NCBI GenBank assembly: GCA_902826025.1 | Contig: CADEDH010000013.1 | Location: 60,739-110,556 of the forward strand | Direction: 5' to 3' | DNA length: 49,818 nt | Source of the DNA: an uncultured Actinomycetes bacterium | Lineage (GTDB): Bacteria > Actinomycetota > Acidimicrobiia > Acidimicrobiales > SZUA-35 | Part shown: one piece after another, positions 1 to 49,818 of the stretch | Layout: the number at the start of each line of letters is the position of its first letter | How positions within the stretch are numbered: the first letter of the stretch is position 1 | Position numbers and translations under genes: made by a program | Notes under the pieces: model-generated | What the model saw: only the letters and a program-made list of their open reading frames with translations | Told to the model about the DNA's origin: nothing | The model's database searches: none

Positions 1-4
1 GCGG

Positions 5-1087
5 TCAGCCCGGCGGGTCGAGGTAGTCGGCCAGGATCTCGGCCACCAGGGTCACCGGCGCCGCCAGGGCCCGGTCGAGGCCGTAGCGCTCGGCCAGGCA
101 CACCACCTCGATGCCAGGCGGCGCGTCCACGTCGGGATCGCGGTCGCCAACGATGGCCAGCACCGGCACGTCGACCTCGGCCGCCCACCCGGTCACCCCG
201 CCCACCACCTTGCCGTTGAACGACTCGGCGTCGAGATAGCCCTCGCCCGTCACCGCCAGGGCGGCGGTGCGCAGGTGCTCGTCGAGCCCGACCGACTCGG
301 CCACCACGTCGAAGCCGGGCTCGATCCGCCCCCCCAGCGCCAGCAGGCCGCCGGCCAGGCCACCGGCGGCTCCGGCCCCCTCGATCGTGCTTACGTCGAC
401 CTCGTAGGTGTCGCGGTAGACCTGCACCAGGCGCTGGAGGCGGCGGCCGAGGAGAGCGACCTGACTGGGGCTGGCGCCCTTCTGGGGGCCGAACACGTCG
501 GCTGCGTCGGTGAACCGGGTGCGCACGTCGCACGCCACGATCAGCTCGATCTCCTTCATCCGGGCCGCCGGGGGCATGGCCCGCACCGCCCCCCACCCCC
601 CGTCGGTGGTGGCCGACCCGCCCAGGAACACGTAGATCGTCCGGGCCCCCACCTCGATGGCGTTGGCGATGAGTTGGCCGGTGCCGGTGGTGTCGGCCGC
701 CATGGCGTCGTTGCCGACGGCCCCGCCGGCCAGCAGGAGGCCGGAGGCGGCGGCCATCTCGATCCAGGCCACCCGACCCTCCATCCGCCACCCGGCCTCC
801 ACCGGCTCGCCCAGTGGGCCGGCCACCGTGGTGAACCGGTTGGGCCCGCCCAGGGCGGCCAGCGAGCCCTCGCCCCCGTCAGCCAGCGGTACGGCGACCG
901 AGCGCCACCCAGCGGCATCGGCCACCGCGGCGCCGGCCTCGGCCAGCTCTGCGCTGGTGGCCGTGCCCCGGAACTTGTCGAAAGCGAGCACGACCCGGGG
1001 CGCGCCCGGCTCCTCGGGTGCCGCCTCCGCCGCGGGGCTGGGATCGTCGGGGGGCGAGCGGCGCTTACGAGGTCTTGATGACGCCAT
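5..1087 (-). CDS. Glycerate kinase (GarK/GlxK family)
   Basis: Phosphorylates glycerate with ATP, feeding glyoxylate/serine carbon into lower glycolysis. The core starts LAFDKFRGT, matching the family N-terminus (usually APDSFKGT). DGGEG near residue 70, GGSATTDGG in the middle and TGEGYLD before the C-terminus are the family motifs. The start is uncertain: ATG at 1087 overlaps the end of the upstream LytR-C gene by 23 bp and adds about 30 low-complexity residues, while GTG at 991 would begin directly at the conserved core. It follows the LytR-C gene on the same strand and may be co-transcribed with it, although no functional link is obvious. Confidence 0.85.
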   Translation of the reverse strand: MASSRPRKRRSPPDDPSPAAEAAPEEPGAPRVVLAFDKFRGTATSAELAEAGAAVADAAGWRSVAVPLADGGEGSLAALGGPNRFTTVAGPLGEPVEAGWRMEGRVAWIEMAAASGLLLAGGAVGNDAMAADTTGTGQLIANAIEVGARTIYVFLGGSATTDGGWGAVRAMPPAARMKEIELIVACDVRTRFTDAADVFGPQKGASPSQVALLGRRLQRLVQVYRDTYEVDVSTIEGAGAAGGLAGGLLALGGRIEPGFDVVAESVGLDEHLRTAALAVTGEGYLDAESFNGKVVGGVTGWAAEVDVPVLAIVGDRDPDVDAPPGIEVVCLAERYGLDRALAAPVTLVAEILADYLDPPG

Positions 1088-1808
1088 CGGTCCCGATGAC
1101 GACGATGACATCAGCATCGCCGATCGTGGCGATGGGCGATTTGGCCGGGTCGAACGCACCGACCACCGCTGCCGGATCGACATCGAACACCGCCGCTACC
1201 GCTTCCGCCGCCGCCTGGTTGCCCTTCGTGTACAGGATCTTCGACTTGCTGGGACCGTTGGCGTTCTTCGGTGCCATCACCGTGTAGCCCGCGTCTTTCA
1301 GGACCTGCGCCCCCGCTGCCGCAACACCCTTGCCCGACGCGGCGTTCAGCACCAGCACCGTGGTGGCCGCCGGGCTGCCGGCTGCGGCGGCGGTGGTGGA
1401 GGGGGCGGCGGAGGTGGACGATCCCGCCGCCACCGTGGTGCTGGCAGAGGCCGGAGCGGTGGTGGAGGTGGAGGTGGCGCCGTCGCCGGGCGCTTCGCTG
1501 GCGCCGGGCCCGGTGCCTTCCGAGGCGGTTGACGCGGTGGACAGGGCGGCCGGGTTCTGCTCGTCGTCGGCTGCGCCGTCCGGGGTGGATCCGGGGGTGG
1601 CCCCGGCATCGTCGACGCTGCCCTCGTCGTCGGCCGGCGTGCTGACGTCGGACCCTGCGGCCAGCGTGTCGGTGCCTGAGTCGAGCCCCCGGAACACGAG
1701 GAGGCCGCCGATGACGAGGGCCACCCCGATCAAGACCAGGGCCCGGACCAGCCCGACCCGACCGGCGAGCGAGCCATCGTCGAGTCCGAGTTGTTCACCT
1801 GCGTGCAT
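1065..1808 (-). CDS. Membrane-anchored LytR C-terminal domain protein
   Basis: 247 residues. A short cytoplasmic N-terminus is followed by one membrane segment (about residues 22-40, VRALVLIGVALVIGG), a long Ser/Thr/Ala-rich extracytoplasmic linker, and a C-terminal LytR_C domain (about residues 150-247, starting TTVLVLNAASGKGVAA). In actinobacteria this domain occurs at the end of LCP wall-assembly enzymes or alone on an anchor. No LCP catalytic domain is present here, so an enzymatic role is unlikely; a cell-envelope role is inferred. The start ATG has GGGAG about 6 bp upstream. The gene lies head-to-head with tRNA-Thr. Confidence 0.75.
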   Translation of the reverse strand: MHAGEQLGLDDGSLAGRVGLVRALVLIGVALVIGGLLVFRGLDSGTDTLAAGSDVSTPADDEGSVDDAGATPGSTPDGAADDEQNPAALSTASTASEGTGPGASEAPGDGATSTSTTAPASASTTVAAGSSTSAAPSTTAAAAGSPAATTVLVLNAASGKGVAAAGAQVLKDAGYTVMAPKNANGPSKSKILYTKGNQAAAEAVAAVFDVDPAAVVGAFDPAKSPIATIGDADVIVVIGTDGVIKTS

Positions 1809-1952
1809 GCTCAGCTCCCTGCGATGCGGGCTTCACGTGATCCGGTTCCTGACACTCAAGACTAGGGACAACGGAGCGCCGCGAAGGGGACCCTCGACCG
1901 GAGGGGACGCACCCCACGGCGCGCCCGGCGCCACGACGAGACGCCCTGGTCG

Positions 1953-1958
1953 TACACT
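1953..1958 (+). promoter_or_regulatory. Possible -10 element of tRNA-Thr
   Basis: TACACT lies about 28 bp before the mature tRNA 5' end and would start transcription around 1965. No clear -35 hexamer is visible, so this is a weak call. Confidence 0.35.
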
Positions 1959-1986
1959 AGCGCTGAACCACCGGATGGTGGGGCCG

Positions 1987-2060
1987 GCCCGAATAGCTCA
2001 GTTGGCCAGAGCGCTGCTCTTGTAAAGCAGATGTCGTCGGTTCGAATCCGACTTCGGGCT
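1987..2060 (+). tRNA. tRNA-Thr (anticodon UGU)
   Basis: 74 nt cloverleaf. The acceptor stem pairs GCCCGAA with TTCGGGC (discriminator T); the D-arm is GCTC..GAGC; the anticodon arm is CTGCT-CTTGTAA-AGCAG with TGT at positions 34-36, reading ACA; the T-loop is TTCGAAT. The 3' CCA is not encoded. Confidence 0.97.
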
Positions 2061-2073
2061 CACTGTGTCTTTC

Positions 2074-2103
2074 GGGGGCTGGCGCCCCGGGCGGCTTCGC
2101 CGC
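2074..2103. repeat. Double hairpin after tRNA-Thr, palindromic repeat-family member
   Basis: Two adjacent perfect hairpins, GGGGC-TGGC-GCCCC (2075-2088) and GCGGC-TTC-GCCGC (2091-2103). The second abuts the stop codon of the convergent gene. The design (a GGGGC..GCCCC hairpin next to a GGCGGC..GCCGCC hairpin) resembles the repeats between folK and nadC. It may act as a bidirectional terminator; there is no strong T-run. Confidence 0.6.
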
Positions 2104-3941
2104 TAGCCGGCGGGAGCGTTGAGTTCCATGTGGACGGTGCCGTCGGCCGCCTCGGCCTCCACAGCCAGCTTAAGGGTGGCCAGCTCGCCCTGGGGGATCC
2201 GCCAGCACAGGTCGCCCTCGGCCGAATCGAGCACCTTCACCTGGGCCGCCTCGTCGAGGGGGGCGGCGGCCGGACAGGCCACTGCGGCATCGAACTCCGT
2301 GCCGGGAGCGGCGCCTACCGCCTTGAACCGGAGGTCGGACAGCGACCCCGGCTCCGGGCCTGACTGGTAGGTGATGCGAACCCGCGTCTGGGCCAACATC
2401 TCACCCTCGCCCGGGGCCGAGGCGGTGCCCGCACCCACCAATTGCTGGGTGACGTCGACCACCGGAGTCAGGACCTGGATGACCCACCGGCGCTGTTCCT
2501 TGGTGGCCTCGTCGTTGTAGTAGACAACCACCACCTTGCCGAACGGGTAGGGGGTGGCGAATGAGCCAGGAGGGCCGCCGGTCACCGGATCGCCGTCGTC
2601 CGTGGCGGAGTTCTGTGCGTCGTCACGGAGAGCGAGGTATCCACCGATGGATGCCGCCGCCACCAGCACGGCCAGGCCGATGGCCACCAGCGGCCACCAG
2701 CGGCGAGGGGCGGGGGCGGCACCGATGGGTACGTCGCCGTAGTCGCCGTAGCCTCCCGACCGACCCGCCGGATCATCGCCGGGGCCCGCCTGGTCACGAT
2801 GGAAGCCGAGGCCGCCGCCGGTCAGGATCGGGTCGGGGTCGGCTGGGCCGGACTGCCGGGCCCGCTCGTCGCCGGGCGCCCAATCAGCTTCCCCGCCCCA
2901 GTCGTCGTCGCGCCGAGCACCCCGGGAGCGGGCCGGGCCGGGGTCCTGGTAGTCGCCAGCCTCGTGGAACGAGGCGGGGTCTCGATGGAGACCGGCGTTG
3001 CGATCAAGGGCAGCGGCCCGGTCGGCCTCCCGTAGCGCGTCGAGGTCGAGTTGGGTGGTGGCGCCGCCGTCGTCGTCGCGGGGCAGGATCGTGGTGGCCG
3101 TGGCCCACTCCTCCACCGGAGGCCGGCCCGGACCGCTGGCGACCACGGGAGGGTCGGGGGGATCGGGAGGCGCTGCCGCCCGTTCCGCCATGGGCCCGGT
3201 GGGGTCGTCATCGCCGCCCGAGGCCGGAACGGACAACGGTGGGGGCGGCGGCGACGGGGCGAACACGGTGGCGGCGTCGTCGAACGACGAGGTCTCGGCG
3301 TGGGACGCCGAGCCGTTGTCGCGGCCCGCTTCGCCCAGGAGCGACGACGGAAGGGGCGGCGGGGCCACCGGTGACCCGCTCGACGCTCCGTTGTCGGCCG
3401 GGCGATCGCCAGCAGAGTCGGTGGGGCCGAGAAGGAGGTAGCCGTGGTCCACCGGGTCGACACCCGGTGAGCTGGGGCCGTCGGAGCCGATCGGGGTGGG
3501 CCCGGAATCGGCCCCGGCCGGTTCGGGCCGGTCGGGCTCGGGCGGTTCGGGCCGGTCGGGCTCGGGCGGCGGGGAAGCCATGGCCTCCTCGTCGTCGGCA
3601 TAGGGGTCGATGCCACCGAACACGTCGTCGATCGGGGGCAGCTCGTCGAACACGCGGCGCCGGCTCTCGGCCTCGGCCCGCTCGGCCGGGCCTGCGGCAG
3701 AGGCGGCGGCCGCCGCCGCCAGCCCACCGGCGGGGATGGCCGAGGTCCGCTGGTCGTAGGGGTCGAGGTCGGCCGGGCCCGACGCCGTCAGCGGTCCGGG
3801 GGCGGCACCGGCGGCCGGGGCCTGCACCGCGGGGCCGTACCCGGACGGCCACCAGCGGCCGTCCGACGCCTGGTACCACCCCTCGGGCGGCGGCCACGCA
3901 TAGAGGTTGTCGTCCCAGGCGGTGTAGCTGGCCTCACTCAC
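2103..3941 (-). CDS. Proline-rich single-pass membrane protein of unknown function
   Basis: About 612 residues. The N-terminus carries a Trp/Gly-rich module (PPPEGWYQASDGRWWPSG), resembling the short DUF2510-type WYxDPxG..RWW motif of actinobacterial membrane proteins. A roughly 370-residue Pro/Asp/Ser-rich disordered stretch follows, then one transmembrane helix near residues 420-440 (PLVAIGLAVLVAAASIGGYL) and a folded extracytoplasmic C-terminal domain of about 165 residues. The GTG start at 3941 was chosen because GGGG lies 6 bp upstream; TTG at 3953, touching the rlmB stop, is the alternative. The function is not recognised. It is directly downstream of rlmB. Confidence 0.7.
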   Translation of the reverse strand: MSEASYTAWDDNLYAWPPPEGWYQASDGRWWPSGYGPAVQAPAAGAAPGPLTASGPADLDPYDQRTSAIPAGGLAAAAAASAAGPAERAEAESRRRVFDELPPIDDVFGGIDPYADDEEAMASPPPEPDRPEPPEPDRPEPAGADSGPTPIGSDGPSSPGVDPVDHGYLLLGPTDSAGDRPADNGASSGSPVAPPPLPSSLLGEAGRDNGSASHAETSSFDDAATVFAPSPPPPPLSVPASGGDDDPTGPMAERAAAPPDPPDPPVVASGPGRPPVEEWATATTILPRDDDGGATTQLDLDALREADRAAALDRNAGLHRDPASFHEAGDYQDPGPARSRGARRDDDWGGEADWAPGDERARQSGPADPDPILTGGGLGFHRDQAGPGDDPAGRSGGYGDYGDVPIGAAPAPRRWWPLVAIGLAVLVAAASIGGYLALRDDAQNSATDDGDPVTGGPPGSFATPYPFGKVVVVYYNDEATKEQRRWVIQVLTPVVDVTQQLVGAGTASAPGEGEMLAQTRVRITYQSGPEPGSLSDLRFKAVGAAPGTEFDAAVACPAAAPLDEAAQVKVLDSAEGDLCWRIPQGELATLKLAVEAEAADGTVHMELNAPAG

Positions 3942-3953
3942 TCGTTTCCCCAA

Positions 3954-4991
3954 TCAACCGGTCGGGTCAGGCTCGCCCATCGACCTCGGGCCGGTGGGTG
4001 CACCCTGCCGGCGTCGAACGATCTCGAAACACGCGATGGCGGCCGCAGCAGCCACATTCAAGCTGTTGAGACGCCCCAACAACGGTATCGCAACAAGCAT
4101 GTCGACTCTATGACGGGTCAGTTTTGCCAGCCCCCGGCCCTCGGCCCCCAGTACCAGGGCGATCGGACCGGCGGCATGGTCGGGCAGATCGAACAGCGAC
4201 CGGTCGCCCCCGGCGTCGAGACCCACGGTGGTGACACCGGCGGCCGACAGCCGGCTGAGGGCGGCCGGGATGCCGCCCACCAGAGCCAGGGGCAGATGCT
4301 CCACCGCCCCCGCCGCCGCCTTGGTGACAGCCGGCGTGATGTGGGCCGACCGGTGGCTGGGCAGCACCACCCCGGTCACCCCGGCGCATTCGGCCGTGCG
4401 CAGCAACGCCCCGAGGTTCCCGGGATCGGTGATCCCGTCCAGCACCAGTAGGAACGGGGCAGGGGCGGCCGCCAGATCATCGAGATCGTGCTCGGGGAGG
4501 GCCGCAGCCCGGGCCAGCACGCCCTGCGGGGCGGCCGTGGCCGCCTCGGACTCGAGCCGACGCCGGGTAACGGGCCGCAGGGGCACGTTCAGCTCCCGGG
4601 CCAGCTCCTCGATGTCGTCCATGATCGGAGCCGGCTCGATGTCATCGGCCACCAGGACCTCACGGACCCGGCGGGTGCCGGCCAGCAGCAGCTCGCGCAC
4701 CGCGTGGCGGCCCTCCACCTGCTCGCCGCCGAGGCCCCGGGGCTGGCCGCCTGGCCGTCTCCCGCCGGCGGAGCCGCCCCGGCCCCCACCGCCACGGGCA
4801 CTACCGGTAGTTCCTCGGGAACCACCGCCGGCGGTACCGGCGGAGCCTCGGGCACCGCCGCCAGCGGCACCGGTCGATCCCCGGGTGCCCCCACCGGCCG
4901 CGGGGGCCCGGCGGGGCCCGCCGGCTCGGCCGGGCGCGGGCCGGCCGGCCGATCGGCCCGATCCGGGCCGGCTGTTGCGAGCGGCGCTCAT
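3954..4991 (-). CDS. rlmB: 23S rRNA (guanosine-2'-O-)-methyltransferase RlmB, SpoU/TrmH family
   Basis: About 345 residues. A Gly/Arg-rich, probably disordered N-terminus (residues 1-95, several RGS/GGG repeats) precedes the substrate-binding domain (starting QVEGRHAVRELLLAG) and the SpoU knotted methyltransferase domain. SpoU motifs are visible: DGITDPGNLGALLRTAE (motif 1), LVLGAEGRGL (motif 2) and IPLLGRLNSLNVAAAAAI (motif 3). The family 2'-O-methylates G2251 of 23S rRNA or a tRNA ribose. ATG at 4991 lies 4 bp after the ispF stop, so the gene reads as part of the ispD-ispF-rlmB operon, a common actinobacterial arrangement. The Gly/Arg tail is an unusual extension. Confidence 0.92.
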   Translation of the reverse strand: MSAARNSRPGSGRSAGRPAPGRAGGPRRAPAAGGGTRGSTGAAGGGARGSAGTAGGGSRGTTGSARGGGGRGGSAGGRRPGGQPRGLGGEQVEGRHAVRELLLAGTRRVREVLVADDIEPAPIMDDIEELARELNVPLRPVTRRRLESEAATAAPQGVLARAAALPEHDLDDLAAAPAPFLLVLDGITDPGNLGALLRTAECAGVTGVVLPSHRSAHITPAVTKAAAGAVEHLPLALVGGIPAALSRLSAAGVTTVGLDAGGDRSLFDLPDHAAGPIALVLGAEGRGLAKLTRHRVDMLVAIPLLGRLNSLNVAAAAAIACFEIVRRRQGAPTGPRSMGEPDPTG

Positions 4992-4995
4992 ACCC

Positions 4996-5556
4996 TCACC
5001 ATCCTTGCTCCATCCGGTCCTGTATGACCAGAGCCACGGCGTGGCACTGGACGCCACCGGCCAAGCCCGGCAGCTTCTCGGTCCGCTTGCCCTTCACTGT
5101 CACCGGGGCCCCGACGGCGGCGGAGAGCCGGGCCTCCATCTCGTGGCGATGGGGGGCCAGCTTCGGCTCGTCGAGCACCACGGTGCAGTCGATGTTCACC
5201 GGTACCCAGCCCTGCCCGGCCAGGTGGGCCACCACCCGGCTCAACATCACCACACTGTCGGCGCCGGCCAGCGCCGGGTCGTCATCGGGAAACAGGCTGC
5301 CGATGTCGCCCAGGCCGCTCGCCCCCAACAGGGCGTCGGTACAGGCGTGGGCGATCACATCGGCATCGCTGTGGCCGGCCAGCCCCGGGTAGCCCTCGAA
5401 CACCCGGCCCCCCAGCACCAGGCGGCGGCCCGGGTCGTCGGACCAGGGGTGGACATCGAAACCCTGACCCACCCGGAGGCCCAGGGGGGCCAGAGCCGGG
5501 GTCGGAAGCTGGGTTTCGGGTGACAGGCCGGTGGGGGGCGCCGGCTCAGCGGTCAT
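4996..5556 (-). CDS. ispF: 2-C-methyl-D-erythritol 2,4-cyclodiphosphate synthase
   Basis: 186 residues. Cyclises CDP-ME 2-phosphate in the non-mevalonate isoprenoid pathway. The zinc site begins with FDVH (Asp34, His36); LAGHSDADV, the following helix and LFPDDDP are the typical active-site segments; the C-terminal TVKGKRTEKLPG is the family CDP-binding end. An N-terminal extension of about 27 Pro-rich residues precedes the core. It overlaps ispD by 11 bp and sits 4 bp before rlmB, so translation is probably coupled. Confidence 0.96.
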   Translation of the reverse strand: MTAEPAPPTGLSPETQLPTPALAPLGLRVGQGFDVHPWSDDPGRRLVLGGRVFEGYPGLAGHSDADVIAHACTDALLGASGLGDIGSLFPDDDPALAGADSVVMLSRVVAHLAGQGWVPVNIDCTVVLDEPKLAPHRHEMEARLSAAVGAPVTVKGKRTEKLPGLAGGVQCHAVALVIQDRMEQGW

Positions 5557-6172
5557 GCAGCAACACCTCGGCGATGCGCAGGTCGTGGGGGGCGGTGATC
5601 TTCATGTTGGCGGGATCTCCCTCGACATGGACGACGGTGAGGCCCAGCCTGTCCACCAGAGTGGCGTCGTCGGTGGCGGTGTCGCCCGAACCGTGGGCCG
5701 TGCGCAGCACGTCTACCCGGAATCCTTGCGGAGTCTGTACCGCCACCAGCCCGCCACGGTCCACCGGACGCCCCTCGACAGTCCGCAGGCTGTCGGTCAC
5801 CGGCACCACCGGCACGGCGGCCACGGCCCCGGCGGCCAGGGCGTCGCACACCCGGGCCACCACCTCGACCGTGGCCAGCGGGCGAGCGGCGTCGTGGACC
5901 AGCACGTGGGAGGCTTCAGCCGGCAGCGCCCCGAGCCCGGCCCGCACCGAGTCGGAACGGGTGTGGCCCCCGGCCACGGCGATGACTCCCGGGGGCAGGT
6001 GGAGGCCGGCCAGCACGGGGGCGGGAACGACCACCACCACTCCCCCACACACCGGGGTCAGAGCGGCGATCGACCAGTCGAGGACACGGCGGCCGGCCAG
6101 CAGCTCGAACTGCTTCAGCCCGCCGTAGCGGCTTCCTCCGCCGCCAGCCACCACCACGCCCCACACGTCCAT
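5546..6172 (-). CDS. ispD: 2-C-methyl-D-erythritol 4-phosphate cytidylyltransferase
   Basis: 208 residues. Transfers CMP to MEP in the non-mevalonate pathway. It opens with the nucleotidyltransferase motif VVVAGGGGSRYG followed by KQF, and carries VLVHDAARPL in the middle and TDDATLVDRLG towards the end, all standard IspD motifs. The start at ATG 6172 puts the glycine-rich loop close to the N-terminus as in the family. It is the first gene of ispD-ispF-rlmB, and transcription probably starts in the 134 bp shared with the divergent Crp/Fnr gene. CarD, which precedes ispD in many actinobacteria, is not here. Confidence 0.95.
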   Translation of the reverse strand: MDVWGVVVAGGGGSRYGGLKQFELLAGRRVLDWSIAALTPVCGGVVVVVPAPVLAGLHLPPGVIAVAGGHTRSDSVRAGLGALPAEASHVLVHDAARPLATVEVVARVCDALAAGAVAAVPVVPVTDSLRTVEGRPVDRGGLVAVQTPQGFRVDVLRTAHGSGDTATDDATLVDRLGLTVVHVEGDPANMKITAPHDLRIAEVLLHDR

Positions 6173-6306
6173 CGCCCCTGACCCTACCGGGCCCGACCCC
6201 ACCGCCTGCAGCCCGGCTGCCGCCCGGCCGCCCGGGTTGGCGGTTACGTGACTTTCGCCACCCGACGGTCGGTGAAGTGGGCGCCGGTTCGTCTACCGTT
6301 GCGCCA

Positions 6307-6966
6307 ATGGTTGACGTCGAGCAGATCAAAGCCGTCGAGCTGTTTCAGGATCTCGACCCAGCGACATTGTCCGACCTGGCGGCGGCGAGCACCCAGCGGC
6401 GCCTGGCCCGAGGCGATCTCCTGTTCAGCGAGGACGACGAACCAACCGAGCTGTTCGTGGTGGTGAGCGGGCGCCTGGCCATGGTCAACCGCTCGATCGA
6501 CGGGCGCGAGTCGGTCGTCGCCCTCATGGAGGAGGGCGATCTGTTCGGCGAGATGCCGCTGTTCGACGGGCAGAACCGCTCCACCGATGGGCGGGCCCTG
6601 GAGCCCTCCGAGGTCATCGCCATCCCCTACGCTCCGCTCCGCCGGCTCTACGCCGAGCAACCGGCCCAGCTGTGGCGGGTGGTGGGCCTACTCACCGCCC
6701 GGCTACGCAACATGGACGGCGTGCTGGCCGACTCGGTGTTCCTCGACGTCACCGGGCGAACGGCCAAGCGCCTGCTGGAGATCGCCGGTGAGGCCGACGA
6801 CTTCTCCCTCCCCGTCACCCAGGAGGAGCTGGCCGGCATCGTGGGGGCCAGCCGGGAACGGGTGAACAAGGCCATCGCCTCGTTCGTACGCCTGGGCTGG
6901 ATCGAGCAGCGGGACCGCCGGTACCACATCCTCGACCGGGCCCAGCTCGAGCTCCGCTCGCGTTAA
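6307..6966 (+). CDS. Crp/Fnr-family transcriptional regulator
   Basis: 219 residues. An N-terminal cyclic-nucleotide-binding beta-roll (about residues 12-125) contains the phosphate-binding cassette FGEMPLFDGQNRST, where the Gly-Glu pair and Arg-Ser are kept, so cAMP or a related ligand is possible. A dimerisation helix (about 125-150) and a winged helix-turn-helix (about 165-205, TQEELAGIVGASRERVNKAI) follow. No Fnr-type Cys cluster is seen. ATG 6307 is used because the upstream in-frame extension has no family similarity. It is divergent from ispD, and its stop codon overlaps that of the convergent disA in a TTAA palindrome. Confidence 0.92.
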   Translation: MVDVEQIKAVELFQDLDPATLSDLAAASTQRRLARGDLLFSEDDEPTELFVVVSGRLAMVNRSIDGRESVVALMEEGDLFGEMPLFDGQNRSTDGRALEPSEVIAIPYAPLRRLYAEQPAQLWRVVGLLTARLRNMDGVLADSVFLDVTGRTAKRLLEIAGEADDFSLPVTQEELAGIVGASRERVNKAIASFVRLGWIEQRDRRYHILDRAQLELRSR

Positions 6967-8030
6967 ATACGGTTCAGGATCGACGATTCGGCCAGGCGGC
7001 CGGCACCCTCTTTGAGGGCCTTGGCCCGGCCGGGGCCCACGCCTTCCACCGCCTCCAGCTCGGAGGTGGTGGCCCGCAACACCTGAGCCAGGGTGCCAAA
7101 CCGCTCGATCACCCGGGCCACCACGGTTTCGTTGACCCGGGGCAGCTTGGACAGGAGTCGGAAGCCCCGGGCCTCCACGTTGGCGTCGAGGTCGGGGCCA
7201 CCGCCGATGTGGAGCATCTTGGCCAACACTTCGTCGTCGAACAGATCGTCGTCGTCGAGGGAGGTGAGCGTGTCCATGGCGGTGTCGACGTCGCTCAGGA
7301 GCCCGGGCTCCACGTAGTCGAGCAGCAGCTGGCGGCGATCGTCGGCCACCCCGACCATCAGCTCCTCCATCTGGAGGCGCACCAGGCGGCCGTCGGAGCC
7401 CAGCTCCACCAGGTTCCGCTCGATCTCGATCGAGATCCGCACCACCATCTCGGCCCGCTGCAGCACCTCCAGCACGTCGCGCACCGTCACCAGGTTCTCC
7501 ACCTCGAGGGCAGACAGGTTCTGGGAGACCACGTCGAGCCGGGCCCGGTACCGTTCCAGGGTCTGAATGGCCTGGTTGGAGCGCTCCAGGAGCCGGCTGG
7601 CCGACGACAGGTGGTGCATCTGATCGCCCACGTAGACCTGGATCTCCTGGCGTGACTCCGATACCGCCACCGTGGGGATGTTGAGTGAGCGGGCCACCCG
7701 TTCGGCCGTCCGGTGCCGGGTGCCGGTCTCGGAGGTCTGGACGTTGGGGTTGGGCACCAGGTGGACGTTGGCCCGGGCGATCCGGCTGGCGTCGGCGGCC
7801 AGGATGATGGCGCCGTCCATCTTGGCCAGCTCCGACAGGCGCTGGGGGGTGAACGCGGCATCGAGCAGGAACCCGCCGGAGCAGATGTTGAGCACCTCGG
7901 GGCCGTCGCCGATCACGATCAGCGCCCCCCGGCCCGACTGGAGGATCCGATCGAGCCCGGCTCGCAGGGGCGAACCCGGCGCGACCTGCGCCATCGCCCT
8001 GAGCAGCGCACCGTCGACCCGACTATCCAT
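6963..8030 (-). CDS. disA: DNA integrity scanning protein / diadenylate cyclase
   Basis: 355 residues. Makes c-di-AMP from two ATP and senses branched DNA. The N-terminal DAC domain (about residues 1-140) has the catalytic DGA of KMDGAIILAADASRI and the RHRTAERVA motif. A helical linker follows, and the C-terminal helix-hairpin-helix domain (about 290-355) shows ELEAVEGVGPGRAKALKEG. ATG 8030 gives the normal family length. It lies 78 bp downstream of radA, the usual actinobacterial and Bacillus pairing, in which RadA modulates DisA. Confidence 0.97.
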   Translation of the reverse strand: MDSRVDGALLRAMAQVAPGSPLRAGLDRILQSGRGALIVIGDGPEVLNICSGGFLLDAAFTPQRLSELAKMDGAIILAADASRIARANVHLVPNPNVQTSETGTRHRTAERVARSLNIPTVAVSESRQEIQVYVGDQMHHLSSASRLLERSNQAIQTLERYRARLDVVSQNLSALEVENLVTVRDVLEVLQRAEMVVRISIEIERNLVELGSDGRLVRLQMEELMVGVADDRRQLLLDYVEPGLLSDVDTAMDTLTSLDDDDLFDDEVLAKMLHIGGGPDLDANVEARGFRLLSKLPRVNETVVARVIERFGTLAQVLRATTSELEAVEGVGPGRAKALKEGAGRLAESSILNRI

Positions 8031-8108
8031 GGAAGCATGGTAGACGACCGGTGGTGACGCACGCGTGGGCGGCTGTACCACTGGCGCCAACCGCACCCTC
8101 CGGGCCGC

Positions 8109-9482
8109 CTAGACGGGCGTTGAGCCGAACCGGATGGTGGCCACCGCATCGGCCACGGTGGCGACCCGAGAGACGGCCATGCCGGTGGGGCCTCGGCCGG
8201 CCGACGACGGCACCACAGCCGAACGGAACCCCAGGCGGTAGGCCTCCTGGAGCCGCAGATCGAGCTGGGGAACAGCCCGCAGCTCACCCCCCAGCCCGAC
8301 CTCGCCGCACACCACGAGATCGGGTGGGAGCGGACGGTTCAACATCGAGGAGGCCAGGGCCAGCACCACCCCGAGATCGGCCCCCGGTTCCTTCGCCGCC
8401 GCCCCGCCGGCGCACGACACGAAGACGTCCTGGCGGTTCACCGGAATCCCCATCCGGCGGACCATGACGGCCGAGAGCATGGCCAGGCGGCGGCTGTCCA
8501 CCCCCTGCACGGCCACCCGGCCCGGCGGGTTCGGCACCTCCACCGCCAACGCCTGCACCTCCACGAGGATGGGGCGGCGGCCTTCCAGCACCGGCACCAC
8601 CACCGAGCCGGCCAGGCCGGCCTGGCGGTCGGCCAGGAACCGGCCGGCCGGATCGGCCACCGCCGCCAGCCCGCCCCCCGTCATCTCGAACAGGCCGACC
8701 TCGGTGGTGGGCCCGAAACGGTGCTTGACGGCGCGGAGGTACCGGAGCTGGCCGGCCCGGTCGCCCTCGAACGTGAGCACGGTGTCGACCAGGTGCTCGA
8801 TGACCCGGGGCCCGGCCAGCGAGCCGTCCTTGGTGAGGTGCCCCACCAGGATGATCGACACCGCGAGCTGCTTGGCCGCCGATATCAGGGCCTCGGTGGA
8901 GGCCTTGAGCTGGCTCACCGAGCCGGGCGGGCCGTCGACCTCGTCGGCCCGGACCATCTGGATCGAGTCGACGATCGCCACCTGGGGCCGCACCGCCTCC
9001 AGGGCGGCCACCACCGCCGGCACCGACGTGTCGTCGAGGACGGCCAGGGTGGGCGGAAGCGGGCCCAGCCGAGCGGCCCGGGCCGCCACCTGGGCCGGTG
9101 CCTCCTCCCCCGCCACCAGCAGCACCGACGCGCCCTGGGCCGCCACCGACACCGCCAGCTGCAGGGTGAGGGTGGACTTGCCGACGCCAGGCTCGCCCCC
9201 CAACAGCGACACCGAACCCGGAGTCAGCCCACCCCCCAGCACCCGGTCGATCTCGTCGACCCCGGTGGGGGCCGGGAACACCGCTCCGGTGCCCACGTCC
9301 ACCAGGGCCTGCACCGTAGCCCCGCCGGCGCCCCCGGCCCCGGCCAGGGCGGCCACCCGGGCCTCGGCCCCCGTGACCTCCTCGACCGTGGCCCACTCGC
9401 TGCAGGCCGGACACTGCCCGGCCCAGGTGGTGGGGGAAGCACCACAGCTGCGGCACCGGTACGTTCGCTTCGGACGAGCCAT
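8109..9482 (-). CDS. radA: DNA repair protein RadA (Sms)
   Basis: 457 residues. A RecA-like branch-migration ATPase. The N-terminal zinc finger has CRSC and CPAC (Cys10, 13, 24, 27). Walker A is GGEPGVGKST (about residues 95-104) and Walker B is QVAIVDSIQ. The RadA signature, usually KNRFG, reads KHRFG here, a mild substitution. The C-terminal Lon-like domain contains FVSCAGGAAAKEPGADL. The length is normal. It is followed by disA and preceded by the LppM-HAD gene on the same strand. Confidence 0.97.
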   Translation of the reverse strand: MARPKRTYRCRSCGASPTTWAGQCPACSEWATVEEVTGAEARVAALAGAGGAGGATVQALVDVGTGAVFPAPTGVDEIDRVLGGGLTPGSVSLLGGEPGVGKSTLTLQLAVSVAAQGASVLLVAGEEAPAQVAARAARLGPLPPTLAVLDDTSVPAVVAALEAVRPQVAIVDSIQMVRADEVDGPPGSVSQLKASTEALISAAKQLAVSIILVGHLTKDGSLAGPRVIEHLVDTVLTFEGDRAGQLRYLRAVKHRFGPTTEVGLFEMTGGGLAAVADPAGRFLADRQAGLAGSVVVPVLEGRRPILVEVQALAVEVPNPPGRVAVQGVDSRRLAMLSAVMVRRMGIPVNRQDVFVSCAGGAAAKEPGADLGVVLALASSMLNRPLPPDLVVCGEVGLGGELRAVPQLDLRLQEAYRLGFRSAVVPSSAGRGPTGMAVSRVATVADAVATIRFGSTPV

Positions 9483-9511
9483 GCGACGACCCTAATCAGC
9501 CCCTGTGACAG

Positions 9512-11044
9512 TCAGATGCGATCGGAGTCGACGAGGTCGTCGTCGGAGCCTTCGAAACTGCGGATCACCTGATGCTCGCCGGCATCGGCCCGGGTGCCGG
9601 TGCTGGTGAACCAGGCCGTGGCGTAGCCCAGCGCCCGGGCGGCGTCCAGCATCTTGAGATCGTCGTCGATCACCAGGATCTGGGCCGGCGGCTCCTGGGC
9701 GAACCGGCGTAGCACCTCGAACAGCGACCGGTCGGGCTTGACCGCCCCCACCGAGCCGCTGACCACCCACAGTTCGATCAGGGTCTCCAGGCTGTGACTG
9801 ACGCGGAGCCGTGTGTTCCAGGTGGTGGCGTCATCGGTGATGCAGGCCAGCTTCACCCCCTGCTCCCGCAGGCTCCGCAGGTAGCGGATCACGCCGGGAG
9901 ACAATTGGTGGTGGGCGAGATAGGCGGCGTCGAGCTCCTCGGGATCTCCGGGCACACCCAGCGACACCCACAGCTCGGCCGTGGTCATCCGGCCCAGCCG
10001 TAGAGCGCGGGCCCGGGCCAGAATCTCCACGTCGGTCCGGGGGCTGCCCATCTGGCGGGCGAAGGGAATCAGCAGGTTCTCCACCGGGTCGGTCTCGCGG
10101 AACAGCACCCCCATGCCGTCGACGGCCACCCAGCGGTGCCCGTCCTCCCCCGGGGGCGGGAGCTCCACCGGCGGTTCCTGGTTGAGGGTGGCGGCCCGGG
10201 GATCGAGGGGACGGATGGAGCTGGTATGACGGCGGGGCGGGCGGCGGCGCCGGTCGGGCAGCACGATGCGCAGGATCCGGGCGAACAGGATGAGCACGGC
10301 CAGCACGCCGGTGAGCACGGCCAGGCCCCGCAGGGCCCGGGGCACCACCTGGCGGGTCACCGAGACCAGGCCGAGATCGACGGCGTCGCCGTCGGCCATC
10401 GTGGCCTCCCACGACACCTCGGTGGTGTCCTCGCCCTCCTTCACCACCCCGCCCGGGGTCGACGACTGCAGGGTGCCGGGAAGGACCACGTCGAAGCTGA
10501 CCGCCACGTTGCGGGGATCGACCTCGTAGTCATCGACGGCGATGGCACCTGCCTCGCGGCCCAGGGCGGCATCGAGCTCAGGGTCGGTGAACGCTGCGAG
10601 CCCCTGGCTGGTGTCGAGCTGGCCGGCCAACTCGTAGTCGACCCGGGCGAAGCGCCGGATCCGGGTGAGCGTGAAGTCCCGGTAGACGCCGGCCGATCCG
10701 CTGATCTCGGCCATCACCTGGGCGAACTGCTCCGGCGTGCCGAACTCCTTGCTCGCCTTGATCACCGTGTTGCCGGCACCGTCGGCCGCTGGCGGCTGCA
10801 CCACCCAGCCAGCCTGCGACAGGTCGCCCAGGGGCAGGCCATCGGAATCGGGGTTGAGGTCGAGCAGCGCCGCTGTGGTCTCGGCGTCGAGTGTGGCGGT
10901 GGCCTCCACCGTTCCCGAACCGTCCTCCTGGACCCGGGCCACCACATCGACGTCGGCCCGGCATCCGGTCACCACGAGCAGGGCAAAGAAAGCCAGGGCC
11001 AGGGTCGCCACCCTCCCCCTGGTGATCCGTCGGATCAGCAGCAC
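9512..11044 (-). CDS. LppM-domain lipoprotein fused to a cytoplasmic HAD-like domain
   Basis: 510 residues from a GTG start. A signal sequence ends in the lipobox VTGC (Cys28). An LppM-like extracytoplasmic domain follows (about 29-225, DVDVVARVQEDGSGTVEATA), then one membrane helix (about 233-258) with a strongly basic inner flank, and a cytoplasmic HAD domain (about 300-490). HAD motifs are motif I VAVDGMGVLF, motif II ACITDD, motif III VKPDRSLFE and motif IV ILVIDDDLKMLDAA. In motif I the second Asp of DxD is Met (DGM), as in dehalogenase-type HADs, which also lack it, so classical phosphatase activity is doubtful. Lipid anchor plus one helix would place the two domains on opposite sides of the membrane. 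The fusion function is unknown. Confidence 0.72.
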   Translation of the reverse strand: MLLIRRITRGRVATLALAFFALLVVTGCRADVDVVARVQEDGSGTVEATATLDAETTAALLDLNPDSDGLPLGDLSQAGWVVQPPAADGAGNTVIKASKEFGTPEQFAQVMAEISGSAGVYRDFTLTRIRRFARVDYELAGQLDTSQGLAAFTDPELDAALGREAGAIAVDDYEVDPRNVAVSFDVVLPGTLQSSTPGGVVKEGEDTTEVSWEATMADGDAVDLGLVSVTRQVVPRALRGLAVLTGVLAVLILFARILRIVLPDRRRRPPRRHTSSIRPLDPRAATLNQEPPVELPPPGEDGHRWVAVDGMGVLFRETDPVENLLIPFARQMGSPRTDVEILARARALRLGRMTTAELWVSLGVPGDPEELDAAYLAHHQLSPGVIRYLRSLREQGVKLACITDDATTWNTRLRVSHSLETLIELWVVSGSVGAVKPDRSLFEVLRRFAQEPPAQILVIDDDLKMLDAARALGYATAWFTSTGTRADAGEHQVIRSFEGSDDDLVDSDRI

Positions 11045-11053
11045 CTGGCAACC

Positions 11054-12730
11054 CTATCCCGGCGGAACAGACCCTCCGGTGCGGCGGTGATGGCGGATCG
11101 GCCGGCGCCGCAGGACCTTGGTCGACACCACCGACGGGCCCGATCCCGCACCGGCGGGTGTGGAGCCGACGGTGGTGGGCGTCGGCGGCCCATCGGTGGC
11201 CGGGGGCGGGGCCGGCGACGAACCGGTGGGCGAGGCGGCCGACGTGACCCCCCGGGTCGTGGTGGTGGTCACAACGCCAACCGTGACCCCGGTGGTGGTC
11301 GACGCCGTGGCGCCGGTCGGGGGCGGAGCAGCGGCCGAGCCCCCGGTGGCAACGGGAGCGGCGGTCGACGGCGTGACGATCGTGGAGGCCACCGTGGTCG
11401 GCGTGGTGAGGGTGGATGCGGGGGTGGCCGGGGACGAAGCGGACGGCGTTGACGTCACGGCGAGCGGGGTCGAGGTCGAAGTCGAAGTCGAAGTCGACGG
11501 AGCGGGGGAAGGATCCGTGGTGGCGCCGCCCGGCGCCGTGGTGGCGGACGGGGCGGGCGGTCCGATCGGGGCGGGCGGCGGATCAGGGCTGGAGACGGGG
11601 TCGGTGATCGACGGCCCTGGGAGCGACAGCTCAAGTGGACCGATCGGCGCTCCCCCCGGGGCCGGGACCAGGGGAGTGGGCGGCGCCGGTGGGGCCGGTG
11701 GGGGCGGGGCGGGAACGGCCGGCTCCAGATGGACGACCACGGGAGAGGCCGGCCGGCGCCGGGCCCGGGGCGCCGGTCGTTCGATGTTGATGCCCGTCAC
11801 CACGCCGGCCGCCGTGTTGCCGGCCAGATCGGTGCACACCCCGAACGCCGACTGCTCGGCTCCATCGCCGCTCAACACGGCGGTGACCCGCTCGGTCACC
11901 ACCCCCGATTCCCCGTCGGTGCAGGCCCAGACCACGGTGACCGACCCCGGGTTCCATCCCGAGGCATCGGCCGGGGTGCGGCTGACCAGGGACACCTCGG
12001 GCGGGCGGCAGTCCTGCACCTGGGCGGCCACGCCGACGGGCGGGGGCCCCACCAGCGAGCCGCTACACCACACCGCCATCACCCCGAGGTTGGTGGTCCG
12101 ACCCTGGCTGTCGAACGCCCCGTACACGTCGAGCCGGCCGTCCCGGGCCACGTCGAAGCGGCCGGTGGTGGTGAGCGCGCCGCTGTCGCTGAGGATCTCC
12201 ATCCGTCCACCCCCCGACACGTCCACCGCCCCTGGACTCACGGCCGGCGCGGCCAGATAGGCCACACCTCCCGCCGACACCACCAACCGACCCCGGTTGA
12301 CCAGCTCACCGAAGAAGAAGACGAGGCTGGCCTCCCCCCGCACCTCGAGCCGGCCCTCCACCTCGATCGGGCCTAGGAGGAAGGCACCGACCGCCAGAAC
12401 CAGGTCGTCGTCGGGCGCCACCCGCAGCGGGCCGGTGAGCTCGCAGTAGCCGGGAGGCAGCCAGTCGCCCCCGATCCGGCGGCACGGCCCCGGCCCGTCG
12501 ACGGTGAGCGGCGGTTTGATCTCCTGGGCCCCCGCCGGGACCGCTCCCACCAGGTCGACCAGTTCGGCCACCAGCACGATCAGCGCCACGACCAGGGCGG
12601 CCACCGATCGGCCTCCACCCCGTCGTCCACCCCGACCACGAGCCCGGCGGGACGGCCCGTCCCGGGGCAGCCGGGGGACGGGTGTTCCCGGCCTCTGATG
12701 GGCCACCGTACACGTTGCCCCGAAACGCAC
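11054..12730 (-). CDS. Exported Pro/Thr-rich protein of unknown function
   Basis: 558 residues from GTG. A long basic N-terminus precedes a hydrophobic signal segment (about residues 43-65) ending AVPAGAQ, a plausible signal peptidase site. The mature part begins with a beta-rich region (about 70-300) of short alternating strands, ends that region with an immunoglobulin-like segment with paired Cys (VVWACTDGESG, then FGVCTDLAGNTA), and is followed by about 230 residues of Pro/Thr/Ser/Ala low complexity, typical of a wall-spanning stalk. The C-terminus is basic with no LPxTG or membrane anchor. It sits 9 bp upstream of the LppM-HAD gene, so a shared envelope role is possible. The family was not recognised. 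Confidence 0.6.
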   Translation of the reverse strand: MRFGATCTVAHQRPGTPVPRLPRDGPSRRARGRGGRRGGGRSVAALVVALIVLVAELVDLVGAVPAGAQEIKPPLTVDGPGPCRRIGGDWLPPGYCELTGPLRVAPDDDLVLAVGAFLLGPIEVEGRLEVRGEASLVFFFGELVNRGRLVVSAGGVAYLAAPAVSPGAVDVSGGGRMEILSDSGALTTTGRFDVARDGRLDVYGAFDSQGRTTNLGVMAVWCSGSLVGPPPVGVAAQVQDCRPPEVSLVSRTPADASGWNPGSVTVVWACTDGESGVVTERVTAVLSGDGAEQSAFGVCTDLAGNTAAGVVTGINIERPAPRARRRPASPVVVHLEPAVPAPPPPAPPAPPTPLVPAPGGAPIGPLELSLPGPSITDPVSSPDPPPAPIGPPAPSATTAPGGATTDPSPAPSTSTSTSTSTPLAVTSTPSASSPATPASTLTTPTTVASTIVTPSTAAPVATGGSAAAPPPTGATASTTTGVTVGVVTTTTTRGVTSAASPTGSSPAPPPATDGPPTPTTVGSTPAGAGSGPSVVSTKVLRRRPIRHHRRTGGSVPPG

Positions 12731-12823
12731 GACACGACACCGATCTCCATCGAACGCTAAGGAACACCAGTGACTGCGTCAAGCGAATTGACCGGCGCGG
12801 CTGCACCCCCGAGGAAAACGGCC

Positions 12824-12853
12824 GAGGCCCGCCCCCCGGAGGGGACGGGCCTC
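12824..12853 (-). terminator. Rho-independent-like terminator of clpC
   Basis: On the minus strand, 23 bp past the clpC stop, GAGGCCCG pairs with CGGGCCTC around a further GGGG/CCCC-type inner pairing, and the downstream sequence contains GTTTTCC. A short T-run after a strong GC hairpin fits an intrinsic terminator. Confidence 0.65.
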
Positions 12854-12876
12854 GCACCACGGACCGAAAGGTCAGA

Positions 12877-15411
<2,535 letters not shown>

Positions 15412-15816
15412 TGATTCCTCCCGTAAGGGTGGGTAGGAGAGTTGCTATCAGCCTACTCGGAGCGACCTGGGTTGTATTTCGGGGGGTTGCCAAAAGGGTT
15501 GCGGCCAACCGTCACATGGTCGGCAGATTGGCCGCGAATGCTGAGCGCCTGTGTCGTTCGACTCTGGCGGGATTGTCGAACCATCTGCGTGCTGGTGCAC
15601 CTCCTACCGGGGCCCCCTCGCCCGACCGGCCCGCATACCGGCCGACTCGGAAGCCACTTGGCCTCCAACCTAGACCGGACCGGGTCCGGGCACGCCATCG
15701 CGGCGCCGCCGTTTCATGGCCCGTTCACACGCCCGGCGGCGTTCCCGGTGGGCTCGATCGGGCCGTAGCGGCCCGGGGTTGGCCCCATTGCCTGCCTGGT
15801 GGCGTACCTTGTAGCC
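15412..15816. promoter_or_regulatory. Long divergent intergenic region with inverted repeat, clpC / polyprenyl synthase
   Basis: About 400 bp without a supported gene. It contains the clpC ribosome site and a perfect inverted repeat GTTCGAC (15556-15562) N12 GTCGAAC (15575-15581), about 145 bp upstream of clpC, a candidate regulator site. Near the other end TACCTT (15805-15810) lies 6 bp before a GTG, a possible -10 of a leaderless transcript. Confidence 0.45.
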
Positions 15817-16812
15817 GTGGCCACGACACCCCTTTCCTCGCTGCCCACGGCAGCGTCCGACTCGGAACGGATCGAAGCCTGCCTGCTGGAGACCGTCAGC
15901 ATCGAGGGTGACGAATACCTGTCCGAGATCGCCGCCCACCTCATCAAGGCGGGTGGCAAGCGCCAGCGCCCCCTGTTCACGGTGGCGGCAGCGGCCACCG
16001 GCCTGCCCGACGGTGAGCCGGTCCACGACGATGTCGTGCGGGGCGGCGTGGCCGTCGAGCTGGTGCAGGTGGGTTCGCTCTATCACGACGACGTGATGGA
16101 CGAGGCCCAGATGCGGCGCCAGGTGGTCAGCGTCAACGCCCGCTGGGGCAACCTGCGTGCCATCCTGGCCGGCGACTTCCTGCTGGCCAAGGCATCGGAG
16201 ATCGCAGCCAGCCTGGGCAACGAGGTGGCCGGGCTGCTGGCCCGCACGATCGGCGACCTGTGCCGGGGGCAGGTGGCCGAGCTGCAGACCCTGTACGACG
16301 TGAACCGCACCGAAGACCAGTACTACCCCTCGATCGCCGGCAAGACAGCCAGCCTGTTCTCGGCCGCCACCCGCATCGGGGGCATCGTGGCCGGGCGCGA
16401 CCGAGCCACGATCGACCGGCTCACCGAGTTCGGCAAGCTGTACGGGATGGCGTTCCAGATCGTGGACGACATCCTCGACGTGATCGCCACCGACGAGCAG
16501 CTGGGCAAACCGGCGGGCAAGGACATGCTGGAGGGCGTGTACTCGCTGCCGGTGATCTACACCCTCTCCACCCCGCTGGGGGTGAAGCTGCGGGAACTCC
16601 TGCTCGACGGGCTCACCGAGGCCGACCGGTTGGCCGCCATAGACCTGGTGCGCCACAGTCCGGCCGTGCCCCGGGCCCTCGATGTTGCGGCCGGGTTCGT
16701 CGAGCGGGCCCGGGCCGAGATCCTGTCGGTGTCCGACAACCGGGCCGGCCGGGCCCTGGCCGACACCGCCCAGCACCTGCTCGACTCGGTGGCCGCCGCC
16801 GCCACCGCCTGA
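15817..16812 (+). CDS. Polyprenyl diphosphate synthase (long-chain trans-isoprenyl synthase)
   Basis: About 331 residues. Elongates farnesyl- or geranylgeranyl-PP with isopentenyl-PP, probably for the menaquinone side chain; exact chain length cannot be read from sequence. The first aspartate-rich motif is HDDVMDEAQMRR, the second is QIVDDILDV, and GGKRQRP marks the IPP-binding site. GTG 15817 is preferred because TACCTT lies 6 bp upstream (leaderless); GTG 15799 would add six residues. It uses IPP supplied by the MEP pathway encoded at 5-6 kb. The histidine kinase gene starts 12 bp downstream. Confidence 0.9.
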   Translation: MATTPLSSLPTAASDSERIEACLLETVSIEGDEYLSEIAAHLIKAGGKRQRPLFTVAAAATGLPDGEPVHDDVVRGGVAVELVQVGSLYHDDVMDEAQMRRQVVSVNARWGNLRAILAGDFLLAKASEIAASLGNEVAGLLARTIGDLCRGQVAELQTLYDVNRTEDQYYPSIAGKTASLFSAATRIGGIVAGRDRATIDRLTEFGKLYGMAFQIVDDILDVIATDEQLGKPAGKDMLEGVYSLPVIYTLSTPLGVKLRELLLDGLTEADRLAAIDLVRHSPAVPRALDVAAGFVERARAEILSVSDNRAGRALADTAQHLLDSVAAAATA

Positions 16813-16823
16813 ACCCGCCGGCC

Positions 16824-18041
16824 GTGGCCACGGGGGGATGGTTGCGGATCGCGGCGGCCCGGGTGTCGCCGCCCACACGCAGCAGCCTCCTCAGAGGCCT
16901 GCTGGCCTACCGGTGGCTCACCGTGGCGTGGGCCGCTGCCGTGTACGCCGGGGTGCAGCTCACCCGGCGGGGCCAGGCCGACGCCGTGGCCCGTCCACTG
17001 GTCGGCTACGCCCTGGTGGCGGCGGCCGTGGCCTTCACCGGCGGGCTCAGCCTGGCCTACCGCCGCCACCCCGAGCGGCTGGTGCAGCCGGTGGTGGTGC
17101 TGGCCGAGATCACGCTGGGCACGGCCATGCTCCTGGCCGACAACTGGGTCCACGGCTCGATCGTCCATCCGAACACGCTGCCGTCGGTGTGGGTGGTGGG
17201 GGCCGTCGGCGCGGTGGCCGTGGCCGGCGGGCGCCGGGCGGCGGTGGTCACCGGAGCGGGCATGGGCCTGGCCCGGCTCGTCGGCCTCCTCCCCTACGCC
17301 AGCTTCGGCCGGGCCGTGTTCACCGGGGTCTCCACCGTCATCCTGTTGTCGCTCAGCGGCTGGGTGATGGGCTACCTGCTGCACCGGCTGGTCGAGGCCG
17401 ACCGGTCGATCTCGGCCTACCGGGCCCGGGAGGAGGTGGCCCGGACCCTACACGACGGCGTGCTCCAGACCCTGGCGATCATTCAGCGCCGCTCGGCCGA
17501 TACTGAGCTCGTGACCTTGGCCCGATCGCAGGAACGGGAGCTGAGGGACTATCTCTTCGGCAGCCCGGCATCGGCCGCCGGCCCCGGTTTCGGTCCCGGA
17601 GCCGAAGCCGGCCCCGACGCCGCCGCTGACGGGGCGGACCTGGCCACCGGTCTCCGGGCCGCCGCCCGCCGGGCCGAGCAGCGCTACGGGCTCGACGTGC
17701 AGGTGGTGTTGGCGCCCGATCTGCCCCGATCTGCCCCCGACGGGGTGGCCCTCCGACTGGCCGCCGCCGTGGGCGAGGCCCTCACCAACGCGGTGAAGCA
17801 CGGCTCGGCGGCGAAGGCCACCGTGTACGCCGAACCCACCGACGACGGCGGGCTCTTCGTGTCGGTCAAGGACGACGGCACGGGGTTCGATCCGGCCACT
17901 GCGACCGAGGGCGAGGGCCTGACCCGCTCGATTCGAGGCCGTATGACCGAAGTGGGCGGCCAGGTGGAGATCGACAGCCGGCCCGGCCGGGGAGCCGAGA
18001 TCCGCCTCTACGTCCCAGCCGCTCAGCATCGGGGCCGGTGA
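16824..18041 (+). CDS. NarL-type sensor histidine kinase
   Basis: About 405 residues. An N-terminal domain with about five to six membrane helices (residues 20-195) has no large extracytoplasmic sensor loop, so it probably senses a membrane-associated signal. The HisKA_3-type phosphoacceptor is EEVARTLHDGVLQ with the conserved His, and the ATPase has the N-box GEALTNAVKHG and G-box DDGTGFDP. GTG 16824 sits 12 bp after the polyprenyl synthase stop; GTG 16863 is an alternative. Its partner response regulator is next. Coupling to a polyprenyl synthase gene suggests, but does not prove, a membrane or quinone-related input. Confidence 0.88.
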   Translation: MATGGWLRIAAARVSPPTRSSLLRGLLAYRWLTVAWAAAVYAGVQLTRRGQADAVARPLVGYALVAAAVAFTGGLSLAYRRHPERLVQPVVVLAEITLGTAMLLADNWVHGSIVHPNTLPSVWVVGAVGAVAVAGGRRAAVVTGAGMGLARLVGLLPYASFGRAVFTGVSTVILLSLSGWVMGYLLHRLVEADRSISAYRAREEVARTLHDGVLQTLAIIQRRSADTELVTLARSQERELRDYLFGSPASAAGPGFGPGAEAGPDAAADGADLATGLRAAARRAEQRYGLDVQVVLAPDLPRSAPDGVALRLAAAVGEALTNAVKHGSAAKATVYAEPTDDGGLFVSVKDDGTGFDPATATEGEGLTRSIRGRMTEVGGQVEIDSRPGRGAEIRLYVPAAQHRGR

Positions 18042-18088
18042 GCCGGCCGCCGGGTCTGCCATGATGGGGCGGTGCACGAGGGATGGCG

Positions 18089-18742
18089 ATGACGGCAGGC
18101 GGTGATGGCAAGCGCTGGCTCAGCCATGTGCGGGTGGTGCTGGCCGACGACCATCCGATCTGGCGCTCCGGCGTCCGCGCCGATCTGGGCGAGAACTTCC
18201 GGGTGGTGGGGGAAGCTGGCGACGCCGAGGCTGCGGTGCGGGTGATCCGGGAAACATCGCCCGACCTCGTGGTGTGCGACCTCCACATGCCCAACGGGGG
18301 CGGAATCAGGGTGGCCCGGGAGTGCGGGGAGGCCACCACGATCGTGATGCTCACCGTCTCCGAGGCCGAGCGCGATCTGCTCGACGCCGTGGCCGCCGGG
18401 GCCAGTGGCTATCTGATCAAGTCGACCCCGCCCGACGAGCTGCGGGCCGCCTTGTGGCGGGCGGCCCAGGGCGAGCCGGTCTTCTCCCCCACCCTGGCCA
18501 GCCTGGTGCTGGGCGAGTTCCGCCGGGTGGCCAAGGCCGCCGGAGGCGCCGAGCCCCTGTCGGACCGGGAGCGGGAGGTGCTGCAGCACGTGGCCCGGGG
18601 TCACTCCTACCGGGAGATCGGCGAAGCCCTCTTCATCTCCCCCAAGACGGTGGAGAACCATGTTCGTAATATCCTGGGCAAGCTGCACCTGAACCGCCGC
18701 CAGGAGCTCGTCCGCTACGCCCTCGACCACGGCATCCAGTAG
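18089..18742 (+). CDS. NarL/FixJ-family response regulator
   Basis: About 217 residues. The receiver domain (about 10-125) has acidic pair DDH, phosphoacceptor Asp in VVCDLHMPNGGG, the Thr of MLTVSEAE and Lys in YLIKSTPP. The LuxR-type HTH (about 150-212) contains LSDREREVLQHVARGHSYREIGEALFISPKTVENHV, read in overlapping short motifs. ATG 18089 is preferred because GAGG lies 6-7 bp upstream; ATG 18083 is too close to it. It is partner of the kinase just upstream and convergent with the type VII ATPase gene. Confidence 0.93.
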   Translation: MTAGGDGKRWLSHVRVVLADDHPIWRSGVRADLGENFRVVGEAGDAEAAVRVIRETSPDLVVCDLHMPNGGGIRVARECGEATTIVMLTVSEAERDLLDAVAAGASGYLIKSTPPDELRAALWRAAQGEPVFSPTLASLVLGEFRRVAKAAGGAEPLSDREREVLQHVARGHSYREIGEALFISPKTVENHVRNILGKLHLNRRQELVRYALDHGIQ

Positions 18743-18783
18743 TCCCCCTCCAGCCCGGCGATCCTCACCTGCGATCGGGACCG

Positions 18784-21700
18784 CTACCGGGGCCGCGCCA
18801 CCTGGACGACGCAGGGCAGGCGGTTGGCGACGAGTACGCCCCGGCCGGGGGTGGACGGCAGGCCGGGACGGAGGCGGGGGTTGACGCCGGTGATCTCCTG
18901 GACCTCCCGCGATCCGGGTGGTTGGAGGTAGAGCACCGTTCGGGCCTTCTTCATTTCCTGCATCAGCGGATTCGTGCTGTAGCCCCGCAGGGTGGCGGTC
19001 GACGCCGCCCACCGCACACCCCGGGCCAGGAGCGCTCCGAGCGCGGCGTCGAGCACCGGCGCCTCCAGCACGTCGATGTCGTCGACCAACAGGAAGCGGG
19101 GTGTGGCCTCGTCGGCCGCCGCCAGCTCGGCCAGACCGGCGGCCACCGCCGGTGCCCGACCCAGGATGCACCGGTGGGCGATCGCCAGGGAGCCGAGCGG
19201 GGAGCCCGGCGGGCCGACGGCCCAGACCTCGATCCCGGCCCGGGCCAGCTGCAGTCCCACACTGATCAGCACCGTGGAGCGACCGGTACGAGGGTCGCCC
19301 AGAACGGTGAGGCTGTCGTGGGTGAGGTCGAGAGACACCGTCTGAGGGCCGAGGTCGGCCGGACCGATCACTACCGTCCAGGGCGCCGCCAAGCGGCCAG
19401 GGGGAACGGAATCGGGATCGAGTACCGACTCGATCGGCAGCGCGGGCACAGCGAGCTCGGCCAGGGGACATCCGGCCGGGGCGGCGACTTCCCGGGCCAG
19501 CTGCCGGAGCGCGGCCGCCTCCTGGTCGCGTCCCGATCCCCGCCCGCAGGCGAGGGACGCCACCTGGGCGAGATTCGGCCCGTTCAGGAAGCCCCGGCCC
19601 GGTGGCAGGTCGAGGTCGGAGGTGACCGATGGAGGCAGCCCGGCGTCGGCGTAGCCAGCGGGGTCGCTCTGGCGCAGCACCAACCGGTTGGCCACCGCCG
19701 CCAGCACGCCGGGTTTGACCACGGCCCGTCGGGAGGCACTGAGGGCGGTGTGGATGCCGACTTGGCGACCGTCGACGATGACCCGGTTCAACGTATCCAG
19801 CCAGCCGACGAGCTGTGACGACGCCCCCGACCCTTCGAAGGCCTGCGCCAGGCTGCCGTAATCGTCGATCACCAGCAACACCCGGCTGAAGCGCGGGGCG
19901 GCCGACCCGTCCCGGGCGGCGGCGGCCAGGGCGGCCCGACGCTGGCCCAGCAGGCGGTCGAGCAGCGCCACGGCCCGGGTCGTCGCCTCCAGATCGTCTC
20001 CGGCGGCGGCCAGGGCGCACTGGGGCAGAGCGGCCAGCGCCAGCAGCTCCCGAGAAGCGAAGTCGAGGACCACGATCGTGACGGCCGACCCCCCAACCGA
20101 CCCGTTCTGGCGTCGGGGGCCGTCGCCAGCGACGCCGGGCGCCACCAGATCAGGAGTGGGTTGCATGGTGGCGGCGACGGCGAGCGTGCGCAGGGTGGTG
20201 GTCCGCCCCGAGCCGCCGGTGCCGAGGACCAGCAGCCCACCTCCCGCCGCCAGATCCACCACGGCCGGGTACTGGGCCTGGGCCGCCGGATCGTCGACCA
20301 GCCCGATGGCCACCGGCCAACCGGTGGCGCCGTCGTCCCCGGCCGCTGGCGCCGGCGTCACTATCGGCAGGGCAACCCGGTCGGGCAGCTCGTCGAGCCA
20401 GGGCGACGGGCCCCGGGACAGCCCGAGCTGGCCGGCAGCGGCCACGACCGCGGCCAGCATCTCGTCGAGCTGGGTCTCGGCCGGCACCGCCTCCCCCGGC
20501 AACGGACCGGTGCCGTCGGGGGCCGAGGTGGGCCCGGAGGCAACCGCCGGGAGGGGACCGTCGGTCGGGAACGGACGCACGATCACGGGAAGGGGGCCGG
20601 CCGCGGCCTGGCGGGGGGCTCCGGTCCAGGCCGTCTGGAAGGGCACGAGCTGGCCCGGCCCGAGGCGGGCGTAGGCCCGGCCCCGGAGCGGGGTGGGGAT
20701 GAGGGCGGCGTCGTTGGTGCCGATGACGCTGGCCGACTCGGCCCCGTCGAGCATGCGCAGCGCGATCCGCAGGTTCGTGTTGGCCAGAATGTTCTCGTTG
20801 ACCGCGCCTGCCGGCCGCTGGGTGGCCAGCAACAGATGGATCCCCAGGCTCCGACCCCGCTGGGCGATGTCGACCACCCCGGCCACGAACTCCGGAACCT
20901 CCTTCACCAGGGTGGCGAACTCGTCGACCACGATCACGAGCGACGGCGGGGCCTCGTGGGGGAACCGTTCCAGCATCTCGGCCAGGTCCTTGGCCCGCCC
21001 CTGGAGCAGGGTCATGCGCCGGGTCAGCTCGGCCCGCAGCGACACCAGCGCCCGCCGGGCCAGCAGCGCGTCGAGGTTCGTGACGTAGCCCACGGTGTGG
21101 GGCAGGGGGCGGAACTGGTCGCTTCCCGCACCGCCCTTGTAGTCGACGAACAAGAGATTGAGGCGGGTGGGCGGGTTCCAGGCCACGAGGCCGGCCACGA
21201 GCGCCATCAGCAGCTCGCTCTTGCCGGCGCCGCTGGTACCGCCGATCAAACCGTGCGGACCATGGGCCACGAGGTCGAGCTCGAGGGGGCCGGATGGGCC
21301 GAGACCGACCGGGGTGGGCAGAGCATGGCCCGCCGCCTCTGCCCACCGGCCGGCCACCCAGGCCGGTGTGACGTGCTCCACCCCCAGCGCCTGGTTGAGG
21401 GTGACCAGGCGGGGCAACCCCCCCGACGCCGTGGCCGACGAGGCGTCTCGCACCGGGGCCAGGAAGCCGGCCAGCCGGAGGGCGAACCGGGCCGACGCCC
21501 GCTCGATCGTGAGGGGCTGATCCTCCTGGCCCGGGTCGGTGTAGGACAGTTGGGACGGCTCCGCCGCAACGGCCGGCCGGCAGGCCACGGTGGCCACCGC
21601 CTGGCGGGGCACCCGGTCCGTCCCGGTTGTCAGCCACACGATCGAGAGCCCGGCGGCCGGGGCCAGGGCGGCCAGGCGGGAGATCAACGCCGGGTCGGGC

Positions 21701-23385
21701 TGGAGGGCCTCATCGATCACGACCAGCAGCCGGGGCCAGCGCCGGTCGACTGTGCGGTCGGTGGTGGCGGCCCGATCTTCGGCCACCACCAGCAGCTCCC
21801 GGAGGAGCCGTTGGAGCGCTGCCCCGGTGTGAGCGAGGTGGCTGCCGGCCAGAGGCGAGCTGGCGGCCCGGGCATGGGGCAGCCACTTGAGCCACGACCC
21901 CATCCGCCGGTCGGCCCCGGTGGCCGCCACCAGCACGACGTCTTCCGGGCTGTGGAGGCAGGCCATCTGCAACACCAGGGAGGTGGCCAGCGCGGTGGTG
22001 TCACCGGACGCGCCCACCAGGGCGACCACCGGGAGGTCGACCAGGCTCACCGTCACCGGCACCTGGTCCAGCGTGGCCCCCGCCACCAGCTCGTCGGCCA
22101 GCTCCCGACGCAACGCCTCGTCTCCCCGGGTCTCTGGGCGCACCTGCACGGCGGACGGGCGGCGCCCCAGGCCCAGTCGCAGGGCGAGCACGTCGGGGGC
22201 GGCCCGGTGGCGGACCCACAGGTCGGGTGAACGATGCTCAGCCCGCCGGGCCAGCTCAACCAGGTCGGGGGCGCTGGCGAACCGCTGGCGACGCTCGGCC
22301 CCCCGGGCCTCGGCGATCTCGGCCCGGCGGGCGGCGAGTCGGGCCTGGTAGCGGGCGGCCCCCCGGCCGTAGCGCTGCGAGGTACGCCGACGCTGATCGA
22401 CCCAGCTGGCCACGGCCAGCACCGGGGTGAAGGCCGTGATGACCAGGAAACGAGGCGAGTAGAGCAACGCCATCGTGACCCCCATGGCCAGCGGGGCCAG
22501 TGCCGCCAGCCAGGCGAAGCGCACGGGCTCGGGCCGGTCGGGGATGTCACCCATCGGGTCGAGCACCCGCTCCACCACGGGATCAGGGAAATAAGGGGTG
22601 CGGTGGAACGCCACGTCGCCCAGCGGCACGGCCGAAGCGGCCGACGAGCCGGAGCCGGGCGATCGGCTCGGGCCGCCGGCCGGAGGGATCGTGGGCGGCG
22701 GTACCGAGGCCGCCTCGATCCGCAGAGTGGTACCCCCGATGCCGACCAGCTGGCCGGGGGCGACGACCGTGGTGGGCCCGCCGGCCACCACACCGTCGAC
22801 GAGCTGCGGCTCGCCCACCGTCTCCGGTCCGACGTGGAGCGTGATCGTCGGCCCGGGCCCGCCCGGCCGCTGATCTTCGATCAGCAGCTCCGCTTCCACC
22901 CGGGCCAGCAGGGGATCACTCAGGGTCAGCCAGCAGCTCGGGTCGCGCCCCAGCGTGTGGCGCCCGGGCACCAGCGGCACCCGGGTGCCGGCGTCGGGCC
23001 CCGAGGCCACCACCACATCGAGGCCGGGACCGGGCGGACCGTCCCGGCGGGCGGCGCCACCCGGAGCGCGGTGGATGGCGCCGCCCGACGTGGCTCGTGG
23101 GGCGGCGGGGCCGAGCAGCAGCTCCACGCCCGACACGAGCCCGATCTCGGCCAGGGCCAGCGCGCCGTCGAGCGGCTCGCCGCCGGCCAGCGACAGGGTC
23201 ACACCGTCATCGAGCGACAGGCCCATGCCCTCGGCGGCCACCGGACCGGAGGGAGGTAGTGCCTGGCGGAGCGCCGAGGCCAGGTCGGCCACGGTGTGCG
23301 ACCGCCCCTCGACCTCGACCGCCAGATCCACCGGCGGGGCAGCGCCGCCACTGGCGGCGTCGGTGACCCGACACAGGAATTCCAC
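18784..23385 (-). CDS. EccC/EssC-like type VII secretion ATPase with N-terminal ubiquitin-like and FHA domains
   Basis: 1533 residues from GTG, with GGAGG 8 bp upstream. Motor of an ESX/Yuk-type secretion system. Residues 1-95 look like a beta-grasp (YukD/EccD-like) domain; about 125-215 is FHA-like (GRDPSCWLTLSDPLLARVE); about 288-328 holds two membrane helices; three FtsK/SpoIIIE ATPase domains follow. Walker A of the first is GGTSGAGKSE (about 718) with Walker B VIVVDEF. The second (GTGGSGRTTT, about 1058) and third (GDPRTGRST, about 1367) have Arg in place of the Walker Lys, so only the first looks fully catalytic. EccCa and EccCb are fused, as in EssC. The WXG-like partner gene lies 42 bp upstream; no EccB, EccD, EccE or mycosin is in the window. 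Confidence 0.88.
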   Translation of the reverse strand: MEFLCRVTDAASGGAAPPVDLAVEVEGRSHTVADLASALRQALPPSGPVAAEGMGLSLDDGVTLSLAGGEPLDGALALAEIGLVSGVELLLGPAAPRATSGGAIHRAPGGAARRDGPPGPGLDVVVASGPDAGTRVPLVPGRHTLGRDPSCWLTLSDPLLARVEAELLIEDQRPGGPGPTITLHVGPETVGEPQLVDGVVAGGPTTVVAPGQLVGIGGTTLRIEAASVPPPTIPPAGGPSRSPGSGSSAASAVPLGDVAFHRTPYFPDPVVERVLDPMGDIPDRPEPVRFAWLAALAPLAMGVTMALLYSPRFLVITAFTPVLAVASWVDQRRRTSQRYGRGAARYQARLAARRAEIAEARGAERRQRFASAPDLVELARRAEHRSPDLWVRHRAAPDVLALRLGLGRRPSAVQVRPETRGDEALRRELADELVAGATLDQVPVTVSLVDLPVVALVGASGDTTALATSLVLQMACLHSPEDVVLVAATGADRRMGSWLKWLPHARAASSPLAGSHLAHTGAALQRLLRELLVVAEDRAATTDRTVDRRWPRLLVVIDEALQPDPALISRLAALAPAAGLSIVWLTTGTDRVPRQAVATVACRPAVAAEPSQLSYTDPGQEDQPLTIERASARFALRLAGFLAPVRDASSATASGGLPRLVTLNQALGVEHVTPAWVAGRWAEAAGHALPTPVGLGPSGPLELDLVAHGPHGLIGGTSGAGKSELLMALVAGLVAWNPPTRLNLLFVDYKGGAGSDQFRPLPHTVGYVTNLDALLARRALVSLRAELTRRMTLLQGRAKDLAEMLERFPHEAPPSLVIVVDEFATLVKEVPEFVAGVVDIAQRGRSLGIHLLLATQRPAGAVNENILANTNLRIALRMLDGAESASVIGTNDAALIPTPLRGRAYARLGPGQLVPFQTAWTGAPRQAAAGPLPVIVRPFPTDGPLPAVASGPTSAPDGTGPLPGEAVPAETQLDEMLAAVVAAAGQLGLSRGPSPWLDELPDRVALPIVTPAPAAGDDGATGWPVAIGLVDDPAAQAQYPAVVDLAAGGGLLVLGTGGSGRTTTLRTLAVAATMQPTPDLVAPGVAGDGPRRQNGSVGGSAVTIVVLDFASRELLALAALPQCALAAAGDDLEATTRAVALLDRLLGQRRAALAAAARDGSAAPRFSRVLLVIDDYGSLAQAFEGSGASSQLVGWLDTLNRVIVDGRQVGIHTALSASRRAVVKPGVLAAVANRLVLRQSDPAGYADAGLPPSVTSDLDLPPGRGFLNGPNLAQVASLACGRGSGRDQEAAALRQLAREVAAPAGCPLAELAVPALPIESVLDPDSVPPGRLAAPWTVVIGPADLGPQTVSLDLTHDSLTVLGDPRTGRSTVLISVGLQLARAGIEVWAVGPPGSPLGSLAIAHRCILGRAPAVAAGLAELAAADEATPRFLLVDDIDVLEAPVLDAALGALLARGVRWAASTATLRGYSTNPLMQEMKKARTVLYLQPPGSREVQEITGVNPRLRPGLPSTPGRGVLVANRLPCVVQVARPR

Positions 23386-23427
23386 GTTCGTCGCCTCCGG
23401 CCCGCCGGTGCCGGAACCAGCGCCGCC

Positions 23428-24072
23428 TCAGCCCCCGACACCGGCCTGGTCGGCCGACAGCGTGCCGTCTTTGGCGCTGGTCATGAAGTCGGTGATCTGT
23501 TGCATCACCTGGTCGACCATGGCGGTGAGCTGTTCGGTCTGGGCCGGGACCACCACGTTCTGGGCGTAGTCCCGAGCGTCGCCCGACCAGCCCGGGGAAT
23601 CGGCCGTGGCCCGGGGGATGGCGTTGAAGGCATCCTGATTCTCGGCGATCATCCGGCCGATGGCGGTCCGGGTGTCGACCAGCTCGCCGTTGATGAACGT
23701 CTCGAACCCCCCGACGTCGATCCGGTAGTCGTCGGCCTGGATCCCGGGCGGTGGCGGCAGCTCCAGGACCGGGGCCCGATAGGCGAAGACGATGTCACCG
23801 GCGCCCAGTGAGCGCGAGATGTTGGAGGTGACGGTGGCCACGGCATTGGCGAACACCGTCATCGCCTGATCGATCTGGCCCACCGACTCGGTGGCCAGGC
23901 GGATGAGGCCGGGATTGAAGACGGTGTCGGCGTCGGGGCCGGCGTAGATGAGGCTGAAGGCCTGGGTGACGAGCTGGCGCATCCGCTCGTTCACCCGCCC
24001 GAAGATCTCCAACGCCTGTTGCTCGTATCCGTCGATGGCGGCCTGGCTCGTACCGATGATGTGTTCGCTCAT
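23428..24072 (-). CDS. WXG100-like type VII secretion substrate, apparently a tandem of two helical hairpins
   Basis: 214 residues, about twice a WXG100 protein. The C-terminal half has a long helix, a turn with WSGDARDY (WxG motif) and a second helix ending in an acidic tail. The N-terminal half also reads as helix-turn-helix with YAG at residues 43-45 where WxG would be. A Pro-rich connector (LELPPPPGIQADDY) separates them. A secreted substrate or structural partner of the downstream ATPase is inferred. The start at ATG 24072 has AGAAGGAAC as ribosome site. No classical YxxxD export signal is obvious at the end. Confidence 0.72.
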   Translation of the reverse strand: MSEHIIGTSQAAIDGYEQQALEIFGRVNERMRQLVTQAFSLIYAGPDADTVFNPGLIRLATESVGQIDQAMTVFANAVATVTSNISRSLGAGDIVFAYRAPVLELPPPPGIQADDYRIDVGGFETFINGELVDTRTAIGRMIAENQDAFNAIPRATADSPGWSGDARDYAQNVVVPAQTEQLTAMVDQVMQQITDFMTSAKDGTLSADQAGVGG

Positions 24073-24189
24073 TGCTGTTCCTTCTCGACGATCGAAGACC
24101 GCGGCAGGGGCGGTGACGGGCGCCTTCGGCTGCTCCATCGCTCGAGCACAGGCGATACCCGTCGGATCCCTCCGGCGGCACTTCTGTCT

Positions 24190-24243
24190 GTCAGCTGCTG
24201 TACGTCAGCTGCAGTGGTTCGATACGGGAGCCTTGGCTCCGAG
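24190..24243. promoter_or_regulatory. Direct repeats and palindrome upstream of the WXG-like gene
   Basis: GTCAGCTGC occurs at 24190-24198 and again at 24204-24212 (14 bp apart), followed by the palindrome GGAGCC-TT-GGCTCC near 24228-24241. A TATAGT-like hexamer on the minus strand near 24254 could be the -10. This is a candidate regulatory region for the secretion operon. Confidence 0.35.
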
Positions 24244-24310
24244 GCGATACGTCACTATACCTCTAACGACACTCACTCGCGCCAATTACCTGCAAGCGGC
24301 GCCGGCCGGC

Positions 24311-24350
24311 GTTTCGCCGCAGGCGAAACTCGAGGTCCCCGAAGGGGACA
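24311..24350. repeat. Palindromic repeat unit directly after nadC (same family as the 45-bp array)
   Basis: Two hairpins, GTTTCGCC-GCA-GGCGAAAC (24311-24329) and GTCCCC-GAA-GGGGAC (24335-24349). The reverse complement matches the 45-bp tandem units at 26911-27045 (TGTCCC TTC GGGAC, then TTTCGCC TGC GGCGAA). It abuts the nadC stop codon and may terminate nadC transcription. Confidence 0.8.
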
Positions 24351-24351
24351 C

Positions 24352-25239
24352 TCAGTGAGGCTGGACGTCGAGCCCGATGTCGAGCACCGGGGCCGAGTTG
24401 GTGATCGAGCCCGAGGACACGAGATCCACTCCGGTGGTGGCGTAGGCGTCGAGGGTGTCGAGCGTGATCCCGCCCGACGCCTCCAGCAAAGGCCGACGAC
24501 CACCGGAACGCTCGTGCCAGGTGGTCACCTCTTCCACCAGGTCCCTCAGCTCGGCCGGGGAGAAGTTGTCGAGCAGGATGATGTCGGCCCCCGCTTCCAG
24601 TGCCTCGTGCATCCGGGCCGGCGTGTCGGCCTCCACATGCACCACCCGACCCGGCCACCGGCGTCGGGCCTCGGCCACCGCCCCCGCCACCGACGTGCCG
24701 AACAGGTGGTTGTCCTTCAGCATCAGCCAGTCGGACAAGTTGCCCCGGTGGTTGGCCGCCCCGCCGGCCCGCACCGCCGCCTTCTGCAGCGAGCGGTACC
24801 CGGGCAGGGTCTTGCGGGTGTCCCACACCGTGACCCGGCCGGCGGCCAGCTCCACCCAGCGCCTGGCGTTGGTGGCCACGCCGGAGAGGTGGCTAAGGAA
24901 GTTGAGGGCCGTCCGTTCGGCCGTGAGCATCGACGCCAGCGGGCCCTGGGCCGTGGCGATCAGATCGCCGGCGGTGACGGCGTCGCCGTCGGTGAGGTGC
25001 CACTCCACGCTCAACCGGGGGTCGACGGCCCGGAACGTCTCGTCAACACAGCGACAGCCGGCGATCACCCCGGCGGCCCGGGGCGAGAAGGTGGCGGTGG
25101 CCGTCTGGGTGGGGTCGAGCAGGGAGGAGGTGAGGTCGCCGAGAGGGGTGAGGTCTTCGGCCAGGGCCCTGGCCACCAGGGCCTGGATATCGGCCAGGGG
25201 AGCTTGGAGATCGTTGCGGGGGGTGGGCTGCGCCGTCAC
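24352..25239 (-). CDS. nadC: Nicotinate-nucleotide pyrophosphorylase (carboxylating)
   Basis: 295 residues from GTG. Converts quinolinate and PRPP to nicotinate mononucleotide in de novo NAD synthesis. Family motifs are WDTRKTLPGYRSL, VRAGGAANHRGNLSDWLMLKDNH and the C-terminal VDLVSSGSITNSAPVLDIGLD, read as short motifs. Length is normal. nadA and nadB are not in the window. It follows folK on the same strand, separated by repeats. Confidence 0.95.
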   Translation of the reverse strand: MTAQPTPRNDLQAPLADIQALVARALAEDLTPLGDLTSSLLDPTQTATATFSPRAAGVIAGCRCVDETFRAVDPRLSVEWHLTDGDAVTAGDLIATAQGPLASMLTAERTALNFLSHLSGVATNARRWVELAAGRVTVWDTRKTLPGYRSLQKAAVRAGGAANHRGNLSDWLMLKDNHLFGTSVAGAVAEARRRWPGRVVHVEADTPARMHEALEAGADIILLDNFSPAELRDLVEEVTTWHERSGGRRPLLEASGGITLDTLDAYATTGVDLVSSGSITNSAPVLDIGLDVQPH

Positions 25240-25283
25240 CCCCGCACCCTACCCGGTGCCCGGCGACGGCTACAGCAGTGGCC

Positions 25284-25326
25284 GGGGGAGGCGGCCTGCC
25301 GCCGCCGGGGGCGCCAGCCCCCGCTT
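25284..25326. repeat. 43-bp GC-rich palindromic repeat, copy 1
   Basis: Begins GGGGGAGGCGGC and ends AGCCCCCGCTT. It contains GGCGGC-CT-GCCGCC and GGGGGC-GCCA-GCCCCC hairpins. An identical copy lies 82 bp to the right; the related hairpin GCGGC-GTA-GCCGC (25328-25340) sits between them. Confidence 0.85.
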
Positions 25327-25365
25327 GCGGCGTAGCCGCCCGGTGGCTGGGGCCCCACCGGCGTT

Positions 25366-25408
25366 GGGGGAGGCGGCCTGCCGCCGCCGGGGGCGCCAGC
25401 CCCCGCTT
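25366..25408. repeat. 43-bp GC-rich palindromic repeat, copy 2
   Basis: Identical to the copy at 25284-25326. Its last bases form part of the folK stop codon, so it encodes the extreme 3' end of that gene and could act as its terminator. Confidence 0.85.
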
Positions 25409-25856
25409 AGAGGGGCCCGACAGGGCGCACGTCGCCGTAGGCCTCGGCCGCCACGTACCCCGGCACCACCACGGTGGGGTCGATGGCCCACAGCGGCTGC
25501 ACCACGAAGTTCCGCTGGTGCATCCGGGGGTGAGGCACCTCCAGGTCGGGCTCGTTGACCCTCGTGCCGGGGACGAGCAGCACATCGACGTCGAGCGTGC
25601 GGGGGCCCCACCGGATGGTGCGCCGCCGGGCGGCGTCGGCCTCCAGCCGGCGGCACAGCTCCAGCAGCTGGCGGGGCCGGGCCCGGGTGTCGAGCTCGAC
25701 CACGATGTTGTAGTACATGTCCTGCTCGGGGCCGCCCACTGGGTCCGTCTCGAACAGGGGCGATACCGCCACCAGATCACCAATAGAGCCCACGGCGGTG
25801 CGCAGGGCATGGCGCCGGTCGCCTATGTTGGATCCGAGGCCGAGAAAGGCCCGCAC
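25407..25856 (-). CDS. folK: 2-amino-4-hydroxy-6-hydroxymethyldihydropteridine diphosphokinase
   Basis: 149 residues from GTG. Pyrophosphorylates hydroxymethyl-dihydropterin in folate synthesis. It opens FLGLGSNIGDR, with RWGPRTLDVDVLL (HPPK catalytic motif) and PHPRMHQRNFVVQPL towards the C-terminus. It starts 5 bp after the folB stop and is therefore probably translated from the same message. A palindromic repeat overlaps its stop codon. Confidence 0.95.
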   Translation of the reverse strand: MRAFLGLGSNIGDRRHALRTAVGSIGDLVAVSPLFETDPVGGPEQDMYYNIVVELDTRARPRQLLELCRRLEADAARRRTIRWGPRTLDVDVLLVPGTRVNEPDLEVPHPRMHQRNFVVQPLWAIDPTVVVPGYVAAEAYGDVRPVGPL

Positions 25857-25861
25857 GCCGG

Positions 25862-26296
25862 TCAGCCGCCGGCTGGCCGGTCGACCCGGCGACGGTGGAT
25901 ACGGACACCCGTGGTGTCGACGTGCACCGCCAGCGGGGGCCGCATCTTGGTGGCCCGCACCGTCACCTCGTCGACCAGGGCGGCCGAGTCGAGGATCAGC
26001 TCGGCCGTGCGCTGGGCCAGCCGCTCCAGCAGCTGGAAGCGCTCGACGGTGAGGTGGCGGGCCAGCAGATCGGTGATGCCTCCGTAGTCGACCGTGTGTT
26101 CCAGCGCATCGGTGCTCCCGGCCCGAACCAGGCTCAGATGCAGGTCGAGGTCGAACCGGAATGGCTGCTGGCGGGCCTGCTCCTCGGGAAGCACCCCGCA
26201 GTAGACCAGCAGTTCGAGGCCGCGGACCTCGATCCGGTCGAACCGGTCGACCGGGCCGGCCGGTACCGCCACGGGCTCGCTGTCCCCCTCGGACAC
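25862..26296 (-). CDS. folB: Dihydroneopterin aldolase
   Basis: 144 residues. Converts dihydroneopterin to hydroxymethyl-dihydropterin plus glycolaldehyde. Family features are the strand DRIEVRGLELLVYCGVLPEEQ, DLDLHLSL, HTVDYGGITDLL, ERLAQRTAELIL and the C-terminal VTVRATKMRPPL. GTG 26296, 5 bp after the upstream stop, gives the normal length; longer in-frame readings run back into the phosphatase-like gene. It is coupled to folK downstream. Confidence 0.92.
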   Translation of the reverse strand: MSEGDSEPVAVPAGPVDRFDRIEVRGLELLVYCGVLPEEQARQQPFRFDLDLHLSLVRAGSTDALEHTVDYGGITDLLARHLTVERFQLLERLAQRTAELILDSAALVDEVTVRATKMRPPLAVHVDTTGVRIHRRRVDRPAGG

Positions 26297-26301
26297 GGCG
26301 C

Positions 26302-26847
26302 TCAGGCTCCGGCCTCGGCCCGACGCTGGGCCGGCACCACCCCGGTGCGCTCGGCGCTCTCGGCCACGCTCACGATGCGTCGGCCTTCGGGCCCCATCTG
26401 GCGGCCCAGGATGCGCTCCATGACAGTGATCGCCTCGTGACTGACGGGCACCATCTCGGTCCACCGCAGGTAGCCGGCCACGAAGCCGGCCAGTCGGTCG
26501 CCCACCTCCTCGAAGTGGAGCAGGATCTTCTTGCCCCCGGCGAGCAGCGTGGCCAGCTCGGTGTAGATCTGGGGCAGGGCCACATCGAGATTGACGGTGG
26601 GAGCGAACGGCCAGTGCTTCCACGGCATGCCCAGCTCGTCGTAGCTGTGCAGGTTGTGATCGGAGGGGATCAGCGACACGACGAACGAGAAGCTGTTCTC
26701 CCGGATCCAGATCACTTCTTCCTGGCGCCGCACGCGGCGGTGGTTCTGGCCGTAGCCGCCGGGTCGTTCACACAGGGCCAGCTGGTCCTGGATCACCCAG
26801 TGGAACTGGCGGGGCTTGATACCCTGCGCCCACTTTCCTTTCGCCAT
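26302..26847 (-). CDS. Dual-specificity-phosphatase-like protein lacking the catalytic cysteine (putative pseudophosphatase)
   Basis: 181 residues. The opening resembles tyrosine/dual-specificity phosphatase folds (FHWVIQDQLALCERPGG, then VVSLIPSDHNL). The segment aligned to the P-loop HCxxGxxR reads HFEEVGDR: His and Arg are kept at the right spacing, but Cys is Phe, which should abolish phosphatase chemistry. A role as a phosphate-binding or scaffold protein is inferred. It lies 5 bp upstream of folB, in the fol operon. ATG 26847 was chosen because further upstream the frame runs into the tandem repeat array. An alternative is an unrelated fold with a chance motif. Confidence 0.6.
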   Translation of the reverse strand: MAKGKWAQGIKPRQFHWVIQDQLALCERPGGYGQNHRRVRRQEEVIWIRENSFSFVVSLIPSDHNLHSYDELGMPWKHWPFAPTVNLDVALPQIYTELATLLAGGKKILLHFEEVGDRLAGFVAGYLRWTEMVPVSHEAITVMERILGRQMGPEGRRIVSVAESAERTGVVPAQRRAEAGA

Positions 26848-26910
26848 CGTGATCTGTCTCTCCTGCGGTCGGGCCGGTTCAATCCTAACCGGGTGGGGCG
26901 GCGGGGAGCC

Positions 26911-27053
26911 CAAGTGTCCCTTCGGGACCCGGAGTTTCGCCTGCGGCGAACATCCCAAGTGTCCCTTCGGGACCCGGAGTTTCGCCTGCGGCGAACGTCC
27001 CAGGTGTCCCTTCGGGACCCGGAGTTTCGCCGGCGGCGAACGTCCCAAGTGTC
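26911..27053. repeat. Tandem array of three 45-bp palindromic units plus a partial fourth
   Basis: Units start at 26911, 26956 and 27001 with an exact 45-bp period; a partial fourth copy (CAAGTGTC) at 27046-27053 runs into the tilS stop codon. Each unit holds two hairpins, GTCCC-TTC-GGGAC and TTCGCC-TGC-GGCGAA (CGG in the third unit), with only one or two base changes between units. There are no unique spacers, so it is not CRISPR. A related single unit follows nadC in the opposite orientation. Confidence 0.95.
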
Positions 27054-28014
27054 AAGAACGCGGGGCGGTTTCCAGGCGGAGGCGGCCACCGGACCGGCTG
27101 ACCCGACGCCCACCGGCCAACTCGGCCGCCACCGCCTCGTTGCGGACCACGGCCAGGACCCGGTCGAACTCGGCGGTTGACGGAGGATGGCCCCGCTCAT
27201 TGCGCAGCCAGCGACGCAGGGCGGCCCCGGCCACGCTGGGCGCAGCGGCCCGCAGGGCCCGGCAGTCGGTGGGGTCGAGCGCGGCGGCCAGGGTGTCGAG
27301 ATCGTCGACGACGGCCCTCGTATGGTCGGCCGTCCGGGCCAGAAGGGGCACCGGATCCCTGCCCGACACGTCGGCCAGCAGAGGCAGCACCTCGTGACGG
27401 ATGCGGTTGCGAACAAAGCGGGGATCGTCGTTCGACGGATCGCTCACCGGTTCGAGGCTGAGGTGGCGGCACAGAGCGACGGTCTCGGCCCGGCGCAGAG
27501 CGAGCAGGGGGTGGGGCGGCCCGGGGCGCATTGCGGCCAGCCCCGCTGGCCCGGCCCCCCGCAGGAGGTTGACCAGCACGGTCTCGGCCTGGTCGTCGGC
27601 CGTGTGGCCGGTGAGGGCGTGGGGGCCGAGAACGGCCCGGCGGGCCAGACGGGCCCGCTCCTCCAGGCTGGCGCCCGGGGCGATCGACACCCGCTCGGCC
27701 CGGAAGGTGGCCCCGAAGCGCTCGGCAGCGGCCGCCACCACCTCGGCCTCGTCGGCTGAGCCGGGCCGGAGCCCGTGGTCGACGTGCACCGCAGTCACGG
27801 CCAGCCCGGCCGCCCGGGCCAACACGAGCAGGGCAATCGAGTCGGCCCCGCCCGACACGGCGCACACCACGGGCCCGGCGGCGGGATCGGGGAATCGGCA
27901 CCGGCTCACGAGCCGGCCGGCCAGATCTCCATCACCTGGGCCGAGGCCGGGCCGGCCGTCGGTGTCAGGCCCCGGCGGGGGTGCGGACTCGGTTGATCCA
28001 GAGCTCGGGGTCAC
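27052..28014 (-). CDS. tilS: tRNA(Ile)-lysidine synthase
   Basis: Up to 320 residues. Modifies C34 of tRNA-Ile(CAU) with lysine. The PP-loop ATP motif is AVSGGADSIALL, followed by HVDHGLRPGSADEA, LTGHTADDQAETVLVNLLRG and the C-terminal part of the N domain VSDPSNDDPRFVRNRIRHEVLP, as short motifs. The protein is short: the C-terminal substrate-binding domain is reduced, as in many actinobacteria. GTG 28014 overlaps the metalloprotease gene by 50 bp; a later GTG just before the PP-loop domain is possible. Its stop codon lies in the last partial repeat of the 45-bp array. Confidence 0.92.
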   Translation of the reverse strand: MTPSSGSTESAPPPGPDTDGRPGLGPGDGDLAGRLVSRCRFPDPAAGPVVCAVSGGADSIALLVLARAAGLAVTAVHVDHGLRPGSADEAEVVAAAAERFGATFRAERVSIAPGASLEERARLARRAVLGPHALTGHTADDQAETVLVNLLRGAGPAGLAAMRPGPPHPLLALRRAETVALCRHLSLEPVSDPSNDDPRFVRNRIRHEVLPLLADVSGRDPVPLLARTADHTRAVVDDLDTLAAALDPTDCRALRAAAPSVAGAALRRWLRNERGHPPSTAEFDRVLAVVRNEAVAAELAGGRRVSRSGGRLRLETAPRS

Positions 28015-29113
28015 GGATCTCGTCGATCGTGGGCAGGGACTCGGGGCCCGACCAGACCTGGTCGAACAGCTCCCGCCCTCCGGCGGTCTCCACCGCCCGC
28101 ACGAAGTGCTCGCCCTCCTCGTACTGGGCCAGCTTGGCCTCGATGCCGGTGAGGCGCTGGATCAGCTTGACCAGGCCGCCGGCGTTCTGCCGGCGCTGGG
28201 TCATCACCCGGGCGAAACGCTGCTGGCCGGGGATCAGATCACGGGTGGCCCGGTCCATGACGATGTCGCCGTGCCCTTCGAGCAGGCTCATCAGGCCCGA
28301 GACCTTCTTCATGGTCTCCCGCTGCTCGGGCGAGGCCAGCAGCACCGAGAGGCCCCCGTCCTTCAGCGACGGGCCGTTGCCCCGGCCCAGGTCGCGAGCC
28401 GTCTCGGCCAGGGCGTCGAGCACCCGGCGGGGGTCGGGGTCGACCGAATCGAGCAGCTCGTTGACCAGCGACAGGAAGTACGGCCGCAGCCAGGGCACGC
28501 CGGTGAACTGGGCCCGGTGGGTGCACTCGTGCACCGCCAGCCACAGCCGGAACTCCCGGGGCGCGAACCCGTAGCGCTTCTCCAGAGCCAGCACATTGGG
28601 GCCCACGTAGTAGACCCAGTCCTGCTCGTGGGCCGTGTCGTCCTCGATGATGAGCAGGTCGTACTGGCCCAGCACCCGCGACGACATCCACCCCAGCAGG
28701 GCACCCAGCTCGGCGCCCGCCACCTTGGGACCCACGGCGTCGCCCACGGCGTTCACGGCCCGGCCCACGGGGGCCAGAGCGTCGACCATGGTGCCGGCCC
28801 AGCCCTCGGGACGGGGCCGGGTCGGCGGCTCGCTGCCGGTGGGTGGTTCGTTGATGCGACCCAGGAGGGGGCGGATCAGGCGCTCGAAGCTGGCCAGGTT
28901 GGCGTCGACCCAACCCAGGCGGTCGGTCACCCGGGCCCGGGCCGGCCCAGCCGCCGACACGAGGCCGGTCTCGGCCTCCACCAGCCCCTCGGCCTGGGAG
29001 GTGAGCTCGTAGAGGTCGGCCTCCAGCGAGGCGACGTGATAGCTCTGGGCGAACGGCTCCTGTCCGGACACCCGACCGGCGACGGCGCGGGCGAACTTCC
29101 AGTCGACGTTCAC
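27965..29113 (-). CDS. Zinc-dependent metalloprotease of the DUF2342 / F420-associated family
   Basis: About 382 residues. The sequence AVHECTHRAQF near residue 190 is an HExxH zinc site (HECTH). The N-terminal VNVDWKFARAVAGR and the long helical body match the DUF2342 family, which co-occurs with coenzyme F420 and typically precedes tilS in actinobacteria. The substrate is unknown. GTG 29113 is preferred, with GGGG directly before it; TTG 29119 is an alternative. It begins within 10 bp of the stop of a 49-residue membrane protein, so the two are probably co-translated. Confidence 0.88.
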   Translation of the reverse strand: MNVDWKFARAVAGRVSGQEPFAQSYHVASLEADLYELTSQAEGLVEAETGLVSAAGPARARVTDRLGWVDANLASFERLIRPLLGRINEPPTGSEPPTRPRPEGWAGTMVDALAPVGRAVNAVGDAVGPKVAGAELGALLGWMSSRVLGQYDLLIIEDDTAHEQDWVYYVGPNVLALEKRYGFAPREFRLWLAVHECTHRAQFTGVPWLRPYFLSLVNELLDSVDPDPRRVLDALAETARDLGRGNGPSLKDGGLSVLLASPEQRETMKKVSGLMSLLEGHGDIVMDRATRDLIPGQQRFARVMTQRRQNAGGLVKLIQRLTGIEAKLAQYEEGEHFVRAVETAGGRELFDQVWSGPESLPTIDEIRDPELWINRVRTPAGA

Positions 29114-29120
29114 CCCCAAC

Positions 29121-29270
29121 TCAGGGCTTCTTGGGATAGGACCGGTTGTTCTTCGGATACTTCATCGACTGCACCTTGGCCAGGTACCCGACCCCGAGGG
29201 CGAGGACCGTGGCGATCGCCCCGATGGCGAGGAACAGACCGAGCCAGAAATGCCATACAACGGCGACCAT
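29121..29270 (-). CDS. Small single-pass membrane protein (49 residues)
   Basis: The ATG at 29270 opens a 50-codon frame ending at TGA 29121. It encodes MVAVVWHFWLG, one hydrophobic helix (about residues 8-32, FLAIGAIATVLALGVGYL) and a basic tail (KYPKNNRSYPKKP). The strong hydrophobic-then-basic pattern and tight spacing to the metalloprotease argue for a real gene. Probably inserted with the basic end in the cytoplasm. Function unknown; a partner or adaptor of the adjacent metalloprotease is a guess from position. Confidence 0.65.
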   Translation of the reverse strand: MVAVVWHFWLGLFLAIGAIATVLALGVGYLAKVQSMKYPKNNRSYPKKP

Positions 29271-29312
29271 AGGGCCCGGAGTGTAGCGCCGGCGCACCGG
29301 GCCCCCGCCAGC

Positions 29313-29852
29313 TCACGCCGCCAGCTCCCGGCGCAGGCGCAGGATGCGGCGCCCCCGATGCAGGCGGCTCATCACGGTGCCGATGGGAATGTCGAGCGAT
29401 TCGGCGATCTCCTTGTAGGAGTAGCCGCCAACGTCGGCCAGCAGCACGGTTTGACGGTAGGGGGCGGCCAGGGAGCCGACCAGGGCGATGGTGTCGGCCT
29501 CGCCCAGCGCGTCGAGCAGCTCGTCTTCGGCCGAACGGCCCTGGCTGGCAGCCAGGGCCAGGGCGGTGCCGGGCCGGGCCCCGCCGTCTTCCAGCTCATC
29601 GAGGGCCGTCTCCTCCGGCCGACGCTGGCGGGCCCGGTACCGGTTGATGTGGGCGTTGGTGAGGATCCGGAACAGCCAGGCCTTCACGTTGGTGCCGGGC
29701 TCGAACGTGCCGTAGGCCCGGTAGGCCCGCAGGTAGGTCTCCTGCACGAGATCCTCGGCGTCGCTGGCGTTCGTGGTGAGGCGGACCGCGGTGGAGTACA
29801 GGGGACGCATGTACGGTTCGGTGTCCGCCACGAACGTCGACCGGTCGGCCAT
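29313..29852 (-). CDS. ECF-type RNA polymerase sigma factor
   Basis: 179 residues. Region 2 shows YSTAVRLTTNASDAEDLVQETYLRAYRA and WLFRILTNAHINRYR, and region 4 shows TVLLADVGGYSYKEIAESLDIPIGTVMSRLHRGRRIL, read in short motifs. The DAEDLVQETYLRA and FEPGTNVKAWLFRI pattern is SigR/SigH-like (oxidative stress type). The usual adjacent zinc anti-sigma (HxxxCxxC) is missing; the next gene downstream is the 49-residue membrane protein. ATG 29852 gives the standard length. Confidence 0.92.
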   Translation of the reverse strand: MADRSTFVADTEPYMRPLYSTAVRLTTNASDAEDLVQETYLRAYRAYGTFEPGTNVKAWLFRILTNAHINRYRARQRRPEETALDELEDGGARPGTALALAASQGRSAEDELLDALGEADTIALVGSLAAPYRQTVLLADVGGYSYKEIAESLDIPIGTVMSRLHRGRRILRLRRELAA

Positions 29853-29890
29853 GAGCAAAACGCTACTCACCGGCCCGGGGCCGTGGGGTA

Positions 29891-31117
29891 TCAGGCGCGC
29901 CGGACGTCCGCGGATGATTTGAGGACGTCCCGGAACGGCACCGTCTTGTCGAGCTCGGGTTCCTTCGGTAGGCCGAGGATGCGCTCGCCGATGATGTTGC
30001 GCTGGATCTGGTCGGTGCCGCCGCCGATCGAGGTGAAGAAGGCGTTGTGGAGGGAGTAGGTGGCGTCGGCCGACCGGGGGGAGTCGGTGCCCCCGATCGT
30101 GCCCTCGGCCCCGAGGATCTCGGTCTGGAGGCTGCCGGCGTAGTGGAGGATCCCACTCATCGCCAGCTTGCCCAGCGACACCACCGACGACGACGTCCCC
30201 TGGGCCAGCTCGGCCTTGGCCCGCGCGTTGTTCCACTCGTTGACCTGAACCATGGCGTGGAGGCGGGCCAGGCGCTGGCGGACCACCGGGTCTCCGTTCT
30301 TACCGACGGAGCGGGCCAGCTCGACCAGGGACAGATCGGGGATGGGGGCGGGGGCCTCGTCGTCGGCCGAGCGGACGGCCCGGCCGTCGTCCTGGTTGGC
30401 CCGGCGCCGCTGGTTCTCCCCCATCACCGCCCGCTCGTAGGCCAGCGCCGTCTGGAGGACCATCCAGCCGTTGTTCTCGTCGCCCAGCATGTTGGCGTGG
30501 GGGACCCGGGCATCGGTGAGGAAGACCTCGTTGAAGCGGGCGTCGCCCGTGGCCTGGCGTAACGGCCTCACGTCCACCCCGGGCTGCTTCATCGGGAAGA
30601 AGAAGAACGTGATCCCCCGGTGCTTGGGCACGTCCCAGTCGGTGCGGGTGATGAGCAGGGCGTAGGAGGCATGGCGGCCGCTGGACGTCCACACCTTCTG
30701 ACCGTTGACTATCCACTCGTCGCCGTCGCGCACGGCCCGGGTCTGGATGCCGGCCAGGTCGGAGCCGGCGCCAGGCTCGGAGTAGAGCAGGCACATGTCG
30801 ACGTCGCCAAACATGAGGGGGCGGACGAAGCGGCGCTTGAGGTCGTCGGAGCCGAAGGCCAGCACGGTGTTGGCCCACAGGTTGTGCTTGTCCTGGGCCG
30901 TGCCGTCGGCCCCCACCCGGCGGAACTCGGCCGCCACCACGTTGGTGAGGGCCGGGTCGAGGCCCCTGCCGTGCCAGGCTGTGGGCCAGCTGGGCGCGGC
31001 CCAGCCCGAGTCGACCACCCGCTCCAACCAGATCCGGCGCTCGAGCGCCGGGTCCCAGTTGGCGGCGAGCCAGTCGGCCACGTCCCGGCGGATGGTGGCC
31101 TCGTCGTTGATGCTCAT
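29891..31117 (-). CDS. Acyl-CoA dehydrogenase
   Basis: 408 residues. FAD-dependent alpha,beta-desaturation of an acyl-CoA. It contains LLYSEPGAGSDLAGI and DEWIVNGQKVWTSSGRHA (FAD/substrate strands), and near the C-terminus FTSIGGGTDQIQRNIIGERILGL. It resembles the large actinobacterial ACAD clade acting on branched or steroid side-chain substrates; the true substrate is not readable. It heads a run of acyl-CoA genes on the same strand (enoyl-CoA hydratase, CaiB transferase). Confidence 0.93.
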   Translation of the reverse strand: MSINDEATIRRDVADWLAANWDPALERRIWLERVVDSGWAAPSWPTAWHGRGLDPALTNVVAAEFRRVGADGTAQDKHNLWANTVLAFGSDDLKRRFVRPLMFGDVDMCLLYSEPGAGSDLAGIQTRAVRDGDEWIVNGQKVWTSSGRHASYALLITRTDWDVPKHRGITFFFFPMKQPGVDVRPLRQATGDARFNEVFLTDARVPHANMLGDENNGWMVLQTALAYERAVMGENQRRRANQDDGRAVRSADDEAPAPIPDLSLVELARSVGKNGDPVVRQRLARLHAMVQVNEWNNARAKAELAQGTSSSVVSLGKLAMSGILHYAGSLQTEILGAEGTIGGTDSPRSADATYSLHNAFFTSIGGGTDQIQRNIIGERILGLPKEPELDKTVPFRDVLKSSADVRRA

Positions 31118-31153
31118 CGTGTGGTCTCCCTCTGTTCCCCGGTGCGGTCGGTG

Positions 31154-31540
31154 TCAGTAGCTGCGCAGCTCGACGGTGGTGCCGTCGGGGTCGGCGATGT
31201 AGAGGCTGGTGGCGTAGCCCTGGGCCCCGAAGAGATGGTCGACGGGGCCTCGCACCACGGTGACGGTGCCGGAGCCGGCCAGGGCGTGGAGGTCGGTGGG
31301 CTCGATGGTCAGGCAGACGTGGTCGAGGTTGCGGCCGTCGGCCTCGCCGGGGAACAGGTCGATGATCGTGGTGGGGCTGATGCGGACCGAGGGGAACGGC
31401 ACCTCGCCCCGGCGCCACTCCTCCACCCGGTCGCCGGCCAGGCCCAGGGTGCCGGTATAGAAGGCCAGCGACGCCTCCACGTCGGCGCTGATCAGCACGA
31501 TGTGGTCGAGCCCGGTCACCCGGACGAGCGGAGCGGTCAT
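31154..31540 (-). CDS. VOC (glyoxalase/bleomycin-resistance fold) family protein
   Basis: 128 residues. Begins VTGLDHIVLISADVEASLAFYTGTLGL (metal His of the first beta-alpha-beta-beta-beta unit) and continues with LDHVCLTI and LYIADPDGTTVELR (second-unit His and Glu). A metal-dependent dioxygenase, isomerase or lyase role is possible; substrate unknown. ATG 31540 is used because the typical N-terminus starts just after it. It lies between the dehydrogenase and hydrolase genes. Confidence 0.88.
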   Translation of the reverse strand: MTAPLVRVTGLDHIVLISADVEASLAFYTGTLGLAGDRVEEWRRGEVPFPSVRISPTTIIDLFPGEADGRNLDHVCLTIEPTDLHALAGSGTVTVVRGPVDHLFGAQGYATSLYIADPDGTTVELRSY

Positions 31541-31595
31541 GGCCTCACCGTGCCCCACCACGACGGCGGCCGCAACCCTGCCGTGTCGCGTTTCT

Positions 31596-32534
31596 TCACC
31601 CCGAGAGGTGAGCGTCGAGGAAGCGACGGGTGAGATCGATGACCTCCCCGGGGGCGTCGAAGTGGACCATGTGGCCGGCGTCGACCACGTGGTGCTCCAC
31701 CCCTGCGATCAACGCCAGGCGCCGGGCCTGCTCCTCCCGGTCGACCGGGCCGGCGAAGTCGGGGCCGGGACGGGCCGGCGAGGAGGGCAGCCACCACCGC
31801 TCCCAGGCGTGGGCGGCGGAGATGGCGAGGGTGGGACAGCTGATGCCGCCCCACCATTCCTCGTGGCGGGCCCGGTCGAACACGGCGAACCACTCCCGCA
31901 CGGCCGGGTCCCACTTCCAGTGGAGGCCGCCGTCGGGGTGTGCCCGGGTGCCCTTGGCCGCCAGCTCGACGATGCGGTCGTCGGTGAGGCCGGGGTGGGC
32001 GGCCCGGAGGCGCTGACGGGCCACGTCGATGTCGGCCATCGTCGCCCGCTTGGGCTGGCCGTTGAGCGACTCGACGAGGGCGCCGGCGATGGCCCGGCGG
32101 CCGGCCGGGTCGGTCTCCCCGACCCGCTGGGGCGAGCCCAGGCCCTCCACCATGATCAGGGCGGCCGGCTCGTCGGGCCACAGGCCGGCGAAGGCGCTGG
32201 TGACGAAGGCGCCCATGCTGTGGCCGAACAGCACGGGCCGGACCAGGCTGAGGGCGTCGACGGCGAAGCGGAGGTCGGCCACGAAGTGGGGGACGGTGTA
32301 GCGGCCGGGGTGGGTGGAGTCTCCGTGGCCCCGGAGGTCGAGGCTGATCACGTGGTAGCGCTCGGCGAAGGCCTCGGCCACCGGGTGCAGCGACCACGCC
32401 AGGTCGGTGAGGCCGTGGAGGAACACCATCGGGCGGGCCCCGGCATTGCCGTAGTCCCAACCGGCCAGAGTGACGGTGGGTGCCTCGACCGTGATAGCTC
32501 GGGGCCCGGCCGGCCCCGGAGGTGCCGGAGTCAT
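31596..32534 (-). CDS. Alpha/beta hydrolase
   Basis: 312 residues. Oxyanion loop VFLHGLTD, LDLRGHGDS, nucleophile elbow LFGHSMGAF (Ser), an Asp-containing segment and a C-terminal VVDAGHMVHFDAPG carrying the catalytic His. A cap insertion of about 80 residues lies in the middle. Could be an esterase, epoxide hydrolase or thioesterase; the acyl-CoA neighbours favour ester or thioester chemistry, which is an inference. Confidence 0.9.
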   Translation of the reverse strand: MTPAPPGPAGPRAITVEAPTVTLAGWDYGNAGARPMVFLHGLTDLAWSLHPVAEAFAERYHVISLDLRGHGDSTHPGRYTVPHFVADLRFAVDALSLVRPVLFGHSMGAFVTSAFAGLWPDEPAALIMVEGLGSPQRVGETDPAGRRAIAGALVESLNGQPKRATMADIDVARQRLRAAHPGLTDDRIVELAAKGTRAHPDGGLHWKWDPAVREWFAVFDRARHEEWWGGISCPTLAISAAHAWERWWLPSSPARPGPDFAGPVDREEQARRLALIAGVEHHVVDAGHMVHFDAPGEVIDLTRRFLDAHLSG

Positions 32535-32598
32535 CGCCGCATCGTAGGCCGGCCTGCCGTCGGCCTTCCTCTCCGCTCCGTCGTGACCCCGTGAGGGG

Positions 32599-33186
32599 TC
32601 AGTCAGGCCAGATCACCTCGGCGGTGGCGGCGGCGTGGACGATGGCCTGCCCGCTCACCGCGGCACTGGTGGGGCCGATGCCGCAGCCGGGCCATTCGAG
32701 GTGGAAGGTGAGGTCGCCGGGGGGAGGCAGGGGCCAGAGCCAGTACCGCATCTCGTAGGCGCCGTCGCCTCCGCCCCCGCCCTGGGTCCACAGGATGGGC
32801 ACGCCGGGTTCGGCCTCGGTGTCCGTCACCGACTGGGTGAGGCTCGACCACCGTCGCCCATCGGCGAATTCGATCCCGAACCGCAGGGTTCTCTGGTGCC
32901 GCCGGCTGGCCAGCCAGTGCCGGGGATCGAGCAGGAGGTTCTGCTGGAGATCGCGATCGTAGGGCCGGCGGTTCCGCAGGCCGATCGAGAACAGCAGGCC
33001 GGTGGGGTAGGCACGGAAGTCATGGACGACCACCAGCATCTGGTCGGTGCGGACCAGCACCGCCCGCAGCGGAAGGAGCGCCGGCAGCACACCGGCGGGC
33101 GGACCTTCCCAGGCCGGCCGGATCTCCGGCTCCGGCTCCGGCTCGGGGAGTGGGAGCCGGGACAGCTCGTCGTCGAAGAAGCTCAC
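32599..33186 (-). CDS. Conserved-looking protein of unknown function
   Basis: 195 residues from GTG. An acidic Pro/Glu N-terminus (LPLPEPEPEPEI) precedes a beta-rich body (AVLVRTDQMLVVVHDFRAYPTGLLFSIGLRN in short strands) and WLWPLPPPGDLTFHLEWPGCGI near the end. No signal peptide or membrane helix. Composition and codon use match the neighbours, so it is likely real, but the family was not recognised. Confidence 0.65.
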   Translation of the reverse strand: MSFFDDELSRLPLPEPEPEPEIRPAWEGPPAGVLPALLPLRAVLVRTDQMLVVVHDFRAYPTGLLFSIGLRNRRPYDRDLQQNLLLDPRHWLASRRHQRTLRFGIEFADGRRWSSLTQSVTDTEAEPGVPILWTQGGGGGDGAYEMRYWLWPLPPPGDLTFHLEWPGCGIGPTSAAVSGQAIVHAAATAEVIWPD

Positions 33187-33229
33187 CGCCCTACCCTAAC
33201 GTCCCGCCATGACGAGGCCGGGGCCGGGC

Positions 33230-34042
33230 TCAGCGGGTGCGGCCGTCGAACGAGGGTGGGCGCTTCTCGATGAAGGAGGCGATGCCCTCCCGGGCATCGG
33301 GGAGGGCCGAGATGCGGCCGATCACCGACGACTCCCGCTCCATCGCCTCCTCCAGCGAGCTCGATGCCCCCTCGTAGAGCACCCGCTTGGCCCCACCGAA
33401 GGCGGCGGTGGCACCGGCGGCCAACGTGCGGGCCAGCTCCTCGGCCCGGCCCAGCACGGTGTCGGGCTCGGCCAGCTCGTTGACCAGGCCCCAGTCGAGG
33501 GCCTCGGCCGCGGTCAGGGTGCGATTGGTCAGCATCAGCTCGGCCGCCCGGCGCAGGCCCACCACACGCGACAGGTAGAACGACGAGGTTCCGTCGGGCA
33601 CCAGGCCGGCCCGGGTGTAGCCCATGGTGAACTTGGAGGCGGTGGAGGCGACGACGAGATCGCACGCCGCCACCAGCGACATGCCGGCTCCGCCCACCGA
33701 GCCGGTGACGGCGGCCACCACGGGGGCGTCGAGGCGGCTGAGGCGGGCCACGGCGGCATGGAGGTCGATCGTGAGGTGCTCGATCGTCTTGGCCATCTCG
33801 GCCGGGGAGTCGATGGCGGCGAACGACTTGAGGTCTCCCCCGGCGCAGAACACCGGACCGTCGGACGTGATCAGCACCGCCCGGACCGCCGGATCGTGCA
33901 GCAGCTCCACCGCGGCGTGACGGAGGTCGCGGGCCATGGCCAGGTTCATGGCGTTGGCGGCATCGGCCCGGCGCAGCTCGAGCCGAGCGAGCCCGCCGTC
34001 GTCGAGGGACAGGGCGAGGGTGGTGTAGTCGTGGTCAGCCAT
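33230..34042 (-). CDS. Enoyl-CoA hydratase/isomerase family protein
   Basis: 270 residues. Crotonase fold: LEL..ADAANAMNLAMARDL (oxyanion strand), VFCAGGDLKSFAA (first oxyanion hole), VAAVTGSVGGAGMSLVAACDLVVAS (second), then FTMGYTRAGLVPDGTSSFYLSRVVGLRRA. The catalytic Glu positions of true hydratases are not clear (GSVGGAG lacks one), so isomerase or other crotonase chemistry is possible. It belongs to the acyl-CoA gene run. Confidence 0.9.
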   Translation of the reverse strand: MADHDYTTLALSLDDGGLARLELRRADAANAMNLAMARDLRHAAVELLHDPAVRAVLITSDGPVFCAGGDLKSFAAIDSPAEMAKTIEHLTIDLHAAVARLSRLDAPVVAAVTGSVGGAGMSLVAACDLVVASTASKFTMGYTRAGLVPDGTSSFYLSRVVGLRRAAELMLTNRTLTAAEALDWGLVNELAEPDTVLGRAEELARTLAAGATAAFGGAKRVLYEGASSSLEEAMERESSVIGRISALPDAREGIASFIEKRPPSFDGRTR

Positions 34043-34096
34043 CGGCCCCGATCCTTCCTCCCGGGCACCGCCGCAGCAAACGCCGTCGACGGCGAG

Positions 34097-34231
34097 CTAT
34101 CGGTTCGACCAGATCTCGGCGGCTCGCTCCCACTCCTCGGGGGTCGGCGGGCCCCATTCGGCCTTGGCCCAGTCGATGAACTCCTGCATGGCATCCAGCC
34201 GGGGGGCGCTTTCGTCCGGGTCAGAGTCCAT
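34097..34231 (-). CDS. Small acidic protein (44 residues)
   Basis: ATG 34231 to TAG 34097. The sequence is Trp- and acid-rich, with MQEFIDWAKAEWGPPTPEEWERAAEIW. Amphipathic helices are likely. It sits between the CaiB-like and enoyl-CoA hydratase genes on the same strand. Codon third positions are GC-rich as in true genes. Function unknown. Confidence 0.5.
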   Translation of the reverse strand: MDSDPDESAPRLDAMQEFIDWAKAEWGPPTPEEWERAAEIWSNR

Positions 34232-34256
34232 GGGACAACTCTGGCAGACTCAGCGG

Positions 34257-35462
34257 TCAGAAGGCGCCGCGTTGGCGGAGATCTTCGATGTCGTCCCAGG
34301 TGAAGCCGGCTTCGAGCAGGACCATCTCGGTCTCCTGGCCCAGCTCCTGCACCTCGGTACCCCAGCGGGTGGGGGTGTCGGACATCGAGATCGGCGACCC
34401 GACCAGCGACACCTCACCCCAGTCGGGATGGTCGACCTTCACCAGGTAATCGTTGGCGTAGGCCTGAGGATCGGCCAGCACGTCGGCATGGCTGCGCACG
34501 GGGGCGAAGCGCTGTTCGAAGCGGGTCAGGCGCTCGGTCCACTCGGCCGTGGTCCGCTCCCGGAAGATCGGCTCGAACGCCGCCCGCAGCTCGGCTTTGA
34601 TCTCGGGCGTGCAGAAGTAGGTGCCGAAGCGGGGGTTGTCGGCCAGCTCCGGATGCTCGACGCAGTCCACCAGCTTGGGCCACAGGTGGTCGGGGCAGCC
34701 GGCCATGGCCAGGTAGCCGTCGGCGGTGGGGAACACGCCGTAGAGGGTGTCGACCAGGGGATGGCCGCCGTTGGTTCGGTTGACCCGGTTCCCGGTGAGC
34801 GAGGCATGGGTGTACTCCATCGACTGGAGCCAGATCTGGCCTCCGAGGAGCGAGGTCTCGATCTTCTGACCCCGGCCGGTCCGCTCCCGGGCGAACAGGG
34901 CCGACACCACGCCCACCACCAGGTTCTGGGCCCCGCAGTGGTCGGCCACCAGGGTGCCAACGGGCGACACGGCGTTGCCGTCGTAGCCCGAGGTGGACAC
35001 GATGCCGCCGGCGGCCTGGCCCACCATGTCGGCCCCCTCCCGCTCGGCGTCGGGACCGAGTGGCCCCAGGTAGGAACCGGCGGCCCAGATGATGCGGGGG
35101 TTGGTGGCGCTCAGCTCGTCGTAGCCGAGGTTCCAGCCCTCCATCGTGCCCGGCTTGAAGTTCGACACGATCACGTCGGCCGTCTCCACCAGGCGGAGGA
35201 AGGCGACGCGGCCGCCGTCGTTGCGCAGGTCGAGGGCGACCGAGCGCTTGCCCCGGTTGCAGGCGATGTAGACCGACGAGAACCCGCCGTAGTCGGCGAG
35301 GATGTCGACGTGGCGGCCGACGTCGCCGATCTCGGGCAGCTCCACCTTGATCACCTCGGCCCCCAGGTTGAACAGGTAGGCCGCCGCCTGGGGGCCCTGC
35401 ACGAGCGTGGAGAGGTCGAGTACACGGATGCCGTCGAGTGCGCCGGGCATGGCGGTCACCAT
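34257..35462 (-). CDS. CaiB/BaiF (family III) CoA-transferase
   Basis: 401 residues. Begins LDGIRVLDLSTLVQGPQAA and continues LGAEVIKVELPEIGD (CoA-binding Rossmann part), NRGKRSVALDLRNDGG, and ADVIVSNFKPGTMEGWNLGYDEL with the family Asp. The extra GDVGRHV region is typical. Moves CoA between acids; the acyl acceptor cannot be read. The start may be 35462 or the ATG four codons later at 35450. It is the first gene of the minus-strand acyl-CoA run and divergent from the MerB-like gene. Confidence 0.93.
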   Translation of the reverse strand: MVTAMPGALDGIRVLDLSTLVQGPQAAAYLFNLGAEVIKVELPEIGDVGRHVDILADYGGFSSVYIACNRGKRSVALDLRNDGGRVAFLRLVETADVIVSNFKPGTMEGWNLGYDELSATNPRIIWAAGSYLGPLGPDAEREGADMVGQAAGGIVSTSGYDGNAVSPVGTLVADHCGAQNLVVGVVSALFARERTGRGQKIETSLLGGQIWLQSMEYTHASLTGNRVNRTNGGHPLVDTLYGVFPTADGYLAMAGCPDHLWPKLVDCVEHPELADNPRFGTYFCTPEIKAELRAAFEPIFRERTTAEWTERLTRFEQRFAPVRSHADVLADPQAYANDYLVKVDHPDWGEVSLVGSPISMSDTPTRWGTEVQELGQETEMVLLEAGFTWDDIEDLRQRGAF

Positions 35463-35588
35463 CCTGGGAGAGGGGTCGGTCGGGGGGTGCGGACTCGAGC
35501 GCCGGCGGCGCCCGCTGCCGATGGGGGGAGCTTAGTGAGCCCGGCGCCCCACCGGGAGGCCACCTAGAGTGGGCGGCGGAGGTACGAG

Positions 35589-36302
35589 ATGACCGAGACC
35601 GCGCTCCTCGACCGGGCCCACGCCACGATCATGACCCAGGTGGTGACGACCGGCCGGGCACCCCATCACACGGAGCTGGCCGCCACCCTCGGCATCGGGA
35701 TCGACGAGGCCCGAGCGGCGATCGACGCCCTGTGGGCCGCCGGCATCCCCGGTTGGGTCCATCCCGGCACCGACCTCATCGCCTCGTTCCCCCCGTTCAA
35801 CCTCCAGCCCACCCAGTACCGCATCACGATCGACGGGAAGCCGGGCTGGTACGGCCAATGAGGCTTCGAGTCGCTGGCCGTGCGCTGGCTCTGCCCCGGA
35901 TCGACGATACGGATGGAGGCCCCCTGCCTCGACTGCGGTGAACCCCTCGTAGTCGAGATGCGGGACGAGGCGATCCTCGCCGTCGAGCCCGACACCATGG
36001 TGGGCTACACCCGCTCGCCGGTGGGAGGTGATGCGGCCTCACGGCCGTTCCGGTGAGCGGGCATGAACCTCTTCCGGTCGGAAGAGCACGCCCGCCGGTG
36101 GTCGGAGTTCAACCCCGACACGGCCGACACCATCCTGCCTGTGGCGGGCTGGGCCGACATCTTCGCCACCCCCATGTTCCGCAACCGCCCCCGGGCCGAT
36201 TTCGTGTCATGGCTGGCCTCGGAGGAGGGGGTCGCCGGCCGCCAGCAGCTGATGGCGATGCTGCCCCCCGGTGCCCGGCCGCCGGCCCCACCCGCGGCCT
36301 AG
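35589..36302 (+). CDS. MerB-family (organomercurial lyase-like) protein with two in-frame TGA codons, putative double selenoprotein
   Basis: Read through two TGA codons (35859-35861 and 36054-36056, both in frame) this is one 237-residue protein; MerB is about 212. The N-terminal winged helix (GRAPHHTELAATLGIGIDEAR) and PTQYRITIDGKPGWYGQ lead to U91, in the place of catalytic Cys96 of plasmid MerB (YAWCALD). Sixty-four residues later, close to the 62 between Cys96 and Cys159, comes U156 just before AGMNLFRSEEHARRW, matching the FCCHVHFFAS region of MerB. PCLDCGEP and ILAVEPDTMVGY lie between. MerB Asp99 is Glu here. GGAGGT lies 6 bp before ATG. TGA is an ordinary stop elsewhere in the window. 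Alternatives are a double nonsense pseudogene or two short genes. No merA, merR or sel genes are nearby. Confidence 0.72.
35862..35895 (+). promoter_or_regulatory. Candidate SECIS element for the first UGA
   Basis: Right after the first TGA, GGC (35862-35864) can pair with GCC (35893-35895), and GAGTC-GC (35868-35874) pairs with GC-T-GGCTC (35884-35891) with one bulge. The apical loop TGGCCGTGC begins at 35875, 14 nt after the UGA, with G as its second base. It is weaker than the second candidate; an imperfect helix CCG..CGG around 35896-35912 is an alternative. Confidence 0.4.
36057..36095 (+). promoter_or_regulatory. Candidate SECIS element for the second UGA
   Basis: Immediately after the second TGA: outer helix GCGGGC (36057-36062) with GCCCGC (36090-36095), internal loop ATGAAC/CAC, then a perfect 7-bp helix CTCTTCC (36069-36075) with GGAAGAG (36080-36086) closed by tetraloop GGTC. 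The loop starts 20 nt after the UGA. The position, two-part stem and a GGU apical loop match the E. coli fdhF/fdnG SECIS recognised by SelB. Confidence 0.7.
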
Positions 36303-37534
36303 GACAGCGACCGGGTGGCGGCCAGGAACCCGACACCGGCCACCACGCCGGCCAGGGCCAGGGCCAGGCCCACCGAGGTGGCCGAGGCCACGGCGGCCAC
36401 CGACGCCGGGGCCAGGATCGATGCGGTTCGAATGCCAGCGGTGAGCACACCCAGCCCGGCGGCCGAACCCTTCCCGGCCCGGGCGGCGAGGTCGTAGAGG
36501 CGGGGGGTGAGGGTGGCGATGCCCAACCCGGCAGCGGCGAAGGCGATCACGGTCACCACCTGCACCCCGATGAAGCCGGCCGCCATAAGGGCCGCCATGG
36601 CCAACACGGCCGAGCCCTGCATCAGACGATCGGAGCCCCACCGCTGGGCCAGATGATCACCGGCGAAGCGGCCCACCGTCATCCCGCCCACCACGGCCAC
36701 GTAGGCCACACCGGCGGTGGCGGCCGAGCCGTTCAGGTCGTCGGTGATACGGAAGGCGGCCCACCCGATGGCCGTCATCTCCACCAGCACCGCGGTCATA
36801 CCGGCGGCGAACAGGCTGGCCTGTAGGGGCGACACTCCCATCCGGCGATGACCGGCCCGGGTCGCGCCTGCGGTATCGGCGACATCGTCGGCGGCATCGG
36901 CATGGGTTTCGTCCACGGCGAGCACCTGGGTGGCCACCAGCGACGACAGCACGGCCAGTACCACCGCCGTGACCCCCAGATGAAGGGCCAGCGAGGTGTG
37001 GGCCAGGCGGGCCGACACCAGGCCGCCGATCACCGAACCGGCGCTCCACAGGCCGTGGAGGCGGTTCATGATCGGGTGGTGGCGCCGGGCGCTGAGCCAG
37101 GAGCCCTGCATGTTCATGGCCACGTCGACGAACACGTCGACCAGGAACAGCCCGATCAGCCCGATCAGGGCGGTGGCCCAGCTCCCGGCCTGACCCACCA
37201 GGGCCAGCCCGGCCGCCAGGATGAGCCCGCCGGCGAACAGCACGAGCCGGGTGCCGAACCGGGCGATGATCGGACGGACCAGGGCGCTCGACACGAGGCC
37301 GATGGCGCTGGCCACGGTGAGCAGGGCCCCGATGGCGCCGGTGGAGACCCCGAGCTTGTCGCGCAGCTCGGGCAGGCGGGGCAGGAAGGAGGCGAAGAAG
37401 GCGCCGTTGACGGCGAACTGCACGGCGATGGCGGCCGTGGCCCGTCGGTCCCGAGCCGTCCACCGGGCCCCCAGAGCAGGGGTGGCGGTGGAGGGCATCA
37501 CTCCTTCGGGCGGGATCGGGTCAGGAGCGGACAT
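36299..37534 (-). CDS. MFS transporter
   Basis: 411 residues, about 12 membrane helices. MFS features include FAVNGAFFASFLPRLPELRDKLG (helix 1), RPIIARFGTRLVLFAGG (loop 2-3 motif), and LHGLWSAGSVIGGLVSARL. It resembles the YbjJ/YfkF-type group of exporters of unknown substrate. Its TAG overlaps the stop of the convergent MerB-like gene. A link to that gene is not shown. Confidence 0.9.
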   Translation of the reverse strand: MSAPDPIPPEGVMPSTATPALGARWTARDRRATAAIAVQFAVNGAFFASFLPRLPELRDKLGVSTGAIGALLTVASAIGLVSSALVRPIIARFGTRLVLFAGGLILAAGLALVGQAGSWATALIGLIGLFLVDVFVDVAMNMQGSWLSARRHHPIMNRLHGLWSAGSVIGGLVSARLAHTSLALHLGVTAVVLAVLSSLVATQVLAVDETHADAADDVADTAGATRAGHRRMGVSPLQASLFAAGMTAVLVEMTAIGWAAFRITDDLNGSAATAGVAYVAVVGGMTVGRFAGDHLAQRWGSDRLMQGSAVLAMAALMAAGFIGVQVVTVIAFAAAGLGIATLTPRLYDLAARAGKGSAAGLGVLTAGIRTASILAPASVAAVASATSVGLALALAGVVAGVGFLAATRSLS

Positions 37535-37585
37535 CGGGCATCCCGGGCAGGGTAGCGGCAGCCTGAGGCCCGGCTGATCGTGGTG

Positions 37586-38020
37586 TCAGAACCGGTCGAG
37601 CAGGTGCCGGGAGGGCTCGTAGTCGATCTTCCAGTCGGTGTAGACGCCGAGGATGCCGCACACCACGCAGCGGCCAGCCACCGTCACCCACTGGATCTCG
37701 CCGCTCTCCCTCAGCGAGTAGCCCACCCCGATTTCGAACGTCTCGTAGCCGCAGGGACAGGCCCCGGTCTCGATGTTCACCTGGTCCCAGTAGTCCTCGG
37801 AGTCGGCGATCAGGTACTCGTTGAGGCAGCCGACGCAGATCCGCTGGGCGCAGCCCTCGGCCTGGGCGATGTCGAGCCCGAATACATGGCCACCGCAGTC
37901 ACCGCACACACACCGGCGTATGTCGCCGGCCGGGTAGCCGAGCGAGGTGTGGATCCGGATGTACTCGGCCAGGTCCTCGAACGAGCTGCCTGTCCACCAG
38001 GTGCCAGCCTTGTCGATCAC
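37586..38020 (-). CDS. Zinc-ribbon-rich protein of unknown function
   Basis: 144 residues from GTG. Four Cys-pair knuckles are visible: CVCGDCGG, CAQRICVGC, CPCGYE and CVVCGILG, suggesting two zinc ribbons. The acidic linker IADSEDYWDQVNIETG and soluble composition point to a cytosolic protein. No catalytic motif is recognised; an RNA/DNA- or protein-binding role is plausible. Confidence 0.7.
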   Translation of the reverse strand: MIDKAGTWWTGSSFEDLAEYIRIHTSLGYPAGDIRRCVCGDCGGHVFGLDIAQAEGCAQRICVGCLNEYLIADSEDYWDQVNIETGACPCGYETFEIGVGYSLRESGEIQWVTVAGRCVVCGILGVYTDWKIDYEPSRHLLDRF

Positions 38021-38104
38021 AGTCGGCAGTTTGCCTCACCGGTGGCCGCACGCGGTGTCAACCGAACCGGGTAACTCCACCCGGCGGCCGGGGTGCCCGT
38101 TCCT

Positions 38105-38674
38105 CTACCGGAGGGCCTCGACGATGAGGAGCAGGCCGAACACCAGGAAGGCCACGCTGGCCCCGATCCGGATGGCCTTCTCCGGCAGCCGGGCCCCCAG
38201 CACGGCCCCCACGCCGATGGCCAGGGCGTCGGCCGCCACCATGCCCAGGGTGGACCCGGCCCAGGTGCCCACCGGCCCTTCCCGGGTGGCCAAGGTGATC
38301 GTCGCCAGCATGGTCTTGTCGCCCAACTCGGCCAGGAAGAAGGCGACGCTGGCGGCCACGATGGCAGAGCGGGTGGCCCGGTCGGCCCTGGACGCCTCGT
38401 CGTCGTCGAGCTTGTCGCCCCGCAGGGTCCAGGCGGCGAAGCCGAGGAAGGCGATCCCGGCCACCAGGGTGATGGCGGTGGTGGGCAGCCGGGCCCCGAT
38501 CACGGCCCCCACGAGCACCGAGAAGGCGTGGACCACGCCGGTGGCGATGGTGATGCCGATCAGGATCGGCGCCGGCTTGTAGCGGGTGGCGAAGGCCAGG
38601 GCCATCAGCTGGCTCTTGTCGCCCAGCTCGGCCACGAAGATCACTCCGAAGCTGATCAGGAAGGCTTGCAGCAC
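38105..38674 (-). CDS. GDT1/UPF0016 (TMEM165) family cation transporter
   Basis: 189 residues, six membrane helices in two inverted halves, each with the signature E-x-G-D-(K/R)-(S/T): AELGDKSQ and AELGDKTM. The family moves Mn2+ or Ca2+ against H+. GTG 38674 is preceded by GAGGAGC 5 bp away. A yybP-ykoY riboswitch lies about 80 bp upstream, so Mn2+-induced expression and a role in manganese export are likely. Confidence 0.93.
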   Translation of the reverse strand: MLQAFLISFGVIFVAELGDKSQLMALAFATRYKPAPILIGITIATGVVHAFSVLVGAVIGARLPTTAITLVAGIAFLGFAAWTLRGDKLDDDEASRADRATRSAIVAASVAFFLAELGDKTMLATITLATREGPVGTWAGSTLGMVAADALAIGVGAVLGARLPEKAIRIGASVAFLVFGLLLIVEALR

Positions 38675-38756
38675 GTTGTAGCTCCTCACGCCCGGACGAG
38701 GATCAGGCTGCGGAGCCTCGACCTCGGCCGGGCGTCCATGAACGATCAGGACACCG

Positions 38757-38853
38757 GCCGAAGGTCTTGCCCACCCGCCGCAGCGGGCCCGGGGACCGGG
38801 GCTCATCACCCAGCGTGTCGATCACCCGGCGTTGGAGCTACTCCCCTTCGCCG
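38757..38853 (-). promoter_or_regulatory. yybP-ykoY (manganese) riboswitch upstream of the GDT1 transporter
   Basis: On the minus strand the element opens with GGCGAAGGGGAGTAGC and closes with GGCAAGACCTTCGG. CGAAGG pairs with CCTTCG to form P1; GGGGAGUAGC and CAAGACC are the conserved Mn2+-pocket strands. An internal GGGTGATGAGCCC stretch and a GC-rich hairpin lie between. The class usually turns on Mn2+ exporters such as MntP and UPF0016, matching the gene downstream. Confidence 0.88.
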
Positions 38854-38912
38854 TATCCGACGTTACCAGCCCGTCCCGGTACCACCTCGTCGGCCGAAGA
38901 ACCGGCGGCCAA

Positions 38913-38918
38913 TACAGT
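38913..38918 (+). promoter_or_regulatory. Probable -10 of azlCD, leaderless transcript
   Basis: TACAGT lies 8 bp before the azlC GTG, so transcription would begin at or next to the start codon. A -35 is not obvious. Confidence 0.45.
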
Positions 38919-38926
38919 GGCCCCCC

Positions 38927-39673
38927 GTGCAACGGCCCGCTGCCCCCGAACCCGTTCCGGCCCGACGGGATCCGGCCCGGGCCGCGGTGTGGCGCCAGGC
39001 GTTGTCGATCGGTGTGGCGACAGGGACTTACGGCGTCTCGTTCGGGGCGCTGTCGGTGGCGGCCGGCCTCACCCTGGCCCAGACCTGCGTGCTCAGCCTC
39101 CTCATGTTCAGCGGAGGGTCGCAGTTCGCCTTCGCCGGGGTGGTCGGGGCCGGGGGCGGCGGGGCGGCGGCCACCGCCACCGCAGCATTGCTGGGGGTCC
39201 GCAACGGGTTCTACGGCCTCCAAATGTCGCCCCATCTCGGTAGGCAAGGGTGGCGGCGGCCCGTTGCGGCGCACCTGACGATCGACGAGTCGACGGCGGT
39301 GGGCACGGTCCAGCTGGCCCAGCACCCGGGGCGGGACGATCTGGTGCGGCTCGGATTCTGGGCCACCGGCGGGGCCGTGTTCGCGTTCTGGAACCTGGCC
39401 ACCCTGGGCGGCGGGATGCTGGGCAACGCGTTGGGCGACCCCCGCCGGTTCGGCCTCGACGCCGCGGCGGCCGCCGCCTATCTGGCCCTGCTGTGGCCCC
39501 GGCTGCGGGCGGCCCGCCCGATGACGGTGGCGGCGGCCGCCGCCCTCGTCGCCCTCGGGGTCACGCCGGTGGTGCCAGCCGGCGTGCCGGTGCTGGCCGC
39601 CGCCGTGACGGCCGTGGTCCTGGGCTGGCGCGACGACGCGCCGGCGACGGCCGAGCCCGTTGGAACCGACTGA
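38927..39673 (+). CDS. azlC: AzlC family branched-chain amino acid exporter, large subunit
   Basis: 248 residues. Five to six membrane helices. TGTYGVSFGALSVAAGLTLAQ, LSLLMFSGGSQFAFAGVVGAGG and ALLGVRNGFYGLQMSP are AzlC signatures, as short motifs. With AzlD it exports branched-chain amino acids in characterised cases. GTG 38927 is used: longer upstream frames are antisense to the riboswitch and transporter. It overlaps azlD by one base (TGATG). Confidence 0.9.
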   Translation: MQRPAAPEPVPARRDPARAAVWRQALSIGVATGTYGVSFGALSVAAGLTLAQTCVLSLLMFSGGSQFAFAGVVGAGGGGAAATATAALLGVRNGFYGLQMSPHLGRQGWRRPVAAHLTIDESTAVGTVQLAQHPGRDDLVRLGFWATGGAVFAFWNLATLGGGMLGNALGDPRRFGLDAAAAAAYLALLWPRLRAARPMTVAAAAALVALGVTPVVPAGVPVLAAAVTAVVLGWRDDAPATAEPVGTD

Positions 39674-39981
39674 TGTCGGGCTGGGTGGCGGTGCTGGCGG
39701 CCTGCGCCGCCTGTTTCGGCATCAAGCTGCTCGGCTTCCTGGCCCGGCCCCACTGGTTGGAGGGCGAGCGGGTGAGGCGGGTGTCGGGCCTGGTGACCAT
39801 CGCCCTGCTGTCGGCCCTGCTGGCCGTGCAGGCCGTGGCCGACGGCAAGCAGCTCACGCTCGACGCCCGGGCGCCGGCCGTAGCCGTAGCCGGGGTGCTG
39901 CTGTGGCGCCGGGCCCCGTTCGTGGTGGTGATCGTGGCGGCGTCGGCCGTGGCTGCCGGCCTCCGCCTGGCCGCGGCCTGA
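39673..39981 (+). CDS. azlD: AzlD family branched-chain amino acid exporter, small subunit
   Basis: 102 residues, about three to four membrane helices, with AACAACFGIKLLGFL at the start and RAPFVVVIVAASAVAAGLRL at the end. Partner of AzlC; the ATG shares the TGATG stop-start overlap, so the two are translationally coupled. Confidence 0.88.
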   Translation: MSGWVAVLAACAACFGIKLLGFLARPHWLEGERVRRVSGLVTIALLSALLAVQAVADGKQLTLDARAPAVAVAGVLLWRRAPFVVVIVAASAVAAGLRLAAA

Positions 39982-40078
39982 ACCACCGGCGATGGGCGGC
40001 ACCCCGCTCCCCTTGCGCTGGCTCGGCTCAGCGCGGGAGGGTGGCCGGCATCACACCCGAGCGCAGCGGAGAACTCCC

Positions 40079-41305
40079 ATGACCGGCGGCTGCCCCGTCC
40101 ACTTCGATCCCCTCGATCCCGGCTTCCTGGCCGATCCCCGCCCGATGTGGGCCCAGCTCCGGGACGAGGCGCCGGTCCGCTACGACCCGGATCTCGACAT
40201 GTGGGTGGTGGCCCGCCACGCCGACATCGAGGCCGTGTTCCGCGACCCGGCCACCTTCTCGGCGGCCAACGCCCAGGACCCGGCGTTTCCCCTCCACCCC
40301 GAGGCCCAGGCGGTGTTCGCCCAGGGGTGGGTGCCCCTGAAGACCCTGTCGAACGCCGATGGCGAGTACCACAGCCGCAACCGGCGCTACAGCCTGGTGG
40401 GGTTCAGCCCACGGCGGTTGCGGGCTCTCGAACCGGTGATCCGCCGAACCACCATCGGCCTGATCGACGACCTGGAGGCGGCCGGGCCGGGCGCCGATGT
40501 CGTGCGGGGCCTCGCCTTCCCGTTGCCGGCCACGATCATCTTCACCCTGCTGGGCTTCCCTCCGGAAGACACCGACCAGCTCAAGGCGTGGGCCAACGAT
40601 CGCCTGTCGTTCAGCTGGGGCCGGCCGTCGCCGGAGGAGCAGGCCAGGACGGCGGCCGACATGGTGGCCTACCGGGCCTACTGCGACGCCCACGTGGCCC
40701 GCCGCCTGGCCGAGCCGGCCGACGACTTCACCACCGACCTGCTCCAGTTCCACCGCGACGATCCCGAGCAGCTCACGCTGGCCGAGGCGGCCCACATCGT
40801 CTTCGGATTCAGCTTCGCCGGCCACGAGACGACGACCAATCTGCTGGCCAACGCCCTGCTCCGCTGCCTCGACGAGCCCGGCGTGTGGGACCGCCTGGTG
40901 GCCGACTCCGGGGCGATCCCGGGAGCGGTGGAGGAGGTGCTGCGCTTCGACTCCTCAGTGATCGCCTGGCGTCGGATCACCACCACCGACACCACGATCG
41001 GCGGCACGGCGGTGCCGGCCGGGGCCAAGCTGCTGTTGCTGATCGGAGCGGCCAACCACGACCCTGCGGTGTTCGACGAGCCGGAGCGGTTCGACATCGC
41101 CCGGGCCGACAGCCGCTACCTGTCGTTCGGCTGGGGCAAGCACTACTGCCTGGGGGCGCCGCTGGCCAAGCTCGAGCTGGAGGTGGCGTTGCAGGAGTTG
41201 ACCCGCCGCTTCCCCGGTCTGCGGCGGGCCGATCCCGACTCACCGCTCAGCTACCATCCCAACCTGTCGTTCCGGGGGCCCCGGAAGCTCACGGTCAGCT
41301 GGTGA
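40079..41305 (+). CDS. Cytochrome P450
   Basis: 408 residues. The I-helix AGHETTTN holds the acid-alcohol pair for O2 activation; the K-helix ExxR is EVLR; the heme-binding loop is FGWGKHYCLG with the Cys ligand. A bacterial soluble class I P450, needing ferredoxin and reductase encoded elsewhere. Substrate unknown. The start ATG has GGAGA 6 bp upstream. It ends with an 11-bp overlap with the convergent glycosyltransferase. Confidence 0.96.
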   Translation: MTGGCPVHFDPLDPGFLADPRPMWAQLRDEAPVRYDPDLDMWVVARHADIEAVFRDPATFSAANAQDPAFPLHPEAQAVFAQGWVPLKTLSNADGEYHSRNRRYSLVGFSPRRLRALEPVIRRTTIGLIDDLEAAGPGADVVRGLAFPLPATIIFTLLGFPPEDTDQLKAWANDRLSFSWGRPSPEEQARTAADMVAYRAYCDAHVARRLAEPADDFTTDLLQFHRDDPEQLTLAEAAHIVFGFSFAGHETTTNLLANALLRCLDEPGVWDRLVADSGAIPGAVEEVLRFDSSVIAWRRITTTDTTIGGTAVPAGAKLLLLIGAANHDPAVFDEPERFDIARADSRYLSFGWGKHYCLGAPLAKLELEVALQELTRRFPGLRRADPDSPLSYHPNLSFRGPRKLTVSW

Positions 41306-42122
41306 GATGGCCGACGTGCCGGTGCCGGTAGGCCCGGTGCGCCTGGTGCAGGAAGGATCGGGCGTAGGCAACGGCCAGTGAGGGACGACCCACCCGCCAT
41401 GCCGGATCGGCAGCCATGCGACGGAACATCGTCCGATCCTGGTTCCCGTAGCTCCGGTACGTCGTGGCCGTGAGCGAACGAGGATGCAGGCGGAACGAGG
41501 CCACCGTCCGTCGGTCGCCGTAGAAGTCGCCGTGGCCCAGGAGGCGAAACCACATGTCGAGATCGGTGGGCCCGGGAAGTAGCCCCGAGAACGGCCCGGC
41601 CCGATCCTTGGCCTCGCGCCGGAACAGGACGCAGGCGGGCTCTCCGATCGGGTTGTAGCCGGAGCGGAAGACCCGGCGGATGACGGTGGGGCCGTCCCTC
41701 CGGCCGATCAGGTAGGAAGGGATGCCCCGGCCCGGGCTGAGCACCGCCCCGTCGATGCCGATGATGTCCCGGCGCCCGGAGGTCAACGCCAGCCGGGGGT
41801 CGTTGTCGAGAATCTCGAGTTGGGCCCGGAGGCAGTCCGGAGCGATGAGGTCGTCGGCGCAGAGCAGCTTGACGAACTCCGCTTTGGTCTCGGCCACGGC
41901 CCGCTCGAAGTTCGATGCCATACCGATCGTGGTACCGCTGACGACGACGCGGATTCGCTCGTCGTCGAAACCCCGCGCCACGTCGAGCGTCTCGTCGTCG
42001 GAGTGGTCGTCAACGATCACCAGCTCCCAGTCGTCGTGGGTCTGAGCCACCACGCTGGCGATCGTGGCCCCCAGCGTCTCAGCAGCGCGAAAGGCAGGTA
42101 TGCACACTGAGACCAGTGCCAT
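41295..42122 (-). CDS. Family 2 glycosyltransferase
   Basis: 275 residues. GT-A fold: VCIPAFRAAETLGATIASV, LVIVDDHSDDETL (nucleotide-sugar Asp) and KLLCADDLIAPDCL (DxD-like metal site ADD), then LTSGRRDIIG and LFRREAKDRAG. No membrane helix. Sugar specificity unknown. It follows the FkbM methyltransferase by 18 bp, so the pair may modify one glycan. Confidence 0.93.
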   Translation of the reverse strand: MALVSVCIPAFRAAETLGATIASVVAQTHDDWELVIVDDHSDDETLDVARGFDDERIRVVVSGTTIGMASNFERAVAETKAEFVKLLCADDLIAPDCLRAQLEILDNDPRLALTSGRRDIIGIDGAVLSPGRGIPSYLIGRRDGPTVIRRVFRSGYNPIGEPACVLFRREAKDRAGPFSGLLPGPTDLDMWFRLLGHGDFYGDRRTVASFRLHPRSLTATTYRSYGNQDRTMFRRMAADPAWRVGRPSLAVAYARSFLHQAHRAYRHRHVGHLTS

Positions 42123-42140
42123 GGGAGGTCTCGGTGATGC

Positions 42141-42956
42141 TCAGCGTGACGAGTCGCTGGCGGGTCGTCGGCCGATGACCGACGCCCAGTGCTTGGTGTT
42201 CCTCTCGACGGTGAAGCCGAGCGCCTCCAGATCGGCGGTGATCGACTCCACCGTGTGCGGGGGGTGGATCTCGACGCTGATGCAGCGGATCTTCGAGGCC
42301 CACTCTGTGTTGTGGGAGAAGATCTCGTGTTCGGCGCCTTCGATGTCGACCTTCAGGTAGTCGACCACGGTCTCGTCGGCCAGCAGGGTCGACAGCGACA
42401 TGCCGGTCACCACCATCGTGCTCCCGCCGCCGGGCTCGTCGACCACGTGGGCCCCGAACTCCTCACCCTCGTCCACCGAGAAACTGAGGTCGCCGTCGCT
42501 CGACCATGCGGCCCCGGTGATCACCTGGCAGCGATCTCCCCAGGGCGCCAGGTTCTGTCGGGCTGCGTCGGCCGTGGCCGGATCGGGCTCGAGCCCGGTG
42601 ACCCGGGCCTGAGGGTACATGGTGGCGTAGTGGGCGACGGTCAGCCCGATGTTGGTACCGAGGTCCCACACCACCCCGGGGGCGGGTAGGTCAGCGGGAG
42701 GCAGGTGGAACAGGCCGACGAACACGTCCAGGACCACGCGGGCGTCCGACGACCGGGGCCGGACGGTGATGGGACGGCCACCGAGCGGACGCAGATGGAC
42801 GGTCTGGGGCGTACGGAAGCGGGACTTGCCCTTGCGCAACGCCATCTCGGCGATGACCACCAGCTCCTTGGGCGGAGCCAACGTGAGGAGGGCCTTCCAC
42901 AGAGACGGTCGGAAGTACTTCCCCCGGATCCCTTCCTGTCGCATCGTCTCAGCCAT
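42141..42956 (-). CDS. FkbM family methyltransferase
   Basis: About 271 residues. SAM-binding motif I is VVWDLGTNIGLTVAHYA, followed by VTGLEPDPATADAARQNL, and VDYLKVDIEGAEHEIF is the FkbM signature (Asp-Ile-Glu-Gly). ATG 42956 was chosen over an upstream in-frame extension with no similarity. O-methylates a sugar or small molecule, here probably a product of the GT2 pathway. Confidence 0.9.
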   Translation of the reverse strand: MAETMRQEGIRGKYFRPSLWKALLTLAPPKELVVIAEMALRKGKSRFRTPQTVHLRPLGGRPITVRPRSSDARVVLDVFVGLFHLPPADLPAPGVVWDLGTNIGLTVAHYATMYPQARVTGLEPDPATADAARQNLAPWGDRCQVITGAAWSSDGDLSFSVDEGEEFGAHVVDEPGGGSTMVVTGMSLSTLLADETVVDYLKVDIEGAEHEIFSHNTEWASKIRCISVEIHPPHTVESITADLEALGFTVERNTKHWASVIGRRPASDSSR

Positions 42957-43168
42957 GTCGCCCGGTTCCCTTTGATGTCGAATGTGGTGCAACCGAACAC
43001 CGGAGGGTACAGCATCCGAGCGGAAAGCCGATATCGAGCCCACCGTGGTCCGGCCGGCCGGCCGGTTCGAGGACGATCGCCGGTGACCATCCGCTCGGAC
43101 CAGCTGGTTCTCAGCCTCGAACCGACAGACGTCCCATACTGCCGGTACGTGTCTGCCCTGATCAGACG

Positions 43169-43218
43169 TGGAGCCCGAATGGGGGGTCGAACCCCAGACC
43201 TACGCATTACGAATGTGA
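43169..43218 (-). other. 3' fragment of tRNA-Thr (CGU), candidate att site
   Basis: On the minus strand: anticodon loop TTCGTAA (CGT at 34-36) and stem strand TGCGT, variable loop AGGTC, T-arm TGGGG-TTCGACC-CCCCA, acceptor strand TTCGGGC, discriminator T and encoded CCA. No D-arm or 5' acceptor strand precedes it, and the 5' half of the anticodon stem (TCACA) no longer pairs. The break at the anticodon stem is typical of integration into a tRNA 3' end. Confidence 0.75.
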
Positions 43219-43372
43219 TTTGAGGGGTACAGCTGAGCCGAACCTGCTGCGTTTGTCCTGATGGCAGCCGATGGCGGCGTCCAACCCGTCTACTCGTTTC
43301 CAGCTGGTGCCTGGAAGTTTCTTGGGCCGATTCTTGGGCCGGCGCCGCAGAGCGAGCGTTGGGATGGTCAGA

Positions 43373-43394
43373 CGAACGTACGTTCGAATATAGT
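43373..43394 (+). promoter_or_regulatory. LexA/SOS-type box overlapping a leaderless promoter
   Basis: CGAACGTACGTTCG (43373-43386) is a perfect palindrome matching the Gram-positive SOS box CGAAC-N4-GTTCG. TATAGT (43389-43394) follows as a -10, and the GTG at 43402 lies 7 bp further, so the message would be leaderless and LexA would block the promoter. Confidence 0.7.
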
Positions 43395-43401
43395 CGACAG
43401 C

Positions 43402-43620
43402 GTGAGCTGGAAGAAGCGGCAGCGGCCCGACCCCATCCGCCTGGCGGCAGCGTCGCTGACGGGCGCCCGCCAGCGGCTCGCCGATCTCGACTCGCCCAGC
43501 TGGGCGGCTCGCTTCACCGACGCCGAGCTGGAGCGTGAGCGAAGTGAGGCAGAGGAGGCCATCGCCCGTGCGTCAGAGCGCATCAGGGCACTCGGCGCCA
43601 ACCCGGACGCCGTCCAATAG
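43402..43620 (+). CDS. Small charged protein of unknown function (72 residues), predicted SOS-controlled
   Basis: GTG start at 43402 directly after a good -10. It encodes a basic start (SWKKRQRPDP), then a mostly helical, strongly charged body (FTDAELERERSEAEEAIARASERI) likely to form a coiled coil. No homologue recognised. First gene inside the predicted element; the overlying SOS box suggests expression on DNA damage, perhaps tied to element excision or replication. Confidence 0.6.
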   Translation: MSWKKRQRPDPIRLAAASLTGARQRLADLDSPSWAARFTDAELERERSEAEEAIARASERIRALGANPDAVQ

Positions 43621-43723
43621 AGAGGTGTCCACCCCGGGGCGCCGATTCGAACCGACTCGGCGTTTCCGAGTGGTCCGACCGTCCGGGATCGCCGGGAGCC
43701 GAGCGGGTGCAGCTCGGTCGGGT

Positions 43724-44383
43724 TCAGCACCAGCTCGGTCGGGTGGTCTCACGCAAGAGTTCTTCGCCGTTCCAAGCCTGGATCTGGAGACTCCCCACGG
43801 GGCACGAGTTCCGCCCGCCGGTAGTTACGACCCCGTGGCCTTCAACGGCGCCGACCACGAGGACTTCGTCGTTGATCTGAACCACGAAGTGCGTCGTCCC
43901 CTCTGGCCCAGCCAATTCATAGAACGATCCACCCATCATGGAACCAGCTGATACGAGAAGATTGGCTTGTTCGCCACCTGCAGGGAGCCCGAGTTGCCGG
44001 CTGCAGTCGAGGCTGTTTCCGCCTGGCACGGTAATCGCGAGGCAGTCCTGAACTTGATTCTCTCCGCTGAGCCCCTGGACTCTGACCGAGTACATATCGA
44101 CGTCGCCCTGCGCTGTGGGAGCGAAAAGAATGTGCCTCGACTGCAGCACTCGTGTCGAGCCATCGAGTTTGGGAGGCGGGCCCGCCTGGCCAGGTTCGGT
44201 CACGATGATGTGATCAGCGTCGACCTGATCTCCGACGAGATCGAGATCGACGCCGCCGGCCTCGGCTTCGACCACCACCTCCGTCGATGCACTCGAGGGT
44301 GCCGATTCGGGGGCATCCGCTGAGGACGAGCACGCCGCAGGTAGCAGCAGTAGGGGTACCGTTCGGGCGAACCCAAGTCGCAT
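43724..44383 (-). CDS. Putative lipoprotein of unknown function
   Basis: 219 residues from ATG 44383. A signal peptide (MRLGFARTVPLLLLPAAC) ends in lipobox LPAAC, then a Ser/Ala-rich linker and a beta-rich domain with Cys residues (VQDCLAITVPGGNSLDC) that may form a disulfide. Probably anchored on the outer face of the membrane. Convergent with the small SOS-linked gene. Codon use is less GC-biased than in the chromosome part. Confidence 0.65.
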   Translation of the reverse strand: MRLGFARTVPLLLLPAACSSSADAPESAPSSASTEVVVEAEAGGVDLDLVGDQVDADHIIVTEPGQAGPPPKLDGSTRVLQSRHILFAPTAQGDVDMYSVRVQGLSGENQVQDCLAITVPGGNSLDCSRQLGLPAGGEQANLLVSAGSMMGGSFYELAGPEGTTHFVVQINDEVLVVGAVEGHGVVTTGGRNSCPVGSLQIQAWNGEELLRETTRPSWC

Positions 44384-44656
44384 GACCGTCGACAGTAGCC
44401 AGAGCACGGACGCTCGGCGGCATGTGTCGTCGACATCGAGCCCTCAGCGGCGCACCTGCAACGGTCCGGCACCGTACCGTCGAGCTGGTGCTGGTGATTT
44501 CCGAGTTGTGATATCGGGCGGCTCCGCTGCGATAGGGAATCGACGAGCCCGGCCACTTGGATGTCGAGTTACTGCTCGGTTTCTGCGACCTGGTCGAGCT
44601 AGACAGCGTTGGCGCGCCTTGACGAGCGCGCATCGAGCGGGATCGCAACGGTTGGA
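44384..44656. other. Intergenic stretch without a supported gene
   Basis: About 270 bp between the lipoprotein start and the membrane protein stop. No convincing frame, RNA gene or repeat is seen. Confidence 0.4.
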
Positions 44657-45055
44657 CTACAGGCGGGTGAGGATGCCGTACCCGGTGATGACGAGGCCGG
44701 GGAGTGCCACGAAGGTGGCCGCAGAGTTGGCGTAGAACCCGAGCGAACGCTCGGCGAACTGGTCGCCCACGGTGTTGATCCAGTTGGCGGTGGCGCCGAA
44801 AGCTTGCATGCCGGACCCGATCACCAGTAGCCACGCCCCGATGGTGGCCGTGCCGGTGTCGAACGCGACAGCACCGACCGCGAATGCTAAGCCGAGATGC
44901 AGGGCCGCCTGCATCAACGTCTCAACGTGCGCCGTGGCAAGACTGCGTGCCACTGGCGCCTTCATCCGCACCACGCCCAGGATCGTCCCGAGGGCAAACC
45001 CGACGGCCAGGATGATCGTGCCGTACCCGATGAGAATCCGTTGCGCCGTGGTCAT
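44657..45055 (-). CDS. Small four-helix membrane protein of unknown function
   Basis: 132 residues with about four hydrophobic helices (first GTIILAVGFALGTILGVV, last ATFVALPGLVITGYGIL). A short polar segment follows helix 3 (ATANWINTVGDQFAERS). Divergent from a TetR regulator and sharing a 47-bp gap with a palindromic operator, so it is a likely target. Function unknown; a small transporter or isomerase fold is possible. Confidence 0.7.
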   Translation of the reverse strand: MTTAQRILIGYGTIILAVGFALGTILGVVRMKAPVARSLATAHVETLMQAALHLGLAFAVGAVAFDTGTATIGAWLLVIGSGMQAFGATANWINTVGDQFAERSLGFYANSAATFVALPGLVITGYGILTRL

Positions 45056-45075
45056 GGCCGCACGCTACGCCAAAC

Positions 45076-45090
45076 TGGCACGACGTGCCA
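45076..45090. promoter_or_regulatory. Palindromic operator between the membrane protein and tetR genes
   Basis: TGGCAC-GAC-GTGCCA is a perfect 6+6 bp inverted repeat 13 bp before the tetR ATG and 21 bp from the divergent start. It is well placed for autoregulation by the TetR protein and co-control of the membrane protein. Confidence 0.6.
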
Positions 45091-45102
45091 TACTTGTACA
45101 TC

Positions 45103-45744
45103 ATGCCATCCTTGACTGAACGACGACATCAGCAGATCCGTGCCGAGATCGCCGAAGTAGCGATGCACCTATTCGCCGATCGCGGCTTCGACGCGGTAAC
45201 CATGGACGACGTTGCGAGTGCCGCCGGCGCGTCGCGACGCACCGTCTATCGCCACTTCCCGACCAAGAGTGATCTCATGTTTGAACGTCCGCGCGGCTGG
45301 GTGCGGCACTTCGATGAGGTTGTTGCGGACGGCCCAGCGGAAGAGTCCGGTCTCGGGCGATGCGTCCGAGGCCTCCGATCTGTCGCCCGCATGATCGACT
45401 CGACTGACGAAGCGGTGTTCGTTGGCTTCCAGGTGTACCTGCAAACCCCGAGCCTGCGCGGCGGTCATGCCCGTCTTGACGACGAGGTGTTCGCACGAAT
45501 CTCGGCTCTCGCCCAGACCGACCTGCCCGACGACGACAACAAGATCACCGACAGCGCAATCATTGCCGGGGCCTTCGTTGGAACGCTCAACGGCGTCCTG
45601 GCCGCATGGGCGATGCAATGGCCCGACAAACCGATGGAAGAACTCATGGACCACGCCCTTGAACGGATCAAGCCCATCATCTCTCCCGATGACCAACCCC
45701 AGCGCTCCGACCCATCGGGATCCCCGACACCGGCACAGCGATGA
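45103..45744 (+). CDS. TetR-family transcriptional regulator
   Basis: 213 residues. The HTH (about 10-55) reads AEVAMHLFADRGFDAVTMDDVASAAGASRRTVYRHFPTKSDLM in short motifs, standard for TetR. The helical C-terminal domain binds an unknown ligand. ATG 45103 is chosen; GTG 45085 would start inside the palindrome. It overlaps the F420-type oxidoreductase by 4 bp (ATGA), so they form an operon. Confidence 0.93.
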   Translation: MPSLTERRHQQIRAEIAEVAMHLFADRGFDAVTMDDVASAAGASRRTVYRHFPTKSDLMFERPRGWVRHFDEVVADGPAEESGLGRCVRGLRSVARMIDSTDEAVFVGFQVYLQTPSLRGGHARLDDEVFARISALAQTDLPDDDNKITDSAIIAGAFVGTLNGVLAAWAMQWPDKPMEELMDHALERIKPIISPDDQPQRSDPSGSPTPAQR

Positions 45745-46175
45745 GTGGCCAGCAGTCACGGGTTCTTCGGACCCACCAGCGGATCTACGAGTCGAGCCGA
45801 GGATTCCTTGGTCACCGCCTCATGGGCGTCCCGACGCTGCTGCTCACCACCACGGGCCGTCGCAGTGGGACACGCCGAACCACCGCCCTCGTCTACGTAC
45901 GAGATCAAGACGGCACCCTCATTGTCACCGCCTCGAACGGAGGCGCTGATCGACCCCCGGGATGGATCCACAACATTGCGGCGAACAGCTCCGTCGAGCT
46001 ACAAGTCGGCCGACGAAGGTTCGCGAGCCGTGCCGAGGTGATCGACCCCGAGCACGCCGACTACGGCAGGCTTTGGTCGCTCGTGAACCAGACAACCCGC
46101 AGCCGCTACGACCGGTACCAACGGCAGACTGAGCGACGCTTCGACCTCGTCAGACTGCACTGCGACGACCGATAG
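45741..46175 (+). CDS. Deazaflavin (F420)-dependent oxidoreductase, Ddn-like nitroreductase family
   Basis: 144 residues, split beta-barrel. VPTLLLTTTGRRSGTRRTTALVYV and VTASNGGADRPPGWIHNIAANSSVELQVGRRRF (short motifs) are typical of the F420-dependent Ddn/FDOR group. Reduces quinones or nitro compounds with F420H2 in characterised members. Translationally coupled to the TetR gene, suggesting a ligand-induced detoxification pair. Confidence 0.88.
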   Translation: MSGQQSRVLRTHQRIYESSRGFLGHRLMGVPTLLLTTTGRRSGTRRTTALVYVRDQDGTLIVTASNGGADRPPGWIHNIAANSSVELQVGRRRFASRAEVIDPEHADYGRLWSLVNQTTRSRYDRYQRQTERRFDLVRLHCDDR

Positions 46176-46331
46176 CGCCGGTGCTCAACGCCGATTCATA
46201 GGTCGCGGTCGCCATTCCAGCCACCCGATAATGCTCGACTCAGACGCCGGAGGACCGCAACGCTGCGGCACATTTCGAGCGCCCGGAAATCCCACCGTCG
46301 GCTTGGGCACCCAGTGGCGATGGGCGCCGCC

Positions 46332-46787
46332 TCAGCTCACGAAAGCTACACCGCTGCTTGTCAGGAGCTTCACGGCCTGTCGGTAGGCCGGGTGACTGGC
46401 GAGGGCGTCGTTGAGGTAGGGCCTGACCTCGGTTGGCACGCCCCGGCCGAGGGCTTCGTTGAGGAGGCCGAGCGCCAGGGAGTCGTTGATGCCGAGGGCC
46501 CATTTGTTGATGGTGTTGAAGGTGGCGGGCGCTACCAGGACGGCGTTGCCGAGCGGTTCGAAGGATGGTTCGTCGGGCTTGCGGAACTGGTGGCGGACCT
46601 CATGGCCGGTGAGCGCCTCGACCTGTTCTGGGTCGAACCAGTCGAGAGCCATTTCCGTCGCTATCACGCACACGTCCCAGCCTTCGTTCTGCTTGACCTT
46701 GACGAGCTCGGCGGTGTCGGCGGCCGGTGGTGCGGCACATACGATGAGGTAGAGGACGTTTCCTGGGCCGGTGTCGAAGCTGGGCAT
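46332..46787 (-). CDS. Flavoprotein of the HFCD (PPC decarboxylase-like) family
   Basis: 151 residues. Rossmann-like opening VLYLIVCAAPPAADTAELV, VLVAPATFNTINKWALGINDSLAL (where HFCD proteins have the substrate-clamp PxMNxxMW, here NTINKWA) and a C-terminal helix. Binds FMN in the family; decarboxylase activity is not certain because the clamp differs. The ATG lies 1 bp past the TGA of the XRE gene, a co-translated pair repeatedly seen in actinobacterial mobile DNA. Confidence 0.8.
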   Translation of the reverse strand: MPSFDTGPGNVLYLIVCAAPPAADTAELVKVKQNEGWDVCVIATEMALDWFDPEQVEALTGHEVRHQFRKPDEPSFEPLGNAVLVAPATFNTINKWALGINDSLALGLLNEALGRGVPTEVRPYLNDALASHPAYRQAVKLLTSSGVAFVS

Positions 46788-46788
46788 G

Positions 46789-47994
46789 TCAGGTGAGTAC
46801 TCCTGTGCGTTGTGCGAGGCCGTCGAGCCCGGGGAGCGCTCCCTTGCGTCGGGAGCGTCGTAGGCAGGCCTGGATCAGGTCACGGGCGACGGGGCTGTGG
46901 CGTACGGCTTGGGGGGCGAGGCGTTCGGCTTCGAGCAGGGCCAGGACGGCGGCTGCGTCGTTGCGGCGTTGCCCGTAGGCCCAGGCCGTGTCGAGTTGGA
47001 GTTGGGAGCGGCGGCCGAGGAGGTCGGCGGGGATGTCGTTGGGGTCGATCATGGCGGCGTTGGTGAGTACGTCGTCGGGGTCGCCCAGGTCGACGGCGGC
47101 CGAGGTGGCGTGGATGCGGACGTTCGATCGGCCGAAGGCGGTCCAGTGGTCGTTGCGGTCGTCGCCCAGGCGGTCAGCGACGGTTTGGGCGTGGGCGAGC
47201 AGCCGGACGACTTCACGTCGGTCGGACATCTTGGCTGCAGCGATGGCGGCGGTGAGGTAGAGCGCTCCGTGAAGTGACAGCACCGACGGTGAAGCGTCGT
47301 CGAGGTTCAGACTTCCTTGGGAGCTGTCGGCCAGGCGGAACGCTTCTTCGTAGCGTCCGGCCCGGAGCATGATCTGCCCGAGACGGTAGATCCCGGCCGT
47401 GACGAGTTCGATGTCACCGGCCCGGCGGGCGGCGGTGATGGAACGGTCGGCGGCTACCCATCCCAGGTCGGTCTCACCGACTCGGCTGAGCAATGCTGCG
47501 GTCGTCTGGTGGGTGCGGGCCAGGACAGCTTGGGCGGCGTCCTGATCGGCCCCGGGGGCCAGCGTGGCGGCCATGTCGGCGGTCCGGATGGCCAGCGGCA
47601 GCAACGACCCTGCCCGGTCGTAGTGGCCGGCTTGGTAGAGGGTGTTGATCTCACTGAGAACGGCGTCCAGGGCGACGAGGTCGGGCAGTTCCTCGCCGTC
47701 GAGGTCGAGCACGTAGGTGGTCATGGCCGCTCGAATGGCATCGACGGCGGCCAGGCTGGGGCCGGCGGTTCGGGAGAAGTTCAGCTCTTCGCCAACGAGG
47801 GTGGAGAGGTCGACCCGGAGCGCTCGGGCCAGCGGGATAAGCACGGAGAGCTTGTCGACCTCGCGCTCTCCCCGCTCGACCTGGGACAGCCAGCTGACCG
47901 AGCGGCCGACGAGGCCGGCCAGAACCGTCTGGCTGATGCCCCTACGTCGGCGGTGAGCGGCGATGCGTTCTCCGAGGGAGTTGTTATCGGTCAT
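46789..47994 (-). CDS. XRE-family regulator with a TPR-like helical C-terminus
   Basis: 401 residues. The N-terminal HTH (about 8-65, AAHRRRRGISQTVLAGLVGRSVSWLSQVERG) is followed by a long helical domain with repeated Ala/Leu-rich helices (LARTHQTTAALLSRVG, GIYRLGQIMLRAGRYEEAFRLA), TPR-like. Similar sensors bind peptides or small ligands. It leads the flavoprotein gene. Two copies of a GTACTAG repeat lie in its promoter region. Confidence 0.88.
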   Translation of the reverse strand: MTDNNSLGERIAAHRRRRGISQTVLAGLVGRSVSWLSQVERGEREVDKLSVLIPLARALRVDLSTLVGEELNFSRTAGPSLAAVDAIRAAMTTYVLDLDGEELPDLVALDAVLSEINTLYQAGHYDRAGSLLPLAIRTADMAATLAPGADQDAAQAVLARTHQTTAALLSRVGETDLGWVAADRSITAARRAGDIELVTAGIYRLGQIMLRAGRYEEAFRLADSSQGSLNLDDASPSVLSLHGALYLTAAIAAAKMSDRREVVRLLAHAQTVADRLGDDRNDHWTAFGRSNVRIHATSAAVDLGDPDDVLTNAAMIDPNDIPADLLGRRSQLQLDTAWAYGQRRNDAAAVLALLEAERLAPQAVRHSPVARDLIQACLRRSRRKGALPGLDGLAQRTGVLT

Positions 47995-48023
47995 GCGAGG
48001 TGGCCCTCCGGCTGGTCACAACG

Positions 48024-48085
48024 GTACTAGACGCAGCATCCGCCTGGATCCCGCCGGGAACCCGCACTTTTGTACTAGCGCAGCA
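48024..48085. promoter_or_regulatory. Direct repeats upstream of the XRE gene
   Basis: GTACTAGACGCAGCA (48024-48038) and GTACTAGCGCAGCA (48072-48085) differ by one inserted base and sit 30 and 78 bp before the XRE start codon on the minus strand. Candidate autoregulatory operators; they may also cover the divergent small gene. Confidence 0.5.
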
Positions 48086-48126
48086 AGGTGCGAAGACCGG
48101 GCCTAGATCCGTGATGTGCTCCGACC

Positions 48127-48429
48127 ATGAACACTCCCCGGCGGATCGAGCGGGAGGCACAGGAGGAGGAGGCGGCCGGCAACGACCGGTCACTGCTCGC
48201 CGGTGGCCTCTCCGCTGACCAGATTGAAGAGCTGAGCGCTCGCCTTGACCGGTTGGCGGTCAGTGTCGAGGGCGTACGGAACCTGAGCGTGGCGCTCCTG
48301 GCTTGGCTTGCTCGACAGGAGGAAGCCGCGACACGACCTGTTCGAGAAGGTGGCGGATCTCCTCCATCTCGGTGTCGAGTTGATCGATCCGGTCACGGAG
48401 CATCAGGTAATCGCCCGTGGACGCTGTGA
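48127..48429 (+). CDS. Small possible coiled-coil protein, 3' end antisense to the GntR gene
   Basis: Up to 100 residues. The first 65 look protein-like (LSADQIEELSARLDRLAVSVEGVRNLSVALLAWLARQEEA), amphipathic and helical. The last 30 residues lie opposite the gntR coding sequence and look like antisense translation. No clear ribosome site. A real gene is possible but unproven. Confidence 0.4.
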   Translation: MNTPRRIEREAQEEEAAGNDRSLLAGGLSADQIEELSARLDRLAVSVEGVRNLSVALLAWLARQEEAATRPVREGGGSPPSRCRVDRSGHGASGNRPWTL

Positions 48430-48694
48430 CGCCGTCATCGACCACGATGGCGGCTGGGTCAACGTCATCGGCGACGAACGTGCCCCGGCCCTGCACACTG
48501 CGGACCAGGCCCTCGTCGATGAGCAGGCGAATCGCCCGCTGCACGGTCTGGCTCGCAACCTTCTCGCTGTCCATCAGCTCTCGATTGGACGGCAGTTTGG
48601 CGCCGGGCGCCACAGTGCCGTTAGCGATCATCGCTCGGATGGTGCCGGCGAGCTGGCGGTACGGGCTCCGGGGATCGTTGGCGTCGATGGCCAC
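48260..48694 (-). CDS. GntR-family transcriptional regulator
   Basis: 144 residues. The winged HTH is complete (YRQLAGTIRAMIANGTVAPGAKLPSNRELM and VQRAIRLLIDEGLVRSVQGRGTFV); the C-terminus is short and helical (YLMLRDRIDQLDTEMEEIRHLLEQV), without an effector domain. GTG 48694 lies just after GGGGGA; no earlier start fits. It resembles small GntR/KorSA-type repressors of actinobacterial integrative plasmids. Divergent from the gene at 48825, with palindromic operators between them. Confidence 0.85.
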   Translation of the reverse strand: MAIDANDPRSPYRQLAGTIRAMIANGTVAPGAKLPSNRELMDSEKVASQTVQRAIRLLIDEGLVRSVQGRGTFVADDVDPAAIVVDDGVTASTGDYLMLRDRIDQLDTEMEEIRHLLEQVVSRLPPVEQAKPGAPRSGSVRPRH

Positions 48695-48716
48695 TCCCCC
48701 AGCGTACGACCCAGGT

Positions 48717-48726
48717 GCTACGTAGC
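48717..48726. promoter_or_regulatory. GntR operator candidate, site 1
   Basis: GCTACGTAGC, a perfect 10-bp palindrome 22 bp before the gntR start. The same core recurs at 48780-48793. Confidence 0.55.
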
Positions 48727-48779
48727 GCTGAAATTCTTCGCCCCTGAGGTTGCAAGCCGTATCAAGTGCAGCGCTACAG

Positions 48780-48793
48780 TTGCTACGTAGCAA
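48780..48793. promoter_or_regulatory. GntR operator candidate, site 2
   Basis: TTGCTACGTAGCAA, a perfect 14-bp palindrome containing the site 1 core, 65 bp centre to centre from it and 31 bp before the ATG at 48825. Well placed to repress both divergent genes. Confidence 0.6.
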
Positions 48794-48824
48794 TCCAATC
48801 AGACCAAGACGAGACAGGACAGAC

Positions 48825-49238
48825 ATGCAGTTGTTTCAGAGTGCAGAGCAGTTTCAGGACGAGAACGTGGTCATGGTCCTCGGGGTCGAGGCCGCTCGGG
48901 TGTGGGAGAAGGACGTGCCCGCCGAGGAGCAGAAGCAGCGTCTCAACGGCGACAAGGTGCCGGTGTGGGAGATCACGTGTGCCGTCCAGGACGGGTGGCT
49001 GGTGGCCGGGATCAAGGTCCGGGTGGCAGCCGAGACCAAGCCGGCGGTGTCGCCGGGGCCGATCCGGTTCGGTGGCCTGCAGGCGTTCAGCCGTCAGGAC
49101 GGCAACAAGCATCTGGTGTCGTTCGCCGCTGACACATGGACCCAGGAGGATCGGCCGTCGCTGCGTCGAGGCAAGGATGACACGGTGGCGCCGGCACCGC
49201 CGCCGGTCCCGACGAGGGAGCCGGCGAAGGTGTCGTAG
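48825..49238 (+). CDS. Unknown protein under GntR control, element-type
   Basis: 137 residues from ATG 48825 (AGGA 7 bp upstream). The body is beta-rich with an alternating pattern (VVMVLGVEAARVWEKDVPAEEQKQ, VPVWEITCAVQDGWLVAGIKVRV, LVSFAADTWTQED) and a Pro/Ala tail. Resembles the small proteins that follow the repressor in actinobacterial integrative elements; not assigned to a family. Function unknown. Confidence 0.7.
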   Translation: MQLFQSAEQFQDENVVMVLGVEAARVWEKDVPAEEQKQRLNGDKVPVWEITCAVQDGWLVAGIKVRVAAETKPAVSPGPIRFGGLQAFSRQDGNKHLVSFAADTWTQEDRPSLRRGKDDTVAPAPPPVPTREPAKVS

Positions 49239-49241
49239 CTG

Positions 49242-49409
49242 GTGCCTGAACCTCCGGCCACGGGTGCGGGTGGTGGGGGTTCGGGTGGGGGTGGAGCGTC
49301 ACCGCTTGTCACGTCATTGGACGATGCACACAGCTGGTTGGCTGCACCGCCCCTTCCCGGGCTCCCACCACCCCCCGCCGGGCCGGGTGAGCAGTTGAAG
49401 AGGGTCTGA
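49242..49409 (+). CDS. Possible small Gly/Pro-rich protein (55 residues)
   Basis: A GTG-started frame 3 bp after the previous stop, encoding a Gly-rich linker (GGGGSGGGG), a short helix (LVTSLDDAHSWLAAP) and a Pro-rich end before TGA. No ribosome site. It may be a coupled small protein or a chance frame in the spacer. Confidence 0.3.
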   Translation: MPEPPATGAGGGGSGGGGASPLVTSLDDAHSWLAAPPLPGLPPPPAGPGEQLKRV

Positions 49410-49473
49410 CACGACGGCTTCAGCGGGCCGTGGGTGTGACGGTGCGCGTCCCGGTTCGAGTCCGGCAGGCCCA
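49402..49473 (+). other. tRNA-like structure, degenerate
   Basis: Exactly 72 nt. The acceptor pairs GGGTCTG with CAGGCCC (one wobble), discriminator A; GGTTCGAGTCC is a consensus T-loop with a 4-bp stem; ACGGC-GCCGT could be a D-arm with GG in its loop. The anticodon arm does not pair, so a working tRNA is doubtful; it may be a decayed or element-borne tRNA. Confidence 0.35.
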
Positions 49474-49476
49474 CGA

Positions 49477-49493
49477 CGGGACACGAGGTCCCG
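49477..49493 (+). terminator. Short hairpin after the tRNA-like sequence
   Basis: CGGGAC-ACGAG-GTCCCG, a perfect 6-bp stem 4 bp past the tRNA-like end. No T-run, so termination is uncertain. Confidence 0.4.
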
Positions 49494-49524
49494 CCCAAAG
49501 CAGACGAGTGATGGAGACGAGCAA

Positions 49525-49818
49525 GTGTCGAAGAGGTCGACGATGAATGACACGGTGATCCCGATCCGCCGGGTCGGAGCCACGATGCAGGTGACGGAGA
49601 CGGGTCGGGTGAAGGACCGGCTCATCGTGCGGGTCCTGGTCCACGGTCCGGGCGATGCGGCGCCGCTGCCAATGCGGGTCCTGCTCCCCTCCCCCTGCGC
49701 CACACCCATGGTTGGTGGGTTGGTGGTGTTCGGCGGCCTGCGGGTGGAGCTGTGGGAGTCGAGGGGGCGGATGCGGCCGCTGGTGCGGGCTGACCGGGTG
49801 CGGGAGGTGGCGTGCGAT
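49525..49818 (+). CDS. Partial unknown protein, beta-rich, runs off the window
   Basis: Open from GTG 49525 (GGAGA 7 bp upstream; ATG 49543 is an in-frame alternative) to the window end with no stop, 98 codons. The visible part alternates strands (VIPIRRVGATMQVTETGRV, RLIVRVLVHGPG, LVVFGGLRVELWE), an OB-fold-like pattern. Its family cannot be fixed from this fragment; a single-stranded-DNA-binding role in the element is a guess. Confidence 0.55.
   Translation, partial: MSKRSTMNDTVIPIRRVGATMQVTETGRVKDRLIVRVLVHGPGDAAPLPMRVLLPSPCATPMVGGLVVFGGLRVELWESRGRMRPLVRADRVREVACD

Follow-up and report, generated by a model that had tools for sequence, protein, structure and literature searches.

The window, by which we mean the whole stretch of 49,818 nucleotides that was analysed, comes from contig CADEDH010000013.1 of an uncultured Actinomycetes bacterium. 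We will focus on one gene of its forward strand, which encodes a MerB-like protein and carries two in-frame TGA codons, termed here site 1 and site 2, each of them followed by a hairpin that resembles a bacterial SECIS element. The features are the following, in window positions and with TGA counted as residue U.

35578..35582, + strand: likely ribosome-binding site GGAGG, 6 nt 5' of the ATG at 35589 (sequence reading)
35589..36302, + strand: MerB-like double-TGA gene of 237 residues (TGA = U), ending in TAG (frame, Pfam, fold model)
35859..35861, + strand: site 1, TGA, residue 91, aligned with MerB Cys96, likely selenocysteine (frame, alignment, relatives)
35868..35870, + strand: GAG, Glu94, aligned with MerB Asp99, predicted proton relay (alignment)
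35873..35889, + strand: site-1 SECIS-like hairpin GCTGGC-CGTGC-GCTGGC, 6 pairs, loop of 5, spacing of 17 nt from the TGA, -6.1 kcal/mol (folding, conservation)
35925..35927, + strand: TGC, Cys113, aligned with MerB Cys117 (alignment)
36054..36056, + strand: site 2, TGA, residue 156, aligned with MerB Cys159, likely selenocysteine (frame, alignment, relatives)
36069..36086, + strand: site-2 SECIS-like hairpin CTCTTCC-GGTC-GGAAGAG, 7 pairs, loop of 4, spacing of 19 nt from the TGA, -9.1 kcal/mol (folding, conservation)

An earlier note on this DNA had described the frame from 35589 to 36302 as broken by TGA alone, at 35859 and 36054, and the frame check found no further internal stop. It had also placed both codons at the catalytic cysteines of MerB. 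When the protein is aligned with MerB 3f2g by phmmer, residues 91 and 156 coincide with Cys96 and Cys159, Glu94 with Asp99, and Cys113 with Cys117 (MerB numbering as in PMC8261052 and PMC4525700). The frame-joined protein, for which the note had proposed a search against MerB families, is indeed a family member: Pfam MerB (PF03243) matches residues 71-186 with 65.1 bits for a cut-off of 27 (E 8e-18), while the cut-offs of the NCBIfam MerB models are missed (38.8 vs 193 and 30.7 vs 200 bits). Its AlphaFold model is a full MerB fold with a pLDDT of 96, and the best match in the PDB is MerB2 5c17 (E 2e-5), followed by MerB (E 0.026 and above). In the alignment, U91, E94 and U156 occupy the places of MerB Cys96, Asp99 and Cys159. 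The canonical MerB signature, given as Cys96, Asp99, Cys117 and Cys159 in PMC8261052, is not matched by the window protein, which has TGA, Glu, Cys and TGA at the four places. MerB (3f2g, 1s6l) combines two catalytic cysteines with Asp99 and the 99Ser variant MerB2 (5c17) two cysteines with Ser, whereas the window protein has a TGA at both cysteine places and a Glu at the third.

The same pair of stops is found in many relatives. A relative is present in 35 of the 296 genomes that sample the window's class, and the 30 loci fetched (L009-L038, the window's gene included) comprise 6 with TGA at both sites (TGA/TGA), 14 with Cys at site 1 and TGA at site 2 (Cys/TGA) and 10 with Cys at both. A search of the phylum matched 26 of 396 genomes, the four best all with two TGAs (two of these had been counted before). 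The contigs of named genomes gave 245 stretches with a relative, and among the best 80 of these 245, which were kept, 49 are TGA/TGA and 31 Cys/TGA; the records of relatives are labelled Actinomycetota, Desulfobacterota, Chloroflexota and others. Inside the domain, none of the 80 kept loci has a further in-frame stop, and the stops listed from residue 212 onwards mark the natural ends of the genes. The expectations of the earlier note are borne out on these points: conserved TGA pairs exist, cysteines stand at the two places in relatives (both in MerB and in 10 fetched loci, site 1 in 31 of the 80), and the random stops elsewhere in the frame that it named as contrary evidence are absent from the domain. 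Its argument that two nonsense mutations would hardly hit both catalytic codons also gains in force, the 49 double-TGA loci out of 80 being far beyond chance.

A quick tree of 110 rows, computed with both sites masked, places the window's gene in a clade of 90 rows, of which 55 are TGA/TGA and 35 Cys/TGA (one pair, L010/L057, is identical). Site 2 is TGA in all 90, while site 1 has alternated repeatedly between Cys and TGA: the tree requires 10 changes of the TGA/TGA label, of which starred branches force at least 7, and one lies at the border to the more distant rows. In 14 of the 14 chosen pairs of relatives (12 TGA/TGA and 2 Cys/TGA), dN is lower than dS before, between and after both sites.

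The double-TGA state is present in a second, distant subfamily of MerB, according to the sequences of the Desulfobacterota group. The model of SaoL (NF040728) matches in 26 of the 198 genomes of this group, with a single match over the cut-off, L172, which has one TGA, in the position of site 2, and a Cys in that of site 1. Among the five further matches that were fetched, L174, L175 and L177 have TGA at both sites and retain the Asp, L173 is Cys/TGA, and L176 belongs to the window's clade, with TGA at both sites. The search with the L175 protein then matched 11 of the 198 genomes, namely 10 double-TGA loci (L178-L187) and the SaoL genome. These 10 loci form subfamily D, with TGA at both sites in 10/10 and the Asp kept. 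The replacement of Asp99 by Glu, reported in the earlier note, therefore stands for the window's subfamily and is not a general trait of the double-TGA proteins. SaoL is described as a MerB-like organometallic lyase of a Sec-assisted organometallic system, with one selenocysteine (Sec) in a CU motif (PMC13188914). It shares with the window protein the MerB family and, as judged from L172, the Sec at the Cys159 place, but it has Cys at site 1 and only one Sec where the window protein has TGA at both sites. The window protein does not reach the SaoL cut-off (20.9 vs 140 bits, NF040728).

The RNA behind the two sites is constrained as well. In PMC13188914, the bacterial SECIS is given a loop of 3-9 nt, a stem of 4-16 bp, a spacing of 16-37 nt, a G among the first two loop positions and an energy of -7.5 or lower. 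The window's site-2 hairpin agrees with this form on every count (loop of 4, stem of 7, G first, spacing of 19, -9.1 kcal/mol). Segments of 48 nt from site 2 fold more stably than shuffles, with a mean z of -1.61 in 55 TGA/TGA genes, -1.79 in 45 Cys/TGA genes and -0.39 in 10 Cys/Cys genes. Once near-copies are removed (54 TGA/TGA and 31 Cys/TGA genes remain), five codons behind site 2 are frozen in the TGA/TGA genes, CTC (53/53), TTC (54/54), CGG (51/54), TCG (54/54) and GAA (51/54), and together they build CUCUUCC-GGUC-GGAAGAG. If the TGA genes of the window's clade and those of the distant Cys/TGA group are taken together, the innermost pair of this stem is C-G in 100/100, and it is formed in 1 of 10 Cys/Cys genes; in subfamily D it is U-A in 7/10 and C-G in 3/10, a compensated exchange with no mismatch (0/10) despite an Arg to Trp change. 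The loop GGUC lies at nt 22-25 from the UGA in E. coli fdhF and at nt 23-26 behind site 2. The distant Cys/TGA group, which belongs to the same class (L019, L020, L023, L024, L025, L027, L028, L029, L031 and L033), has the site-2 hairpin of the window's clade, with the loop GGUC in 10/10.

Folding energy by itself does not reveal a hairpin behind site 1 (mean z of +0.38), which counts against the explanation that we prefer, and the hairpin is visible through its conservation. The six-pair stem GCUGGC-NGUNN-GCUGGC is complete in 54 of 55 TGA genes vs 15 of 35 Cys genes (53/54 vs 13/31 without near-copies; Fisher p 2.7e-9, a value that ignores relatedness). In independent pairs, the association with TGA is non-significant: out of 6 pairs, about 2.9 go the same way, 0.0 against it and 3.1 are ties, with a median p of 0.25. 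Third positions are frozen inside the stem and free in the loop or ahead of the stem. In particular, codon +8 is NGC in 54 of 54 genes, while its residue varies between Arg, Cys, Ser and Gly, so that the constraint acts on the RNA and not on the protein. With a limit of -5 kcal/mol, hairpins of the published form follow site 1 in 53/55 TGA genes and in 16/35 Cys genes, and 1147/5552 background codons have one behind them; at -7.5, the counts are 18/55, 3/35 and 479/5552. The window's own site-1 hairpin has a loop of 5, a stem of 6, a G in second position and a spacing of 17, all of which fit the published form, and its core of -6.1 kcal/mol misses the limit of -7.5. This core energy, the stem present in 15 of 35 Cys genes and the non-significant result in independent pairs are also counted against the preferred explanation. 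In subfamily D, the hairpin GCCCUU-CGUGC-AAGGGC is paired in 10/10 and lies farther downstream than in the window's clade. Conservation across relatives supports a SECIS element behind site 1 in these sequences.

The genome that carries the window has what is needed to insert selenocysteine. The earlier note had proposed looking for selA, selB, selC and selD, and all are accounted for: selA (400.9 bits) and selB (270.2 bits) are adjacent on contig 22, selD scores 371.2 bits, and a tRNA-Sec with the anticodon UCA reaches 65.6 bits for a cut-off of 47. The selD of this genome (L048) itself carries one in-frame TGA; Sec-containing SelD proteins are known. In the class sample, selA is over the cut-off in 200 of 296 genomes, and in 19 of the 20 whose fetched member has a TGA, including 6 of the 6 with a double TGA; the exception, counted against the preferred explanation, is G196, in which no selA was found and whose locus L024 is Cys/TGA. 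Out of the 80 named loci, we chose 30 whose genomes were tested for selA (28 double-TGA and 2 Cys/TGA), and 28 have it over the cut-off. The two others are the genome of L115, where selA was not found, and that of L050, where the end of a contig carries a mere fragment of it; both are likewise counted against. Taken with the exchange of TGA and Cys and with the SECIS-form hairpins behind both sites (the first one weak in energy), these genes strongly support the proposal of the earlier note that both UGAs encode Sec, and we consider it very likely that both are read in this way.

We think it probable, with some reserve, that the gene encodes a protein of MerB fold with Sec at both metal-binding cysteine positions, and that this protein would act as a lyase on organometal(loid) substrates, holding their metal between two selenolates. 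SelB and the Sec-tRNA(UCA), whose genes and anticodon are observed, would decode each UGA by means of the conserved hairpin just behind it. In a substrate R-M, where M is a soft metal or metalloid, U91 and U156 would then bind M, Glu94 would relay a proton to the carbon so that R-H could depart, and M would be handed to cellular thiols or selenols. The lyase activity of the window protein is predicted by analogy with MerB, and the Glu in place of Asp99 was counted against it. Methylmercury is one candidate substrate, and the surroundings of the gene do not favour it.

The two neighbours of the window gene, inspected also for partners of the SAO operon to which SaoL belongs, are a CoA-transferase gene (CoA_transf_3) and an MFS gene (MFS_1) on the other strand. 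No mer gene adjoins it and no MerA in its genome is over the cut-off (best 344.5 vs 454.45 bits), two results that were counted against the lyase reading. MerA is over the cut-off in 3 of 12 family-bearing genomes (8 double-TGA, 4 Cys/TGA), all three double-TGA. In G022 (L161, 4441-6503 and about 9041-10588), a double-TGA MerB-AAA fusion has, at a distance of about 3 kb, merA and a gene read as MerR-type. Around the 80 named loci (L050-L129) and in L162-L168, with at most 6 kb on each side, tblastn with one MerA query found no close MerA, the sole match being a weak one at L083 (32% identity, 167 bits). ORF clusters over the 80 loci revealed no shared partner in the neighbourhoods: gene-overlapping ORFs aside, the widest cluster, by reading an ABC ATPase, reaches 13 of 80 loci, and the clusters after it represent widespread metabolic families or come from closely related loci (the neighbour ORFs were chosen by a simple rule of length and GC3, and some may be wrong). 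Around the 49 double-TGA loci, 94 immediate neighbours were chosen, of which 88 were scanned and 6 left out by us; the commonest Pfam family occurs in 5 of them, among the first 25 of 89 Pfam families, and the NCBIfam families considered were the first 25 of 630. As an exception, five related Chloroflexota loci (L088, L089, L094, L102 and L105) share modA-, modB- and modC-like genes directly downstream of the double-TGA gene, with ubiD at a greater distance and, on the opposite strand, an HTH-PBP gene. In relatives from the window's class and phylum, the double-TGA MerB is fused to a class III cyclase-like domain (L012 and L013 by Pfam, L015 by reading) or to an AAA domain (L014 and L016 by Pfam, L131 and L132 by reading).

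These fusions are relevant to another reading, in which both Sec are made and the protein binds, traps or senses a soft metal(loid) without cleaving anything, a signal being passed by its winged-helix-like N-terminal half and, in relatives, by the fused cyclase or AAA domain. We hold it to be rather unlikely, considering that the window's protein retains the MerB fold, the two metal-ligand positions and, where MerB has Asp99, an acidic residue, and that it carries no fused domain. The N-terminal part is also common to MerB itself, since the aligned MerB range begins at model residue 1-6.

Much less credit can be given to a scheme in which only site 2 is Sec, while the site-1 UGA terminates translation or is rarely read and the 90-residue product acts as a switch. 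The weakness of the site-1 hairpin (-6.1 kcal/mol), which folding energy does not reveal, would suit it. However, the frame is open through site 2 in 55 of 55 double-TGA genes with dN below dS past site 1, the stem tracks the TGA as counted above, the alternative at site 1 in the window's clade is Cys in 35 of 35, and the site-1 hairpin of subfamily D is strong.

It is also highly improbable that UGA is reassigned or suppressed as Cys or Trp, with no selenium involved. In its favour, six of the listed database proteins have Trp at site 2, five of them at site 1 as well, which a gene caller with TGA as Trp would produce. Against it, among the eight tRNA loci scanned the UCA anticodon occurs only in tRNA-Sec and tRNA-Cys is GCA, many relatives use TGA as their final stop, and SECIS-like hairpins stand behind both sites. 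A pseudogene or a sequencing error, i.e. two stops in an ordinary merB-like gene, could be suspected because the window represents a single contig and the assembly has 162, but it is refuted by the conserved TGA pairs: out of 80 independent records, 49 have the identical two stops and none has a further one within the domain, and relatives show purifying selection past both. Its chances are close to nil.

Whereas the known MerB-like selenoprotein contains one Sec, the two subfamilies described above have UGA at both catalytic positions. The 2026 review covers 119 prokaryotic selenoprotein families and subfamilies, with SaoL and its one Sec as the single entry named MerB-like in its whole table (PMC13188914), and a 2022 review gives the SaoL accession as an alkylmercury lyase MerB-like selenoprotein (PMC9312934). 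No double-Sec MerB was found in the literature searched nor in the table of PMC13188914, a coverage that does not extend to the original description of SaoL. Table 1 of that review does name metal-linked bacterial proteins with two Sec, MbdU (NF045648) and a putative mercuric reductase (NF041115); they resemble the window protein in having two Sec in one bacterial protein and in their metal-linked names, but they belong to other families and neither model is among the matches listed for it.

Tentatively, and with slightly less than even confidence, we suggest that these proteins form a widespread enzyme class, in which a clamp made of two Sec would hold the metal(loid) while its bond to carbon is cleaved. 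It would span two distant MerB subfamilies (U-x-x-E and U-x-x-D), with the cyclase and AAA fusions in Actinomycetota and one Chloroflexota group beside molybdate-type importer genes, and would serve a metabolism of organometal(loid)s that differs from classical mercury resistance, hidden by catalogues that cut proteins at UGA. Selenolates hold mercury and similar soft metals tighter than thiolates, so an enzyme with selenols in place of both catalytic thiols raises the question of its product release and of its substrate. As probable Cys/Sec and Sec/Sec forms occur naturally within one clade, the value of each selenium can be tested.

Among the 120 protein-database matches listed (524 in total), 112 end exactly before site 2; the other 8 have Trp (6) or Cys (2) at this place. 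A few of the listed public relatives (P0005-P0120), cut at the site-2 TGA, bear the name organomercurial lyase. With most listed relatives stored in a form cut at the second UGA and few so named, surveys of methylmercury breakdown that are based on MerB may misjudge them. One of the database proteins, P0120, has an HD-type N-terminal stretch, which is perhaps another fusion or an artefact of gene calling.
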